Origin: Clostridia bacterium
Lineage (GTDB): Bacteria; Bacillota; TC1; UBA5767
DNA length: 64,000 bases
Assembly (NCBI GenBank): GCA_016887505.1
Contig: CP069393.1
Span: 1,660,001-1,724,000 of the forward strand
Direction of reading: 5' to 3'
Each line of letters starts with the position of its first letter. Positions within the stretch are counted from its first letter, which is position 1. Below, piece by piece: positions 1 to 64,000 of the stretch. Both the position numbers and the translations under genes were made by a program. Under the pieces are notes generated by a model. The model saw only the letters and a list, made by a program, of their open reading frames with translations, did not search any database and was not told where the DNA came from.

Positions 1-1361
1 CTCTGACAAAGGCTGAATTACATCCCTATCAAACTTTTAGCGTAGAGTTTATCTGCTCCCACTCTCAAACAGCTATCTTTCTTGACTGTGGCTTGGGCAA
101 AACGGTAACTACTCTGACAGCCTTGGATGAACTGCTGTTTGACAGCTTCGAAATCGGAAAGATTCTTGTTATTTGCCCGCTTCGTGTTAGTGCAGTCTGG
201 GTTGAAGAAATAAGTAAATGGGAGCATCTTTCCGATCTGCGGTTATCCGTTGCTGTCGGCACGGAGACGGAGCGCAAAGCGGCGCTTCAGGCTAAAGCAG
301 ATATTTACATCATCAACCGCGAAAACGTAGGGTGGCTGATCGAGGACAGCGGCATCCCTTTCGATTTCGACACCCTGGTGGTTGATGAACTATCCAGCTT
401 CAAGAACCACCAGACAAAGCGGTTCAGGTCATTGATGAAGGTTCGCCCCAAGGTAGTACGCATCATCGGTCTGACAGGAACACCGAGTAGTAACGGTTTG
501 ATGGATTTATGGGCTGAGTACCGGCTTCTCGACATGGGTCAGCGGCTCGGACGGTTCATCGGGCAGTATCGCAGCACATACTTTACACCCGACAAAAGAA
601 ACGGTCAGGTCATATTCAGCTACAAGCCTCTGCCGTTTGCTGAAAAAGAAATATACGCCAAAATCGCCGACATTACCATATCCATGAAATCTACTGACCA
701 CTTGATCATGCCGGATCTGGTAACAGCTGGGTATCCTGTGAAGCTATCAGACAAAGAGCGTGAGCGATATGACGAACTGCGGCAGGACTTGGTATTAAAA
801 CTGGCTGGTGGCGATGTCACTGCCGCCAATGCCGCCGCCCTATCAGGAAAGCTCTGCCAAATGGCGAACGGTGCGGTCTATGGCGACGACGGCACAGTCC
901 ACTACATCCATGACCGCAAACTGGATGCCCTTGAGGATTTAATCGAAGCCGCCAACGGCAAGCCCGTTCTCGTGGCCTACTGGTTCAAGCACGATTTGGA
1001 GCGAATATCAGCAAGGCTGAAAGATCGGCATATATCATTTGCAAAATTGGATACATCGGATAGTATCGCAAGCTGGAACGAGGGCAAATGGCCTGTCGCC
1101 TTAATCCACCCCGCTTCTGCCGGACACGGATTGAATCTCCAGTCGGGCGGCTCCACGATTATCTGGTTCGGGCTGACGTGGAGTTTGGAGCTCTACCAGC
1201 AGGCTAACGCCCGTCTGTGGCGGCAGGGTCAAACCGCCGAAACGGTGGTTCTCCACCACATTATCGCCAATGACACCATTGACGAACGGGTAATGAAAGC
1301 CCTGTCCGCCAAGGACAAAACACAAACCGCCTTAATTGATGCGGTAAAAGCAAATCTATGA
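1..1361 (+). CDS. SNF2-type DNA helicase, phage (5' partial)
   Basis: The frame is open from the left edge (codons from base 3) and no start is visible, so the N-terminus lies outside the window. An LHPYQ Q-like motif is followed by Walker A CGLGKT, a DELS motif II, LTGTP motif III, and a C-terminal GHGLNLQ...QANARLWRQGQ motif V/VI block. This is the superfamily 2 SNF2 layout seen in phage helicases that sit at the end of replication modules. It probably translocates on DNA during phage replication or recombination. The likely start is only a few codons upstream, because family members begin shortly before the Q motif. The apparent TTG start at 93 would cut off Walker A and is not believable. 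Confidence 0.88.
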   Translation, partial: LTKAELHPYQTFSVEFICSHSQTAIFLDCGLGKTVTTLTALDELLFDSFEIGKILVICPLRVSAVWVEEISKWEHLSDLRLSVAVGTETERKAALQAKADIYIINRENVGWLIEDSGIPFDFDTLVVDELSSFKNHQTKRFRSLMKVRPKVVRIIGLTGTPSSNGLMDLWAEYRLLDMGQRLGRFIGQYRSTYFTPDKRNGQVIFSYKPLPFAEKEIYAKIADITISMKSTDHLIMPDLVTAGYPVKLSDKERERYDELRQDLVLKLAGGDVTAANAAALSGKLCQMANGAVYGDDGTVHYIHDRKLDALEDLIEAANGKPVLVAYWFKHDLERISARLKDRHISFAKLDTSDSIASWNEGKWPVALIHPASAGHGLNLQSGGSTIIWFGLTWSLELYQQANARLWRQGQTAETVVLHHIIANDTIDERVMKALSAKDKTQTALIDAVKANL

Positions 1362-1418
1362 CAATCTATGGAGTCAAAAGCTGCCAATCCGAGTGGACTA
1401 AATTATCGGAGGTAGCCT

Positions 1419-1850
1419 ATGAACAAACCAAAACTATCGGCAAAGGATTATTTGTCCCAAGCCTATCGCATAGACCAGCGTATCAATAGCAAGATTGAGC
1501 AGGTGCAATCATTGCGAGAACTCGCCGGAAAAGCAAGTGCCACTCTGTCCGATGTGCCGCCAAGCAAGGGAAACCGCAATGTTCACCGCATGGAAGATGT
1601 TATCGCCAAGATGGTAGACCTGGAGTCTGAAATCAACGCTGACCTGACTCGCCTGATAAATCTGAAGCATGAAATCGTCACGGTGATTAAGTGCGTGGAA
1701 AGCCCCGAACTCCAGACGCTTCTGGAATTAAGGTATTTGTGTTTCAAGACATGGGAACAGATAGCGGTCGAGTTGCATTTTGACCTTCGCTGGGTTTACC
1801 GGCTTCATGGCCGGGCTTTGGACGAGATCGATGCCATACGCCACTGTTGA
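1419..1850 (+). CDS. DUF1492/sigma-region-4-like phage late regulator
   Basis: A 143-residue protein with ATG at 1419 behind GGAGG at 1409-1413. The N-terminal two thirds look helical and coiled-coil rich. The last 45 residues (LLELRYLCFKTWEQIAVEL and following) resemble a sigma-70 region 4 helix-turn-helix. Proteins of this DUF1492/ArpU-like type sit between the replication genes and the terminase genes in Firmicutes phages and are thought to switch on late genes. Its position exactly at that junction agrees. Function is inferred from family and context; no promoter target can be read from the sequence. Confidence 0.75.
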   Translation: MNKPKLSAKDYLSQAYRIDQRINSKIEQVQSLRELAGKASATLSDVPPSKGNRNVHRMEDVIAKMVDLESEINADLTRLINLKHEIVTVIKCVESPELQTLLELRYLCFKTWEQIAVELHFDLRWVYRLHGRALDEIDAIRHC

Positions 1851-1912
1851 CCACTATAATTCCACTTAGAAGCCTGTTATTATTAAAATGGCAAAATTAA
1901 ATGCACACACGA

Positions 1913-1945
1913 GCCTCGCGGGAGCAATCCCACGGGGCTTTTCTT
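1913..1945 (+). terminator. Hairpin plus T-run before the HNH gene
   Basis: An 11-bp stem (1913-1923 with 1928-1938, one mismatch, one G-T) is closed by a GCAA tetraloop and followed by TTTTCTT. It looks like an intrinsic terminator ending the regulator transcript. It lies directly upstream of the ribosome binding site of the next gene, the same layout as at 6295, 25841 and 27056. Confidence 0.7.
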
Positions 1946-1968
1946 ATGCGCAGAACAGGAGGTGCAAC

Positions 1969-2319
1969 GTGCCATATAAAGCAAAGAAACCCTGCGCCTA
2001 CCCCGGCTGCGCCAAGCTGGCCACGGGTAGGTACTGTGAGGAACATCAGAAACAGGAAGCCAAACGATATAACAGATACGACCGCGACCCCGACAGCAAT
2101 AAACGCTACGGCAGAACGTGGAAACAAATCCGTGCAGCGTTCCTGTCGGCCAACCCGCTATGTGTGATGTGTAAACGTGACGGACGGCTCACTCCCGCCA
2201 CCCTTGCACACCACAAGGTCAAGCTGACCGACGGCGGCACAAACGACTGGGAGAATATGATGGCGCTTTGTCAGGAATGCCACTCAAGACTTCACGCTGG
2301 GCAAGGCGACTACTTTTAA
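1969..2319 (+). CDS. HNH endonuclease, packaging-associated
   Basis: A 116-residue protein. I chose GTG 1969 because AGGAGG (1957-1962) precedes it; the longer frame from 1888 would start inside the terminator hairpin. The N-terminus carries zinc-type cysteines (CAYPGC, YCEEH). The C-terminal half is a classic HNH core: CVMCKRDG, AHHKVKL, NMMALCQECH, with a final RLH. Small HNH proteins encoded next to terminase genes are needed for cohesive-end cutting and packaging in several HK97-like phages (established knowledge). Placement just upstream of the small terminase suggests that role here and a cos-type phage. Confidence 0.88.
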   Translation: MPYKAKKPCAYPGCAKLATGRYCEEHQKQEAKRYNRYDRDPDSNKRYGRTWKQIRAAFLSANPLCVMCKRDGRLTPATLAHHKVKLTDGGTNDWENMMALCQECHSRLHAGQGDYF

Positions 2320-2392
2320 GTTCAGACCGAGGGGCGGTCTCAATCCCTGTGACTTCTAAGGTGGACAGCGCGCTTGGCCTGCCGTGCAAATT

Positions 2393-2442
2393 ATTCAAAA
2401 ATCAAAAATCAAAAAATCAAAACGGAAATCAAAATCAAAAAC
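2393..2442 (+). repeat. A-rich AAAATC tandem repeat
   Basis: Between the HNH gene and the small terminase, five imperfect copies of an AAAATC unit run up to the terminase ribosome binding site. The tract is phased and strongly asymmetric in A. It could be a bent-DNA or terminase-recognition (cos) element, or simply a replication-slippage tract. No function can be shown from sequence. Confidence 0.5.
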
Positions 2443-2454
2443 GAGGTGATGACA

Positions 2455-2955
2455 ATGCCCAGCGGAGGCTATCGTCCGGGGGCAGGCCGTCCTCGGAAAA
2501 ATCCAATCGATAAAAAGCTTGAAGGCAAAACTTCTGGCGCAAATGCTGCAACTCAGCCAAAACCAAAAAAGGTCAATTCCAAAAATGTGATGACGGACTA
2601 CTTCTCCATTGCGATGAAGGAATGTGAAAAAGAAGTGCCGTCGGCAGAGGTGCTGCGAAATGAAATTGAGGAATATATCTCAGTTCGCGGCTGTGATGGT
2701 TATGTCGCGCCACAGACAATTACAGATTATGTGCTGAACAGACAGGGCTTCCTTGCCTGCGAAGCCATGAACCGTAAAATCGGACGAATGACCAAGGAAC
2801 TGAAGCTCTCGCCCTACGTCACGGCAGGCGCTCAGTATTACAAGGCGATGCAAGGCGACTTTAACCTGATTATGCAAATCATCAATCGCCACAGCAACAC
2901 GCAGGGCGAAGAAAAGAACGCCTTTCTCGAACTACTCACAAATAGGGGGTTTTAA
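2455..2955 (+). CDS. terS: Terminase small subunit, P27 family
   Basis: A 166-residue protein. ATG 2455 was chosen over ATG 2449 because GAGGTG (2443-2448) abuts the latter but sits six bases before the former. It begins MPSGGYRPGAGRPRKN, the typical basic N-terminus of P27-type small terminases. A lysine-rich linker and an alpha-helical body containing YVAPQTITDYVLNRQG follow. It should recognise the packaging site and hand DNA to the large subunit. In this phage the large subunit is about 3.4 kb downstream, separated by a mobile nuclease, a methyltransferase and small genes. Confidence 0.85.
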   Translation: MPSGGYRPGAGRPRKNPIDKKLEGKTSGANAATQPKPKKVNSKNVMTDYFSIAMKECEKEVPSAEVLRNEIEEYISVRGCDGYVAPQTITDYVLNRQGFLACEAMNRKIGRMTKELKLSPYVTAGAQYYKAMQGDFNLIMQIINRHSNTQGEEKNAFLELLTNRGF

Positions 2956-2957
2956 TT

Positions 2958-3446
2958 ATGATACTAAAAACAAACAACGGCTACGCCTTTCAAATCGATA
3001 AAGCCGATTACCTGCGTATCGTTGAATATCACTGGTGGGTTGACAAGAAAGGCTATGTAAAGACAAAAGCAAAGGGCAGACAAATATACCTTGCCCGTCT
3101 AATAATGGATGCCGTTGATTGTGGTCGTGATGTCTTTGTCGACCACATATCGGGTGACAAACTCGATAACCGAAAAAGTAATCTTCGCGTTTGTTTGCCG
3201 GAAGAAAATATACGAAACCGAAAACTCAACTCGAACAATCGGACTGGCTACAAAGGGGTATCTTACATCGGTCGATTAGGCAAATACCGTGCAGATATCC
3301 GAGCGGGAAACGGCAAAAGCGTGTATTTGGGACTCTACACTACCTCAAAAGAAGCGGCTACGGTATATGACCGAGCCGCTGTTTTATTACATGGGGAATT
3401 TGCGAGAACCAATAATGACTTATACAAAGAGGCGGTGGCACTATGA
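2958..3446 (+). CDS. HNH homing-type endonuclease with AP2 domain
   Basis: A 162-residue protein. The HNH motif is VDHISGDKLDNRKSNLRV (about residues 60-78). The AP2/ERF-like DNA-binding domain spans about 98-152 (GYKGVSY, YRADI, LGLYTTSKEAATVYDRAA). HNH-AP2 proteins are free-standing homing endonucleases in phages. The gene follows the small terminase after 2 bases and overlaps the methyltransferase start (ATGA at 3443-3446), so it has become translationally tied into the operon. It is distinct from the HNH at 1969, which lacks AP2. Confidence 0.85.
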   Translation: MILKTNNGYAFQIDKADYLRIVEYHWWVDKKGYVKTKAKGRQIYLARLIMDAVDCGRDVFVDHISGDKLDNRKSNLRVCLPEENIRNRKLNSNNRTGYKGVSYIGRLGKYRADIRAGNGKSVYLGLYTTSKEAATVYDRAAVLLHGEFARTNNDLYKEAVAL

Positions 3447-4696
3447 AAATCACAAACAGATTTGAATTGGTTAGTGTTGATAGCCTTATTCCGTATTCAC
3501 GTAACGCCCGCACTCACTCCAAGGAGCAGATTCTACAGCTACGCTCAAGTCTACGGGAATTCGGCTTTGTATCCCCTATCATCGTGGACAAAGAATTAAA
3601 CATTATTGCAGGACACGGTCGTGTCCTCGCCGCCAAAGCCGAAGGTTTGACCGAAATCCCCTGCGTGTTTGTGGAGCATCTGACCGAAGCCCAGAAGCGG
3701 GCGTATATTCTTGCTGACAACAGACTGGCACTCAATGCCGGATGGGACGAGGAACTATTAGCTCTGGAATTTGCCGACCTCAAGGAACTCGGCTTCGACC
3801 TCGAAATTACGGGCTTTGACGCCGACGAGATTGAAAAACTCTTCGCCGACCCCGGCGGGGACGTAGCTGACGACGATTTCGACTTAACAGCCGCTCTTGA
3901 ACAGGCGGCTTTTGTTTTACCCGGAGATGTTTGGACGCTGGGACGGCACCGACTCATTTGCGGCGATGCCACGGTATCGGAAACTGTCAAGAAGCTGATG
4001 GATGGTCGCAAAGCCAATCTTGTCCTGACCGATCCCCCTTACAACGTCAGCTTTGAATCTGTGAGCGGACTAAAAATCAAGAACGACAGCATGAAAGCAG
4101 AACAATTCTACATCTTTTTGCTGTCGGCATTTAAGAATCTTTACGAGAACCTCGCCGACGGCGGGGCTTTTTACTGCTTCCATTCAGATTCGGAGAAGGT
4201 AAATTTCTTCCGCGCTTGCGTGGACGCAGGGTTCCATTATTCCACGACTTGCATCTGGGTGAAAAATGCCCTCGTGCTTGGTCGGGGTGATTACCAGCAA
4301 ATGCACGAGCCGGTGCTGTATGCCTTTAAGAATACCTCCAAACACAAGTGGTATTCCGACCGTAAGCAGACTACCATTTGGAACTTCGATAAACCAAAGA
4401 AAAACGCCGATCACCCGACAAGCAAACCCCTCGACCTGCTGGCATATCCTATTGCCAACAGCAGTCAGGCAAACGCCATCGTGCTGGACACTTTCGGCGG
4501 CTCCGGGTCGACGCTCATCGCCTGCGAGCAGCTTGACCGCACCTGCTACATGCTCGAATTGGACGAGAAATATGCTTCGGTCATTTTACGCAGGTATGCC
4601 GAGTACAAGCAAAACGGTGGCGAGGATATCACCTGTGAGCGTGACGGCAAGGTATTCCAATATGCCGACCTCGTGAAAGAGGTGGCTTTAATATAG
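3443..4696 (+). CDS. ParB-like domain fused to N4/N6 DNA methyltransferase
   Basis: A 417-residue protein. Residues 8-100 form a ParB/sulfiredoxin-type domain (IIAGHGR about 54-60, ADNRLALNAGWD). A short acidic linker follows, then an amino-methyltransferase. The catalytic DPPY is at 197-200 and the AdoMet-binding DTFGGSGSTLIA motif lies near the C-terminus, so the order is the beta class (catalytic motif before cofactor motif). It probably methylates adenine-N6 or cytosine-N4. No cognate restriction enzyme is in the window, which favours an anti-restriction or packaging-regulating phage enzyme. Confidence 0.88.
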   Translation: MKITNRFELVSVDSLIPYSRNARTHSKEQILQLRSSLREFGFVSPIIVDKELNIIAGHGRVLAAKAEGLTEIPCVFVEHLTEAQKRAYILADNRLALNAGWDEELLALEFADLKELGFDLEITGFDADEIEKLFADPGGDVADDDFDLTAALEQAAFVLPGDVWTLGRHRLICGDATVSETVKKLMDGRKANLVLTDPPYNVSFESVSGLKIKNDSMKAEQFYIFLLSAFKNLYENLADGGAFYCFHSDSEKVNFFRACVDAGFHYSTTCIWVKNALVLGRGDYQQMHEPVLYAFKNTSKHKWYSDRKQTTIWNFDKPKKNADHPTSKPLDLLAYPIANSSQANAIVLDTFGGSGSTLIACEQLDRTCYMLELDEKYASVILRRYAEYKQNGGEDITCERDGKVFQYADLVKEVALI

Positions 4697-4722
4697 TCAA
4701 AAGCGCTATGTGGCTCTTCCAA

Positions 4723-4886
4723 GTATGATTTTATTCTCAGCGGCATTGTGTCATACACACAATAACAAGGGGCTGTATTTCCTTGATATTCGGTGCATTT
4801 ATTATCACATAAAAGCTTGCTAATAAAGGCGTTCAGAGTGATATATGTAGTGCACGGAGGACAAAACCCCTGCAAAATCAAGGAAA
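4723..4886 (+). promoter_or_regulatory. Candidate structured leader RNA with pseudoknots
   Basis: The 205-nt gap between the methyltransferase and the next gene holds nested and crossed complementarity. A 7-bp hairpin pairs 4745-4751 with 4757-4763; its loop CATAC (4752-4756) matches GTATG at 4723-4727. A 10-bp perfect helix pairs 4778-4787 with 4877-4886. Inside it, 4793-4797 pairs with 4851-4855 and 4803-4808 with 4838-4843. AGGGG at 4768-4772 matches CCCCT at 4867-4871 across the 10-bp helix, an H-type pseudoknot topology. The 3' strand of the long helix ends two bases before the GGAGG of the next gene. The pairs are seen directly; function is not known. Confidence 0.55.
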
Positions 4887-4901
4887 ATGGAGGAAACGAG
4901 C

Positions 4902-5600
4902 ATGAGACTTTCTTACAACGTAACAGGCCCTGAACGTAAAACACTGGTCGCAGCCATCAGCCATGAACTAAACGCCCCGACCAATTACCTCGGAGCGCCG
5001 ACATTCGCCTACGAGATTGGCGGCTACCACATCGACAAGACCGGCACAGTCACGGGCGAGGACAACCGGGAGCTGGTCGCTAACCTTTGCGGTTTGCACA
5101 GCTTCAAGGCAGTCACCGAAGAATACGATGAGCTGGCGACTGGACCCAGCAGCACATACCAAGCGGATCTCAGCGACCGCCTGACCATCGAAATACCCCT
5201 TAACGGCTTTACACCTGAAAAACTCGACAATCTCTCCAAACTGGTGAATGCCAAAGCCCCGCTTCTCAAGGCGTCGATCGGAACGGATGACCTGCCGATT
5301 AAGCAGACCGCTGACACACTGCAGTTCCCCTGGTTTAAAGGAACAATTGATGCGGAACACACAGAAGCATACACCACGCTGATCAGCCTGCTTTGCAAAA
5401 CTGCAATTGAAAAGAAGCGAATCACGGCAAGAGAAAAAGACATCGACAGAAACCCGAAATACGCCATGCGGTGTTTCCTGCTCTCCCTTGGATTCATCGG
5501 CGACGAGTACAAAGCAGCTCGAAAGATATTACTTTCAAGACTTGAAGGCAATTCAAGCTGGAAAGGCGGCAAGAAAATGGAGGTGTCAGACAGTGAATAG
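4902..5600 (+). CDS. Virulence-related-type phage protein, unknown function
   Basis: A 232-residue protein. ATG 4902 follows GGAGG (4889-4893) at the right distance; ATG 4887 lies across that site. The sequence (MRLSYNVTGPERKTLVAAIS, then an ENRELV-type region and a helical C-terminus) resembles proteins annotated virulence-related in many clostridial prophages, for which no biochemical activity is established. It contains no signal peptide, membrane segment or catalytic motif I recognise. The stop overlaps the start of the next gene (GTGAATAG), so translation is coupled. It directly follows the candidate structured RNA. Confidence 0.6.
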   Translation: MRLSYNVTGPERKTLVAAISHELNAPTNYLGAPTFAYEIGGYHIDKTGTVTGEDNRELVANLCGLHSFKAVTEEYDELATGPSSTYQADLSDRLTIEIPLNGFTPEKLDNLSKLVNAKAPLLKASIGTDDLPIKQTADTLQFPWFKGTIDAEHTEAYTTLISLLCKTAIEKKRITAREKDIDRNPKYAMRCFLLSLGFIGDEYKAARKILLSRLEGNSSWKGGKKMEVSDSE

Positions 5601-6006
5601 TTTCATATCAAAAGCAGCCCTCGAAGCACGGAGGGCAAGGTACAAAAAAGGCGCTCGTGTTGAACTGATTTCCATGACTGACCCCTACACCAAGCTGAAA
5701 CCCGGCGACACGGGAACGGTAGACTTCGTAGACGACACAGGCACGGTTTTCGTTATCTGGGACAGCGGCTCACATCTCGGAGCAGTTTTTGGCGAGGATG
5801 AAATCAGACTGCTTTCCAAAGCCGAGGTTGTCAAAGCACAATGTCGTAAGGTGGCGGCCACGGGACGCACGAATATGTTTGATACCAAGGCAGTGTTCAA
5901 AATTGCGATGGAGATGGGATTCAACGAATTAGCGAACTTCATTTCCACGGACACCAAGCGATATGCAAATCTGATATTGACAGGGGAACTTGAAAAAGTG
6001 GAGTGA
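5593..6006 (+). CDS. DUF4314 domain phage protein
   Basis: A 137-residue protein. GTG 5593 was chosen because GGAGGTG (5578-5584) precedes it and it overlaps the upstream stop codon. Residues about 20-65 (GARVELISMTDPYTKLKPGD, then GTVDFVDDTGTVFVIWDSG) form the small beta-barrel DUF4314 fold common in Firmicutes mobile elements. The C-terminal helical part (KAVFKIAMEMGFNELANFI) is an added segment of unknown function. No activity is known for the family. Confidence 0.7.
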   Translation: MNSFISKAALEARRARYKKGARVELISMTDPYTKLKPGDTGTVDFVDDTGTVFVIWDSGSHLGAVFGEDEIRLLSKAEVVKAQCRKVAATGRTNMFDTKAVFKIAMEMGFNELANFISTDTKRYANLILTGELEKVE

Positions 6007-6229
6007 AGGAATTATCTACTGCCCATCGACAGGCAGCAAGTACAAATACTGGGTCAAGCATTATGAGGGAAGCTCTCCGTTCGGTATCGACGGCGGCAAA
6101 ATCAGCAAGCTGACACTACGCAAGTTCGGCGAGACCCGCGACCTTTGCAGCTATGACAGGGGCTGGGATATCGAACCGGGTGACGAAGTCAAGGCGGTCT
6201 ACACCATCATCCTCAGCAAGTACAACTAA
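5990..6229 (+). CDS. Small phage protein, unknown function
   Basis: A 79-residue protein starting at TTG 5990, behind a weak AGGGGAAC, inside the 3' end of the preceding gene. It has a conserved-looking core (WVKHYEGSSPFGIDGGKISKLTLRKFGE, shown here in parts; YDRGWDIEPGD) typical of short proteins carried next to DUF4314 genes in clostridial phages. The start is uncertain because no better codon or ribosome binding site exists. No enzymatic motif is visible. Confidence 0.5.
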   Translation: MKKWSEGIIYCPSTGSKYKYWVKHYEGSSPFGIDGGKISKLTLRKFGETRDLCSYDRGWDIEPGDEVKAVYTIILSKYN

Positions 6230-6294
6230 ACACGAAACAACCGAAAGACAGACACCCCGATAAGGGGCTGTCTCTCGTACAGATAGATTTTGAT

Positions 6295-6319
6295 GACTTC
6301 TTCGGAGGTCTTTTATTTT
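6295..6319 (+). terminator. UUCG-capped terminator before terL
   Basis: A 6-bp GACTTC/GAGGTC stem is closed by a TTCG tetraloop and followed by TTTTATTTT. Another hairpin (GACAG...CTGTC with CCCC/GGGG, 6246-6272) lies just upstream. The T-run ends 9 bases before the AAAGGAGG of the large terminase. Confidence 0.75.
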
Positions 6320-6338
6320 GCGCGAAAGGAGGACGACG

Positions 6339-7946
6339 ATGCCTGAATTCAAATACAAACCAACACCACTCATGCTGCCGACCAGCCGATACGATGTACG
6401 GCGAGCGGATTTTGCGGTTAATTTTATATCCATGCTCAAGCACACCACCGGCGAATGGTATGGAAAACCTTTTCAGTTGATGCCGTGGCAGGAGCAAATT
6501 ATCCGAGATATTTTTGGCATCGTCGGAGAGGACGGTTATCGGCAGTTTCGCACGGCGTATGTTGAGGTCGGTAAGAAAAACGGTAAGTCGGAACTGGCGG
6601 CGGCAATCGCCCTCTACCTTTTGTTCGCCGATGGCGAAGCGGGTGCCGAGGTCTACTCCTGTGCCGCCGACATCAATCAGGCGAGTATTGTTTTCAATAC
6701 TGCCAAAGCGATGGTCGAGCAATGCGGCGATCTGGCAAAGCTGTCAAAACTTGTGCCGTCAACCAAGCGGATTATATTCCCGCACACCAACAGTTTTTAT
6801 AGAGTGCTGTCCTCGGAAACAAAGTCCAAACAAGGCTTCAATGTTTCCGGTCTTATATTTGATGAACTCTTCGCCCAGCAGACCCGCGAACTGTTCGATA
6901 CCATGACCAAGTACACGGGTGACGCCAGACGGCAGCCCCTCTACTTTCTCATCACTACAGCGGGCAGGGATAAGACGAGCATCTGTTATGAAATCCACCA
7001 AAAAGCTAAAGCGGTTATGGATGGCTCGAAAATTGATCCATCCTTCTATCCTGCTGTATTCGGCATTGAAGAAGATGACGATTGGAATGACGAAGCCGTC
7101 TGGCGACGGGTCAATCCATCCATCGACGTAACGATTCCTTTTGAAACGGTACAGGCTGCCTATGAACAGGCGAAACAGAACCCCGCCGAGGAGATGCACT
7201 TTCGGCAGTTCCGCCTGAACGAATGGTGCAATGCTGATATCAGGTGGATGCCTATGGACAAATGGGACGTCTGCGGCGAAGACATAGACTTTGAAGAATA
7301 CGAGGGTCGGGATTGCTATTGCGGTCTTGACCTTTCCAGTACCGGAGACCTTACGGCTCTGGTTCTGGTATTCCCACCGGTTGGGAGTGATACCAAATAC
7401 ACAGTGATGCCGTTTTACTGGCTGCCGGAAGATGTGATTGACCTGCGGACAAGGCGCGACCACGTTCCTTATGCCGTATGGAAAAAGACAGGAGTGTTCA
7501 ACACCACCGAGGGCAATGTGGTGGACTATGACTACATAGTGGCTTTCATCGCCAAGCTGTCGGAGCGTTTTAGAATTCGTGAAATCGCCTACGACCGCTA
7601 CGGTGCGGAGAAGATACGCCGTGACCTTGAAGAACTGGGTGCGGAGCATGGGTTTACGGTGTTTCCGTTCGGCCAGGGTTTCATTTCCATGTCCCCACCT
7701 TCAAAGGACTTCTTTCAGTTTGTGATGGAAGGCAAAATACGCCACGGCAAACATCCTGTCCTCGACTGGAATATGGGTAATGTCATCGTCGACCAAGACG
7801 CTGCAGGAAACATTAAACCCAATAAAAAGAAATCAACAGAGAAAATAGACGGTGTGGTCGCGCTGATCATGGGACTTGCGAGGGCAACCCTCGGCGGTGG
7901 TATCAACGACAGTGTCTATGATGAAAGGGGGTTGTTATTTATATGA
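6339..7946 (+). CDS. terL: Terminase large subunit
   Basis: A 535-residue protein. ATG 6339 follows AAAGGAGG (6325-6332). The N-terminal ATPase has Walker A GKKNGKS (about residue 70) and Walker B GLIFDELF. The C-terminal RNase H-like nuclease shows LDLSSTGDLTAL, AYDRYGAE and a final KKKSTEKIDGVVALI motif. This is the packaging motor and headful/cos nuclease that loads DNA through the portal. Its length is usual for HK97-type terminases. The stop overlaps the portal start by ATGA (7943-7946). Confidence 0.96.
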   Translation: MPEFKYKPTPLMLPTSRYDVRRADFAVNFISMLKHTTGEWYGKPFQLMPWQEQIIRDIFGIVGEDGYRQFRTAYVEVGKKNGKSELAAAIALYLLFADGEAGAEVYSCAADINQASIVFNTAKAMVEQCGDLAKLSKLVPSTKRIIFPHTNSFYRVLSSETKSKQGFNVSGLIFDELFAQQTRELFDTMTKYTGDARRQPLYFLITTAGRDKTSICYEIHQKAKAVMDGSKIDPSFYPAVFGIEEDDDWNDEAVWRRVNPSIDVTIPFETVQAAYEQAKQNPAEEMHFRQFRLNEWCNADIRWMPMDKWDVCGEDIDFEEYEGRDCYCGLDLSSTGDLTALVLVFPPVGSDTKYTVMPFYWLPEDVIDLRTRRDHVPYAVWKKTGVFNTTEGNVVDYDYIVAFIAKLSERFRIREIAYDRYGAEKIRRDLEELGAEHGFTVFPFGQGFISMSPPSKDFFQFVMEGKIRHGKHPVLDWNMGNVIVDQDAAGNIKPNKKKSTEKIDGVVALIMGLARATLGGGINDSVYDERGLLFI

Positions 7947-9172
7947 GCAGATTCTCAGGGTTGTTCCGCTCACGGGATAAGCCTAAAAACCGTGTCGGCG
8001 GCGGCTGGAGTTTTCTCTTCGGTGGCACAACCAGCGGTAAGGCGGTCAATGAGCGAACGGCGATGCAGACCTCAGCGGTCTATGCTTGCGTCCGTATCCT
8101 TGCCGAATCGGTGGCGGGACTTCCGCTCCATGTATATGAGCGAACCGCCAACGGGAGCAAATCCACAAAACCATCGCATCCCCTCTACCGGCTACTTCAT
8201 GATGAGCCTAACCGCGAGATGACTTCATTTGTGTTCAGAGAAACACTGATGAGTCATCTTTTACTTTGGGGCAACGCCTACGCACAGATTATCAGAGACG
8301 GCAGGGGGTTTCCCATTGCACTCTATCCACTCCTGCCCGACCGAATGGCTGTGGATAGAAACGAAATCGGCGAACTGGTCTACACCTACCAAAGTGACAA
8401 GGGGCAGGTCAAATTACGGCGTGAGAACGTCCTGCATATCCCCGGCTTGGGCTTTGACGGCCTTATAGGTTACTCGCCGATTGCGATGGCAAAGAACGCC
8501 GTGGGGCTTGCCCTTGCAACGGAGGACTACGGCGCTGCTTTTTTCGCCAACGGTGCGAATCCCGGCGGTGTGTTAGAACACCCTGGTGTCATCAAGCCAG
8601 AACAGGCCGACAGGCTCAGAGAAAGCTGGCAGTCGCAATTCGGAGGCGCAAATGCACACAAAGTAGCGGTTTTGGAGGAAGGTCTTAAATTCCACCAGAT
8701 GTCCATACCGCCGGAACAGGCGCAGTTTTTGGAAACACGTAAGTTTCAGATAAATGAAATCGCCCGTATTTTCAGAGTGCCTCCTCATATGGTCGGCGAC
8801 CTTGAAAAGAGCAGCTTCTCCAACATCGAACAGCAGTCTTTAGAGTTCGTCAAGTATACCCTCGACCCGTGGGTGGTCAGGTGGGAGCAGTCTTTACAGC
8901 AGGCTCTCATTCTGCCATCGGAAAAAGCGACGATCTTTATCAAGTTTAATCTCGACGGACTACTTCGCGGCGACTACCAAAGCCGTATGCAAGGCTATTC
9001 AACAGGCATTCAAAACGGATTTATGTCGGTCAACGATGTACGTGGCTTGGAGGATATGAATCTGCTGACTGCCGAGGAAGGCGGCGATCTGCACTTCGTC
9101 AACGGCAACATGGTCAAGCTGGCCGATGTTGGAGCAGCATACAAACCAAATGAAACGGAGGATACAAGCTAA
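7943..9172 (+). CDS. Portal protein, HK97 family
   Basis: A 409-residue protein forming the dodecameric DNA channel at the capsid vertex. Characteristic stretches are AVYACVRILAESVAGLPLHVY near residue 50 (given in parts), GNAYAQIIRDGRG, LHIPGLGFDGLIGYSPI and FRVPPHMVGDLEKSSFSN. The length matches the HK97 portal group. It overlaps terL at its start, and its TAA overlaps the ATG of the protease (TAATG at 9170-9174). Confidence 0.95.
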   Translation: MSRFSGLFRSRDKPKNRVGGGWSFLFGGTTSGKAVNERTAMQTSAVYACVRILAESVAGLPLHVYERTANGSKSTKPSHPLYRLLHDEPNREMTSFVFRETLMSHLLLWGNAYAQIIRDGRGFPIALYPLLPDRMAVDRNEIGELVYTYQSDKGQVKLRRENVLHIPGLGFDGLIGYSPIAMAKNAVGLALATEDYGAAFFANGANPGGVLEHPGVIKPEQADRLRESWQSQFGGANAHKVAVLEEGLKFHQMSIPPEQAQFLETRKFQINEIARIFRVPPHMVGDLEKSSFSNIEQQSLEFVKYTLDPWVVRWEQSLQQALILPSEKATIFIKFNLDGLLRGDYQSRMQGYSTGIQNGFMSVNDVRGLEDMNLLTAEEGGDLHFVNGNMVKLADVGAAYKPNETEDTS

Positions 9173-9888
9173 TGGCAAAAAACAAGAAGTTTTGGAACTG
9201 GGCGCGTGATGCTGACGAAAGTGGCGAGCGCGTCCTTTACTTTGATGGAGAGATCTCGGATGAGACTTGGTGGGGTGATGAAATCACTCCGGCAATGTTC
9301 AAATCGGAACTCTTCTCAGACAAGGGTGACATCACCATCTGGCTAAATTCGCCCGGCGGAGACTGCATCGCTGCAAGTCAAATCTACTCCATGTTGATGG
9401 ATTATCCGCACAACGTCACGGTCAAGATTGACGGCATCGCCGCTTCTGCGGCAAGTGTCATCGCTATGGCTGGCACGAAAGTCCTCATGGCTCCCACCGC
9501 CCTGATGATGGTGCACAATCCACTGACCATCGCCATCGGTGACACGGACGAAATGCAAAAAGCCATCTCCATGCTGGACGAGGTCAAGGAATCCATCATC
9601 AACGCCTACCAAGTCAAGACCAATCAGTCGAGAGCAAAAATCTCCCACTGGATGGACGCAGAAACGTGGATGAACGCAAACAAGGCGATTGAACTGGGTT
9701 TCGCTGACGGTGTGCTGGAAGACAGCAAAAGACATCAAGCCACTCCGACCTATGCGTTCAGTCGCAGGGCAGTCACCAATTCATTGCTTGATAAGGTAAA
9801 GACCAAAGAACAACCGCAACCGAAATCTGAACCGCAAGGCGTACTCGCTGAGTCGCTTCAAAAGCGGCTCAATTTGATTATCCACTAA
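9172..9888 (+). CDS. ClpP-type prohead protease
   Basis: A 238-residue protein of the head-maturation serine protease type related to ClpP. The nucleophile region is KIDGIAASAASVIAMAG and the histidine lies in MMVHNPLTI. The N-terminal oxyanion-side strand DITIWLNSPGGDC is also present. It should cleave the capsid delta-domain and its own tail during capsid maturation. It sits between portal and capsid genes, the normal place. The lysine- and glutamine-rich C-terminus is typical of scaffold-associated tails. Confidence 0.93.
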   Translation: MAKNKKFWNWARDADESGERVLYFDGEISDETWWGDEITPAMFKSELFSDKGDITIWLNSPGGDCIAASQIYSMLMDYPHNVTVKIDGIAASAASVIAMAGTKVLMAPTALMMVHNPLTIAIGDTDEMQKAISMLDEVKESIINAYQVKTNQSRAKISHWMDAETWMNANKAIELGFADGVLEDSKRHQATPTYAFSRRAVTNSLLDKVKTKEQPQPKSEPQGVLAESLQKRLNLIIH

Positions 9889-9907
9889 ATTTATGGAGGT
9901 AATGACT

Positions 9908-11113
9908 ATGAATAAAATCCTTGAACTGCGCGAGAAGCGCAACAAAATCTGGAACACCGCAAAGGAGTTCCTCGACCAGAAGCGCGGCGCTGACGGGTTT
10001 GTTCCCGCTGAAGCTGCCGCAGAGTACGACAAGATGGAAGCCGACATGGTCGCTCTCGGCAAGGAAATTGAGCGTCTGGAACGCCAGGCTGCCTATGACC
10101 TTGAGATGAGCAAGCCTACATCCGCTCCTATTTTGGGCGCGCCGAACAAGTCCACTGAGGACAAGACTGGCCGTGCGTCCGCCGAATACAGAAAAGCATT
10201 CTGGAATGCCATGCGCACTCGTGGCAACGAGGGTCTTGATATGAGTGTAAAGAATGCCCTGCAAATCGGCACCGACTCCGAGGGCGGCTACCTCGTGCCC
10301 GACGAATTTGAGCGCACGCTTGTGGAAGCTCTCGACGAGGAGAATGTCTTCCGCAGGTTGGCAAACGTCATCACCACCTCTTCCGGTGATCGTAAAATTC
10401 CTGTCGTAGCATCCAAGGGCACCGCATCGTGGATCGACGAAGAAGGTACCATCCCCGACAGCGACGATGCTTTCGGCCAGGTGTCCATCGGCGCTTACAA
10501 GCTCGGTACGCTCATCAAGGTATCCGAGGAACTCCTAAACGACAGCGTGTTCAATCTCGAAGCTTACATTTCCAGAGAGTTTGCAAGGCGCATCGGTAAT
10601 AAAGAAGAGGACGCCTTCTTTACCGGCGATGGCTCCGGCAAACCCACCGGCATCCTTGCTGCGACTGGCGGTGCACAGCTTGGCGTAACCACGGCAGGAG
10701 CTACCGCCGTCACGATGGATGAGGTGCTTGATTTGTTCTACTCGCTTAAGGCACCTTACCGTAACAAGGCTGTATTTGTTATGAACGATGCTACTGTAAA
10801 GGCCATCCGTAAGTTAAAGGATGGGCAGGGCCAGTATCTGTGGCAGCCCTCCCTGCAAGCTGGTACCCCTGACACCATTTTGAACCGTCCTGTTTACACC
10901 TCCGCATATGTACCTACCATCGCTGCGGCCGCCAAGACCATTGTGTTTGGAGACTTCAGCTATTACTGGGTAGCCGACCGTCAGGGGCGTGTGTTTAAGC
11001 GACTGAATGAACTCTTCGCTGTCACCGGGCAGGTGGGCTTCGTTGCCACCCAACGTGTGGACGGCAAATTGGTTCTGCCGGAGGCTATCAAGGTTCTCCA
11101 GCAGAAAGCTTAA
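9908..11113 (+). CDS. Major capsid protein, HK97 fold
   Basis: A 401-residue protein. ATG 9908 lies seven bases after GGAGGT (9895-9900), better than ATG 9893 or 9902. Residues 1 to about 70 are a charged coiled-coil delta-domain (LELREKRNKIWNTAKEFL) that acts as built-in scaffold and should be removed by the upstream protease. The rest has the phage capsid family signature: SEGGYLVPDEF, FRRLANVI, SWIDEEGTIPDSDD, ISREFARRIGNKEEDAFFTG and the C-terminal FVATQRVDGKLV. Confidence 0.95.
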   Translation: MNKILELREKRNKIWNTAKEFLDQKRGADGFVPAEAAAEYDKMEADMVALGKEIERLERQAAYDLEMSKPTSAPILGAPNKSTEDKTGRASAEYRKAFWNAMRTRGNEGLDMSVKNALQIGTDSEGGYLVPDEFERTLVEALDEENVFRRLANVITTSSGDRKIPVVASKGTASWIDEEGTIPDSDDAFGQVSIGAYKLGTLIKVSEELLNDSVFNLEAYISREFARRIGNKEEDAFFTGDGSGKPTGILAATGGAQLGVTTAGATAVTMDEVLDLFYSLKAPYRNKAVFVMNDATVKAIRKLKDGQGQYLWQPSLQAGTPDTILNRPVYTSAYVPTIAAAAKTIVFGDFSYYWVADRQGRVFKRLNELFAVTGQVGFVATQRVDGKLVLPEAIKVLQQKA

Positions 11114-11125
11114 CGGAGGTGCAAT

Positions 11126-11614
11126 ATGAGCTATAACACAAAGAACTATACCGAACAAGGCGGCGAAAAAACCGTCATCGGCGGCACGCTGGAAATCAAG
11201 GAGGGAGCCTCGGTAACGGGGCTCTCCGCCGACCCTCTCCTTGTGGCAACTGGGGATACTCTTGGCGGTGTAAAAGCCGCCGCTGCTGGTGAGGATGACA
11301 CTGTCGAAGTGAAAATCGGCGATGACAGTAAGCTGTATGTGCAAGCACTTGCTGCGGCAACAGATGAAACTTTAGGCGGTGTGATAGCTGACGAAGCAAC
11401 CGAGGACGACACCGTCGAAGTGAAAATCGGCGAAGACCATAAGCTGTATGTCCCGACATATCCTACCGATGCTACGGAGTCAGTCTCCGGACTTGTGAAA
11501 GCTGCTGCGAATCAAGCTGACAGCATAGCTGAGGACACAGCCACTCTTGTCACGGATTTCAATGCCCTGCTCGCAAAGCTGAAAGCTGCGGGATTGATGG
11601 CAGACCAAGAATAA
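11126..11614 (+). CDS. Head fibre-like protein with internal repeats
   Basis: A 162-residue protein behind GGAGGTG (11115-11121). Two near-identical units cover residues 41-75 and 77-111; each reads DTLGGV or ETLGGV, then DDTVEVKIG, then KLYV. A third, degenerate unit starts near 115 (ATESVSGLVKAAANQ). A helical tail (ALLAKLKAAGLM) closes the protein. This matches the phage head-fibre family, trimeric decorations attached to the capsid surface. Position right after the capsid gene supports that. It is not essential in related phages (family knowledge). Confidence 0.75.
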   Translation: MSYNTKNYTEQGGEKTVIGGTLEIKEGASVTGLSADPLLVATGDTLGGVKAAAAGEDDTVEVKIGDDSKLYVQALAAATDETLGGVIADEATEDDTVEVKIGEDHKLYVPTYPTDATESVSGLVKAAANQADSIAEDTATLVTDFNALLAKLKAAGLMADQE

Positions 11615-11629
11615 TGGAGGTGAGCGGCG

Positions 11630-11947
11630 ATGACGCCAACGGAATTGTTGCCAAAAGTCAAAGAAAACCTAATACTGACACACGCTGATGACGACGATCT
11701 GCTCCTGCGCCTCATCGCCGCCGCTGTCAATTATGCCGAGAGCTACCAGCATATTGCGGAGGGCTATTACACCGAAAATTCTATGCCCGCCGCAACTGAA
11801 CAGGCCGTAATCATGCTTGTATCGAATTGGTACGAATCCCGCGATGGCTCAACGGCCGGTTTCTTTGCCGACAGCGTTCAGGCTTCTCAACAAGTCTGGA
11901 ATACGGTCAACATGCTTATGCGTCTTGACAGATTGTGGGGTGTGTAA
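11630..11947 (+). CDS. Head-tail connector (gp6-like adaptor)
   Basis: A 105-residue helical protein beginning MTPTELLPKVKENLILTHAD with DDLLLRLIAAAVNYAESY, the pattern of HK97 gp6-like adaptor proteins that form a ring below the portal. A GGAGGTGAGCGG ribosome binding site precedes ATG 11630. It is the first of four consecutive connector and tail-joining genes. Confidence 0.85.
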   Translation: MTPTELLPKVKENLILTHADDDDLLLRLIAAAVNYAESYQHIAEGYYTENSMPAATEQAVIMLVSNWYESRDGSTAGFFADSVQASQQVWNTVNMLMRLDRLWGV

Positions 11948-11949
11948 GC

Positions 11950-12294
11950 ATGGGATACGGAAAAATGAGTACGCCAATCAACATCATCTCAACCGATCCA
12001 GTCAAAGATGCGGAGGGCTTCGTCACCAAAGGCGACAACATTATCGCTTCGGTTAAGGCCTATAAGGAAGTTCGCAACACCACCGCAAAATGGGAACGGA
12101 TTATTGGGAACGCAGCGTTTTCAAGCGTAACAGCGATGTATCGCTTCCGCAAAATTCCAGGCTTAACGGTCACGACTTCACACTTTATCTCCGAAGCTGA
12201 TGGCCGCTATAACATTATTAACGCGGAAGATGTACGTGGACGCGGGATGTATATCGAAGTGTTGGCGGAGAAATTGGAAGGGACGGTGAGATAA
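11950..12294 (+). CDS. Head closure / head-tail joining protein
   Basis: A 114-residue beta-rich protein. ATG 11950 follows GGGGTGTGTAAGC; an earlier in-frame start (11935) would overlap the previous gene with no benefit. FRKIPGLTVTTSHFISEADG, then YNIINAEDVRGRGMYIEVLAE (given in parts) resembles SPP1 gp16/HK97 gp7-type stoppers that seal the capsid after packaging. Its stop overlaps the next ATG (TAATGG). Confidence 0.78.
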   Translation: MGYGKMSTPINIISTDPVKDAEGFVTKGDNIIASVKAYKEVRNTTAKWERIIGNAAFSSVTAMYRFRKIPGLTVTTSHFISEADGRYNIINAEDVRGRGMYIEVLAEKLEGTVR

Positions 12295-12728
12295 TGGCAA
12301 AAATCGAGATGAAAATGCCGGAGGAATTCATCTTAAAACTCTCTCGCCTTGGCAATAAAACGGATGAAATTATCCCCAAAGTGCTGGAAGCAGGCGGTGA
12401 AGTCGTTCTTTCTAAGGCAAAAAGCAACCTCTCCTCTGTAGTCGGGCATGGCACGAAAACAAAGAGTCGTTCCACAGGTGAGTTGGAAGACTCTCTCGGT
12501 TTGTCGCCTGCGAAGCAGAAACGGGACGGCTCAGGCTGGGATATCAAAATTGGTTTTGCCGAGCCAAGAAGCGACGGCGACAGTAACGCCAAAATCGCTA
12601 ATATTCTCGAATACGGTAAGCACGGTCAGTCGCCGAAACCCTTCATGAGACCAGCCCGAAGACAATCGAGGAATGCGGCTATTGAAGCGATGAAGGAAAA
12701 ATTCGACCAGGAGGTGGAGCGCATATGA
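12294..12728 (+). CDS. HK97 gp10-like tail-joining protein
   Basis: A 144-residue protein with the gp10 family layout: an N-terminal helix LKLSRLGNKTDEIIPKVLEAGG, KAKSNLSSVVG, then a beta core ending NILEYGKHGQSPKPFMRPA and a C-terminal helix. Family members join the tail tube to the head completion proteins. It overlaps both neighbours by 1-4 bases. Confidence 0.85.
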   Translation: MAKIEMKMPEEFILKLSRLGNKTDEIIPKVLEAGGEVVLSKAKSNLSSVVGHGTKTKSRSTGELEDSLGLSPAKQKRDGSGWDIKIGFAEPRSDGDSNAKIANILEYGKHGQSPKPFMRPARRQSRNAAIEAMKEKFDQEVERI

Positions 12729-13066
12729 GCATTTTGCAGGAACTGAACGCGCTGCTCTCTCCTCTACTACCGGTGGAAACGGGCATATTCAGCGGTGTTG
12801 CACCCAACGAGTACCTTGTTCTCACACCGATGACGGATGAGTTTGCCTTGTTCGGGGATAATACACCGCTTATTGATGTGTCCGAGGTGAGGATATCCCT
12901 GTTTTCAGAAGGCAATTACATCAACCGGAAAAATCAGATTACCGCCGTCCTGCTTGGTGCGGCGTTTACGATAACAGATCGCCGCTACATCGGCTATGAG
13001 AACGATAGCGGCTATTATCATTACGCCATCGATGTGGCGAAAGAATACGAAACGGAGGAAATATAA
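12725..13066 (+). CDS. Tail terminator-like protein
   Basis: A 113-residue protein. Order and size fit the tail completion/terminator protein (gpU-like, DUF3168-like): an N-terminal helix LQELNALLSPLLPVETGIF, strands with YLVLTPM and EVRISLFSEGNY, and a final YYHYAIDVAKEYE. It caps the finished tail tube. The assignment rests mainly on synteny between the gp10-like protein and the major tail protein. Confidence 0.72.
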   Translation: MSILQELNALLSPLLPVETGIFSGVAPNEYLVLTPMTDEFALFGDNTPLIDVSEVRISLFSEGNYINRKNQITAVLLGAAFTITDRRYIGYENDSGYYHYAIDVAKEYETEEI

Positions 13067-13067
13067 C

Positions 13068-13667
13068 ATGGCTACAATTGGTCTTGATAAACTCTACTAC
13101 GCAACAGTCACCGAAGCGCCTATTACGGGTCACGAGACCTACGACACTCCGGTAATGCTGGCTAAGGCAATCTCAGCTGAATTATCTATCGAACTTGCGG
13201 AAGCGACACTCTGGGCGGACGATGGTGCCGCTGAAATCATCAAGGAATTCAAAAACGGTAAGCTTACCCTTGGTGTGGATGACATCGGAAAAACCGTCGC
13301 CGCAAAGCTGACAGGAGCGACCATGGATGGAAACGGCGTTCTTATTTCGGCTTCAGAGGACGGTGGCGACCCTGTTGCTATTGGATTTCGGGCAAAAAAA
13401 GCAAATGGTAAGTACCGCTACTTCTGGCTTTACCGCGTGAAGTTCGGCGTTCCGTCCACCAATCTCGCCACCAAGGGCGATAGCATCACCTTTTCCACAC
13501 CGAGTATTGAAGGTACTGTTTCCCGCCGCAATAAACCGGACGGCAACGATCGTCATCCTTGGAAAGCGGAAGTTAACGAAGATGATGTGGATGTGCTACC
13601 AGGTGTGATCAGCGGTTGGTATACAGAAGTGTACGAACCTGACTTTGACACGGGTTTGGAGGGTTAA
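13068..13667 (+). CDS. Major tail (tube) protein
   Basis: A 199-residue protein starting at ATG 13068 behind CGGAGGAAA. It is of the phi13/TP901-like major tail type: MATIGLDKLYYATVTE, then AKAISAELSIELAEATLWADD (in parts), FKNGKLTLGVDDIG, and KYRYFWLYRVKFGVPS. It polymerises into the tail tube around the tape measure. Position before the frameshifted chaperone pair is standard for siphoviruses. Confidence 0.9.
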   Translation: MATIGLDKLYYATVTEAPITGHETYDTPVMLAKAISAELSIELAEATLWADDGAAEIIKEFKNGKLTLGVDDIGKTVAAKLTGATMDGNGVLISASEDGGDPVAIGFRAKKANGKYRYFWLYRVKFGVPSTNLATKGDSITFSTPSIEGTVSRRNKPDGNDRHPWKAEVNEDDVDVLPGVISGWYTEVYEPDFDTGLEG

Positions 13668-13670
13668 TGC

Positions 13671-14057
13671 ATGGATAACGAACGAAGTGCAGTCATAAAA
13701 ATCGGCGATGAAGATTATCAGTTGATTCTGTCCACCCGTGCTACAAAGGAAATCGCCAAACGCTACGGCGGACTGGATAACTTGGGTGATAAGTTAATGA
13801 AGTCAGAAAACTTCGAGATGGCGCTGGACGAGATTATTTGGCTGATTACGCTCCTTGCTAACCAGCCCATCCTCATCCACAACCTGCGCAACAAGGAGAA
13901 ACCGAAAGATCTGCTGACCGAGGAGGAAGTGGAATTGCTCACCTCGCCACTTGAACTGGCGGCGTATAAGTCGGCAATTACCGAGGCGATGTTCAAAGGG
14001 ACGGCTCGTAACATCGAAAGCGAGGATGGTGAACCAAAAAACGCCGAGGTCGGGTAA
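13671..14057 (+). CDS. Tail assembly chaperone G
   Basis: A 128-residue protein starting at ATG 13671, three bases after the tube gene. The predicted helical fold (STRATKEIAKRYGGLDNL, ALDEIIWLITLLANQPI, TSPLELAAYKSAITEAM) matches short tail chaperones (gpG-like) that load the tape measure. A slippery A AAA AAC lies at 14036-14042, five codons before the TAA. That allows some ribosomes to move to the -1 frame and make the longer GT form (next entry). Confidence 0.85.
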   Translation: MDNERSAVIKIGDEDYQLILSTRATKEIAKRYGGLDNLGDKLMKSENFEMALDEIIWLITLLANQPILIHNLRNKEKPKDLLTEEEVELLTSPLELAAYKSAITEAMFKGTARNIESEDGEPKNAEVG

Positions 14058-14245
14058 GCGACGATGAGTTGTTTACCCGACTTTTATATTACGGTACGGT
14101 TCATCTGAATCGCTCCGAAGAGGAAACGTGGCTCACCCCGATAGGGCAATTGCTGGACTTGTGGGAATGCCATCGCCAGTTCCTCGGAATGACCAAACCA
14201 AAGCACGAACAGTTTATCGAAGATGTCATCCCTGATGGCATCTAA
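13671..14245 (+). CDS. Tail assembly chaperone GT (-1 frameshift fusion)
   Basis: Slippage at A AAA AAC (14036-14042) re-reads base 14042 and enters an open -1 frame running to TAA 14243-14245. The result is join(13671..14042, 14042..14245), 191 residues. The added 67 residues (RRGRVSDDELFTRLLYYGT..., ECHRQFLGMTKPKHEQF) have the helical T-domain look. The T frame has no ribosome binding site of its own and no credible start, so frameshifting is the only reasonable way to express it. G and GT in fixed ratio bind the tape measure and tube protein (established for lambda and many siphoviruses). Confidence 0.82.
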
Positions 14246-14271
14246 TTTTTTTGAGGGAGGAGGTGTTTTAA

Positions 14272-16740
14272 GTGGCTGATAACTTCGGGTTGAAAATAGG
14301 CGTCGAGGGCGAAAAGGAGTTTAAAAGCGCACTGCGAGATATAAACCAGTCGTTCAAAGTACTGGGTAGCGAAATGAAGCTGGTAACGAGCGAGTTCGAC
14401 AAACAGGATAAATCCATAGCAGCTACTGCCGCTCGCAACGAAGTCCTCAATAAAGCGATCGATGCCCAGAAGGACAAAATCTCCACCCTTGAAGCCGCTC
14501 TTCGAAACGCCTCCGACAGCTTTGGTGAAAATGATCGGCGCACTCAAAACTGGCAGATCGCTCTCAATAACGCCAACGCGGAACTGAACAACATGGAGCG
14601 TGAATTGGAAGAGTCAGCGGAAGAAGCCGACGACCTTGGCGAGGAACTGGAGGACGCTGGCGACAGCGCCGAAAAATCCGGCGGAAAGTTCGAGAAGCTG
14701 GGCGGCATCCTCAAAGGCATTGGTGTGGCAATGGGCGCGGTGGCTGTTGCCGCCGGAGCCGCAGCCGTCAAACTTGGCAAAGAAGTCATATCCGCCTATG
14801 CGGACTACGAACAACTGGTCGGCGGCGTGGATACCCTCTTTGGTGAGGCATCGCAGTCTGTTCAAGGGTATGCCGAAAATGCCTTCAAGACCGCCGGTAT
14901 GTCCGCCAACGAATATATGGAAACCGTCACGGGCTTTTCGGCAAGTCTTATCCAGTCCCTCGGCGGCGATACCGCAAAAGCAGCGCAGGTTGCGGACATG
15001 GCGATTACGGATATGGCCGATAACGCCAATAAAATGGGTACGGACATCGCATCCATCCAAAATGCCTATCAGGGTTTCGCCAAGCAGAACTACACGATGC
15101 TCGACAACCTGAAACTGGGCTATGGCGGCACAAAGTCTGAAATGGATAGGCTCTTGGCTGATGCCGAAAAAATCTCCGGTATTAAATACGACCTCTCTTC
15201 ATTTTCCGATTTGACCGAAGCAATCCATGTCATTCAGACCGAAATGGGGATCACAGGAACGACCGCCTTGGAAGCCACGGAAACAATTACTGGCTCTATG
15301 GCGGGAATGCAATCGGCTATCGGCAACTTGATGGCGGGTTTGGGTAATGCCAATGCTGATGTAGGACTTTTGATTGGTAATGTGGTCGAAGCGTTCCAGA
15401 ACGTCGTGAAAAACATTGTTCCAGTTATTGAGAATATCGTAAGAGCACTGCCCCCTGCCCTTGACGGGATACTACAGGCAATCGGTGATTTGCTTCCGAC
15501 TCTGCTCGCTACGGTAGTCGACCTTTTCACACAGGTGCTGACAACGATTTTAACGCTTTTACCCGAACTTATCCCCGCTGCCGTGGATGCTGTTATGACC
15601 ATTGTGGGTGCGCTGATTGATAATCTTCCATTACTTATTGATGCAGCGGTTCAATTAGTGACCACTCTCGTTACAGGCATCGCCGATGCACTTCCACAGT
15701 TGATACCGGCGGCGGTGAACGCTGTGATCACAATCGTTCAAGGCTTGATGGAAAGCCTGCCTATGATACTTGATGCCGCCCTTCAACTGATTCTTGGACT
15801 GGCACAGGGAATCCTGGATGCACTGCCCCAATTGATCGCTGCTCTGCCCGCTATCATCCTCGGCATTGTAGATTTTATCATCGGGGCCATCCCGAAAATT
15901 ATTGATGCAGGGATTCAGCTACTGGTGTCCTTAGTAGACGCCTTGCCTGAAATCATCACGGCAATTGTGGCGGCTATACCGCAAATTATCGAGGGTTTAA
16001 TTACAGCGATCCTCGGCTCTATTCCCCAGCTTATTGACGCCGGGATTCAGCTGTTAATTTCGTTGGTTCAAAACCTGCCGCAGATTATAACTGCCATCGT
16101 GGCGGCGATACCACAGATCATCTCATCGCTTATTACGGCGATTATCGGGAGCATCCCGCAGCTTGTGGGAGCGGGCATTCAGCTGTTCGTGGCGTTGATA
16201 AAGAACCTGCCAACCATCATCGTGGAAATCGTAAAAGCGATACCTCAGATTATTACGGCTATCGTGAAAGGCTTTACCGGTAACATCGGTAAAATCGTGC
16301 AAGTCGGTAGCGACCTTATCAAGGGGCTGTGGCAGGGTATTTCGAACGTCACCGATTGGATTTGGGGTAAAATCTCCGGCTTCTTCGGAGGGATCGTCGA
16401 CGGCATTAAAAACTTCTTCGGTATCCGTTCTCCCTCCACCTTATTTGCCGGACTTGGCGAAAACATGGGTCAGGGCATCGGTGTGGGCTTTGAACGGGCG
16501 ATGGATGAAGTCGCCGACGATATGCAGAACGCTATCCCCACCGCTTTTGATACGCCCGGCATAAATATGGGTGATGTGACAGGAAGTTATGGCGGCTTGG
16601 CGGTATCAGGTATGCCTTCTCTCATCAACATACAGCAGATGATTGTCCGCAGCGAGGACGACATCCGCAGAATATCACAGGAACTGTACAACCTGATGCA
16701 AACCGGCTCGCGGGCGCAGGGGCGGTTTAGCCCGGCATAA
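14272..16740 (+). CDS. Tape measure protein
   Basis: An 822-residue protein with GTG start behind GGGAGGAGGTG. The N-terminal 150 residues are coiled coil (FKVLGSEMKLVTSEFDKQ; ELNNMERELEESAEEADDL). A glycine/alanine-rich hydrophobic segment (about 155-170) follows. The conserved phage tape-measure domain is at about 180-350 (VGGVDTLFGEAS, MSANEYMETVTGFSASLIQS). A long run of amphipathic repeats covers about 390-680 and the C-terminus has FFGIRSPSTLFAGLGENMGQ. It sets tail length and helps DNA cross the cell envelope. Confidence 0.95.
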   Translation: MADNFGLKIGVEGEKEFKSALRDINQSFKVLGSEMKLVTSEFDKQDKSIAATAARNEVLNKAIDAQKDKISTLEAALRNASDSFGENDRRTQNWQIALNNANAELNNMERELEESAEEADDLGEELEDAGDSAEKSGGKFEKLGGILKGIGVAMGAVAVAAGAAAVKLGKEVISAYADYEQLVGGVDTLFGEASQSVQGYAENAFKTAGMSANEYMETVTGFSASLIQSLGGDTAKAAQVADMAITDMADNANKMGTDIASIQNAYQGFAKQNYTMLDNLKLGYGGTKSEMDRLLADAEKISGIKYDLSSFSDLTEAIHVIQTEMGITGTTALEATETITGSMAGMQSAIGNLMAGLGNANADVGLLIGNVVEAFQNVVKNIVPVIENIVRALPPALDGILQAIGDLLPTLLATVVDLFTQVLTTILTLLPELIPAAVDAVMTIVGALIDNLPLLIDAAVQLVTTLVTGIADALPQLIPAAVNAVITIVQGLMESLPMILDAALQLILGLAQGILDALPQLIAALPAIILGIVDFIIGAIPKIIDAGIQLLVSLVDALPEIITAIVAAIPQIIEGLITAILGSIPQLIDAGIQLLISLVQNLPQIITAIVAAIPQIISSLITAIIGSIPQLVGAGIQLFVALIKNLPTIIVEIVKAIPQIITAIVKGFTGNIGKIVQVGSDLIKGLWQGISNVTDWIWGKISGFFGGIVDGIKNFFGIRSPSTLFAGLGENMGQGIGVGFERAMDEVADDMQNAIPTAFDTPGINMGDVTGSYGGLAVSGMPSLINIQQMIVRSEDDIRRISQELYNLMQTGSRAQGRFSPA
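15820..16290 (+). repeat. 40/44-residue tandem repeats in the tape measure
   Basis: Units start at 15820, 15940, 16072 and 16204 (spacings 120, 132 and 132 bases; the last is partial). The consensus reads LPQIITAIVAAIPQII, then LITAI-GSIPQL, then AGIQLL-SLV. The two 44-residue units are the closest. Less regular relatives extend upstream to about 15440. The repeats are hydrophobic and amphipathic, so gain or loss of units would change tail length in fixed steps. Confidence 0.85.
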
Positions 16741-16752
16741 GGAGGTGTTGGC

Positions 16753-17526
16753 GTGGGCTTTATTTTCAACGGAATCTCATCACAAAGCATGAACGTCAAG
16801 GCTCGGCTGACCTCTTGGCAGGCTTCGCCACCCTTGCGCAACTCCTTTGTTTCCATACCCGGCAAGCCCGGCGTGGCAGACTTTGGCAGTGATAGCGCAG
16901 AGCGGGTCATAACCGTTCGCTGTAATATCGCTCCAAAGCACAACCTCGCTTCATTGGTTGGAGTTCTGGATGGTCTGGCAGAATGGCTTGACCCGGATAA
17001 AGGGCTGAAACAGCTTGTGCTTGACGATGTAGCCGACCGCTATTTCACAGCGCGACTTCAGACGGAAGTGAACTGTGAACGGCTTATTCGCTCAGCGGGT
17101 GCATTTGACTTGAACTTCGTCTGCCCCGACCCACATGCTTACGCTTTGACGGACGAGGGTTTTACGCTAACCCAAGCAGGCGCGAATGCGGTCACGAGGA
17201 GTAAAGGCAATACAGACTCTTTGCCTGTCTTCCTTTTGAAAGGCATCATTCCATCAGGGGCATCAACCTATGTGTCGTTGAAAACAAATGACGAAGAACT
17301 TCGCGTTATCGGTGTGCTGGCTGCCGGGGAAACCCTTGTCATCGACAGCGGTTTGGTTACTGCCAAGGTGGTAGACGGCACGGGCGAAACGCTCCGAAAT
17401 GGTCTGCCGCTGCTTCAAGAGTTGAATTTTCCAATTCTTCGCAAAGGAGCGAACAGCGTAACCATTACGGCAATCGGTGCGACCTTTACAGAACTGCAAA
17501 TACAGGCGAAGAGCCGTTGGAGGTGA
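16753..17526 (+). CDS. Distal tail protein (Dit family)
   Basis: A 257-residue protein with GTG start behind AAGGAGGTG. The N-terminus GFIFNGISSQSMNVKARLT and the KPGVADFG / ERVITVRCNI strands are typical of the siphovirus tail-component (Dit) family, which forms the hub ring below the tube. The C-terminal galectin-like half (about 140-257) is also present. It lies between tape measure and Tal, as usual. Confidence 0.88.
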   Translation: MGFIFNGISSQSMNVKARLTSWQASPPLRNSFVSIPGKPGVADFGSDSAERVITVRCNIAPKHNLASLVGVLDGLAEWLDPDKGLKQLVLDDVADRYFTARLQTEVNCERLIRSAGAFDLNFVCPDPHAYALTDEGFTLTQAGANAVTRSKGNTDSLPVFLLKGIIPSGASTYVSLKTNDEELRVIGVLAAGETLVIDSGLVTAKVVDGTGETLRNGLPLLQELNFPILRKGANSVTITAIGATFTELQIQAKSRWR

Positions 17527-17530
17527 GGAC

Positions 17531-20050
17531 ATGGCGGTAAAATCCATATTGACTTCTCAAACAGACTTTACAGGCGAGATCCCTGTAACCGAAAAAACAT
17601 CCGCACTCTGGCGTTTCAACGAATCCACGCCGGACAGCGATACCCGCCTTACAGACTCCTCCGGCAACGGACGACATTTTACTGTCTCCGGCTGGAGCGG
17701 CACAACAGCCTCTTTACTAAACGGCAGGTTTGGGCGGTATTTTCGCATAAACATCAACAACCCAACCACAGAAAAGACGCACCTTGTCGCCACCAACGAC
17801 GGTACATTCTTTTCTTATCTCGGTGATAAAATTGCCGTCGGCGGTTGGGTAAATCCGACCACCTATTCTGTCGGGCAGAACTTCATTCCGCTTTTCAATA
17901 CAAGGCAAGGACCCGGTCAGCCAATTTTATATATTTCCCTCTATCAAGGGCGGCCGCGAATGATGCTCTATAATTCGGCGGGCACGCTTATCCTTGACCA
18001 AACCGAAACACCTGGATTCAACATGGTCAATGGTGGTTGGTATTTCCTCTCTGCCATCATAAATGCGACGGACAAAACATCTCAGATAGTTCTGTGCAAC
18101 CGTGCCGACGGTGTAGTGTGGACAGCCCCCTTGCGGACATTTACTGGTACATTGAATCCATCCTGTACGGCGGATATCGTCATGGGAATGCACGCAAACC
18201 AGTATTACTACGCAGGTGGCTTGGACGAGTGGTTCTTTGAAACAGACAGCGACTTAACTATTGATGATTTGATTCACTATTTCCGTCAGGCGATGCTTGC
18301 CAATGGCGGAGATACTTCGGGTAACGTGGATGCGCTAACTGAGCCGGGAGCTGTTACCCTACGGAAAGGCATTGATAATCTCTACCCCGAAAGCGGCCAA
18401 CTGACGACGATTGCTGCCGAATGCAACCTTGCCGGGAGCGGTCGGGTATCGGCAACAAGCGAATACACGGCGGGCGTCACGTCCATTTCACTGATAGAAA
18501 CATCAACCTCAGATGATTTACAGGACTGGTCGGCATGGCAGACAGTTGGCACGAACGGCGAACTGTCCTCACCGAATCGCTCATATATCCGTTACAGGGT
18601 AACGCTCAGCACCAGCGATACGACGGTCACGCCGAAGCTGCTCGATATCACACTTCATGATATCCCCAAATCTCCGTATGAGAAACTGGGTTTTGCCCGC
18701 CCCGTTGTTTTGGACGGGAACGGATCGTGGGAAACAGTTCTGGAGAATGCTTACGACATCATTGTTACGGGCGAGATCAACGGAGCGGACACCTTGGAAT
18801 TCAAGCTGCCCTACAGTGACCCGAAGCGGGCGACGCTTGACAACGAGAAGCAGGTGCAGATTGCTGAGGATGTTTACCGCATACGGACAATGACGGATGA
18901 AAAAGGTTCGGATGGCAACAGCATACTCACAACGGTCTATGCTGAAGCGGCATTCTATGACCTGACTTTTTCTGCAGAAAAACAACCGATTGAATTCAAC
19001 GCCGACCTGCCCGCTGCCCCGATGGCGTTTGCGCTTGCGGGCACAGGCTGGGAAGTCGGCACGGTAAATGTGATCACCCTTCGAACATGGGAATGCCAAG
19101 AAAAGAACGCACTCTCCATCCTGCGGATGGTGCAGAACATCCATGGTGGCGATTTGGTATTCCACAGCCGGGACAGGCGAGTGGACTTACTGACATTCAG
19201 CGGGACAGACAGCGGTGCGCTCTTTGCCTACCGCAAAAACTTGACGGGGATTAAGCGTGTAGTCGATACTCGATCCCTTGTTACGCGACTCTACGCCATC
19301 GGTAAAGACGGCATGACCTTTAGTGCCATTAACGGCGGCAAGGAATATCTGGAGGACTTAACCTATTCAAGCGAGGTGCGGGTAGCGACACTCGACTGCT
19401 CCAGTTTTACGAACCCCTATCAGATGCTTGAATTTACCAATATGCGGCTTGCTGAGTACGCAAAGCCCCGCGTTTCCTATGTCCTCTCGGCGATGGATTT
19501 GTCCGTATTGACAGGCTATGAACACGAGCGCTGGAATTTGGGTGATATTGTAACCGTTGACGACAGGGATTTGAATCTGACCATTAAAACACGAATTATA
19601 CGCCGCCAGTATAACCTTCAAGAGCCGTGGAAAACCGTATTGGAACTCTCCACAAAACTCAGAGAACTTGGCGATTCCTCATCAGCAACGATTGCCGACC
19701 AGTTCGACCAAAGCAATCTCATCGGGCAGGAAATCAAGGATATGGTACCGTTCAACCATCTGCGAAACAGCAGAGCCGATGATGGCTTCGCCTATTGGCA
19801 AAATAGCGGCTTTGTAGTGGATACTGAAAACGGTGTATCCGGTACAGCTTCCTTTAAGGCAGTTGGTGTGGCGGATATGACCAAAAGCATGGCGCAAACA
19901 GTCTATCCAGCATCAAGACGTAACTACACTATTTCGGCTCAAATCGGCTCAGATAATCTGAACAAGGGTGCAAATGGACAGGTCGGTATCGAGGTAGTAT
20001 TTGAATACGAGGACGGGACGACCGAAACACGATTTATTGATTTGTATTGA
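17531..20050 (+). CDS. Tail-associated (Tal/endopeptidase) protein with N-terminal LamG-like domain
   Basis: An 839-residue protein; ATG 17531 follows GGAGGTGAGGAC. Residues about 25-260 look like a concanavalin/LamG lectin fold (ALWRFNES, SGNGRHFTVSG, IAVGGWVNP, YYYAGGLDEWFF). Residues about 290-395 form a beta-rich linker. Residues about 400-750 match the prophage endopeptidase tail family (LENAYDIIVTGEINGADTLEF in parts, VYRIRTMTDEKGSDG, NLGDIVTVDDRDL). A carbohydrate-binding-like C-terminus closes the protein (FEYEDGTTETRFIDLY). It should form the tail tip that contacts the cell. Having the lectin part before the hub domain is unusual. Confidence 0.82.
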   Translation: MAVKSILTSQTDFTGEIPVTEKTSALWRFNESTPDSDTRLTDSSGNGRHFTVSGWSGTTASLLNGRFGRYFRININNPTTEKTHLVATNDGTFFSYLGDKIAVGGWVNPTTYSVGQNFIPLFNTRQGPGQPILYISLYQGRPRMMLYNSAGTLILDQTETPGFNMVNGGWYFLSAIINATDKTSQIVLCNRADGVVWTAPLRTFTGTLNPSCTADIVMGMHANQYYYAGGLDEWFFETDSDLTIDDLIHYFRQAMLANGGDTSGNVDALTEPGAVTLRKGIDNLYPESGQLTTIAAECNLAGSGRVSATSEYTAGVTSISLIETSTSDDLQDWSAWQTVGTNGELSSPNRSYIRYRVTLSTSDTTVTPKLLDITLHDIPKSPYEKLGFARPVVLDGNGSWETVLENAYDIIVTGEINGADTLEFKLPYSDPKRATLDNEKQVQIAEDVYRIRTMTDEKGSDGNSILTTVYAEAAFYDLTFSAEKQPIEFNADLPAAPMAFALAGTGWEVGTVNVITLRTWECQEKNALSILRMVQNIHGGDLVFHSRDRRVDLLTFSGTDSGALFAYRKNLTGIKRVVDTRSLVTRLYAIGKDGMTFSAINGGKEYLEDLTYSSEVRVATLDCSSFTNPYQMLEFTNMRLAEYAKPRVSYVLSAMDLSVLTGYEHERWNLGDIVTVDDRDLNLTIKTRIIRRQYNLQEPWKTVLELSTKLRELGDSSSATIADQFDQSNLIGQEIKDMVPFNHLRNSRADDGFAYWQNSGFVVDTENGVSGTASFKAVGVADMTKSMAQTVYPASRRNYTISAQIGSDNLNKGANGQVGIEVVFEYEDGTTETRFIDLY

Positions 20051-20067
20051 GAGGGCGGTGATTTCAC

Positions 20068-20262
20068 ATGGTATCTTTTCAACAAGTGGCGCGAGACGCT
20101 TCACCCAAAGGCTACGGCAGGCTGCGCTCCATCACCATCCGTCTTGTTATACAGAACTGTACTGGAGAGGTGTTCTTCACTGATCTAATGTTGCAAGCAG
20201 GTATCGTCGCCACAGGCTGGGTCGGCCACGTCTGTGAAATTAGGTGGACACTGGATGGGTGA
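20068..20262 (+). CDS. Short tail appendage protein
   Basis: A 64-residue protein with ATG 20068 behind GGGCGGTG. The segment RSITIRLVIQNCTGEVFFTD, LMLQAG closely parallels VSVTLRPLIADCTGEIYFTD, LQLQEG of the protein encoded across the insertion at 22745. Both therefore share a small beta-strand module found in clostridial phage appendages. Its stop is two bases from the stop of the opposing erm gene, so the insertion begins immediately after it; a lost longer C-terminus cannot be excluded. Confidence 0.6.
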   Translation: MVSFQQVARDASPKGYGRLRSITIRLVIQNCTGEVFFTDLMLQAGIVATGWVGHVCEIRWTLDG

Positions 20263-20263
20263 T

Positions 20264-21055
20264 TCAGTCTTTGCGAAGTACATGCTTGTAGTAGCATCGG
20301 AAAAGGCAGAGCCATTGCACATAAAGCATTTCCCCAGAGGCGTAACCATGTATGCCAGCTTCTCGAAATGCTCTGGACAACTGCTTTTTTGTAAACATGC
20401 GTCGTAATTCGGCACCATTGCTTCGTAGGCCGGCTGAGACAAAGCGCTCGTAAGCAAGCCATTGGACTGGCGATACATCTGGTTGTGCCTTTTTATTCAG
20501 ATGGAGCAATACCACGTCTACGCCGGGCTTCGGATGAAAATCCTCCCGGCGAAAATGGTAGACGATTTCAAGATCGAATACTGGCTTTATCATGAGTGAC
20601 CGCAGGCTTTCACGCGAGGTTCCCATGAAACGCTTGGCCGCACCCTTTTCCATCGTTAACCATGCTTCTGTTGGTGGGTTTTTGCTTTCCGTCAGCTTGC
20701 GCAATATGCTGGTGGTATGGAAAAAAGGAATGTTTGCAAAAACCTTATAGTCCACAGAAGCAGGAAGCCGCCATTGCAGGAAGTCCTGATGATAAAGGTC
20801 GAGGTTTTCGGCATCACTGAATTTTTCAAGAAGCCTTCCATAAAGCTTTTTGTCAACTTCAATAGCGCTTACTTTCTGGCAGTTTTCAAGGAGTAAACCA
20901 GTAATATGGCCTTTACCGGGGCCTATTTCAATCACATGATCACCTGCGGTGATACTGGTTTTATGAAGCAATTTTTTTATTGTTTTGTAGCTGGTCAGGT
21001 AATTTTGGGATACACAAATGGGCGGATTTTGCCCTTGGTTTCTATTTTTGGACAT
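20264..21055 (-). CDS. Erm-type 23S rRNA adenine-N6 methyltransferase
   Basis: A 263-residue protein; ATG 21055 follows AGAGGTG. The AdoMet site is VIEIGPGKGHITGLLLE, with ICVSQNYLTS upstream (the Erm/KsgA N-terminal motif). The catalytic loop FANIPFF (about residue 114) is the N-[IL]-P-[FY] motif, followed by HTTSILRKLTES and the Erm-like C-terminal helices. Erm enzymes dimethylate A2058 of 23S rRNA and give macrolide-lincosamide-streptogramin B resistance. KsgA is less likely given the C-terminal half and mobile context. A weak promoter (TTGTGC, 18 bp, TAGAAT) lies upstream. I cannot assign it to a named erm class. Confidence 0.83.
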   Translation of the reverse strand: MSKNRNQGQNPPICVSQNYLTSYKTIKKLLHKTSITAGDHVIEIGPGKGHITGLLLENCQKVSAIEVDKKLYGRLLEKFSDAENLDLYHQDFLQWRLPASVDYKVFANIPFFHTTSILRKLTESKNPPTEAWLTMEKGAAKRFMGTSRESLRSLMIKPVFDLEIVYHFRREDFHPKPGVDVVLLHLNKKAQPDVSPVQWLAYERFVSAGLRSNGAELRRMFTKKQLSRAFREAGIHGYASGEMLYVQWLCLFRCYYKHVLRKD

Positions 21056-21308
21056 AAAAAATACACCTCTTTCGATTCTATTCGGGTCGAAAAAAAGTGC
21101 ACAAAACTAAAGGAAGTGAACCGTTCCCTTTAAAATAGACACTATTTTCTCGCATATTCGCTAGTTTTCGTAGATTTATAAAAATGATCTAATTTAATGA
21201 TTATAAGGGTTTTCTTCTAACAAGTAAAAGCTTAACCTTCCTAGATTCATCTAGAAACACAGAAACTTGTTCTAATTGTTTCAATGTATCCTCAAATAAT
21301 ATAGTATC

Positions 21309-22172
21309 TTAACTGGCCAATACCGTTGGTTTGATCTCAGATTTATGATAACCATGGTAATACTCTTCGGGAGTAATATAATCATTGGATTCATGAATCC
21401 GTTGCCTATTATAGAAAATCATGACGTATTCAAAGACCTTGCTTTTGGCTTCTTCTATCGTTTTAAAGCGATAGTCATTTAACCATTCCATTTTCATTTT
21501 CCCCCAAAATGATTCAATGGGGGCGTTATCCCAGCAGTTTCCCTTGCGGGACATGCTGCAGGTATAACCATATTTCTTAAGTCTCTCCTGATAAGCATAG
21601 GAACAGTATTGCGACCCTCGATCACTGTGTAGGATTGTATTACAAGGCTTACCACCTCTTCTGTAAGCGTCATCAAGAGCCGATATGACTAGTTGCTTCG
21701 TCATCCTAGTAGACATGGAAAGGCCGATATTATAATGCCCATAGAGGTCATTAATCGCCGCTACGTAGAGCCACCCTTCTTCTGTGGCAATATAGGTAAT
21801 ATCTGACACTAACTTCTCATTGGGTCTCTCAGCCTGGAACTCTCTATTTAGAAGGTTTTCAGCTACTGGAAGACTATGCTTGGAGTTGGTAGTAGCTTTG
21901 TATTTCTTGCAAACCTTACTCTGGATTCCTAGCTTCTGCATGAGTCTCTGTATCCTTTTGTGATTAATTGCAGATCCTTTGAAGTTTCGGTCTTTAAGGG
22001 GCATTCTCAAAATTGCTTTGCGTATCTTTTTCCAGCCAAATACGCCTCTGGACTTCTCATAGACTAATAAGATATCTTTTTCTAATGCTTCATTCTCTTC
22101 TTCTGTAGCACTTTTCTTGGGTTTTATCCATGCATAATAACCACTCTTAGATACTCTAAGAACCTTACACAT
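21309..22172 (-). CDS. IS3-family transposase OrfB (DDE integrase core)
   Basis: 287 residues from ATG 22172. The rve integrase core has the three acidic residues in VSDITYI, HSDRGSQY and APIESFWGKMK, followed by FYNRQRIHESNDYITPEEYY. The frame is open upstream through KRFFFIRDHAKEFSIARMCK, in -1 relative to orfA, so the active form is probably an OrfAB fusion made by frameshifting at the A-rich 3' end of orfA. No stops or deletions are visible; the transposase looks intact. Confidence 0.92.
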   Translation of the reverse strand: MCKVLRVSKSGYYAWIKPKKSATEEENEALEKDILLVYEKSRGVFGWKKIRKAILRMPLKDRNFKGSAINHKRIQRLMQKLGIQSKVCKKYKATTNSKHSLPVAENLLNREFQAERPNEKLVSDITYIATEEGWLYVAAINDLYGHYNIGLSMSTRMTKQLVISALDDAYRRGGKPCNTILHSDRGSQYCSYAYQERLKKYGYTCSMSRKGNCWDNAPIESFWGKMKMEWLNDYRFKTIEEAKSKVFEYVMIFYNRQRIHESNDYITPEEYYHGYHKSEIKPTVLAS

Positions 22173-22222
22173 CCTCGCTATACTAAATTCTTTGGCATGA
22201 TCCCGGATAAAGAAAAATCGTT

Positions 22223-22510
22223 TTACTTTTGATTTTTCGCGAAGTAGGTTGCCGCTTTTTTTAGAATCTCATTCTCCTCTTGTAACTCCCTATTTTCTTT
22301 TCGCAGTCTCTTTAGCTCTAGTTCAGCTTCACTAGGCTTTAAAGAAGCCTTTATCCCTTTAGTAGGATTTTCTCTATACTGCTTCATCCAACCCGAGAGG
22401 GTTGATGTAGGAACTCCTAAATCCTCTGCTACTTGATTTTGACTTCCAGCATTTGCTAATACTCTTTTAATTGCTTCTACTTTAAATTCTTCCGAAAATC
22501 TCTTTCCCAT
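22223..22510 (-). CDS. IS3-family OrfA (helix-turn-helix)
   Basis: 95 residues from ATG 22510 behind GAGGTG. The N-terminal helix-turn-helix (FSEEFKVEAIKRVLANAG, NQVAEDLGVPTSTLSGWM) binds the IS ends. The C-terminal leucine zipper (LELKRLRKENRELQEENEIL) is typical of IS3 OrfA. The tail TYFAKNQK is encoded by an A-run (GCGAAAAATC), where -1 slippage into orfB is likely. Confidence 0.92.
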   Translation of the reverse strand: MGKRFSEEFKVEAIKRVLANAGSQNQVAEDLGVPTSTLSGWMKQYRENPTKGIKASLKPSEAELELKRLRKENRELQEENEILKKAATYFAKNQK

Positions 22511-22744
22511 TTCGTATACACCTCAACCTTTTCTTTATTAGTTTTATTGTATGCGAATTTTTACTGTCCATCAAATGGGGTCCTAGGCAAAGAGTATTTT
22601 ACGCTTCCGTTTGTTTAGTGCACCTTATTGACGAGTCCGAAAGATTCCACTCATAGGTGTATTCAAGCCTCCAAATATAGATTGGTTTTCATTATAAAAT
22701 AAATAGGCTATGTTGTCAAATTCAGCATTTGTACACACTCGCAT

Positions 22745-23347
22745 TTGAGCTATGCACCGTTTTCGGAGGAGGTGGCAAAGATAATCAACAACTTCATCCG
22801 CTTTGCGGAAGTACTAAAACTCAAAGAGGAAAAGCGAATTGTAAGCGTAACCCTCCGTCCCCTCATCGCCGATTGCACGGGCGAGATTTACTTCACCGAC
22901 CTTCAGCTTCAGGAGGGCGACAAACTGACAGGCTATACACCGCACACTTCGACCATGCTTCAAGGTAGCGGGAATGCTCCTCGCTACCAAAATGCCGTGG
23001 TGCGTGGCGGCGCGACCCTCGTTCTCTTCAACACCGGGGAAACCTCGGCGGGTCTTGACTTATATATCTATCCTAAACAGCCAATGGCGGCGGGAAGCAT
23101 TGAAATTTCACAAGGTATGGGTTCGCATAAGTGCAAATTTACATCGGCGGTAAATGCGGGTGATGAATTTGCCTTAAAAGCTGTGGTAAGGGAATGTCTG
23201 CGAAATGGCAATCCCACGCTAAAGGATGGATTTTACCAATATACCGCCGCTTACGACAGCAAGCACCACGTGAAGCTGGAAAACGGAAAATCAGCGAGGG
23301 TCTACCTCGAATATGTAGAAATGATGGAAGGAGATCCGCGCTTATGA
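22745..23347 (+). CDS. Tail appendage protein, 5' end disturbed by insertion
   Basis: 200 residues if started at TTG 22745. The sequence from SYAPFSEEVAKIINNFIRFAEVL onward (in parts), with RPLIADCTGEIYFTDLQLQ and YQYTAAYDSKHHVKLENGKSARVYLEY, looks like complete phage appendage proteins that precede tail glycosidases. The region before the TTG has no ribosome binding site, and the frame is open only to 22703. GTG 22772 directly abuts GGAGGAG and would lose the N-terminal helix. I infer that the erm cassette replaced the original start and Shine-Dalgarno sequence; expression is doubtful. Confidence 0.65.
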   Translation: MSYAPFSEEVAKIINNFIRFAEVLKLKEEKRIVSVTLRPLIADCTGEIYFTDLQLQEGDKLTGYTPHTSTMLQGSGNAPRYQNAVVRGGATLVLFNTGETSAGLDLYIYPKQPMAAGSIEISQGMGSHKCKFTSAVNAGDEFALKAVVRECLRNGNPTLKDGFYQYTAAYDSKHHVKLENGKSARVYLEYVEMMEGDPRL

Positions 23348-25815
23348 GTAAGGATTATCTTAAGGGCAAGAAGTGCATGATATGGTCGTTCATGGGAAAC
23401 ACCCGAATGCACCAGGCCTTGAACAATTACGGTGACCGCTATGAAGCCGTCGGCATCTTCACCTTCGAGGTGGCCATAACAGGAACGATAACCGAAACAG
23501 GAACGCCTATATCCGGCATGATGCCGTACATCAATAAATGGCCTAAAGTGCGGTGGTTTCTCACTGTAATGAACCACGGCGCAGCTTCTATCTTCACTGC
23601 TCTACGAAATAACGAAAGTGGCGCAAAGACGAAGTTTCTCTCCGAATTAGTGCGTATCATGCAGAAATATCCGTGGTGTGCCGGTGTGGATATCGACTTG
23701 GAACGCGGCGGTGGATATGAGAACAAGGATGCGGCAAATATTCTCTTCAGCGACATTTACCAAACCGTTAAAGCGTACAATCCCGCCAAGCTGGTCAATA
23801 TCTGTTTGCCCGGTATGACGGGCGTCCAAGGCTCAGTCGGCGGCGAGAATTGGTGCGTTTATGCCGATCTCGATGCTTACTGTGACACGGCAGCAATTAT
23901 GTCATACGGTATGGCCTGGGCAGGCAGCGCACCGGGTCCTGTCTCTCCACGGGACTGGCTTGTCGGTGTTTATGATTATGCCGCCAGAGTAATGAATCCG
24001 CAAAAGATCTATATGGGTTTACCGGGTTACGGTTGGGAGTGGCAGATATATACAAACCCTGCCGACCTCGGCCAGACGTATCGTGGCGTGTCGCTTACCT
24101 ATTACGCCGCCAAAATATGGGCGGAGGGCGGCTATAACTTCACGGGTAATGCTCCTCCGCAGCCGATGATACCGTGGCTTGCCTACTGGGACGATTACGA
24201 CCAAGTGCCGTATATGCTCCCTCAAGTCTACGATTATGCTGAAGGTGGCGATGCAACCAGTCGAGAAGCCCCTATAACCGGGGAAACATACAACCGCCGT
24301 CGATACTTAACTTGCTACGGCAAAACACAAAAGGCAGAGTTTGGCACAATATATATTGACCGTGACGGCGAGCCGGATAGTTACACAGAGGGCGTGGTGA
24401 TCGGCAACGGCATGATTACACTCTCATCCGAAATGGGTACAGCGACCTACGATTTTACCGTTCCGCAATCGGGAATTTATGATATCGCCGTCCGTATCTG
24501 CTATCCGTATTGGGATAAGAACGGTATCAACATCTCCCTTGACGGTTCCCCGGTCGGCTTTTACGAAAACCGCCTATGGTGGCCGTATTGGAGAAGCACC
24601 TTCTGGGCGATTCTTGCCAAAGGACGCAGCTTGTCGGCAGGAGAACACGCCATCACCGTTGATGGCGGTGTGGTGGGTGCGCAGTTATTTGGCTTTCGTC
24701 TTTGCTCATCGTTTTCTGAACAGCCCTCGGCAGGTTCGGCTACCTTTGAACTCTCTCCTCGTAGCTTCAAGGACGTGAACGGGAATATGGCTGTGCCGGA
24801 CAAAGGCTTCAAGCTGACCACCGAGATTTTGCGGCGAAAACCCGACTCGGCTCTGGTGTGGTATGAGGACTTCCGAGACCCCATCACGCTGCAAAGCACT
24901 TACTGGACTACACTTTCAGGCAGTTGGGCAGTCTGGCGAAGCGATGAATATGCGTCCGGCAGGGTTTATTCACAGCTCGAAGGTAGTGGCCAGCTTGCCT
25001 GGAGATATGACGGTTTCTCCGACATTCACCTTCGAGCACGGCTTGCTTTCCCTCATAACGGAAGCGGGCGCGCCGGGGTATTTATCGGCGACATCTTCTG
25101 TTGTATCAACATCGACACTGAGCGAGTGGAACTCTATCAAGACTCTATTTTGCTCGGCAGTTATGGCGCAGCTTACTCTAAAACACCTGCCACCGACATC
25201 CGCACAAACCCCAATATGTATCTCATTGAAATGAGGAAACGCGGCAACCATGTGAGGGTCTATTCCGGTAACAGTAACACCCTCCGCTTCACTTCCACGG
25301 TATCACCAGCAAGTGGTTATTGCGGAATTCGCTCGGATAATGAAATCAAGTGTGAACTGCTTCGTTTGGGCGATGCATGGACTTACGAGCCGTATGAAGC
25401 CTTTGATGTGACGATGCCAAACGGTACTACCGAAAACTACGGCAGAATCGCCCGGAGTAGCGTGACATGGGACAGTGAATTCGAGGTATTCACACTTACT
25501 TCAGATGTGGAGGAATCCGCTACCCGAAGCGAGGATATCTCTATGGACTATGACTTCGTGCATTCAGCAATGCTATACATTCCATGCAACGCTGACTACA
25601 CGGCAAAATTTACGCCACGCGACATCAACGTCTGGTGTTCGAGGGTATTCCTCGGTGATGGGGATGGTTTTGGAATTGTCTACTACCAAGACGTGGACTC
25701 GATTGTCTACTGGGCAAATGAAGCGGCATACCGATGGCGGTTGCGTGGTTTTGCCCTATGGTCACTCGGTCAGGAAGACTTGCGGCTTTGGGAGGCACTC
25801 CCGAAACAGAGTTAA
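23344..25815 (+). CDS. GH18-type tail glycosidase with large inserted domains
   Basis: 823 residues, ATG 23344 overlapping the previous stop. Residues 1 to about 320 are a GH18 barrel: AVGIFTFEV, WFLTVMN, GVDIDLE with D116, D118 and E120 as the DxDxE catalytic set, IMSYGMAW, MGLPGYGWEW, IPWLAYWDDYDQV. The C-terminal 25 residues (LRGFALWSLGQEDLRLW) are the last barrel strand of GH18 enzymes. Between them lie about 440 residues of beta-rich, carbohydrate-binding-like sequence. It probably degrades cell-surface glycan or peptidoglycan at the tail tip. A spore-coat YaaH-like origin is possible for the barrel. Confidence 0.82.
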   Translation: MSKDYLKGKKCMIWSFMGNTRMHQALNNYGDRYEAVGIFTFEVAITGTITETGTPISGMMPYINKWPKVRWFLTVMNHGAASIFTALRNNESGAKTKFLSELVRIMQKYPWCAGVDIDLERGGGYENKDAANILFSDIYQTVKAYNPAKLVNICLPGMTGVQGSVGGENWCVYADLDAYCDTAAIMSYGMAWAGSAPGPVSPRDWLVGVYDYAARVMNPQKIYMGLPGYGWEWQIYTNPADLGQTYRGVSLTYYAAKIWAEGGYNFTGNAPPQPMIPWLAYWDDYDQVPYMLPQVYDYAEGGDATSREAPITGETYNRRRYLTCYGKTQKAEFGTIYIDRDGEPDSYTEGVVIGNGMITLSSEMGTATYDFTVPQSGIYDIAVRICYPYWDKNGINISLDGSPVGFYENRLWWPYWRSTFWAILAKGRSLSAGEHAITVDGGVVGAQLFGFRLCSSFSEQPSAGSATFELSPRSFKDVNGNMAVPDKGFKLTTEILRRKPDSALVWYEDFRDPITLQSTYWTTLSGSWAVWRSDEYASGRVYSQLEGSGQLAWRYDGFSDIHLRARLAFPHNGSGRAGVFIGDIFCCINIDTERVELYQDSILLGSYGAAYSKTPATDIRTNPNMYLIEMRKRGNHVRVYSGNSNTLRFTSTVSPASGYCGIRSDNEIKCELLRLGDAWTYEPYEAFDVTMPNGTTENYGRIARSSVTWDSEFEVFTLTSDVEESATRSEDISMDYDFVHSAMLYIPCNADYTAKFTPRDINVWCSRVFLGDGDGFGIVYYQDVDSIVYWANEAAYRWRLRGFALWSLGQEDLRLWEALPKQS

Positions 25816-25840
25816 GGAGTAATCATTCATATTGGCATTC

Positions 25841-25869
25841 GCGCCTGCATATTCAGCAGGCGTTTTTTA
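25841..25869 (+). terminator. Terminator between tail and lysis modules
   Basis: A 7-bp CGCCTGC/GCAGGCG stem with a 7-base loop is followed by six T. It ends about 12 bases before AGGAGGT of the holin. Confidence 0.85.
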
Positions 25870-25896
25870 TGCGAAAAAACAGGAGGTAAAACGAAA

Positions 25897-26307
25897 ATGA
25901 AAGAGATTTGGAACTGGATTCAGGTTGCATTTGCAGCCATTGGAGGTACGCTTGGCTGGTTTTTGGGCGGATTGGACGGCTTCCTTTATGCGCTCATCGC
26001 CTTCGTGGTCGTCGACTACATCACGGGCGTGCTTCGGGCAATTGTGGAGAAGAAACTGTCCAGCAGAATCGGAGCGCAGGGTATCGCCAAGAAGGTAGCG
26101 CTATTCCTTGTGGTCGGCATTGGTCATCTCATCGACACCTATCTGCTCGGCGGCACGGGAGCACCACTTCGGACGGCGATTATCTTCTTCTACATTGCTA
26201 ACGAGGGAATTTCTCTCGTTGAGAATGCCACGGCTATTGGGTTACCCGTGCCTGCAAAGTTAAAAGATGTGCTGGCACAGCTTCATGGAAAGGATGAACA
26301 GAAATGA
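25897..26307 (+). CDS. Holin
   Basis: 136 residues. An amphipathic start MKEIWNWIQVAFAAIGGTLG leads into three or four hydrophobic segments (GFLYALIAFVVVDYITGVL, VALFLVVGIGHLIDTYLL, TAIIFFYIANEGISLV). VDYITGVLRA is the hallmark of the Cph1/toxin-secretion holin family. It forms the membrane lesion that lets the amidase out at the end of infection. AGGAGG precedes the start, and its stop overlaps the amidase ATG (26304-26307). Confidence 0.92.
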   Translation: MKEIWNWIQVAFAAIGGTLGWFLGGLDGFLYALIAFVVVDYITGVLRAIVEKKLSSRIGAQGIAKKVALFLVVGIGHLIDTYLLGGTGAPLRTAIIFFYIANEGISLVENATAIGLPVPAKLKDVLAQLHGKDEQK

Positions 26308-27035
26308 ATCTACGAAAATTGATATTCACAAACAACGCCTGCTACAAGGCTGGCAGGACTATTACTGTCAAAGGCATTATGGTTCACTCCACCGGCGCGA
26401 ACAATCCGAATCTGCGTCGTTATGTGGGTCCGGACGATGGATTGCTTGGCAAGAATCAATATAACAACCACTGGAATCAGGACAAACCGGACGGTCGGCA
26501 GGTCTGCGTACATGGCTTTATAGGTAAACTGGCTGATGGGAGTATCGCTACCTATCAGACACTGCCGTGGAATCATCGCGGTTGGCATGGGGCTTCCGGC
26601 TCAAAAGGCTCCGTCAATGATACGCACATCGGCTTTGAAATCTGCGAGGATGGCCTGACAGACAAAGTCTATTTCAACGCAGTCTACAAGGAAGCCACCG
26701 AACTGTGTGCCTATCTCTGCAAGGAGTATAATCTCGACCCGATGGCGGATGGCGTTATTATCGGTCATTACGAGGGGCATAAACGCGGCATCGCCAGTAA
26801 CCATGCCGATCCAGGTCACTGGTTTCCGAAGCACGGCAAGTCAATGGATACATTTAGAGCAGAGGTCAAAAGGCTACTCACGGCAACAGAACCTTCAAAA
26901 CCTCCCACCCCAACTGAACCGAAAAAGCTATACCGTGTACAAGTCGGTGCTTACGCCATCAAAGCCAATGCTGATGCCATGCTAAAAAGGGTCAAGGCGG
27001 CGGGATTTACGGATGCTTTCATCAAAACCGAATAA
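26304..27035 (+). CDS. N-acetylmuramoyl-L-alanine amidase with SPOR domain (endolysin)
   Basis: 243 residues. The amidase_2 domain spans about 20-175: GIMVHSTGA gives the first zinc histidine, GWHGASGSKGSVNDTHIGFE is in the centre, and SNHADPGHWF gives the second histidine and aspartate. A proline/threonine linker follows (about 195-210), then a SPOR-type repeat (LYRVQVGAYAIKANADAMLKRVKAAGF in parts). SPOR binds denuded peptidoglycan. No signal peptide is present, so export depends on the holin upstream. Confidence 0.93.
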   Translation: MNLRKLIFTNNACYKAGRTITVKGIMVHSTGANNPNLRRYVGPDDGLLGKNQYNNHWNQDKPDGRQVCVHGFIGKLADGSIATYQTLPWNHRGWHGASGSKGSVNDTHIGFEICEDGLTDKVYFNAVYKEATELCAYLCKEYNLDPMADGVIIGHYEGHKRGIASNHADPGHWFPKHGKSMDTFRAEVKRLLTATEPSKPPTPTEPKKLYRVQVGAYAIKANADAMLKRVKAAGFTDAFIKTE

Positions 27036-27055
27036 CCAGTATATGCCGGTACGCA

Positions 27056-27096
27056 AGTGCCCCTCTTCTGTCTGTAGACGGTAGAGGGGCTCTTTT
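27056..27096 (+). terminator. Terminator after the lysis module
   Basis: The outer stem GCCCCTCT/AGAGGGGC encloses an inner GTCT/AGAC hairpin and is followed by TCTTTTC. It ends the lysis transcript; the next gene starts 29 bases later behind TGGAGGAAATC. Confidence 0.85.
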
Positions 27097-27124
27097 CATT
27101 TCCCCTCCGAATGGAGGAAATCAT

Positions 27125-27529
27125 ATGATTACTGCTCAAAAAGAACGAATTGAATACTTGCGCGGCAAAGGTGACAGCTATGCCGCTATCGCCGCCGATC
27201 TCGGTATATCCGAAAATACCGTCAAGTCCTACTGCCGCCGAAATAACATCAGCGTTTCGATAAACCAAGAACTACCTGTAGATACTGATGCCTGTGCCAA
27301 CTGCGGAATTCCACTTCAGCACATGCGGGGTTCTAAGCAGAAACGGTTCTGTTCGGACAAGTGCCGTATGGCTTGGTGGAAGGCACACCCTGAGGCCGTG
27401 AACCGCAGAGCCTTATATCATTTCGTATGCCCGATCTGTGGCACGGAGTTTGAAAGCTATGGTAACGCACGTCGGCGATACTGTTCCCGCGCCTGTTTTG
27501 GGCAGTCACGGAGGGCTTGCCATGAGTAA
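27125..27529 (+). CDS. HTH and double zinc-ribbon regulator
   Basis: 134 residues. The N-terminal 45 residues are a sigma-70 region 4-like helix-turn-helix (RIEYLRGKGDSYAAIAADLG, SENTVKSYCRRNNI). Two zinc modules follow: CANCGIPLQH...RFCSDKC at about 58-85 and CPICGTEFES...RYCSRAC at about 107-128. Small proteins like this are common just before serine recombinases in clostridial mobile elements and may control excision or recombinase expression; this is inference from position. The stop overlaps the next start. Confidence 0.7.
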   Translation: MITAQKERIEYLRGKGDSYAAIAADLGISENTVKSYCRRNNISVSINQELPVDTDACANCGIPLQHMRGSKQKRFCSDKCRMAWWKAHPEAVNRRALYHFVCPICGTEFESYGNARRRYCSRACFGQSRRACHE

Positions 27530-27761
27530 AGACGAAGCAATCCTCCGCTACAAGTCAGCTATGGCGGTGTTTAAAAACTGGCGCACCAATGGCATCATTT
27601 CTGATGATGACCTGCAGTCAATAGATGCAATACTTGCCCAAAAGTATGGTTTATCCTCGTGCAGTATATTCCTCGAAAATGACTTGCTATGTAAGGAAAA
27701 AAGAGTGATATATGGTAATGCGAAAGGAGGCCATTATGGGCAGAAAGATAACAAAAGTTGA
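27522..27761 (+). CDS. SHOCT-like small protein before recombinase
   Basis: 79 residues. ATG 27522 lies behind CGGAGGG and overlaps the previous stop. The core YKSAMAVFKNWRTNGIISDDDLQSIDAILAQKYG (in parts) resembles the short helical SHOCT-type proteins regularly found immediately upstream of large serine recombinases. Its 3' end overlaps the recombinase start by 26 bases. It may be a recombination directionality factor or an expression leader; neither is shown. Confidence 0.6.
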   Translation: MSKDEAILRYKSAMAVFKNWRTNGIISDDDLQSIDAILAQKYGLSSCSIFLENDLLCKEKRVIYGNAKGGHYGQKDNKS

Positions 27762-29049
27762 ACAAACGGCGCCATTGCCGACCAGACAACGGGTCGCAGC
27801 CTACGCTCGTGTTTCCTGCGGTAAAGATGAAATGCTCCATTCCCTTGCCGCTCAGGTCAGCTACTACAGCAATCTGATACAGGGCAAACCTGGATGGGAG
27901 TATGTCGGCGTGTATACCGACGAAGCGGAAACCGGCACGAAGGATTCAAGACATGAATACCAGCGACTGCTTGCCGACTGCCGTGCGAGACGCATCGATC
28001 TCATCCTCACGAAGTCTATCAGTCGCTTTGCGAGAAATACAGTCACATTGCTTGAAACTGTACGGGAACTTAAGAATCTCGGCGTCGGCGTATATTTTGA
28101 GGAACAAAACCTGCACTCACTTTCAGGAGACGGAGAGTTAATGCTCACCATCCTTGCAAGCTACGCACAAGAGGAAAGCCGCTCTGTCAGCGAAAACCAA
28201 AAGTGGCGTATCAGAAAAGATTTCAAGGAGGGCAAGCCCTCCAACAACATCCGCATTTACGGGTTTGACTATAAGGACTTCAAGTTAACCATTATTCCTG
28301 AAGAAGCCGAGGTCGTGCGAATGATATTCGCTGACTATTTATCGGGACTTGGTAAAAATGCGATTATGAAGAAGCTGATTCGGCTCGGAGTACCCACCAA
28401 GTGCGGTGGTCGCTGGTCAGAAAGCACCATAGGCTCTATTCTGGGGAACGAGAAATTCATCGGTGATACGTGCTTGCAAAAAGGCTTTATCACTGACCAC
28501 CTTACAAAGCAATGGAAGTCAAACAGCGGTGAGCTGCCGAAATACTATGTCGAGGGTTCACATGAAGCTATTATCGACCGCGAGACCTTCGAGGCGGTTC
28601 AGATTGAGATGGCCCGGCGGGCAGCAAAAGCTAATCATCCCCGGAAGCTGACATTCAGCGAATTTTCGGGACTAATCACCTGTAAAAAGTGTGGAGCAAA
28701 ATTCCGCAAAAAGGTAAGCGGCGTGGGCACAAAATATGCCAAGGTGGTTTGGGCTTGCGCTACCTACACTTACCGAGGAAAGCACGAATGTGCCGCCAAG
28801 CGAATACCCGAGGACATACTCAAAGAGAAATGCACCGAAGTGTTAGGGCTTGCTGTGTACGACCCCGATGTATTATCGGGGAAGATCACAGCGATAGCAG
28901 TCCCCGACGACGGCGTCCTGGTATTTACTTTTAAAGACGGCACAAAGCAAACATCTACATGGGAAAATCGCTCCCGACGAGAGAGCTGGACTGACGAGAT
29001 GCGGCAAACCGCAAGAGAACGGGCGCTGGGAGGTACGGACAATGGCTAA
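27736..29049 (+). CDS. Large serine recombinase 1
   Basis: 437 residues; ATG 27736 follows AAAGGAGG. The resolvase domain begins RVAAYARVSCGKDEM, with the nucleophile serine in YARVS. DLILTKSISRFARN and LASYAQEESRSVSE complete the catalytic core. The recombinase domain (about 160-280) and a zinc ribbon (ITCKKCGAKF...WACATY...HECAAK) follow. It is shorter than recombinase 2 and lacks a long coiled coil after the zinc ribbon. It overlaps the next recombinase by 8 bases, which suggests that the two are made and act together. Confidence 0.93.
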   Translation: MGRKITKVEQTAPLPTRQRVAAYARVSCGKDEMLHSLAAQVSYYSNLIQGKPGWEYVGVYTDEAETGTKDSRHEYQRLLADCRARRIDLILTKSISRFARNTVTLLETVRELKNLGVGVYFEEQNLHSLSGDGELMLTILASYAQEESRSVSENQKWRIRKDFKEGKPSNNIRIYGFDYKDFKLTIIPEEAEVVRMIFADYLSGLGKNAIMKKLIRLGVPTKCGGRWSESTIGSILGNEKFIGDTCLQKGFITDHLTKQWKSNSGELPKYYVEGSHEAIIDRETFEAVQIEMARRAAKANHPRKLTFSEFSGLITCKKCGAKFRKKVSGVGTKYAKVVWACATYTYRGKHECAAKRIPEDILKEKCTEVLGLAVYDPDVLSGKITAIAVPDDGVLVFTFKDGTKQTSTWENRSRRESWTDEMRQTARERALGGTDNG

Positions 29050-30637
29050 TATACGAGTTATCCCTGCCACCGCTCCAGCTTTGTCGGCGCAGTCAAAGTC
29101 GAACGCTGTCAAGCGTCGCGTGGCGGCTTACGCAAGGGTTTCCACCGACAGCGACGAGCAGCTTACAAGCTATGAAGCGCAGGTTGATTACTACACAAAA
29201 TTCATCCAGAGCCGAGAAGACTGGGAATTTGTGACCGTCTACACGGACGAAGGGATTTCTGCGGTCACCACCAAGAAACGCGATGGCTTCAATCAGATGG
29301 TAGCTGATGCTCTGGAGGGCGGCATAGACCTCATCGTCACAAAATCAGTCAGTCGCTTTGCCAGAAACACAGTAGATAGTCTCACAACCGTTCGCAAACT
29401 CAAGGAAAAAGGCGTGGAAGTCTGGTTTGAAAAAGAGAACATCTATACGCTGGATTCCAAAGGCGAGTTACTTATTACAATTATGAGCAGTTTGGCGCAG
29501 GAAGAAAGCCGCTCCATTTCAGAGAATGTGACTTGGGGTCAGCGCAAGCGAATGGCGGACGGCAAGGTCAGCCTTCCGTACAAACAATTCCTTGGCTACG
29601 AGAAAGGTGAGGACGGCCTACCGCAAATAGTTCCTGCCGAAGCAAAAATTGTTCGCCTCATCTTTCGTCTCTACATGGAGGGCAAGACATTCTCGGCAAT
29701 TGCCAAACACCTCGAATGTCATAACATTCCGTCACCTGCAGGTAAGAAAACGTGGCAAACGGCGGTGGTTCAATCAATCCTGACCAACGAGAAATATAAA
29801 GGCCATGCCCTACTGCAAAAGACTTTCTGTGCAGACTTCCTCACGAAGAAAATGGTCAAGAACGAAGGACAGGTTCAGCAGTATTACGTCGAGAACAGCC
29901 ATCCCGCCATTATCGAACCTGATGAGTTCGACGCCGTTCAGCTTGAAATCGAGCGACGTAAGAACCTCGGCAGACCCACGAGCAGCACGAGTATATTTGC
30001 GTCCCGACTTATCTGCGCGAATTGTGGCGGTCGCTTCGGCAAAAAGGTCTGGGGCAGTTATAAGGGCGACAAGACCTACCGCAAAGAAGTTTGGCAGTGT
30101 AATGATAAATACAAACGGCTCGGAAACCCCGGAAAGGGATGCCAGACGCCACATATCACCGAGGAAGTGATCAAGGAAAGGTTTTTAGCCGCATTCAATC
30201 AACTAATGCATAACCGCGATGAGCTGATTGAAGACTGCCGACTTGCTCAAAATGTCTTTTGTGACACCACGGCAATTGATACAGAACTTGCCGAATTGTT
30301 CCGTGAGATTGAGGTTGTTACCGAACTATCCAGAAAGGCAATTTATGAAAATGCCCGATCGGCGGTAGACCAGAAGGAATGGACGGAGCGTAACAACGCC
30401 TATCTCGAACGCCACCATAAAGCTTCAAAGCAAGTCGATGAGTTGGAAGCGATCAAGCGAGAGCGCCTTGGCAAGGGCAAAATCATCGAAGGCTTCATCA
30501 AAGACATTGAGAGCCGACCGCTTGCCATAGCTGAGTTTGACGAAAAACTGTGGCTTGCTGTAATCGACCAAGTGACGGTCAACCAAGATGGCGCAATGAC
30601 ATTTAGATTCAAAAACGGCTCGGAAGTCACAGCTTAA
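29042..30637 (+). CDS. Large serine recombinase 2 (integrase)
   Basis: 531 residues with the full large-serine layout: catalytic domain (RVAAYARVSTDSDEQ, DLIVTKSVSRFARN, SLAQEESRSISEN), recombinase domain, zinc ribbon (LICANCGGRFGKKV...WQCND...KGCQT) and a C-terminal coiled coil (about 400-490, LAELFREIEVVTELSRKAI; YLERHHKASKQVDELEAI). Enzymes of this type integrate and excise phage DNA between attP and attB. It is the last prophage gene, next to the presumed attachment site beside ssrA. Confidence 0.94.
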   Translation: MANIRVIPATAPALSAQSKSNAVKRRVAAYARVSTDSDEQLTSYEAQVDYYTKFIQSREDWEFVTVYTDEGISAVTTKKRDGFNQMVADALEGGIDLIVTKSVSRFARNTVDSLTTVRKLKEKGVEVWFEKENIYTLDSKGELLITIMSSLAQEESRSISENVTWGQRKRMADGKVSLPYKQFLGYEKGEDGLPQIVPAEAKIVRLIFRLYMEGKTFSAIAKHLECHNIPSPAGKKTWQTAVVQSILTNEKYKGHALLQKTFCADFLTKKMVKNEGQVQQYYVENSHPAIIEPDEFDAVQLEIERRKNLGRPTSSTSIFASRLICANCGGRFGKKVWGSYKGDKTYRKEVWQCNDKYKRLGNPGKGCQTPHITEEVIKERFLAAFNQLMHNRDELIEDCRLAQNVFCDTTAIDTELAELFREIEVVTELSRKAIYENARSAVDQKEWTERNNAYLERHHKASKQVDELEAIKRERLGKGKIIEGFIKDIESRPLAIAEFDEKLWLAVIDQVTVNQDGAMTFRFKNGSEVTA

Positions 30638-30653
30638 CATTCAACTATTTACG

Positions 30654-30682
30654 GCTCGCCAATCGGCGGGCTGTTTTTTTTT
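30654..30682 (+). terminator. Terminator after the recombinases
   Basis: A GCTCGCC/GGCGGGC stem (one T-G pair) with loop AATC is followed by TG and nine T. It ends the prophage transcript and marks where base composition changes toward AT-rich host DNA. Confidence 0.9.
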
Positions 30683-30693
30683 CCTTAACAGTA

Positions 30694-30758
30694 TCTTTTA
30701 ACGATTACAAGGTAAATCGTTAAAAGATGCACACCCCCAGAGGTCAAATCGTTAAAAG
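30694..30758. repeat. 13-bp inverted repeat plus direct copy at prophage end
   Basis: TCTTTTAACGATT (30694-30706) and its exact complement (30715-30727) are separated by 8 bases. A third copy, AAATCGTTAAAAG at 30746-30758, repeats 30714-30726 with a 32-bp period and shares a GGT before and a GCAC after. A separate hairpin (30764-30791; CACAA/TTGTG inside ACTTG/CAAGT) follows. The rest of the gap to 30939 shows no gene. These may be recombinase binding or attachment sequences, or an operator; the sequence does not decide. Confidence 0.7.
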
Positions 30759-30939
30759 TAAGCACTTGGCAGCCACAAGTTTGTGTCAAGTATCCTCCGA
30801 AAACGGCAACTCTAAAACACCAACTATTGCTACAAGGCGAAAAGCACAAAGCCCGAAAGCGGCTTAAATCAAGCACTTTTTGACAAACAAAAAACCACCT
30901 GCTGACAAAATTCCTTTTATCAATAGATGGTATTTGATT

Positions 30940-31284
30940 TGGTGGAGATGGGGGGAGTCGAACCCCCGTCCGAAAGAACGTCAACAATGACGTCTACCAG
31001 GATAGTCGATGATTGGGTCTTATCTGCTGAGCGTCCACCGACAAACCAACAACAGACCAGCCTCTAAGTACAATATGGGTATGAGACAGCCCCCATAAGG
31101 TTTCCTACTAAGTTGATGCCAGATTCCGAGTTCGTAGGACCACCCGGGCTGACAAGCCGCCTAATTAGGCAGCTAAAGCGTAATCGCTTTTAGCGTTTAA
31201 ATATTTTCCACCGATTTCGGGTCAAATGGAACACCCCCTGGCAGTCAAGGTCTAAATTCCCCCGTCGAAGCCCAATGCATCCCC
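30940..31284 (-). ncRNA. ssrA: tmRNA (transfer-messenger RNA)
   Basis: The 3' end (30940) encodes CCA after an acceptor strand CATCTCC-A and a T-arm GGGGG-TTCGACT-CCCCC. The 5' end GGGGATG (31284) pairs with it. The tag reading frame runs 31194-31165 (GCT AAA AGC GAT TAC GCT TTA GCT GCC TAA), giving AKSDYALAA after the charged alanine, in the right TAAAC-GCT context. With SmpB it rescues stalled ribosomes and marks the proteins for ClpXP. Unlike in many Firmicutes it is not adjacent to smpB, which is 8 kb away on the same strand. Confidence 0.97.
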
Positions 31285-31297
31285 TGATGCTCTTAGA

Positions 31298-31303
31298 ATT
31301 ATA
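31298..31303 (-). promoter_or_regulatory. ssrA -10 box
   Basis: Perfect TATAAT on the - strand, 13 bases before the mature 5' end. This leaves a short leader for RNase P processing. The -35 is weak (TTGTTT-like). Confidence 0.65.
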
Positions 31304-31340
31304 GCACACAATCCGTGCAAAACAAAATTATGTATGGGTG

Positions 31341-32276
31341 TTAATTCTGTTCGCTTTTCGCAATTACTACCATTGCCAACATCATAAGTACCAGACCGAT
31401 TGTCTGAATAGAATACAGTTTTTCATGCAAAAACACAGCTGCCATCAGCACTACAACAGCAGGTTGTGCACTAGTCAAAATAGAACCAACCCCGGCCTCT
31501 AGGTACCTGAAGCCCGCAATAAATAATGTATAGGCACAGACAAAGACCATCAAGGCCTGTCCACCAATCCAAAGGACACTGCTCATTGGTGGAAGTCCCT
31601 CAGCAACTATGGCCCAAGGCGATTTAAGGATCATAAGGCCCAAGGCACCGAATAGCAAAATATAGAAGTTTATTGTCCAAGGGCCGTAACGCTTAATGAA
31701 TACCCGATTCATCATCCCATGAATTGCGTAAGCAACCCCTGCCAAAAGCCCTGTCATAACGCCCAAAAGATTCATGTCCACAACGCTTAGATTATAGCCC
31801 ACAACCACTAGGACTGTACCCAACATCGTCATCAGTACAGTCACTAACTTTACCCGAGTAATCTTTTCCTTCAAGAAAAGTGCCGCCATAATCAAAGTAA
31901 ATGCTGGTGCCGTATACAGTAGCAGCATAGCCGTACTAACATTGGTTAACTTTATTGTCGTCATAAACAAGGAAGTCGTTCCACTAACTGCGATAAATCC
32001 AAAGGCCACAAAACCTAAGATATCTCGTTTTTCCAAATGGAAACTCTTCTTCCCAACAAGCATCACTATGCCAACCATCAGCAAACCTAGCGTTACCTTT
32101 ATGACCGACAGAGTCAACGGATTTATACCAGTAGTCATCACCACACTTGCCATAATACTCTCTGCACTAAAGAAAATTACAGAAAGACTAAGTGCAATAA
32201 ATCCCTTCACCTTATATTTAAATTCCTTTGATGTCGTTGTTTCCTGTGTTCCATGCTCTTCCACATTCTTCTTCAT
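31341..32276 (-). CDS. EamA/DMT-family transporter
   Basis: 311 residues, about ten transmembrane helices in two EamA repeats (FIALSLSVIFFSAESIMASVV; VMTGLLAGVAYAIHGMMNRVF, each in parts). The start ATG 32276 follows GAGAAGG. Drug/metabolite transporters of this kind export small metabolites or amino acids; the substrate cannot be read. A second EamA gene (32949) lies nearby on the other strand but is not a close copy. Confidence 0.9.
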   Translation of the reverse strand: MKKNVEEHGTQETTTSKEFKYKVKGFIALSLSVIFFSAESIMASVVMTTGINPLTLSVIKVTLGLLMVGIVMLVGKKSFHLEKRDILGFVAFGFIAVSGTTSLFMTTIKLTNVSTAMLLLYTAPAFTLIMAALFLKEKITRVKLVTVLMTMLGTVLVVVGYNLSVVDMNLLGVMTGLLAGVAYAIHGMMNRVFIKRYGPWTINFYILLFGALGLMILKSPWAIVAEGLPPMSSVLWIGGQALMVFVCAYTLFIAGFRYLEAGVGSILTSAQPAVVVLMAAVFLHEKLYSIQTIGLVLMMLAMVVIAKSEQN

Positions 32277-32511
32277 ATAATATGCCTTCTCTTCCTAATA
32301 GTTATTCAATATCTGATTCAAACCTTTAGTTACTAACTTTCATAGTTTACCACGATATCCCTTCCCATCCAATAGATAAAATGTATACGTTTAACTAGAA
32401 GTGTATTTCATAACCATATTTTCTCTCAGTCATCTTCGGATAGTTCTTTCGCATATAATATATATCATGGTAAAATATGATGATATAACTAGTAACATAA
32501 AGGAGAACAAC

Positions 32512-32952
32512 ATGGAACAGAAAAAAGATATAATTGAAAACTGCCTTTACTACTTTCATAACGGATACAGCTGCTCTGAAGCCATCCTACAAGCGGGTAT
32601 GGATGAGTTTGGACTTACATCAGACTGCACACCAGCCGTCGCCTCGGTTTTTGGTGGGGGAATTAAGAGCCTGGGACATATTTGTGGTGCTATAAGTGGA
32701 ACACTAATGCTAATCGGTATCATGCATGGTAAACATAGTTTAGAAGATTCCTGTGAAGAAGCCGACCGCTTAGCCCTAGAATTTTTAGACTATTGCGAAA
32801 AAGAATTTGGAACGCTTATGTGCCGGGATATAACAGGAATCAATTTCCGCGAAGAAGAATATCCAAGCGAGAAATGCACCAACATCATCGAATCCAATTG
32901 CGTTCCCTTACTTAAGAAAATTTGTCTATGGCAAAAGGAAAACCTTGGATGA
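32512..32952 (+). CDS. C_GCAxxG_C_C family protein
   Basis: 146 residues; ATG 32512 follows AAAGGAGAAC. The family cysteines are all visible: GYSCSEA near residue 20, HICGAISG with the GCAxxG-like core near 65, then CEEAD, LMCRDITG, EKCTNIIE and SNCVP. The spacing suggests a redox or metal-binding fold of unknown activity. TATAAT at 32454-32459 may serve as its -10. The stop overlaps the ATG of the next transporter gene (ATGA), so the two are probably translated together. Confidence 0.85.
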   Translation: MEQKKDIIENCLYYFHNGYSCSEAILQAGMDEFGLTSDCTPAVASVFGGGIKSLGHICGAISGTLMLIGIMHGKHSLEDSCEEADRLALEFLDYCEKEFGTLMCRDITGINFREEEYPSEKCTNIIESNCVPLLKKICLWQKENLG

Positions 32953-33839
32953 GAGATATAAGCAAGGGCTATGCTTTAGTACTTTTGGCCGTATTCTTTT
33001 TCGGCACACAAAGTACCATCGGCAAAGGCCTAATGAACAGTGGCATCCATCCAGTTACACTAGCAGCTATGCGGATCCTATTGGGCGCTCTGATGTTTTT
33101 TATCTACATATTGGTAACCAATCCAAAAAGTCTAAAACTCGAAAAAGAAGATTATCTGTATTTCCTTATTTTTGGTTTATTAACTATCGCGGTAACCCAC
33201 TTTTGTCTTAATTATGCGATCTTCTACGCAGGTGTTGCCACAGCAAGTATATTGCTTTACACCGCGCCAGCTTTCGTAACGGTGCTTTCCATCTTTTTTT
33301 TCGCGGAAAAGCCTACTTGGCAAAGAATTATCGCTCTTTTTTTAACTCTACTAGGTTGCTACTTTATTACCCGTTCATCCCAAGAACTGAACTTTAACAA
33401 ACTTGGCGTCATGTTCGGTATTCTTGCAGGTTTCAGTTATGGCTTATGGAGTATACTGACTAAAAAAGGACTATCCAAATACTCCACACCCGTCATCAAT
33501 TTCTATAGCCTCTTCATCGGGGGATTAATATTGCTTATTGCTTCATTTATTGTAGCCGGCCCTCAGTCCTATCTGATCAGCCCAGCCAAATGGACCGGGG
33601 TAATCCTGATGGCTTTTTTCAATACCTTCATTCCCAACAACTTCTATGTTAACGGAATGAAGTATATGGCTGCTAGCAAAGCGAGTATCCTTGCCAACTT
33701 TGAATTGGTTATTGCTGTACTTTTGAGTTACCTTATTTTCAAAGAACCCTTCACCTTCTTTAAGGTACTAGGGTTTATCTCCATCGGCTCAGGGTTACTA
33801 CTCATTGTAAGAGAAGACTACAAAAAAAAGGATGCTTAG
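32949..33839 (+). CDS. EamA/DMT-family transporter
   Basis: 296 residues. ATG 32949 overlaps the previous stop and has AAGGAAAA at the proper distance; ATG 32928 is possible but lies deeper in the upstream gene. Two EamA domains with about ten membrane helices (GYALVLLAVFFFGTQSTIGK, GVMFGILAGFSYGLWSILTK). Coupling to the cysteine-rich protein upstream suggests a shared role, but the substrate is unknown. Confidence 0.88.
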   Translation: MRDISKGYALVLLAVFFFGTQSTIGKGLMNSGIHPVTLAAMRILLGALMFFIYILVTNPKSLKLEKEDYLYFLIFGLLTIAVTHFCLNYAIFYAGVATASILLYTAPAFVTVLSIFFFAEKPTWQRIIALFLTLLGCYFITRSSQELNFNKLGVMFGILAGFSYGLWSILTKKGLSKYSTPVINFYSLFIGGLILLIASFIVAGPQSYLISPAKWTGVILMAFFNTFIPNNFYVNGMKYMAASKASILANFELVIAVLLSYLIFKEPFTFFKVLGFISIGSGLLLIVREDYKKKDA

Positions 33840-33854
33840 CATCCTCTTTTTTTT
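33830..33854. terminator. Bidirectional terminator
   Basis: The GGATGC/GCATCC stem overlaps the transporter stop codon, with A-run before and nine T after. It serves the + strand transporter and the - strand gene ending at 33883. Confidence 0.9.
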
Positions 33855-33882
33855 TGAAATATCTTTTCCGATTTAGTGATAC

Positions 33883-34869
33883 CTATAGCCTTCCCTGCAA
33901 TAATCCTGGACCAGAAACCTTTTTCCTATTCTCCGCACTATCCCATCTTATTTTGGTATCATAAGAGTAACCCTCAAACACGGCATCCAAATCACCCTCC
34001 CCCTTCAGAAACAGTTCAATATGTTGCCAATACGCTGCCATTCTTACCAAAGCCTGGTCATAAAGGTCGACAAATGAGTCCTGCGACAGCTTATTTTCAT
34101 CCATAGGATGACTCCACTTTTGGTGAGACTCATTCATACAATCTAGTGACTCCACATATTTCAAGGTAGGATAAACTGGTTTGCCAATATATACACTTCT
34201 TCCTTTGATCCGCGCAAGCATCCTACTTAAACTCTCCTTACATCCTTGCGGATCATAGAGAAAACGCTGTGCCAGCTTCATATCCTTCATAGCCCGTTCG
34301 AAATCACCCTCCTGGTAGGTAGAATAGTCATACATTTCAGAAATTCGCCCATAAAATTGATCCAAACAGGTTGGCAGAGTGTCTGGCATCCATTCCCACA
34401 ATTTCACCTTTTTAATATTCTTACCTGTCTTTTTGTTATAAAGCAAAGCATCAATATTGGCCTCAAGAATCATGTGATTGGAAGTCATTTCATCCGTTTT
34501 AGCAGTTCCATTAAAGGCAAAACCTGCCTGAGCATATACGTAAGGATGGCACTGGGTATCCAAGGTATAATGACCAGTAAATCCCCAAGCATAGGAAAAA
34601 CGTTCTGTGGTATCCGCTTTTCCCTCTTTCACAAACTGCCAAAGATTGACTAAAAATTCATCTGTTTTTTCGGTATGAAGGATTCCCGCCAATTCCGGAT
34701 ACCCCTTCGTACTCCGACACGGTTGCTTACCAAAATAAAAAAAGGGGTCTGCTCCTTGTGCTCCTAAGGTCAATAGTGCATTATGTTCTGTTCCTTCTAT
34801 TTTTCTATATTTCGGCAACAATTTCAAAGAATCCATTGCAAATAAACTATGAGTCATAAAATCAGGCAT
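33883..34869 (-). CDS. Zinc-dependent phospholipase C-like protein
   Basis: 328 residues. The N-terminus MPDFMTHSLFAMDSL, then LGAQGADPFFYFGKQP and FTGHYTLDTQCHPYVYA (histidine/aspartate zinc ligands) match the zinc phospholipase C / S1-P1 nuclease-like family found in clostridial genomes. No signal peptide is visible, so unlike the secreted toxins it should be cytoplasmic. Substrate unknown. Confidence 0.85.
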   Translation of the reverse strand: MPDFMTHSLFAMDSLKLLPKYRKIEGTEHNALLTLGAQGADPFFYFGKQPCRSTKGYPELAGILHTEKTDEFLVNLWQFVKEGKADTTERFSYAWGFTGHYTLDTQCHPYVYAQAGFAFNGTAKTDEMTSNHMILEANIDALLYNKKTGKNIKKVKLWEWMPDTLPTCLDQFYGRISEMYDYSTYQEGDFERAMKDMKLAQRFLYDPQGCKESLSRMLARIKGRSVYIGKPVYPTLKYVESLDCMNESHQKWSHPMDENKLSQDSFVDLYDQALVRMAAYWQHIELFLKGEGDLDAVFEGYSYDTKIRWDSAENRKKVSGPGLLQGRL

Positions 34870-34893
34870 TATCGTCTCACCATCAATCCTTTT

Positions 34894-35457
34894 CTAAAAT
34901 TCATCCAAAGCCAACAACACATCTTCTTGGAGCGTCTCTAAATAATTAAGAGCCCACATGCAACTATCGCGGGTAAGACCTGCCACCGCATCTTCAATCA
35001 GATGAAACTTATAGTTCAACTGATGAGCGTCCACCGCTGTAGCCCGCACACATCCATCCCCAGCAATGCCACATAAGTAAAGCGTCTCTACCGATAAGCC
35101 TTTCAAAAGCAAATCCAAATCCGTTGCAAAGAAACCAGAAAACCGTCTCTTAACCACCTTAAAATCAGTCGGTTCCACCTTTATTTGCGGGATTATTTCA
35201 GCCCCCCAGGTTCCTTCAATGCAATGCGGTAAAGAACAATCCAGTTCGCGACCAAAGTCCACCAACCCAGCCCGATGCTCTTGATAAATATGAATCACTG
35301 GCATATTTTTTTCACGAGCTTTTGCAATACAGGAAAGAACATTCGTCACCAGTGTAGTTGGCATTCCTTCCGCATCACGACTTGCAAACGGTCCCTTGGG
35401 ATCTATAAAATCATTTTGCATATCTATCACGAGCAAAGCCGATCTTTTCTCTTCCAT
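34894..35457 (-). CDS. Isochorismatase-family cysteine hydrolase
   Basis: 187 residues. The catalytic triad is visible: Asp in LLVIDMQNDF, Lys in FKVVKRRFSGFF and Cys in YLCGIAGDGCVRATA. The family includes nicotinamidases and other amide hydrolases; the exact substrate is open, with nicotinamidase or ureido-type hydrolase both plausible. It lies 24 bases upstream of the phospholipase-like gene on the same strand and probably shares its mRNA. Confidence 0.87.
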   Translation of the reverse strand: MEEKRSALLVIDMQNDFIDPKGPFASRDAEGMPTTLVTNVLSCIAKAREKNMPVIHIYQEHRAGLVDFGRELDCSLPHCIEGTWGAEIIPQIKVEPTDFKVVKRRFSGFFATDLDLLLKGLSVETLYLCGIAGDGCVRATAVDAHQLNYKFHLIEDAVAGLTRDSCMWALNYLETLQEDVLLALDEF

Positions 35458-35575
35458 CTTTCCCCCACCATTTACCTTTTCTTTCTATTCTAAACCATAT
35501 GCTAGCCCTCCTACAAGCAGCAAGCATTACTTGTCATCAACGTAAAGGAATATTCAGCTTACATTACATTTTACC

Positions 35576-35584
35576 TGCTATAAT
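35576..35584 (+). promoter_or_regulatory. Extended -10 promoter of MFS gene
   Basis: TGCTATAAT forms an extended -10 about 28 bases before the ATG at 35612; the -35 is poor. Confidence 0.6.
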
Positions 35585-35611
35585 AGAAGTAAGAAGTGAA
35601 AGGGGATATCT

Positions 35612-36847
35612 ATGACCAAACAGGAACGCAGTTGGATACTCTACGACTGGGCTAATTCCGCCTACTCAATTGCCATCACGACAGCCATCTTGCCCTTATA
35701 TTTCAAGGACGTGATAGCAGCTTCATTGCCAGGCGCCCTCTCAACAGCCTATTGGGGATATGCCAACGCATTTGCCACGCTAGTCATCTCACTCTCCGCA
35801 CCTTTTCTAGGAACCATGGCAGATTACCGTGGATACAAAAAACGTCTCTTCACGCTCTTTATGCTTCTAGGCACTCTCTTTACCGCATCCCTATACTTTA
35901 TCCAACCCGGCCAGTGGCAACTTTGCGTACTCTTATACATCCTCAGTGCCATTGGATTTGCTGGTGCCAATATTTTCTATGATTCCTTTCTAACAGATAT
36001 AACCGAGACCAAAAATATGGACTGGATTTCCTCACTCGGTTTCGGGTTCGGCTACATCGGTAGCTGCATTCCCTTCATTATCAGCCTTGTACTCATAATG
36101 AATCCAGATGCAATCGGTACGAGCGCACTACAGGCAACTCGTTTATCCTTTTTGATTACTGCTTCTTGGTGGTTCATTTTTTCTCTACCCATGATGAAAA
36201 ATGTACAGCAAAATTACTTCATTGAACCTGAACCCAGGCCACTAAGAAACTCCTTCAAAAGACTTAGTAAAACAATCAAAAATATTCGGGGTCATAAAAA
36301 TATCTTTATGTTCTTGATTGCCTATTTCTTCTATATTGATGGTGTCGATACCATCATCAAGATGGCAACCGTATATGGCAGTGACGTTGGGCTAAAAAGT
36401 TCCGATATGTTGCTTATTTTGCTAGTATCCCAATTTATCGCCTTCCCCTTTGCCATCTTATTTGGTAAACTAGCCAAAAAATTTAGTGCAAGATCCATGA
36501 TTTCCTTTGCCATTTTGCTTTACACTTTTATCTGTTTCTATGCCTATTTCATGAACAGTGTCATTCATTTTTGGGTTCTTACTATATTGGTCATGACCAG
36601 CCAAGGTGGAATACAAGCACTCAGCCGTTCCTTTTTCGGGAAAATGCTCCCCAAGGAACATTCCAATGAATTCTTCGGCTTCTACAACATCTTTGGCAAG
36701 TTTGCTGCCATCATGGGACCACTTTTGGTAGGCGTCTTCTCGCAAGTGACTGGTAACTCCCGCTTTGGCATATTAAGTCTCGTATTATTGTTTGCCACCG
36801 GGTTTATACTGTTTCGCCGGGTACCCATCCCTCTTGATGAGAACTAG
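35612..36847 (+). CDS. UMF1-type MFS transporter
   Basis: 411 residues, twelve predicted membrane helices. It starts SWILYDWANSAYSIAITTAI, the signature of the UMF1/Atg22-like branch of the major facilitator superfamily, with the DxxG loop motif MADYRGYKKR. Members are proposed to export amino acids or similar solutes. ATG follows GAAAGGGGAT. The gene stands alone between opposing genes. Confidence 0.9.
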   Translation: MTKQERSWILYDWANSAYSIAITTAILPLYFKDVIAASLPGALSTAYWGYANAFATLVISLSAPFLGTMADYRGYKKRLFTLFMLLGTLFTASLYFIQPGQWQLCVLLYILSAIGFAGANIFYDSFLTDITETKNMDWISSLGFGFGYIGSCIPFIISLVLIMNPDAIGTSALQATRLSFLITASWWFIFSLPMMKNVQQNYFIEPEPRPLRNSFKRLSKTIKNIRGHKNIFMFLIAYFFYIDGVDTIIKMATVYGSDVGLKSSDMLLILLVSQFIAFPFAILFGKLAKKFSARSMISFAILLYTFICFYAYFMNSVIHFWVLTILVMTSQGGIQALSRSFFGKMLPKEHSNEFFGFYNIFGKFAAIMGPLLVGVFSQVTGNSRFGILSLVLLFATGFILFRRVPIPLDEN

Positions 36848-36906
36848 TTCATGGCAATCCTTGTTGCATGCATTTTCGAAGAAAACTATTTTTCAGACAA
36901 AGAAAT

Positions 36907-36944
36907 AACAGGCCTAGGACAAAGTCCAAGGCCTGTTACTATTT
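36907..36944. terminator. Convergent-gene terminator hairpin
   Basis: A perfect 9-bp AACAGGCCT/AGGCCTGTT stem with T-rich flanks on both strands lies between the converging MFS and nucleotidase genes. Confidence 0.65.
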
Positions 36945-36962
36945 GGGGGTTATATGAAAAAA

Positions 36963-39167
36963 CTAGAGAATGTCTAAAAGAGTCATCGCCTTAGCGAAAA
37001 TTACATTCATTTCTGCATTATTCATTGGTCTATTCGGTGCAAACTGGCTGTCTCCCGTTCCAGAAATCAATCCCAAGGAGGTCAGATAAGCTAAATCTTC
37101 TGCCGTATCTGCATCACTTACATCAGAGAATACGATGGGAGCGTTATCTCCCATGGCAAGGCCACGTGCTTCAAGAGCGTCTGCTAAAAGAGCTATCGCA
37201 TCATCTCTTTCGATTTCTCCACTCACCTCAGCCATTATTTCTACATCTAAGAAACGGTTCAAATTATCTAAATATCTAGCTGCATCTGCACTACCATTTA
37301 GGTCAAAAGTACCTTCATCATCTGCGGTGCTAAATCCATTGTTCAACAAATCATAAACATAATCATCAGCCCAGTGATTCAAGAAATTAGGTGCCAAAGT
37401 CCAGTTATGGTCAGCCTCGGTCATAATCACTTCTTTTTCCATGATATAGTCGCTTAAGAAATCTCTCGTCTCAGCGCCTTCATCATAAAGAACTGTAGCC
37501 TGTCCTGAACCAGTTCCAGGGAAGTTTCCTCCACCACCAGCGCGGTAGTTATTCATCGCTAACGTAAATACATCATCGGCTGCAACTGGACTACCGTTGT
37601 AGGTAAGAGATACAATTCTATCTCCCAAGGGTCTAGTAACATCAATCACATAATCCACGCCATCGATTTGGTCAAAGTAATAACCTTCGAAATCAGGATT
37701 AATCAGTGGCATATCTCCACTACCAGGTACAATCTGGTTAAAGTTTTGACAAGCATGCTCCAAATACGCTTTCAAATCAGATCCACTAATTTCAATGGCT
37801 ACTAAAATATCATCATAAAGGTAAATATTGCCAACACCGGCAAGAGAGATCTCACCTTCTGGAATATCTGTATAATCGTCTGGGCCAGCAGCTCCATAAC
37901 GGAACGGTGCTGCCATCGATAGAATTGGATTCTCTATGGCTTCTGTATTCAGCTCAGAGTTTTCAACAGCCCAAGTCTGTACATCCGTAATCAACTGAAT
38001 CATGTTGGTGTCTGTAATTCTAGAACCACGTGAAGTGATTTCAACATCCGTAGCCCCAGCAATATTTTCTTCCATATAAGCTACTGTTGCATCATGATAA
38101 AAAGACATTGCTTCCATGAAGTCTGCATCCGGCTCAACGTAGGCATCCTTATTATCTGTATTAACCGTTTCAGCTGTAGCTTCTACAACGTCCCAACCAT
38201 CACTCATCTTTTCCAATTCAAGACGAGTTACGGACAGGCCTCTTCCATGTTGTTTGCCTTGAACAACCAATACGTCATCACCACTTACTTCATTGGTAAT
38301 ATAGGCTACGTTCGTAGTATGAGTATGTCCATACATAATTACATCGATTCCAGGAACCGTTTTGGCAATTTGGTCTACTGCGTTTTCAACAGGAAAGTCC
38401 TCATTGACGCCTGCCAAACGATTATCCATCACCATCTCACCATTTACCATCTTATAGCCTAAACCAGAATGGCTAAGTAGAACAATTACATCCGCACCAT
38501 CTGCCTCAAGCATAGGTACATATTTTTCGACTGCTTCCACTTGATCTAACGGTTCATATTCATAATCAATCTTGCTACCATACCATGGATACCAGCCAGG
38601 AGTGGTCACACCCAAAACACCAACCTTAATGGTTTCTCCATTTGAAAGTTCTTTGTCTAGAATCGCATACGGTTCAAACACTAAGTCTTCCGTACCAGCA
38701 TAAACCGTATTACAGCTAAGTGTTGGAAAGTCTGCATCATCTACAAAATCATGCAGTGCTTCCAAACCGTTTTGAAATTCATGATTGCCCAAAACCATAG
38801 CATCATAATCTAGATATTCCAGAGCGTAGGCAAAAGGATTTTCCACATCTGGTAGGTCTGCCGTAGGATTCTTAACACCCCAGTAATAAGCAAGTGAGCT
38901 TCCCTGAATTGTGTCACCAGAATCAAAAAGCATCACATTGTCGTTCTCATCTCGGTATTGGTTAATCAATGTAGCAACCCGAGCCAATGAGCCTTTTTTA
39001 TTCGTACTACCCGAGAAATAATCATAAGGCACCATATAACCATGCAAGTCTGTAGTCTGTAACAAAACCAGCTCTGCAGTCTCGTTATCAGCGGCGAAAG
39101 CCCCTGTGGTTGGACCAAACGCAGAAATTAGCATCAAAGCAACAAGTATCAGCGATAGTTTCTTCAT
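36963..39167 (-). CDS. Secreted 5'-nucleotidase / 2',3'-cyclic phosphodiesterase with SLH-like C-terminus
   Basis: 734 residues. A signal peptide covers about residues 1-25, with AFA-A cleavage. The metallophosphatase domain (about 30-320) carries TTDLHGY, FDSGDTIQG, VLGNHEF, LLSHSG and YGHTHT. The 5'-nucleotidase C-terminal domain spans about 370-570, with FTLAMNNYRAGGGGNFPG for nucleotide stacking. Residues about 650-734 contain one clear S-layer homology repeat (FSDVSDADTAEDLAYLTSLG, FAPNRPMNNAEMNVIFAKA) and traces of another. It should hydrolyse extracellular nucleotides while attached to the cell wall. Confidence 0.9.
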   Translation of the reverse strand: MKKLSLILVALMLISAFGPTTGAFAADNETAELVLLQTTDLHGYMVPYDYFSGSTNKKGSLARVATLINQYRDENDNVMLFDSGDTIQGSSLAYYWGVKNPTADLPDVENPFAYALEYLDYDAMVLGNHEFQNGLEALHDFVDDADFPTLSCNTVYAGTEDLVFEPYAILDKELSNGETIKVGVLGVTTPGWYPWYGSKIDYEYEPLDQVEAVEKYVPMLEADGADVIVLLSHSGLGYKMVNGEMVMDNRLAGVNEDFPVENAVDQIAKTVPGIDVIMYGHTHTTNVAYITNEVSGDDVLVVQGKQHGRGLSVTRLELEKMSDGWDVVEATAETVNTDNKDAYVEPDADFMEAMSFYHDATVAYMEENIAGATDVEITSRGSRITDTNMIQLITDVQTWAVENSELNTEAIENPILSMAAPFRYGAAGPDDYTDIPEGEISLAGVGNIYLYDDILVAIEISGSDLKAYLEHACQNFNQIVPGSGDMPLINPDFEGYYFDQIDGVDYVIDVTRPLGDRIVSLTYNGSPVAADDVFTLAMNNYRAGGGGNFPGTGSGQATVLYDEGAETRDFLSDYIMEKEVIMTEADHNWTLAPNFLNHWADDYVYDLLNNGFSTADDEGTFDLNGSADAARYLDNLNRFLDVEIMAEVSGEIERDDAIALLADALEARGLAMGDNAPIVFSDVSDADTAEDLAYLTSLGLISGTGDSQFAPNRPMNNAEMNVIFAKAMTLLDIL

Positions 39168-39276
39168 ATTTCCTCCTTGGATTGCATTTACAACTACATA
39201 GTAAGTAGGTAGCTATAGTTGTATATACGTGTGTATGTCTTAGTTCCTATTCGTCGCCTATCTCGAAAATCCTGCA

Positions 39277-39313
39277 TAAAAAAAGCAAAATCCGAAATAT
39301 TTCAGATTTTGCT
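39277..39313 (-). terminator. Terminator of the glycolysis-smpB operon
   Basis: On the - strand a 9-bp AGCAAAATC/GATTTTGCT stem with an additional GAAAT/ATTTC helix inside is followed by seven T. It lies right after smpB. Confidence 0.9.
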
Positions 39314-39322
39314 TTATCTTAT

Positions 39323-39775
39323 TTATTTTTGCCGATCACGAAACGCTCTTTCGATATCCCGACTAGCCTGTTTTTTGGCTAAATCATGACGTTTATCGTA
39401 AAGCTTCTTCCCTTTTACCAAGGCCAATTCCACTTTGACTTTGCCATGATCATTAAAGTACATCGAAAGAGGAACTAAGGACAAACCCTTTTCCTTAACC
39501 TTGCCCAACAGTTTCCGAATCTCATATTTATGCATAAGAAGACGTCTTTTACGCTCTGGTTCATGGTTCATATAGCTGCCCTGTTCATAGGTACTTATAT
39601 GTACACCCTCCAGATATATTTCACCTTCATAAATATTGGCATAACTATCTTTCAGGTTAACACGTCCCGCCCGGAGACTTTTCACTTCCGTACCCTGCAA
39701 GCTTATGCCTGCTTCAAAGGTCTCTAGGATATGGTAATCGTGTCTTGCTTTTTTGTTTTTTGTTATGGTTTTCAT
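39323..39775 (-). CDS. smpB: SsrA-binding protein SmpB
   Basis: 150 residues, full length. [40 protein letters not shown] (given in parts) and the C-terminal [21 protein letters not shown] tail are diagnostic. It binds tmRNA and places it in the ribosomal A site. It follows rnr after 11 bases, the usual Firmicutes order, and is the last gene of the operon. Its RNA partner ssrA is in the same window. Confidence 0.97.
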
Positions 39776-39786
39776 GTCTACACCGC

Positions 39787-41910
39787 CTATTTCACGATTT
39801 CGAAATCCAATTGTCTGAGTGCTTCATCTGCTCGCACCAATTGTACCTTGACTGTATCACCCAATCTGTAGGTTTTACCGTTTTTCTCACCTACCATACT
39901 CATGCCAGCTTCATCATAGGTGTAATACTGATCACCTAAGGTACCCACTTTGACTAGACCCTCTGCCAAGTTATCCAGACGTACAAAAAATCCAGATGCT
40001 ATCACGCCACTAATCTTAGCATCAAATACTTCTCCAACTTGTCCGGCCATATATTCAACAACCTTGAGTTTCACTGCTTCCCGTTCTGCTTCTTCTGCAA
40101 CCAGTTCTTGTTCCGAAGAAACACTAGCAGCCTTCTCCGCTTCCCGATACCATTTTTCAGCATTTTTCTGATTCATGGTGCCTCTTCTAGCTCGTTTCAA
40201 AGAACGGTGTACAAACAGGTCCGGGTATCTCCGAATAGGGGATGTAAAGTGGCAGTAATAGGTAGCTGCCAGGCCAAAGTGACCCACACTTTCAGGAAGA
40301 TAGCGAGCATGCATCATAGATCTTAGCAGCATAATGGATAGCTCTTCTTCATAAGGTTCACCCTTTATTTTTTCCATCAGTTCTGCATAGACCCGGGGTT
40401 GAATATCTTCTCCCGTTTGTTCTACCTTGAGATCATATTTCTTGAGCATATTATTCAATCGTTCAATCTTTTCTAAACTGGGAGACTCGTGCACCCTATA
40501 TATTGTAGGCATCTCCAACCAGTGTAAATGCTCAGCCACCGTTTCATTGGCCACCAGCATACACTCCTCAATAATGGATTCTGAAATTGTACGGCTCCTA
40601 ATTTTTAGTTCCTTGACCGTGCCGTCATCATTCATAACCACTTTGACTTCTGGAAATTCGAAATCGATAGCCCCTCGCTTCATACGGCGTGACTTTAGAA
40701 TATCGCGCAGTTCAGCCAAAGTCTTAAACATCGGCAGAAAATCTTGGTAGCGTTTTTTCAATTCAACATCATCGCCTTCAAGGAGTTCTGTCACATCTGC
40801 ATAATTCATGCGTTCATCAACCTGAATAACGCTAGGGCCAATTTCTGATGAAAGAACCTTGCCTTGATGATTGATAACCATCTCACAGCTCATGCTAAGG
40901 CGGTCTACCTTGGCGTTTAAGCTACAGATACCATTACTGAGTTCAACCGGCAACATTGGTATCACCCGATCCGGAAAATACACCGAGGTTGCCCTTTTGT
41001 GCGCTTCTTTTTCTAATACTGTGTTCTTTTTAACATAGTGAGATACATCCGCAATATGTACTCCCAAAAGGAAATTTCCTTCTTTATCTTTGCTAATGGT
41101 TACAGCATCATCTAAATCACGCGCATCTGCTCCGTCAATGGTGACCGTGGCTAAATGACGTAAGTCTTTACGACCCGATAGGTCTTCATTTTCTATAGTC
41201 TGAGGCATCTTTGCTGCTTCTTCCAATACATCCTTCGGAAAATCTAATGGCAGCTCATAGCTTTTGATAACACTAAGGATATCAACACCCACTTCATCTG
41301 GGTAGCCTAGTATTTCCACGATACGACCTTCAGCAGCTTTTTCCCCTACTGGCCATTTCGTGATTTCTCCAACTACCTTCTGTCCTGTTTTTGCACCTAG
41401 ACTTTTCTTATCCTTAATATAGATATCTTTTCCAATCGACAAATTATCCGGAATAAGAAATCCGAAATTTTTGTTCTTCTGATAGGTACCTACAATGGTT
41501 TCATTTTTACGTACTGCTACCCGCTCAATCGTTCCTTCGCGTTTTTCACCATGCGCTTTTTTGAAGGGACGTACCAATACATGGTCTTTGTCCATCGCCC
41601 CGTGCAGGTTATCAGGGGAAATAAACAAGTCGCCCTTTTCGCGTTCCTCCATGTCCAGTGGAATCACAAAGCCAAAACCACGCGCATTACCCTGTAATAC
41701 GCCCAGAATGAACCCCACATGTTTCGGTAGTGCATAGCGCTTCTTCTTGGTGACAACGATCTCTCCTTTTTGCTCACACTTTCTAAGCAATTCCATAAAC
41801 GAATAGACGTCATCCTCTGCAATCTCCATCACCGCCAAAAGGTCTTCGATGGGCAAGGGATTGTAATCCTCCCCATTCATTTTTTTTAGTAAATCTTCTT
41901 TTTCAATCAT
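39787..41910 (-). CDS. rnr: Ribonuclease R
   Basis: 707 residues. N-terminal winged-helix and cold-shock domains ([17 protein letters not shown] region) precede the RNB catalytic domain with [15 protein letters not shown] (metal-binding aspartates) and [13 protein letters not shown]-terminal S1 domain ([20 protein letters not shown] in part) ends the protein. It is a 3'-5' exonuclease that degrades structured RNA and helps clear tmRNA-tagged mRNAs, so its coupling to smpB is functional. GAGGAGG precedes the ATG. Confidence 0.97.
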
Positions 41911-41946
41911 GTTTCCTCCTCGTTGGTCGGCATAAAATTTGTGGAA

Positions 41947-41978
41947 ACAAAAAGAGCCATTGTCACGGACAACGGCTC
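41947..41978 (-). terminator. Terminator after secG
   Basis: On the - strand an 11-bp GAGCCGTTGTC/GACAATGGCTC stem (one mismatch) is followed by five T. It separates secG from rnr, so rnr-smpB needs read-through or its own promoter. Confidence 0.85.
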
Positions 41979-41984
41979 AATCAA

Positions 41985-42212
41985 CTACCCTACAATGTAA
42001 AGAATCAGTGTAAACAATAAAAATCCGATTGCTGCCCCAGTTGAAAGCCTAGCCAACATTGCATCAATTCCCTTGTTTTTACCGAATATCTGATCCGCCC
42101 CACCATCAATCGTTCCCGAAAGACCTGCGCTCTTGCCCGGTTGCAACAACACGGTAACAATGAGCATCAGTGCTGCGATAAATTGCAATACAGTTAAAAA
42201 TATGGTCATCAC
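41985..42212 (-). CDS. secG: Preprotein translocase subunit SecG
   Basis: 75 residues with two membrane helices (TVLQFIAALMLIVTVLLQPG and IGFLLFTLILYIVG) and the SecG loop GKSAGLSGTIDGGADQIFGK. It is part of the SecYEG channel. Its place between eno and rnr is common in Clostridia and Bacilli. Confidence 0.95.
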   Translation of the reverse strand: MMTIFLTVLQFIAALMLIVTVLLQPGKSAGLSGTIDGGADQIFGKNKGIDAMLARLSTGAAIGFLLFTLILYIVG

Positions 42213-42271
42213 TTCACCTCCAACTACATATCAACAGTCCTATTTTAGCATAAAGCAATAAATAGCACAAT

Positions 42272-42301
42272 AAAAAAGGGGGGCCGTTCAATTGCCCCCC
42301 C
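42272..42301 (-). terminator. Terminator after eno
   Basis: On the - strand a GGGGGGC/GCCCCCC stem is followed by six T. It closes the glycolytic part of the operon. Confidence 0.92.
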
Positions 42302-42305
42302 TAGA

Positions 42306-43604
<1,299 letters not shown>

Positions 43605-43677
43605 TTATATCTATTCATCTTTATAAACTTTTTCACTAATTGCAGTCTAACATAGCTTCCTAGTTTCGGCAAAGAAA

Positions 43678-45201
43678 TCATTTTTTAATTAGAAGACTTT
43701 TTCCGGTCATCGCCTTCGGTTGTTTCACTTCAAGCACTTGAAGCATGGTTGGAGCAATATCTTCCAAGCATCCGTCGGCCAGCCTATAGTCTGCCATATC
43801 GCTAGATACCATCAGAAATGGTACCAAATTGGTAGTATGGGCTGTATGTGGCTTACCTGTTTCCTCATCGAGCATCATCTCGCAATTACCATGGTCTGCC
43901 GTTACAAAGATAACACCATCTTGAGATTTCACTGCTTCAACAACATTCTTTAAGCAAGCATCAATAATTTCTGCCGCCGTAATCGCAGCCTCCAATACAC
44001 CTGTATGCCCCACCATATCCGGGTTTGCGAAGTTTAAGATAATCACATCATACATGTCCTTACCAATCGCTTCAACAACTTTTTCCGTAACCTCCAAGGC
44101 ACTCATTTCAGGTTGCAAATCATAAGTCGCTACCTTTGGAGATGGAATTAGAATACGGTCTTCGCCTTGATTGGGTTCTTCCTTGCCCCCGTTAAAGAAG
44201 AAGGTTACGTGAGCATACTTCTCGGTTTCCGCAATCCGGAGTTGTCGCTTGCCCTCCCGAGCCAGAACTTCACCCAAGGTGTCTGTCAATTCCTCCGCAG
44301 GGAAGGCAATTTTAGCATCTAGCACTTCTTCATATTCCGTAAGACAGATATAGTTAATATTCAAAGGATCCTTCGAAAAGTCATCAAATCCTTCTTCAAT
44401 GAATGCTCTGGTGATCTCACGGGCTCTATCAGCTCTAAAGTTACAGAATATGAGTGTATCGCCATCTCGGACTGTGCCGGCATCCCTTATTACAGTTGGA
44501 AGTACGAATTCATCGTTTTCACCGCGCTCGTAGGCCTTTTCAACTGCTTCCATGGCGCTTATGGCTTTTTCGCCTTCACCCTTCACCATGGCATTAAAGC
44601 CTTTCTCTACTCGGTCCCAACGTTTATCACGGTCCATAGTATAATACCGACCGCTTACTGTTGCAATTTCGCCCAATCCAATTTCTTGCATGGCCTCTTC
44701 CAATTGCTTCACATAAACCTTGGCTGAAGTAGGAGGAACATCGCGTCCATCCAGTAAGGCGTGTACAAATAATTGTTGAACACCTCTTTGTTTTGCCAAT
44801 CGTATCATAGCAATTATTTGTAGGATATGGGAATGAACCCCTCCATCAGAGAGCAAGCCCATCAAATGAACACTTTTGCCTGCTTTTGCTGCTTTTTCCA
44901 TACCTTCAACCAATACAGGATTTTCAAAAAAGTCCCCATCCTGAATGCTTTTGTTGATGCGAGTCAAATCTTGGTATACCTTGCGGCCAGCTCCAATATT
45001 CAGGTGGCCCACCTCAGAATTTCCCATCTGTCCTTCAGGTAAACCAACAGCTAGGCCAGAAGCTTCCAACCGGCACATCGGAGATTCTTCTAATAAAACA
45101 TCCCAAAAGGGTGTCTCCGCCAGCAAAATTGCATTGGATTTTTTTTCTTCTCTCAAGCCCCAGCCATCGAGAATACATAGCATTACCGGTTTTTTACTCA
45201 T
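43678..45201 (-). CDS. gpmI: Phosphoglycerate mutase, cofactor-independent
   Basis: 507 residues. The alkaline phosphatase-like fold starts MLCILDGWGLRE. The nucleophile serine is in GQMGNSEVGHLNIGAGR, and LLDGRDVPP, FCNFRADRAREI and VTADHGNCEMM hold the manganese ligands. It interconverts 3- and 2-phosphoglycerate and is typical of anaerobic Firmicutes. It starts 9 bases after tpiA. Confidence 0.98.
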   Translation of the reverse strand: MSKKPVMLCILDGWGLREEKKSNAILLAETPFWDVLLEESPMCRLEASGLAVGLPEGQMGNSEVGHLNIGAGRKVYQDLTRINKSIQDGDFFENPVLVEGMEKAAKAGKSVHLMGLLSDGGVHSHILQIIAMIRLAKQRGVQQLFVHALLDGRDVPPTSAKVYVKQLEEAMQEIGLGEIATVSGRYYTMDRDKRWDRVEKGFNAMVKGEGEKAISAMEAVEKAYERGENDEFVLPTVIRDAGTVRDGDTLIFCNFRADRAREITRAFIEEGFDDFSKDPLNINYICLTEYEEVLDAKIAFPAEELTDTLGEVLAREGKRQLRIAETEKYAHVTFFFNGGKEEPNQGEDRILIPSPKVATYDLQPEMSALEVTEKVVEAIGKDMYDVIILNFANPDMVGHTGVLEAAITAAEIIDACLKNVVEAVKSQDGVIFVTADHGNCEMMLDEETGKPHTAHTTNLVPFLMVSSDMADYRLADGCLEDIAPTMLQVLEVKQPKAMTGKSLLIKK

Positions 45202-45209
45202 AGACCCTC

Positions 45210-45959
45210 CTATTCAAAGTTCACCAGTCTTGCAAAGTCTTCCGCTTTAAGACTAGCACCACCTACCAGGGCTCCATCGATGTTTTCTCTCGCCATCAAC
45301 TCATCAACGTTTCCTGGTTTCACACTGCCACCATACTGAATGCGCACTGCAGCTGCTACAGTATCATCATACAGTTCAGCAATCAATCCGCGAATAAATC
45401 CACACATTTCTTCCGCTTGATCACTAGTAGCCGTTTCTCCTGTACCGATAGCCCAAATGGGTTCATAGGCAACTACAATTTTTTTCATATCTTCAGCAGG
45501 AACATCCTTGAAATCACCTACCAACTGATTTTTTACAAAGTCTTTTTCTTCGCCTTTTTTTCTCGTCGCCAAGGACTCACCGCAACAGACAATCGGCGTC
45601 ATATTGTGTTTGAAGGTAGTGAATATCTTTTCATTAATACTCGCATCCGTCTCGTTAAAGTACTCTCTTCTTTCCGAGTGGCCTAAAATTACATAGTCGA
45701 CAGCCAAGGCTTCTAACATTAGGGGAGATATCTCTCCTGTATAGGCACCAGATTCTTTTTGGTGCATATTTTGTGCACCCAACTTAATATTTGTACCAGC
45801 AATGACTTTGCCTACAGCTTGTATTGCAACAAAAGGAACGCATAGGCATACTTCTGTGTCCGCCTTGCTGACGAGAGCCTTAATGCTCTCTGTCAGTTCC
45901 ACGCCTTCTTCAACTGTTTTGTTCATTTTCCAGTTTCCTGCTATTATTGGTCTTCTCAT
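45210..45959 (-). CDS. tpiA: Triosephosphate isomerase
   Basis: 249 residues. [11 protein letters not shown] provides the catalytic lysine, [11 protein letters not shown] the histidine, and [16 protein letters not shown] the glutamate; [14 protein letters not shown] is the phosphate loop. It interconverts dihydroxyacetone phosphate and glyceraldehyde-3-phosphate. It follows pgk after 9 bases. Confidence 0.98.
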
Positions 45960-45968
45960 TATTTCTCC

Positions 45969-47159
45969 TTATCTATCGCTAATGGCATCAATGCCCGGAA
46001 GAACCTTGCCTTCAAAGAATTCTAGGCTAGCGCCTCCACCTGTTGATATATGCGTCATTTTGTCTGCCAGCCCAGACATCTGAGCGGCTGCAGCCGAATC
46101 TCCACCACCAATGATGGTTACTGCATCGGTTTCCGCCATGGCACGTGCTACCCCAAAGGTTCCTTTGGAAAAATTCTCCATTTCGAATACGCCCATAGGA
46201 CCATTCCAAATAATTGTCTTAGCTCCAGCGATCTCTTTTGCAAACATCTCCAGTGATTTAGGGCCAATATCCAGTCCCATTTGATCTACGGGTATACTAT
46301 CCATATCCACTGTTTCAAAAGCTACATCATTGCTGAAGGCCGGCGCCACCACCACATCCTGAGGCAACAGCAGACGAATTTTCTTTTCTTCCGCTTTTCC
46401 TAGTAATTCACGTGCTAGGTCCAACTTATCCGCTTCCAAAAGGGAAGTGCCAATTTCCATTCCTTGGGCTTTAAGGAAGGTAAAGGCCATACCGCCCCCA
46501 ATAATCAAGGCATCAACCTTATTTAAAAGGTTTTCAATAACGCCAATCTTATCCGAAACTTTAGCCCCTCCCAAGATAGCCACAAACGGGCGTTTGGGTT
46601 CTTCCATCACTTCGCCCATAATGTCTACTTCTTTTTTAACCAAATAACCTAATGCCGAAGGCAAGAGGCTTGCTACTCCAACGTTGGATGCATGGGCGCG
46701 GTGCGCCGTACCAAAGGCATCATTGACAAACAATTCGCCTAGGCTTGCCAATTCTTTCGCAAAGCCTTCTTCATTCTCAGTTTCTTCAATTCTAAAGCGA
46801 GTATTCTGTAGCAAGATCACCTGTCCATCTTTTAGTTCAGAAGACAGTTTTTTTGCCTGCGTACCGACAACATTGTCATCATCAGCAAACAAGACTTCCG
46901 ATCCCAATAATTCGCTCAAACGTGCCGCCACCGGCGCTAGAGAAAAATCCTGATTGGCTTTACCCTTTGGACGTCCCAAGTGGGACATTAAAATAACCTT
47001 TGCATCATGGTTGCGTAAATAGTTGATGCTGGGTAGGGCTGCTCTTATACGAGCGTCATCCGTAATCGCGCCCTTTTCCATCGGAACATTGAAATCGCAA
47101 CGAACCAATACGCGGCGACCCTGGACATCTAAGTCTTCAATTCCCTTCTTATTTCTCAT
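45969..47159 (-). CDS. pgk: Phosphoglycerate kinase
   Basis: 396 residues. [48 protein letters not shown], and the C-terminal [10 protein letters not shown] with [12 protein letters not shown] are the substrate and nucleotide sites. It makes ATP from 1,3-bisphosphoglycerate. It lies 68 bases downstream of gap, a gap with no clear terminator. Confidence 0.98.
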
Positions 47160-47227
47160 ATTTCCTCCGTAAACTGAAAAATGCGAGCCGCAAGGATCGC
47201 ATTCTTCTTACCGCTTTTTCGTTCGAA

Positions 47228-48232
47228 TTAAAGTCCTTTAGAATCAATGTAGGCTGCTAAGTCTACACAACGGGTCGCATAACCAGTTTCATTATCATAC
47301 CAAGACAATACTTTGACCATATCGCCATCGATGGCCATGGTGGACAAGGCATCTACAGTAGATGAACTATCACAACCGTTAAAGTCTTTAGAAACTAAAG
47401 GCTCTTCGGTATAGGCTAGGATCCCAGCCAATGGACCTTCTGCTGCTTTTTTAAGCTCAGCGTTAATTTCTTCTACAGAAGCTTTCTTCTCTAGTTCCAG
47501 TACCAAGTCTACCAAAGAGACATTGGGGGTCGGAACACGAATGGCCATACCATTCAATTTTCCTTTTAGCTCAGGCAATACCAAAGATACAGCTGCTGCT
47601 GCGCCAGTAGTGGTCGGAATCATATTTTCTCCTGCCGCTCTAGCACGTCTCAAATCACTGTGGAATTGATCCAATATCTTTTGGTCGTTGGTATAAGAGT
47701 GAATGGTGGTCATCAATCCTCTCTTAATGCCAAAACTGTCGTTTAGAACCTTCGCTACTGGTGCAAGACAGTTGGTTGTACAAGAAGCATTAGAAATAAT
47801 CACATGCTTATCTTTATCATACTTATCTTCGTTCACACCCATAACAATGGTAATGTCTTCGTTCTTTGCCGGAGCTGAGATAATAACTTTTTTTGCTCCG
47901 GCTTCGATATGTCCCATAGCAGCTTCCTTCGTACGGAAGAAACCAGTTGATTCGATGACAATCTCTGCACCAACTTCACCCCAACCCAAATTTTTCGGGT
48001 CACGTTCAGAAAATACCTTGATTTTCTTTCCATCAATTACTATATCGTTTCCATCCGCGGATACTTCACCTGCATATGTTCCATGGATACTATCGTACTT
48101 GAATAAATGAGCATTCGTTTTTGCATCCGTCAAATCGTTGATGGCAACCACCTCGACCTCAGGATTCTTAAGAGCCGCTCTCATTACCAGCCTACCAATC
48201 CTACCAAAACCATTAATACCAATTTTAACCAT
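47228..48232 (-). CDS. gap: Glyceraldehyde-3-phosphate dehydrogenase, type I
   Basis: 334 residues. ATG 48232 has GAAGGAGG in front; the longer frame to 48274 lacks one. [17 protein letters not shown] binds [18 protein letters not shown] holds the catalytic cysteine, and [12 protein letters not shown] closes the active site. It is the first gene of the glycolytic operon. The usual CggR repressor gene is not upstream; whiA is there instead. Confidence 0.97.
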
Positions 48233-48312
48233 AACTTCCTCCTTCAAAAGAATATATAAAAGTGCAACACACAAATTTAAGCAAATTAATTAATCAAAAA
48301 TTATCACAGCAA

Positions 48313-48341
48313 ATTATACCCCATTTACTGCATTTTGTCTG
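48313..48341 (-). promoter_or_regulatory. Promoter of the gap operon
   Basis: On the - strand CAGACA, a 17-bp spacer and TATAAT, beginning inside the 3' end of whiA. This leaves a leader of about 75 bases before gap. Confidence 0.7.
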
Positions 48342-49254
48342 CAATTTCCTCCAATTTTCTAAGCCTGTGGTTAATTGCCGATTTACTAATGGGGGGGTCC
48401 AACATTTCACCCAATTCTTTGAGAGAAGAGGATGGAAATTCCAAACGTAGCCGAGCTACCTCTTTTAATGTAGGCTTTAGTTTTTCAATACCCATCGTAC
48501 GCTCGATAGCATGGATCGCTTCTAGCTGTCGCACACCCGTATTGACTACCTTGTTCAGATTAGCTGTCTCACAATTTACACCACGATTCACCCTATTTCT
48601 CAGGTCTTTCAAGATTCGGATATTTTCAAATTCAAGCAACTTCTTATAGGCCCCAATAACATTGAGAAAGGTTACAATATCTTCACTGCCTTTAAGGTAA
48701 ACGATAAATCTCCCTTTTCGTTTATTAATCCTAGCCTCTAAATCAAAACGTTCCATGGTCTTTAGGATAAAATACGCATTTGAGGCATTGTGTGAAGTCA
48801 GTTCCAGATGGTAATCCCCTTCTGGGTTGCTGACTGACCCAGCTCCTAAAAAAGACCCACGTAAATAAGCACGGTAACAGCAGGTCCCATTAAACATATC
48901 TTCAAGATAATCGTCTTCCAAGCGCTCTTGGAAGGACAGTTTCAGCTCCCTCAGAACCAAATCCACATAGGACTTCCCGCGAATACGAATCGTATATTTA
49001 TTGTTTTTCCGTAATCTTTTCTTTTGCCGCACCGATACTTCTACCGGTATATCGTATAAAGCACGCAACAGTTTAAATATTTTACGGGCAACAGCGGCAT
49101 TCTCCGTTTCAAATTCCAGGAGATATTCTTCAGATAGGTTTTTCTTAACGACTCCATCGGAGCGAAAAAGTGCTAGTAATTCCGTGCGTTGGCAACACTC
49201 ATTCTTCGGAATAATGCGCGACAGGTTGTTTTTTGTTTGTGATGAAAATGACAT
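48325..49254 (-). CDS. whiA: DNA-binding protein WhiA
   Basis: 309 residues. A LAGLIDADG-like N-terminal domain (FRSDGVVKKN; LRGSFLGAGSVSNPEGDYHLE in parts) joins a C-terminal helix-turn-helix (SSLKELGEMLDPPISKSAINHRLRKLEEI in parts). WhiA is a conserved Gram-positive regulator linked to cell division and sporulation. It follows rapZ, as in nearly all Firmicutes. Confidence 0.97.
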   Translation of the reverse strand: MSFSSQTKNNLSRIIPKNECCQRTELLALFRSDGVVKKNLSEEYLLEFETENAAVARKIFKLLRALYDIPVEVSVRQKKRLRKNNKYTIRIRGKSYVDLVLRELKLSFQERLEDDYLEDMFNGTCCYRAYLRGSFLGAGSVSNPEGDYHLELTSHNASNAYFILKTMERFDLEARINKRKGRFIVYLKGSEDIVTFLNVIGAYKKLLEFENIRILKDLRNRVNRGVNCETANLNKVVNTGVRQLEAIHAIERTMGIEKLKPTLKEVARLRLEFPSSSLKELGEMLDPPISKSAINHRLRKLEEIADKMQ

Positions 49255-49270
49255 CCTGACCTCCTGTTGT

Positions 49271-50149
49271 CTATTGATATTTACTCAATTCTCTATGTTT
49301 GACGATTATTTCTACTCCTTCCGATTCTAAGCTATTCGCAACAGAATCGGCAATGGCCACACTCCGGTGCTGGCCACCGGTACAGCCAATGGAGATAACC
49401 AATTGTTTCTTGCCTTCACGTACATATTCTGGTATCAAAAAATCTAGCATCGAGCCCAAAATATCCAAAAAAGTCTTCGTCTCATCCAGGTTGACAACGT
49501 AATTACGCACAATGGCATCTTTGCCCGTCAAAGAGCGCATCTCGGGGTCATAGTATGGATTGGGCAAAAAGCGCACATCAAATACCAAGTCCGAATCTAG
49601 GGGCAGTCCATATTTAAAGCCAAAAGAGGCCACTGTTATCGTCATCTTTGACTCTTGATTTCCATATAGTTCATACAACAACGTCTTGAACTCTGCCACC
49701 TTCATATTAGAGGAGTCCACGATTCGGTCCGCTTGTTCCCGGATGGGACTTAGAATTATTCGTTCCTCGGCAATGGCTTCTAAAACACCTAGGTCCACTT
49801 GTAGCGGGTGCTTCCGGCGCGTTTCCTTATACCTTCTCATCAGGGTTGCATCATCTGCATCCATGTAAAGTACAGAGCAGTGTAGCCCTTTTTTCTTTAG
49901 ATGAGCAAGGCTTTGCTCAATATCTTGCAAAAACTCTTTTCCTCTTGCATCTGCTGCGATTGCAACCTTGGGAAATAGATCAATGTCCTTGAGCAGTACA
50001 TGATTAAACAAATCTTCAATCATGGAAAATGGATAGTTGTCAATGCAAAAATATCCCATATCCTCTAAGGCACGCATCGCTTGTGTCTTCCCAGCACCAC
50101 TCATACCCGTCACTAGCACAAGCCTTGTTTGTTCTTTTTTCTCAACCAT
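49271..50149 (-). CDS. rapZ: RNase adaptor / nucleotide-binding protein RapZ
   Basis: 292 residues. ATG 50149 is preferred because AGGAG lies nine bases before it, whereas it touches ATG 50158. Walker A is VTGMSGAGKTQAMRALED; the C-terminal domain has FGFKYGLPLDSDLVFDVR and IGCTGGQHRSVAIA. The family binds nucleotides and, in enterobacteria, small RNAs controlling glucosamine synthesis. The Firmicutes homologue YvcJ is encoded with whiA. Confidence 0.96.
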   Translation of the reverse strand: MVEKKEQTRLVLVTGMSGAGKTQAMRALEDMGYFCIDNYPFSMIEDLFNHVLLKDIDLFPKVAIAADARGKEFLQDIEQSLAHLKKKGLHCSVLYMDADDATLMRRYKETRRKHPLQVDLGVLEAIAEERIILSPIREQADRIVDSSNMKVAEFKTLLYELYGNQESKMTITVASFGFKYGLPLDSDLVFDVRFLPNPYYDPEMRSLTGKDAIVRNYVVNLDETKTFLDILGSMLDFLIPEYVREGKKQLVISIGCTGGQHRSVAIADSVANSLESEGVEIIVKHRELSKYQ

Positions 50150-50210
50150 ATCTCCCATCTCCTGTCACTGTTAACATATCCGTAGAATCCACTAATCTTG
50201 GCAATACCAA

Positions 50211-50960
50211 CTATCCCATCAACTGTATCGCAGACCTTCTACATTCATTTCTCATTTCTAGAAAATTCTGCAAACAGGTTTCTCCTGAAGATACAACGAG
50301 TGAGGCCGGAATATTGCATTCGGCAAGCAACAACTTAGCTGCATCCAAGTTTCCCACTTGATCCATCCAGTGCGCATCACTGCCCACAGAAATTAGGGCT
50401 TTTTCTTCGCGACAAAGATTTAGTATTTCAATCATGTTTTTCTTAGAACCCGGCCGTACAGTACCTGCTAAAGATGAATTATTTACCTCAATGGCAACCC
50501 CATTATCCTTACAGGACCTGACTAGTCTTTCTGCATCTACCGGAAAATAAGGGTTCCCAGGATGACCTATAATATCAATCAGACCACTTTCAATAACAGC
50601 AATCAAGCGGTCTGTATTTAATGTAATATCGCCTTGGTCGATGGTTACATCATGTAAACTGGCAATGACCAATTCCAGGTGCCCCAATACTTCTGGTGGC
50701 AAATCTATCTGGCCTGCATCTCCTAGGATGTTGACCTCAGCGCCCCGTAAAATACGGACCCCCTCAATCTCCCGTGGTAATATGTTTTGGTTAACAAAAT
50801 AGTAAATTGCTTGTGTCGCCCCTCGCATTGCTGGACCGTGATCCGTATTTGCCAGCATGCTTAGTCCTGCTTTTGCTCCTGCCTGAGCATTCTCTCGGAT
50901 CGTAGAAAACGCATGACCGGATAAAAGCGTATGTGTGTGTAAATCTGCAATAAGTTGCAT
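50211..50960 (-). CDS. PHP-domain phosphatase (YcdX-like)
   Basis: 249 residues; ATG 50960 follows TGGAGGATTGAC and overlaps nothing. Metal ligands of the PHP fold are visible: LIADLHTHTLLSGHA, MLANTDHGPAM, IASLHDV, IIGHPGNPYF, ISVGSDAHWMDQVG. It is likely a trinuclear-zinc phosphoesterase of unknown physiological substrate. It is a member of the uvrA-to-whiA gene run. Confidence 0.9.
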   Translation of the reverse strand: MQLIADLHTHTLLSGHAFSTIRENAQAGAKAGLSMLANTDHGPAMRGATQAIYYFVNQNILPREIEGVRILRGAEVNILGDAGQIDLPPEVLGHLELVIASLHDVTIDQGDITLNTDRLIAVIESGLIDIIGHPGNPYFPVDAERLVRSCKDNGVAIEVNNSSLAGTVRPGSKKNMIEILNLCREEKALISVGSDAHWMDQVGNLDAAKLLLAECNIPASLVVSSGETCLQNFLEMRNECRRSAIQLMG

Positions 50961-50961
50961 G

Positions 50962-51777
50962 TCAATCCTCCAAGACAAATTTCTCTATGGCTAGTCCTAC
51001 ACCATTATTTTTGTTACATTCTGTAACGAAATCCGATTTATCTTTGATTTCGCTATCTGCATTTCCCATGGCAACGCCGATTCCTGCATACTCCAGCATG
51101 GATAAGTCATTATGGTTGTCCCCGATACACATAATCTCTTCTTGTTGCACGCCAAATTCCTCTGCCACCCGTTTTACCCCAGTCGCCTTGGTAATTCCAG
51201 GGTGTGAAACTTCCAGAAAATGAGCGTTTGAGCGCACAATATACAATTCCTTGGGCCATACTTTCTCAATCCATCTTGCCATACTGTTGATCTCTTCTTC
51301 CTCTTTACTCTGAATGGTAATCTTCGTAAGCTCTTCATGAGCTTCAAAAAAAGCTTGCATATCTTGCTCCACATGGATAGGAACCGCCAACCGTTCTTGG
51401 TAACGAGCGGCTAGTTCCGTCAACTCAGCCACATGAATATCATCTTCAAGATAGTAATTGGCGTGGATCCCTCTCCTAGTCACTTCTTGATGAATGCGTT
51501 TCGCATATTCCATGGAAATCAGGTAATGCTCCAACTTTTTCTTGTTCTCAATATCGGTTATGTAGGCACCGTTAAAACAAATTAGCGGTGTGTCGAGGTC
51601 CAAGTCCCGTGCATATTTCACTGTGGTAGAATACATTCTGCCCGTTGCAATGACTACCTTGACCCCTCTTCTTCTTGCTCTGTCTATTGCATGGCGATCT
51701 TGCATACTAATCTTCAAATCGTCCTGTAAAAGAGTTCCGTCCAAATCAATTGCCACCATTTTTATTGTCGTTTTCAT
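50962..51777 (-). CDS. Cof-type HAD-IIB sugar phosphatase
   Basis: 271 residues. KMVAIDLDGTLLQDD gives the nucleophile aspartate, VVIATGRMYST motif II, ITKATGVKRVAEEFG motif III and CIGDNHNDLSMLEYAGIGVAMGNA motif IV (in parts). It is a cytoplasmic phosphatase of broad specificity. It overlaps uvrC by four bases at its start. Confidence 0.93.
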   Translation of the reverse strand: MKTTIKMVAIDLDGTLLQDDLKISMQDRHAIDRARRRGVKVVIATGRMYSTTVKYARDLDLDTPLICFNGAYITDIENKKKLEHYLISMEYAKRIHQEVTRRGIHANYYLEDDIHVAELTELAARYQERLAVPIHVEQDMQAFFEAHEELTKITIQSKEEEEINSMARWIEKVWPKELYIVRSNAHFLEVSHPGITKATGVKRVAEEFGVQQEEIMCIGDNHNDLSMLEYAGIGVAMGNADSEIKDKSDFVTECNKNNGVGLAIEKFVLED

Positions 51778-53591
51778 CCCAAATATTCCTTTACTTCCTC
51801 TGCTTTTTTCAAACTAATATGTAGCGTATCGGCAATTTCCTGTGCACTAGCCCGGCGTACACCTTTTGCTGAACCAAAGGTATTCAAGAGTTGTTTCTTC
51901 CTTTTTGGCCCAATGCCAGGCACCGAGTCCAAAATCGAAGTTACTGTTCTCTTGTCCCTTTTTTCCCGGTGAAAGGTGATGGCAAATCTATGTGCTTCGT
52001 CTCGGACACGTTGCACCAAGTAGAGGGCTTCTGAATCCCGTTCCAAGCGGATGGGCTCACTTTCACCTTCTCGAAATAAGAGCTCTTCCCTTTTAGCCAA
52101 GCCAAAGGTTGGAATAGACGAAAAACCATATTCTTTCAGAATCGCTCTAGCTGAAGACAGTTGGCCTTTACCTCCATCAATGATGATTAGGTCTGGTATC
52201 TTCTCAAAGCCAGGCTTTTCTTCCTTGGCACCGCGAAAGCGTCTACTTAAAACTTCCTGCATCGATGCAAAGTCATTTGGCCCCTCTACCGTGCGGATGG
52301 TAAAACGCCTATACTCACTATTCGCTGCTTTCCCATCTAGAAATACCACCATGGAAGCCACTGTATTACTTCCCTGAATATTGGAAATATCATAGCATTC
52401 AATCCGGTGCGGCGGAGATGGAAGTGACAAAGCCTTTCCTAAATCAGACAGGGCAGCCTCGCTCAATTCCTTCTTCTTTTTCTGAAGCATATTATCAAGA
52501 TAGGTTAACTTGGCATTTTCCTTGACCATATGCACCAATCGTTTGGCTTCACCACGCTGAGGCCAAAAAAGTTCTACCTTCTTGCCTCGCCTCTCTTTCA
52601 GCCATTGCTCCAATGATTCTTGTTCCTCTGGCAAAACATCCACTACTATACGCGCGGGAATTTCTTTACCAACCAAATAATACTGTTTTAGAAAAGCGGC
52701 CATAACAGCAGCCTCCTCCTGTTCACCAGTATTGTCCATTTCGAAGGTTTCCCGATTGATAACCTTGCCATTTCTTACGAAAAAGAGTTGGACCACAGCC
52801 CGGTTTTCACCAGCATGTATGGCAATCACGTCTTGGTCTTCCTTTTTTTCCATAATAACCTTCTGTTTTTCGCCAATGTTCTTCAAAGCCTTGATTTGAT
52901 CGCGAATCCGAGCTGCCTTTTCAAAGGCCAAACCCTCTGCAGCTGCTTGCATTTCCCGGTTCAAAAGGCGAATAAGTTCATTGGTATTGCCCTCTAAAAG
53001 TAAGATGGCTTCCTTAACTTGCTTTGCATACTCTTCCTTAGAAATTTTACCCATGCAAGGCGCATCACACCGTTTAATCTGATAATTGAGACACGGTCTC
53101 TTGCGATTCTTAAACTTCTGATTGCCACAAGAGCGAAGTGAAAACAACTCACGGATAAGGCTTAGAACCTCATGCATAGCACCCGCACTAGTATAGGGAC
53201 CAAAGTACCGCGATCCATCCGTGCCCCGGCGCCGAACCACCAAGACTCTTGGAAAGTCTTCACCAATGGTTACTTTGATATAGGGATAATGCTTGTCGTC
53301 CACCAATCGAATATTGTATTTTGGACGATACTCCTTAATCAGATTACACTCCAAAACCAGAGCTTCCGTCTCGCTTTCCGTCACAATCCATTCCAAATCA
53401 CGGATTTGCGAGACCATAATCGCCGTCTTAGGGCGATCAACCTTATCCCTAAAATAGCTTCTAACCCGGTTCTTTAAGTTCTTCGCTTTACCCACATAAA
53501 TAACTTGGTTGGATTCGCCTCGCATCAGGTAGACTCCTGGTGATTTGGGCAGTCTATGGAGTTTCTTCTCTATGTTCTTTCCAATAGCCAA
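51774..53591 (-). CDS. uvrC: Excinuclease ABC subunit C
   Basis: 605 residues. The N-terminal GIY-YIG nuclease ([20 protein letters not shown]) makes the 3' cut. The central UVR motif is [20 protein letters not shown]. The RNase H-like domain ([32 protein letters not shown]) makes the 5' cut. A C-terminal helix-hairpin-helix is [13 protein letters not shown]. Its start lies 38 bases inside the 3' end of uvrA. uvrB is not in the window. Confidence 0.97.
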
Positions 53592-56415
53592 TCCAGTTCA
53601 CCTCGAAAACTTTCTTTAAATACTGGCCTGTGTAAGATTCCGGTACTTGAGCCACCTCTTCGGGTGCTCCCAAGGCAACTACCTGCCCTCCTCCGGTTCC
53701 CCCATCAGGACCTAGGTCAATAATATAGTCGGCTGTCTTTATGACATCTAAGTTGTGTTCTATTACCAATATCGTGTTTCCGGCATCTGCCAATCGGCTT
53801 AAAACCTCAAGTAACTTACGGATATCATCTATGTGTAGCCCAGTGGTGGGTTCATCCAGAATATAGAGCGTTTTGCCAGTACTTTTCTTGGAAAGTTCAG
53901 TTGCCAGTTTAACGCGTTGAGCTTCTCCACCGGAAAGAGTAGTCGCCGGTTGCCCCAAGCGAATATAACTTAGTCCCACATCTATCAGGGTCTTCAATTT
54001 TCTCTCAATTCTAGGAATATTCTCGAAAAACGCGTACGCCTCTTCTACTGTCATATCCAAGACGTCTGCAATGGTTTTCCCCTTATACTTTACTTCTAAT
54101 GTTTCCCGATTATAGCGCTTGCCACCACAGACCTCGCAAGGAACATAGACATCTGGTAGAAAGTGCATTTCTATCTTAATGATGCCATCTCCCTTACAAG
54201 CTTCGCAACGCCCACCCTTAACATTAAAGCTGAAGCGGCCCGGTTTATATCCCCTAATTTTACTTTCTTTGGTTCTTGCAAACGTTTCACGAATAATATC
54301 AAAGGTTCCTGTATAGGTTGCTGGGTTGGAACGCGGTGTACGCCCGATGGGACTTTGGTCAATATTGACCACCTTGTCGATATATTCTAATCCCTCAATC
54401 CGTTCGTGTTTCCCTGGGATAACTCGACTACCAAGTAGCGATTTTTTTAGGCTCTTGAATAGTATCTCATTAACCAGGCTGGACTTACCTGACCCGGATA
54501 CCCCGGTCACACAATTGAATACGCCTAGTGGTATGGAGACATCTATGTTTTGTAGATTATTCTCAGAAGCCCCCACAATTTTTAAAAACTTGCGATTCCC
54601 TATGCGTCGACTAGTAGGAATATTCACGGTCTTTCTCCCGGATAAATAATCTCCTGTCAAGGACTCCTTATTGTCGGCTACCTGTTCTGGGGTTCCATAG
54701 GCTACTACTTCCCCCCCATGTTCACCCGCTCCAGGTCCAATATCAATCAGCCAGTCAGCTTCAAGCATAGTTTCTTCATCGTGTTCCACAACAATTAGAG
54801 TATTTCCTAAATCTCTTAGTCTCTTCAAGGTCGCAATCAATCTGGCATTGTCTTTCTGATGCAAGCCGATACTAGGTTCATCCAAAATGTACAATACGCC
54901 CACTAGACTCGAACCAATCTGGGTAGCCAATCGTATGCGTTGGGCTTCTCCTCCAGACAAGGTACCTGCCGTTCGAGATAAGGTTAGATAGGACAAGCCA
55001 ACATTATCCAAAAATAGCAGTCTCTCCCTTATTTCCTTCAAGATCTGAACCGCAATCATCTGATCACGCTCATTGAGCTCAAGCTCCTTGAAAAATTTGA
55101 TGGCTTCCACAATGGACAAATCACTCACTTGAGCAATATTTTTTTCACCCACCAATACACCTAGGACCTCATCTTTCAGCCTGCTACCTTTGCAATCTGG
55201 GCAAGCATGAAAGGACATGAAACTTTCGGTCCACTTTCTAGAAAGTTCTGAGCTTGTTTCCTGGTGACGTCGCTTCAAATTATTGAAGACACCCTCAAAT
55301 CGAGTATCCCAGTCTTGTTTCTTACCATACTTAGAATTGATGTATTCAACATGAATTTTTTCACGACCAGTACCATGAAAAATTTTCTTCTTAACTTCGA
55401 GTGGTATATCTTTAAATGGAGTGTCAACGGTAACCCCATAATGGTTCACCACCGCTTTCAACATTGCTGGGTAATAGTTGGAATGCTCCCCTGCAAAAGG
55501 AAGTACCGCACCTTCTGCAATACTCAATTCTGGATTGGGCACCACCAGTTCCTCTGACACTTCCATCTTATAACCAATACCATGGCAAGTTGGGCAAGCA
55601 CCATAGGGACTATTAAACGAAAAGGACCTTGGTGCTATCTCAGATACTGAAATATCACAATCCGGACAAGCAAACTTCTCGCTCATCAAGAGGTCTCCGC
55701 TATCAGTATCAACAATAATGGTTCCTTCTCCAATGGCTAGCGCGGTTTCCACCGAATCAGCAAGACGTGAGGTGATGCCATCTCGCACAATCAATCGGTC
55801 AACGATAATCTCGATGGTATGTTTCTTGTTTTTTTCCAGTGTTATTTCTTCTTCTAAGAGACGCATTTCTCCGTCTACTCGTACCCGAATATAGCCTTCC
55901 CGCTTAATATTTTCAAATACCTTGATATGTTCCCCTTTTCTTCCTTTAATAACAGGGGCTAAGACCTGGATTTTTGATCCCTCAGGTAATGACAAGATCT
56001 TCTCTACCATCTGCTGAGCAGACTGGCTTGAAATTGGCTTACCACATTTGGGACAATGCACTACGCCAATGCGAGCATACAGCAGCCTCATATAGTCATA
56101 AATCTCCGTCACCGTTCCCACCGTAGAACGGGGGTTCCGGCTAGTGGTTTTCTGATCTATGGAAATAGCTGGCGACAAGCCTTCGATATAATCTACATCC
56201 GGTTTATCCATCTGTCCCAAAAACTGTCTCGCGTAAGAAGAGAGCGATTCAACATAGCGGCGTTGCCCTTCAGCATAGATGGTATCAAAAGCCAAGGAAG
56301 ATTTACCTGACCCCGACAAGCCGGTGATGACCACCAATTTTTCTCTTGGAATTTCAACGTCTATATTTTTTAAGTTATGGGCTCTTGCGCCCTTGATCAC
56401 GATATTTTTTTGCAT
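53554..56415 (-). CDS. uvrA: Excinuclease ABC subunit A
   Basis: 953 residues; ATG 56415 follows GGAGGAATT, while the frame to 56439 starts in the leader. Two ABC ATPase units each have Walker A ([12 protein letters not shown] and [12 protein letters not shown]) and LSGGEAQR signatures. Zinc fingers are CPKCGKP, CPDCDIS...CPTCHG and CEACKGDG...CEVCGG. It detects DNA lesions and loads UvrB. Confidence 0.98.
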
Positions 56416-56447
56416 AATTCCTCCATGTGAGTATCTCACTGAAAAAC

Positions 56448-56476
56448 ATTATACACCAGGGAACGTGGTAGACCAA
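56448..56476 (-). promoter_or_regulatory. uvrA operon promoter
   Basis: On the - strand TTGGTC, 17 bp, TATAAT. It probably drives uvrA-uvrC-HAD-PHP-rapZ-whiA. A LexA-like box was not recognised; GAACGTGGTAGACC overlaps the -35 but does not match a known palindrome. Confidence 0.7.
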
Positions 56477-56624
56477 ATTTCCTAGTGAACATTTGTTCTA
56501 TTATATCATATGATGAGCCTTTTCATCGTAAACGCCCACTATAGATTCGCTAGCACCGTAAAAGTCCAGAACATTGGTCTCTTAGAATATTCTTTCTGTG
56601 CTAAAATATATGGGAGGTCAGGAT

Positions 56625-58148
56625 ATGGATACGATAACAAATTTACTGCAAGAAACTTTTAATCATTCTTCATTCAAACCACAGCAACAAGCCATCGTGG
56701 AAACCATCTTGGATGGGCAGGATTTATTGGCTGTTTTACCTACTGGCGGTGGAAAATCTTTGTGCTACCAGCTGCCCGCGCTTTTGTTGCCGGGACTAAC
56801 ACTAGTCGTCTCTCCGTTAGTTTCTCTAATGAAAGACCAAGTGGACGATCTGAAGCAACGAAATATTGCAGCAGAATGGATTAATAGTACTCTTACACCA
56901 AAGCAGCTAAGAGAAAAGCTTGCCGCAATTGCAGGCGGGGGGTGCAAGCTACTTTATGTTGCCCCGGAACGCTTTAAGTCTGATGATTTTGTTTTTTTGA
57001 TCAACAATTTAGGTGTTTCCCTAATTGCTGTCGACGAAGCACACTGCATCTCATCTTGGGGACATGACTTCCGCCCAAGCTATAAAAAGCTGGGTAAATT
57101 TTTAGAGCAGCTTAATAACAGACCACCCATTGCCGCCTTCACGGCTACGGCCACGCCCCAGGTTAAGGAGGACATTGAACATCTTCTCCACTTACAAAAG
57201 CCAACCGTTTTCCAATCTACCTTTGACCGGCCCAACCTCTACTTCCAAGTTGAAAAGCCAATGGATAAGAAGCGTTGGCTTCTAGACCATCTGCCGGAAC
57301 TAAAAGGTAGCTCGATAATATATTGCGCGACTAGAAAAGACGTGGAAACCTTGACAAACTTGCTTCAAAAAGCTGGCGTAAACCCACTTTGCTATCATGC
57401 TGGACTAGCAAAAAAGCTCAGGAATCAGGCACAAGATGAATTTCAGCAGCGTGATGATGCCCTGCTCATAGCCACCAATGCTTTTGGCATGGGAATAGAT
57501 AAAGAGAATGTTCGATGCATCATCCACTACCAAATGCCCGCTGACCTTGAGTCCTATTACCAAGAAGTTGGAAGAGCCGGGCGGGATGGCAAAGCATCAC
57601 GTTGTATTTTGCTATTCGGGCCTGGCGATGTATCCCTACAACGCCAAATGATTTTCGGACGACCTAGTTATTATGGAGGTAACCGGGTGAATCGTTTAGT
57701 AAAACTGGACGCGATGCTGCAGTATGTCTTCAGCAAGACTTGCCTTAGACAAAACATACTATCCTACTTCCAAGAATCCACAACACCTTGTGGTTACTGC
57801 CAGCGTTGCTCTAAAGAGACTCACCTCCGGGATGCGACACGTGAAGCTCAGATTCTTTTGTCTACCCTGCACTATATCGAAGGTATTGCTCCTGCTGGAT
57901 TGATTCCAGCCATAGTACGAGGATCTAAGAAAAAAGATATCCGAGAAAAAAAGTTGGACCAGCTTTCAACCTATGGACTCCTAAAAGATTTTTCGGAACG
58001 TGATTTGCAACTCATCATGCTCGACCTGCTAGCCCAAGGCTATCTTAAAAAGACCAACATTAAATTTGCAACCACCTTTATCACCCCCCTGGGGGTGGAA
58101 CTGCTAAAAGGCAATCAAATATTTCAAACTATGGTAGGAGGAGAATAA
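56625..58148 (+). CDS. recQ: ATP-dependent DNA helicase RecQ, short form
   Basis: 507 residues; ATG 56625 follows GGGAGGTCAGG. Helicase motifs are complete: FKPQQQAIVETIL, LPTGGGKSLCYQLP, DEAHCISSWGHDF, AFTATATPQV, ATNAFGMGIDKENV, YYQEVGRAGRDG. The RecQ zinc site follows (KTCLRQNILSYF, CGYCQRCS), then a winged helix. The HRDC domain of full-length RecQ is absent, as in several Firmicutes short forms. It is divergent from uvrA. Confidence 0.94.
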   Translation: MDTITNLLQETFNHSSFKPQQQAIVETILDGQDLLAVLPTGGGKSLCYQLPALLLPGLTLVVSPLVSLMKDQVDDLKQRNIAAEWINSTLTPKQLREKLAAIAGGGCKLLYVAPERFKSDDFVFLINNLGVSLIAVDEAHCISSWGHDFRPSYKKLGKFLEQLNNRPPIAAFTATATPQVKEDIEHLLHLQKPTVFQSTFDRPNLYFQVEKPMDKKRWLLDHLPELKGSSIIYCATRKDVETLTNLLQKAGVNPLCYHAGLAKKLRNQAQDEFQQRDDALLIATNAFGMGIDKENVRCIIHYQMPADLESYYQEVGRAGRDGKASRCILLFGPGDVSLQRQMIFGRPSYYGGNRVNRLVKLDAMLQYVFSKTCLRQNILSYFQESTTPCGYCQRCSKETHLRDATREAQILLSTLHYIEGIAPAGLIPAIVRGSKKKDIREKKLDQLSTYGLLKDFSERDLQLIMLDLLAQGYLKKTNIKFATTFITPLGVELLKGNQIFQTMVGGE

Positions 58149-58149
58149 A

Positions 58150-59103
58150 ATGAAATTATGTTTTCTAGATGGAGACTCACTAGGTACCGGACTGGACCTG
58201 AATATATTTTCTAAGTACGGGACCTTTACCAACTACGAGACTAGCAAGCCAGAACAAGTTGCTGAGCGCATCAAAGACTGTACGATTGTATTAACCAACA
58301 AAGTGGTTCTTACAAAAGAAGATTTATCCGGAAGCAAGGTTGAGCTCATCGCCATATCTGCAACCGGTGCCAATGTCGTAGACTTAGACTACTGTTCTAG
58401 CAACAATATCGCGGTCTGTAATGTAGCGGGTTATTCCACGCACAGTGTTGCCCAGCACACCATAGCCATGGTGCTTAGCCTACTTGAAAACCTGAGTTAC
58501 TATGACAAATATACCAAATCCAAAGAATATCTAAACAATCTTTGGGCAACGCATCTAAAATACCCCTATTATGAAATGGAGGGTAAAAACTGGGGCATCA
58601 TTGGACTGGGAAACATCGGACAAGAGGTTGCAAAAATTGCCCAAGCGTTCGGCGCCAAGGTGAGTTACTACTCTACCACAGGTAAAAACCACAATCCGCA
58701 ATACAACCGTCTATCTTTAGAAGAGTTGTTGAATGTAAGTGACATCATATCCCTACACGCTCCACTCAGCCCCGAAACCCATCACCTTCTGGGATACGAA
58801 CAGCTTTGTTTGTTAAAATCCCAAGCCTTGGTCTGCAACGTATCTCGAGGAGCGCTAGTCGATGAAGAGGCGATGGCTAGGGCCCTAAATGAAAATCGGT
58901 TGCGGGGATTTGCGACCGATGTATATAGTGTGGAACCACCGGCACCAGATTTTCCTTTATACTCAGTGAAGCACCCTGAAAAGTTGTTGATGACACCCCA
59001 CATGGCTTTTTGCAGTACTGAAGCTAGGACTACTCTTTTAAAAGAAATGGATGAAAATATCCAAGCCTTTTTACAAGGAAAATCTAGAAATCGATTGGTA
59101 TAG
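58150..59103 (+). CDS. D-2-hydroxyacid dehydrogenase (NAD-dependent)
   Basis: 317 residues starting one base after recQ. The Rossmann motif is IIGLGNIGQEVAKIAQAFGA. The catalytic arginine is in NVSRGALVDEEAMA, the glutamate in ATDVYSVEPP and the histidine in MTPHMAF. It reduces a 2-keto acid such as hydroxypyruvate, glyoxylate or a branched-chain keto acid; the substrate is not predictable. Tight spacing to recQ suggests co-transcription without an obvious functional link. Confidence 0.92.
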   Translation: MKLCFLDGDSLGTGLDLNIFSKYGTFTNYETSKPEQVAERIKDCTIVLTNKVVLTKEDLSGSKVELIAISATGANVVDLDYCSSNNIAVCNVAGYSTHSVAQHTIAMVLSLLENLSYYDKYTKSKEYLNNLWATHLKYPYYEMEGKNWGIIGLGNIGQEVAKIAQAFGAKVSYYSTTGKNHNPQYNRLSLEELLNVSDIISLHAPLSPETHHLLGYEQLCLLKSQALVCNVSRGALVDEEAMARALNENRLRGFATDVYSVEPPAPDFPLYSVKHPEKLLMTPHMAFCSTEARTTLLKEMDENIQAFLQGKSRNRLV

Positions 59104-59231
59104 GGAGTTGGCGCCCAATTGAATTTTTGATTTTACAAAAAAAATGGAGTTTTAGGCAGGAAAAAGAAATTATAAGTGGAATATAAGTTAATAGATAATA
59201 AGTAATCTACCTATCTACTCCTTTTTCTATC

Positions 59232-59273
59232 AAATCCACCATCCCTTTGGTGGATTTACTCCTTTATAGGAGT
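59232..59273 (+). repeat. Two adjacent perfect hairpins
   Basis: A 10-bp AAATCCACCA/TGGTGGATTT stem (59232-59257, 6-base loop) abuts a 6-bp ACTCCT/AGGAGT stem (59258-59273, TTAT loop). The terminator hairpin at 59280 follows. No gene is present in 59104-59313. Confidence 0.75.
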
Positions 59274-59279
59274 AATAAC

Positions 59280-59310
59280 AAAAAAAAGTCAGGTTTTCCT
59301 GACTTTTTTG
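59280..59310. terminator. Bidirectional terminator
   Basis: An AGTCAGG/CCTGACT stem with A-run before and six T after lies between the dehydrogenase (+) and the small XRE gene (-). Confidence 0.9.
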
Positions 59311-59313
59311 TTG

Positions 59314-59502
59314 CTACTCTATTTCAAACAACTCTTCCACAGTAGTTTCAAGGATTCCCGCCAATTTGATTGCTATATCCACCTTTGGCAGACGAGCCCT
59401 CTTTTCGATGCGAAGATACACGGTACGACCAATTCCCAATCGCTCTGCCATCTGCTGTTGACTCATGCCTAACTCTTTTCTCCTGATTCTAATTTTATTC
59501 AT
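59314..59502 (-). CDS. Small XRE-family HTH regulator
   Basis: 62 residues; ATG 59502 follows GGGGGTGAATTTTGAA, and the longer frame to 59544 adds residues not typical of the domain. IRIRRKELGMSQQQMAERLGI, GRTVYLRIEKRARLPKVD (given in parts) is a complete lambda-repressor-like helix-turn-helix with nothing else attached. It is divergent from the next XRE gene with a shared 148-bp control region, so mutual or self-control is likely. Confidence 0.88.
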   Translation of the reverse strand: MNKIRIRRKELGMSQQQMAERLGIGRTVYLRIEKRARLPKVDIAIKLAGILETTVEELFEIE

Positions 59503-59650
59503 TTCAAAATTCACCCCCAGATAGTACGTGCTTATTTTACACATAATTTTCTATTTTCCCCTATATTCGTTAGTATTTTGCACATTTACAACGCTCATAT
59601 TGCTCCTACCAATACAAGGGGATATCCTTCTGTCAAAGGAGGTGTGTATT

Positions 59651-60145
59651 ATTAGCACAAATAAAAAAATCCAAGAGCTGAGACGACTACACAAACTCAC
59701 CCAACAGGAATTAGCTGATCGACTACATACCTCGCGCAGTACCATAGCCAATTGGGAAACAGGACGGTCACTGCCAAACCTCGAGGCCCTAGATAAACTT
59801 TCTTGTTTTTTTGAGAAAAAGCCGGGCTACTTTTTAGAGAAGAATGATAAGCCAATGGATTTGCTGTATTGGACAGTACCTGACAATTCCTTGTTAGCCA
59901 TGCATATCCTGGCTGGCGACCAGTTAACCTTCAAGCGATTCAGCTTTCCAAGGGATGGCGACATCATGTTGCTCCAGAATATGGACCACCCCCAAAAACG
60001 ATATGCAGCTCTTATTGAACGATATGATGATGCCTACTTCTATCGTATGACTATGGAGAAAAGAATTCCTCTACATGAAAAAATAGAGCCTTTGGGATAT
60101 TGCATCGAACTAAAGAGAAAGATGCAAAAACCGGAGGAATCATAA
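59651..60145 (+). CDS. XRE-family regulator, probable ATT start
   Basis: 164 residues from ATT 59651. A strong AAAGGAGGTG (59636-59645) precedes it, and no ATG, GTG or TTG stands at a usable distance in this frame; GTG 59642 lies in the ribosome binding site. Starting here gives (M)STNKKIQELRRLHKLTQQELA, the normal N-terminus of the XRE domain (about 5-60). The C-terminal 95 residues (LLYWTVPDNSLLAMHIL, GDIMLLQNM, KRIPLHEKIEPLGYCIELKR) resemble the beta-rich half of S24-like/XRE regulators but lack a recognised protease site. Confidence 0.75.
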   Translation: MSTNKKIQELRRLHKLTQQELADRLHTSRSTIANWETGRSLPNLEALDKLSCFFEKKPGYFLEKNDKPMDLLYWTVPDNSLLAMHILAGDQLTFKRFSFPRDGDIMLLQNMDHPQKRYAALIERYDDAYFYRMTMEKRIPLHEKIEPLGYCIELKRKMQKPEES

Positions 60146-60157
60146 TGCCTCCGGTTT
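60128..60157. terminator. Terminator-like hairpin between convergent genes
   Basis: A perfect 10-bp AAACCGGAGG/CCTCCGGTTT stem overlaps the regulator stop codon. The T-run is short, so this is less sure. Confidence 0.55.
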
Positions 60158-60244
60158 AAAATACCCGTTATTGTATTGTTTATGCACACAACAAGGGGAG
60201 TCCTCACTCTTTTACCACAATATCAAATCTGAAAGCGTTTAGAC

Positions 60245-62320
60245 TTACTTCAGTAATCGCATGCTGTTTATAACAGCAAGTAGGGTTACACCTACATCAG
60301 CAAAGACCGCCATCCAAAGATCAGCTAAACCAACTAATCCCAACAACATAACCAATACCTTGAGTCCTATCGCCATTACAATATTCTGCCGGATAACCCG
60401 CATGGAGCGTTTCGCCAGTTGGAGTGCTTTCGGTACATCATCTAGTCTATCTCGCATCACCACAAGGCCCGCTGCCTCAATGGCCAGGTCTGATCCCTTT
60501 ATACCCATGGCTATGCCAACATCAGCAGCTACAAGTGATGGAGCGTCGTTGATGCCGTCTCCTACAAAAGCAAGTTTGCCCTCACTGCCCACCTGCTTTT
60601 CCAACCATGCTAATTTGTCTTCCGGTTTCATATTGGCTTCATATTCATCAAGCCCCAGGGCATCTGCTACCGTTTTGGCATGTATCTCATTGTCACCCGT
60701 TAACATTACCATGGAATGAACGTTTGCTTTTCGCAGTGCTACTATGCTTTCAGCTGCACCCTTTTTCAACTCGTCTTGCATGAGAATCCTACCTACGTAT
60801 TCCCCATCACGCGCAGCATAGACATAGGTACCGTTTTGGTCCAACGCTGGTACTGGAATCTTATTATCAATGAGCCAGTCCAGATTACCAACCAATATCT
60901 GCTCCGCTTTATGACTAGCCGCCAGACCTTTTCCTGGAATTTCACGAAGGTCTTTAATATCCAGATAATCTTGCCTACTCTCTTTTGCCTGCCCTTCCTG
61001 CATGATGGAACGAGCCAATGGATGATTGCTGTGTCGTTCAAGAGACCGAATCAAAAGAAGCAAGTCGTCCGGACTCCCGGTGTGATTCTCAACCGCTTTT
61101 AGTTGAAAATCCCCCACCGTAAGAGTATTGGTCTTATCGAAAGCAATCCGTTTGACCTGGCTCAACTGTTCTATGGTGTCCGGATCTTTCACGAGTAGGT
61201 AGTTTTTGGAAAATCCACCCATCCCTGCAAAAAATCCCAACGGTACAGAAACAACCAAGGCACAGGGGCAAGATACCACCAAAAAGATAAGTGCTCGATA
61301 TATATAGGTCGAAAAATCCCCACCCAGAAGCGTAGGTATGGTTACTGTCAAAACAGCTAAAAGCACAACCACCTTGGTATAGACGCGAGAGAATCTACTA
61401 ATAAATCGTTCTGTGGGCGGTTTTTTGCCCTTCGCTTCTTGCATCAGTCGCATGACTCTCGCCATGCCGGAGTCATGATACCGCTTTGATACACGAATCT
61501 TAATGACAGCATCTAAGTTAATCGCACCAGCGATTATCTCATCTCCTTCTTCCAAAGATATGGGCATACTTTCTCCACTGATTGCTGCATTGTTCACGCT
61601 AGATAAACCTTGGATTAACCTTCCGTCCAATGGTACTTCCTCACCAGGACGAACTAGAATTTCCTCGCCGATAGATACTTCTATAGGATTTTCTTCTACA
61701 ATCTTGTTTCCACGCAGCACGTGAGCCAAGGGTACTTTTCGATTCATCAAGTTTTTAATGGAGTCTTTAGATCGTTCTAAAGCCTTATCCTGTAAGTATT
61801 CTCCAATCTGGTAAAACACCATCACGGCAACCGCCTCTTGATACTCCTGGATGGCAAAAGCTCCTAGAGTTGCTAAACTCATCAGAAAATACTCATGGAA
61901 AAAATCTCTCTGACGGATTCTGTCTAGTGCTCTCCAGATAATATCTCCACCCGCTAGAATATACGAAACTAGAAATGCCACTACAGCCATACCACCATCA
62001 AGTAAAAAACTACCCACAAGCAACAGTAGGACAGACGTGATCACTCTCGGCAACAAGTAATTTAAGCGGCGCCAGACCGCTATAGGGGGCGTTTCTTCTT
62101 CCGAAGATTGCTCTTCTACCAAAGCAAAACCCGACTCATAGCGTTTGCCCGTAGCCTTAATGACTTCAAGCATCGATCCCGTATCTCCGTCAAACTCAAT
62201 ATCTATTAGATTATTCAGCGTATCTACTTTTACATAGTGGACTTGGTCCATCTGTTCTAGCTCCCATTCCATATCTAAGGCGCAGCTAGCACAACTCATA
62301 TCCTTATAATATATTTTCAT
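60245..62320 (-). CDS. Heavy-metal P1B-type ATPase (Cd/Zn/Pb export type)
   Basis: 691 residues. The N-terminal metal-binding domain is MKIYYKDMSCASCALDMEW. Membrane helices include the transport motif VVSCPCALVVSVPLG (CPC). The actuator loop is NAAISGESMPISLEEGDE. The phosphorylation motif reads FDKTNTLTVG, with asparagine where the family has glycine. HSNHPLARSI, MLTGDNEIHA and VGDGINDAPSL are normal. With the CadC-type sensor before it, export of Cd, Zn or Pb is likely. It overlaps the sensor gene by four bases. Confidence 0.92.
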   Translation of the reverse strand: MKIYYKDMSCASCALDMEWELEQMDQVHYVKVDTLNNLIDIEFDGDTGSMLEVIKATGKRYESGFALVEEQSSEEETPPIAVWRRLNYLLPRVITSVLLLLVGSFLLDGGMAVVAFLVSYILAGGDIIWRALDRIRQRDFFHEYFLMSLATLGAFAIQEYQEAVAVMVFYQIGEYLQDKALERSKDSIKNLMNRKVPLAHVLRGNKIVEENPIEVSIGEEILVRPGEEVPLDGRLIQGLSSVNNAAISGESMPISLEEGDEIIAGAINLDAVIKIRVSKRYHDSGMARVMRLMQEAKGKKPPTERFISRFSRVYTKVVVLLAVLTVTIPTLLGGDFSTYIYRALIFLVVSCPCALVVSVPLGFFAGMGGFSKNYLLVKDPDTIEQLSQVKRIAFDKTNTLTVGDFQLKAVENHTGSPDDLLLLIRSLERHSNHPLARSIMQEGQAKESRQDYLDIKDLREIPGKGLAASHKAEQILVGNLDWLIDNKIPVPALDQNGTYVYAARDGEYVGRILMQDELKKGAAESIVALRKANVHSMVMLTGDNEIHAKTVADALGLDEYEANMKPEDKLAWLEKQVGSEGKLAFVGDGINDAPSLVAADVGIAMGIKGSDLAIEAAGLVVMRDRLDDVPKALQLAKRSMRVIRQNIVMAIGLKVLVMLLGLVGLADLWMAVFADVGVTLLAVINSMRLLK

Positions 62321-62679
62321 CGTTCTTCTCCAATATGTTCCATGCCCACCGCAACCAAGGTCTGCACATGGTCATCGTCAAGTCGGTAGTATACACTACG
62401 TCCCTCTTTACGATAGCGGACTAGCCGATGTGCCTTTAGCACTCTAAGTTGCTGTGAGACAGCAGATTGCTTCATGGAAAGCAATTGCATAAGTTCACAA
62501 ACACATAGCTCATGCTCGGTTAATGCGGATAGAATCCGCATCCGTGATACATCTCCTAAGACTTTAAATAGTTCGCTCAGTCTTTGTAAAGAATCCAAAT
62601 CCGGTTGGCTTTTCTGCAATGTAGACAGCAAATCCTCATTTATGCATGTTTCTGTACAGCAAGGTACTTGTTTATCCAT
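62317..62679 (-). CDS. CadC-type ArsR/SmtB metal sensor repressor
   Basis: 120 residues; ATG 62679 follows AAGGAGGATAGA. The winged helix (VLGDVSRMRILSALTEHELC, VCELMQLLSMKQSAVSQQL, RLVRYRKEGRSVYYRL) is standard. Cys7, Cys8 and Cys12 in the N-terminal arm and Cys59-Val-Cys61 in ELCVCEL reproduce the thiolate Cd/Pb site of CadC. Apo-protein should sit on the palindrome at 62698-62735 and release it when metal binds. Confidence 0.92.
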   Translation of the reverse strand: MDKQVPCCTETCINEDLLSTLQKSQPDLDSLQRLSELFKVLGDVSRMRILSALTEHELCVCELMQLLSMKQSAVSQQLRVLKAHRLVRYRKEGRSVYYRLDDDHVQTLVAVGMEHIGEER

Positions 62680-62697
62680 TCTATCCTCCTTATAACT

Positions 62698-62735
62698 AAT
62701 ATTAATATATGAATACGTATTCATATATTAATATT
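62698..62735. promoter_or_regulatory. 38-bp perfect palindromic operator
   Basis: The half-site AATATTAATATATGAATAC is followed by its exact complement. TATGAAT..ATTCATA is the ArsR/SmtB operator type. It covers the -10 region and transcript start of the sensor gene, 19 bases before its ATG. Confidence 0.9.
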
Positions 62736-62753
62736 ACTGGAGTGATTTGTCAA
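62725..62753 (-). promoter_or_regulatory. Promoter of sensor-ATPase operon
   Basis: On the - strand a perfect TTGACA, 17 bp, TAATAT; the -10 lies inside the palindromic operator. Confidence 0.88.
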
Positions 62754-62757
62754 CATT

Positions 62758-62786
62758 TTGACAAGTATGCTCAATCTAAGTATGAT
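62758..62786 (+). promoter_or_regulatory. Divergent promoter of the 62815 gene
   Basis: TTGACA, 17 bp, TATGAT. Its -35 lies back to back with the opposing TTGACA (TTGTCAA..TTTGACAA). It lies outside the operator. Confidence 0.85.
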
Positions 62787-62814
62787 AAGCAAAGAAACTC
62801 AAAGGAGGATAATC

Positions 62815-63183
62815 ATGTCATACGAAAAAATTGAAAAAATGAAAGTCGTTTTTCAAACAAACCAAGAAAAATCCATGCGAATAAAATATGTTGGTGATGC
62901 TTGTACTAGTTATATGAAAACCGTGGCAGACATTGAAAATGCCTATTCTTCCCTCAGCCTGCAACTTTTAAAAACAGAATTGAAACCGTTCCGAGAAGAA
63001 TTAGACAAAAATCGTTTCATGGCCTTAAATAACGTTAAAGAAGCTGTAGACTATGTGAATAAGCTAGCAAAAGAAAATGATATGGACTTGGTTTATGAGG
63101 ATGATTTAAATGACTCTAAAAAACTAGAAGAATATGCCTTTGGTCTATTCCAGAGCTACTACAAACAACGTCCCAGTAAATAA
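62815..63183 (+). CDS. Small helical protein, unknown function
   Basis: 122 residues; ATG 62815 follows AAAGGAGGATAATC and a strong promoter. The sequence is charged and almost entirely helical (SYEKIEKMKVVFQTNQEKSM, YMKTVADIENAYSSLSLQLL, VKEAVDYVNKLAKENDMDLV) and ends LEEYAFGLFQSYYKQR. No cysteine pairs, signal peptide or membrane segment is present. I do not recognise the family with confidence. The divergent promoter shared with a metal-export operon may or may not link them. Confidence 0.75.
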   Translation: MSYEKIEKMKVVFQTNQEKSMRIKYVGDACTSYMKTVADIENAYSSLSLQLLKTELKPFREELDKNRFMALNNVKEAVDYVNKLAKENDMDLVYEDDLNDSKKLEEYAFGLFQSYYKQRPSK

Positions 63184-63250
63184 CCTGACCTTTTTGTAAG
63201 AGCACTTTTAAACTCAAGTATCCAACCTAAATTAATCAATTCAACTATAA

Positions 63251-63293
63251 ATGCATGACCTAGATAGCTTCAAGATCTAGGTCATGCATTTTT
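63251..63293 (+). terminator. Strong terminator
   Basis: A perfect 15-bp ATGCATGACCTAGAT/ATCTAGGTCATGCAT stem is followed by five T. The rest of 63184-63448 shows no gene. Confidence 0.93.
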
Positions 63294-63448
63294 GCACCCA
63301 CTAATTTTTAAGTTCCCATATTTAATAAACCAAGCAAGTATCACTCAAATCCATTCCTAAAAACCTACGCTCCCAATTCTCATTTATTTCGTTCAGTGAT
63401 ATTATTATATTAGCTAGTAAATCCAAAATAAGAAATGAGGGAAACTCT

Positions 63449-63910
63449 ATGGACTACAAAATCCAAATTGTGGAAACGGATGCTCAACCTGTGCTTTCTA
63501 TTCGGACTAGAAGTAGCGTGGCAGATTTACCAAAGAGAATTGGCTCTAGTTACCAAGCTATTTTGGAGTACATGACCCCCCTTGGAATTCAAGCAAGTGG
63601 TATGCCCTTCGTCGCTTATTATAATTTAGACATGGAGGATTTAGATGTTGAAATCGGCTTTCCTGTAAGTGAAATAGTAGACGGACAAGGCGATATTCAG
63701 TGCAGTGAAATTCCTAGTGGTAAAAAAATCACCTGTATGCATCAAGGTTCCTACCAAGAATTACCAGAAACCTATCATGCCATAATTGACCATATTGGCA
63801 CTAAAAAGCTAGAACCCTCAGGTGTAGTATATGAACACTATTTCAATGCACCGGACAAGGTACCAGAAGAGGAACTATTGACAGAAGTCGTTTTTCTCTT
63901 AAATGACTAG
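63449..63910 (+). CDS. GyrI-like effector-binding domain protein
   Basis: 153 residues. The SHS2 fold of the AraC effector-binding/GyrI family is visible: YKIQIVETDAQPVLSIRTR, YQAILEYMTPLGIQASGMPF (in parts), VEIGFPVSE, KKITCMHQGSYQELPETYHAI and VYEHYFNAPDKVPEEEL. No DNA-binding domain is attached, so it is a stand-alone small-molecule binder or hydrolase-like protein. GAGGGAAAC precedes the ATG. Confidence 0.87.
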   Translation: MDYKIQIVETDAQPVLSIRTRSSVADLPKRIGSSYQAILEYMTPLGIQASGMPFVAYYNLDMEDLDVEIGFPVSEIVDGQGDIQCSEIPSGKKITCMHQGSYQELPETYHAIIDHIGTKKLEPSGVVYEHYFNAPDKVPEEELLTEVVFLLND

Positions 63911-63929
63911 ATAGACCCAAAATAATATA

Positions 63930-63966
63930 GGGGGAGAACCTAGATACAACCTAGGTTCTCCCCCTT
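63930..63966 (+). terminator. Terminator after GyrI-like gene
   Basis: A perfect 14-bp GGGGGAGAACCTAG/CTAGGTTCTCCCCC stem with a 7-base loop lies 20 bases past the stop. A T-rich stretch follows but no clean T-run. Nothing further is seen to base 64000. Confidence 0.85.
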
Positions 63967-64000
63967 CACTCTTGTCTCTTTTTAGGAAATGTTGGATGTG

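Follow-up and report, generated by a model that had tools for sequence, protein, structure and literature searches.

An Erm-type methyltransferase gene with an attenuator-like leader at a cargo site between two tail genes of a Clostridia prophage

Introduction

Macrolide resistance genes are known from phages: phi1207.3 is one such phage, with mef(A)-msr(D) (PMC9927172), and phage contigs with erm(TR) or ermG are reported from digester metagenomes (PMC10851435). The limit of a named Erm class is set at 80% identity (PMC11878018). Bacillus subtilis tlrB has a leader of the architecture described below, which works by tylosin-dependent stalling at R-Y-R (PMC6851288); the ermD leader has R-L-R as its arrest motif (PMC8298421). 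In staphylococcal erm(C), loss of the leader leads to constitutive expression (PMC10655708).

Here we analyse a 64,000-nucleotide stretch of the genome of a Clostridia bacterium (the window), in which a prophage carries a candidate macrolide resistance gene behind a leader with an R-x-R motif. Both the gene and the phage differ from those above. A sequence-only reading had placed a minus-strand erm between two related tail genes, and this arrangement stands, inside a late module that is apparently intact.

Results

The prophage and the insertion site

Intact ORFs for terminase, portal, protease, capsid, tape-measure and tail proteins were identified upstream of the site. Downstream are a glycosyl-hydrolase-18 protein, a holin, an amidase and two serine recombinases. 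From these intact late genes a viable phage is plausible; relevant to this is the right-hand tail gene, which in the window lineage is without its usual ATG. The search for direct repeats at the prophage ends gave none of 16 bp or more. A tmRNA gene (30940-31284) lies ~300 bp past the last serine recombinase, with its 3' end toward the prophage, and may mark the right attachment site. To the left of the prophage (L055/L056, about 1632025-1649721 of the host genome) is a minus-strand block resembling a defence island, which contains a match to the PADLOC candidate PDC-S06 (742 bits), a type III restriction enzyme and a type IV/PbeA-like protein.

The features at the site are as follows.

20068 to 20262, plus strand: left neighbour, an intact 64-aa tail-region ORF (phrog_3473; tail family phrog_12827), of equal length in relatives
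~20261 to ~22779, no strand assigned: foreign stretch, consisting of the erm unit (1043 bp without the IS) and an IS3 element, delimited against the empty site of L019 via the IS-free L003, with the IS borders from L002 and L003
20264 to 21055, minus strand: erm, a 263-aa Erm-type 23S rRNA adenine methyltransferase (NCBIfam NF000499, Pfam RrnaAD, tree)
22745 to 23347, plus strand: right neighbour, a tail protein ORF of about 190-200 aa (phrog_12827)

The two tail ORFs are related (51% identity across 37 aa), and the stop codons of erm and the 64-aa ORF are 1 bp apart. The borders could be set by comparison with related prophages, as had been proposed, using the empty site of L019 and the IS-free L003: the IS-free erm unit of 1043 bp takes the place of 13 bp in L019, whose flanks are 95-96% identical DNA. 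The 64-aa ORF does not differ in length between erm-positive and erm-negative relatives; thus, no phage gene was cut. Comparison with relatives excludes an insertion within a tail gene, and both neighbours are intact. The data do not support an interrupted tail gene, and nothing suggests that the phage was trapped. The usual ATG of the right tail gene is AAG at ~22778-22780 of the window, likewise in L002 and L003; in-frame alternatives are TTG at 22745 and GTG at 22772. Neither a duplication flanking the erm unit nor a recombinase or attachment site of its own was seen, and the IS-free copies consist of erm and leader only. An intrinsic terminator separating erm from the 64-aa ORF was not found, and late transcription would therefore pass through erm in antisense.

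The occupancy of the site was surveyed by way of relatives of the right tail neighbour, drawn from viral contigs and from genomes of the phylum. The site is empty in 22 loci, where the next tail gene begins within ~20 bp of the stop of the 64-aa ORF, and holds other cargo in six. This cargo includes a Cro-type regulator with a membrane protein that matches DUF6773 (L025/L026), an AraC-type regulator with a GyrI-like/Cass2 effector-binding domain that is possibly drug-sensing as well (L037, 5005-5943), and a short insert (L052). The remaining pair, L030 (5473-6001) and L031 (5476-6001), has a 525-bp insert with no long ORF; the insert of L031 has no match in Rfam. In both it is flanked by a ~30 bp direct repeat, a copy of the end of the 64-aa ORF; the way in which the insert entered may thus have duplicated the target.

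The erm gene was identified between the same two flanking genes, and in the same orientation as in the window, in four further prophages of a second lineage (lineage B): Tepidanaerobacter L006, L068 of the same genus, Syntrophomonas zehnderi L007 and Thermoclostridium caenicola L009. Most erm-positive loci came from the erm query; the survey by tail gene alone found erm at none of 19 viral sites and at two of 11 sites in the phylum sample. Clean empty sites occur in close phage relatives of both lineages, namely L019 for the window and, for lineage B, L046 and L048, which are 93-97% identical to its erm-positive prophages. Judged from these loci, this is a recurrent cargo (moron) site, empty in most relatives and occupied by other cargo or erm in some. 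The sequence-only reading had foreseen the objection that this might be a normal cargo site. Cargo does recur here, and the objection holds in part.

Identity of the Erm protein

The window protein scores 226.9 bits against the curated NCBIfam Erm model NF000499 (cut-off 212) and 116.4 bits against the KsgA model (cut-off 171). Its match in the PDB is ErmC' (E=1.7e-37). In the tree it groups with Erm(A), (B), (C), (T), (42) and (53) (support 99/96), and a 100/99 branch sets the KsgA proteins apart from this group. Motif I is EIGPGKGH, as in Erm 23S rRNA A2058 methyltransferases. The catalytic motif IV (pattern N-[IL]-P-[YF]; N-I-P-Y in ErmC') is NIPF in the window clade and NIPS in L011, a chromosomal copy for which decay is possible. 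The dN/dS ratio is ~0.09 for the phage-borne pair L006 and L007 and ~0.11 for the window and L004, values of about 0.09-0.11 that indicate purifying selection on erm. By homology, the gene is an erm. The models, the tree and the purifying selection argue against KsgA or an inactive paralogue, so the original call is upheld, including on the phylogenetic placement that had been named as its check.

Identity to nine named Erm proteins is 26-38%, and all class-specific NCBIfam Erm models fall far under their cut-offs. Thus, under the 80% rule, the protein would be a new Erm class with respect to these nine, which represent part of the named classes. This agrees with the earlier impression that it lies outside the recognised classes, at no more than 38% identity to the proteins compared. 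PADLOC matched Erm weakly to mad2, which was put down to the common methyltransferase fold. An AlphaFold model built on eight sequences was poor (pLDDT 41.6) and was left out of the evidence. Scans of viral contigs with the window query, an alignment and a lineage-B query found no erm, and phage records yielded solely distant Erm or KsgA-like proteins with less than 60% identity.

The leader and putative attenuator

Upstream of erm, on the same strand, are the predicted elements of a regulated transcription unit.

22691 to 22719, minus strand: promoter of the erm unit, TTGACA-17-TATAAT (12/12 consensus; identical in L003)
22656 to 22662, minus strand: outer helix, 5' side, ATACACC, complementary to the erm Shine-Dalgarno region (fold and alignment, IS-free leader)
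22625 to 22654, minus strand: leader ORF, MSGIFRTRQ*, with an R-x-R arrest-type motif (leaders of 9-10 codons in 10/10 homologues)
22613 to 22624, minus strand: attenuator terminator, 5' arm, parted from the 3' arm by the IS (position mapped via L003)
21090 to 21107, minus strand: attenuator terminator, 3' arm and T-run (fold and alignment)
21061 to 21067, minus strand: outer helix, 3' side, GGTGTAT, overlapping the erm Shine-Dalgarno (fold and alignment)

The leader ORF has nine codons in the window and a Shine-Dalgarno of its own. Elsewhere it mostly reads M[CY]GIFRIRK or similar; that of L054 is MYASMRLRK. An R-x-R at the end of the leader is found in all ten homologues, at a chance of ~0.8% each, and a chance ORF is rejected on this basis. 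The IS-free leader folds at -48.2 kcal/mol, compared with -29.3 +/- 3.7 for shuffles (z=-5.06). In the predicted fold, ATACACC pairs with the erm Shine-Dalgarno region as an outer helix, and an inner helix followed by the T-run forms an intrinsic terminator. In the hairpin alignment 90.7% of cells pair, with covariation of 0.347 versus 0.230 +/- 0.024 (0 of 500 shuffles as high). Covariation is confined to the terminator helix, and conservation of the outer helix comes without it. Rfam has no family for the erm leader. Leader and hairpin, present in every homologue, together have the architecture of a macrolide-sensing attenuator such as those of tlrB and ermD, and from this likeness we infer a response to the drug.

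Insertion sequences in the erm leader

The interval 20263-22744 had been described as an erm cassette. It does hold erm, but ~60% of it is an IS3-family element that went unmentioned, the leader and attenuator were overlooked, and the foreign stretch extends on both sides of it.

21117 to 22589, minus strand: IS3-family element, 1473 bp, with an AAG target duplication at 21114-21116 and 22590-22592 (orfA/orfB models; comparison with IS-free L003)
21309 to 22172, minus strand: IS3 orfB, a DDE transposase (NF033516, 325.6 bits)
22223 to 22510, minus strand: IS3 orfA (N-terminal part of NF033516, 61.6 bits; HTH_Tnp_1)

The element fits the IS3 family (orfA/orfB, terminal inverted repeats, a target duplication of 3-4 bp), judged from the models and from its ends and AAG duplication against L003. 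The near-identical prophages L002 and L003 have an uninterrupted leader and no IS3 element, and within the erm leader the element is bordered by a 3-bp duplication of its own. Thus, erm and IS3 arrived separately, IS3 later. In place of the single cassette originally proposed there were two events, capture of erm and then insertion of the IS. That erm is part of the IS is excluded by the same IS-free prophages. The IS lies within the terminator loop, so that the two arms are now ~1.5 kb apart, and its genes run in the direction of erm. A 10/12 promoter in the IS end does not exceed the regional chance count.

A second insertion was identified in L068, where an unrelated element of the IS6 family (185.9 bits, cut-off 125), flanked by an 8-bp duplication, is found downstream of the terminator and upstream of the erm Shine-Dalgarno. 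In the window the two terminator arms are split by IS3; in L068 it is the terminator and the Shine-Dalgarno that are parted, by IS6. On sequence grounds both elements thus uncouple erm from its leader. Two independent insertions in the leader resemble the clinical change from inducible to constitutive erm, here outside the clinic.

The insertions could also be read in the opposite way, as silencing of a burdensome erm, with loss of expression en route to decay. Both elements lie between the leader promoter and erm. In L068 the terminator remains in position upstream of the IS, and at the window junction the Shine-Dalgarno can still pair with the 3' arm of the terminator. The chromosomal L011 lacks the aromatic residue of motif IV. 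However, the erm ORFs beside both elements are intact, in the erm direction no intrinsic terminator is predicted from the promoter through the window IS to erm, and each IS is the sole copy in its genome. In staphylococci, moreover, loss of the erm(C) leader makes expression constitutive (PMC10655708). We regard silencing as a serious alternative, if an unlikely one.

Origin of the erm gene

The window erm is 77% identical to that of L004, a Pelotomaculum bin, and 74% to that of L053, and only 64-65% to the lineage-B phage copies. Forcing all phage erm genes into one clade is rejected (p-AU 6e-46), as is forcing all erm-positive phages into one clade of the tail-protein tree (p-AU 4e-6). Thus, on a minimum reading of the trees, erm was gained at this site at least twice. 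Homology between the window unit and L004 extends from the stop codon of erm as far as the -35 box, so the captured piece looks like a whole transcription unit.

Transfer in the other direction is seen in L011 (9773-10877; Acetivibrio straminisolvens), where a lineage-B erm unit is accompanied by the ends of both tail genes, with no surrounding phage. These ends mark the chromosomal copy as phage-derived. It follows that some chromosomal "donors" may actually be recipients, and this is the chief reservation about the reading of two gains. In L053 two different erm-like genes occur ~4 kb apart on one chromosome (3078-3944 and 7836-8630). One is in the window clade; the other stands beside Erm(F) in the tree and shares 29% identity with the Erm of the window.

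A single ancient gain by a phage ancestor, with loss in most descendants and chromosomal copies derived from phages, would account for L011 and for the site and orientation shared by both lineages. It conflicts with both rejected topologies and requires many clean losses, each of which would have to leave behind 10-13 bp that include a ribosome-binding site; no phage flanks are seen at L004, L053 and L054. We consider this history improbable and retain that of at least two gains.

The prophages of L007 (S. zehnderi OL-4) and L009 (T. caenicola DSM 19027), both erm-positive, are ~96% identical over 12 kb, and their hosts belong to different families. This points to recent movement between distant anaerobes.

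Discussion

The reading that we favour, and hold to be likely, is that erm is prophage (lysogenic-conversion) cargo that gives inducible MLS resistance and subsequently became detached from its switch. The unit, made up of promoter, leader peptide, attenuator and erm, would be macrolide-inducible and stem from Bacillota chromosomes. It would have been copied into a siphovirus-like prophage and placed between two tail genes, opposed to late transcription, where other cargo is accepted as well. When a lysogen meets a macrolide, a ribosome stalled on the R-x-R leader would keep the terminator and the hairpin that sequesters the Shine-Dalgarno from forming, so that Erm is made. Erm would then methylate A2058 of 23S rRNA and confer MLS(B) resistance. 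In the window strain, the later IS3-family insertion into the terminator loop separated the arms, and erm expression is probably independent of the drug since then. Against this reading count the NIPF of motif IV in place of the N-I-P-Y of ErmC', the phage origin of L011, the pairing that the Shine-Dalgarno retains with the 3' arm of the terminator, and the antisense course of late transcription through erm.

Erm might instead serve the phage itself, for example if methylated rRNA favoured phage translation or helped to keep other phages out, with resistance as a side effect. A phage-encoded gene under purifying selection would be expected in that case, but erm has its own promoter and is opposed to the late operon, its macrolide-type leader is common to chromosomal copies, and most relatives are without it; we find such a role very improbable. 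We give next to no credence to the entry of erm and IS3, which share an interval and a strand, as one transposon resistance cassette: L002 and L003 contain only erm and its leader, and the 3-bp duplication within the leader belongs to the IS itself. The idea is already refuted unless those prophages lost the IS precisely.

Beyond lysogenic conversion in the window strain, we tentatively suggest a wider role, which we think distinctly less probable than not. One tail-module site, in a prophage family across several Bacillota orders, would be a landing place for drug-sensing cargo (at least two captures of erm, and the AraC/GyrI-type regulator of L037), with IS repeatedly selected in the erm leader to escape drug control. 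The family would hence be a natural vehicle of MLS resistance among anaerobes.

To our knowledge, convincing cases of resistance genes as standing, selected phage cargo are rare. The clean empty sites, the two gains, the purifying selection and the cultured lysogens make the question testable here.

Compared with the Erm A2058 methyltransferases (Erm(53), (42), (T), (C), (A) and (B)), the window Erm is alike in fold family, motif I, model and tree position. It differs from the named proteins compared in its 26-38% identity, in the NIPF of motif IV and in its occurrence in prophages and anaerobic Bacillota. A close counterpart of the leader is that of B. subtilis tlrB (yxjB), which likewise combines a 9-codon R-x-R leader, an intrinsic terminator and a hairpin that sequesters the Shine-Dalgarno (PMC6851288). 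The tlrB product is a G748 methyltransferase, whereas the window gene is an erm, known here from its sequence. The ErmD leader (ErmDL) shares the R-x-R (+X+) arrest-type motif, and the L054 leader resembles its Ser4-Met5-Arg6-Leu7-Arg8 (PMC8298421). The ErmD protein itself is not close, the ErmD-like protein in L053 being 29% identical to the window Erm.

The locus resembles prophage morons in having its own promoter (12/12 consensus) on the opposite strand, in being missing from close relatives and in being replaceable cargo. It differs in that the cargo is an antibiotic-resistance gene with an attenuator, and in that no intrinsic terminator of its own was found after erm. As in leader-deleted erm(C), an intact erm is severed from its leader (PMC10655708); there by a deletion whose phenotype was tested, here by IS insertions in prophages. 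Macrolide resistance on temperate phages is common to phi1207.3, the digester contigs and this prophage, with different genes and phages in each. Because such resistance is already known (PMC10851435, PMC9927172), what is new here lies in the site, the class of the gene, the attenuator and the recurrence of the events.
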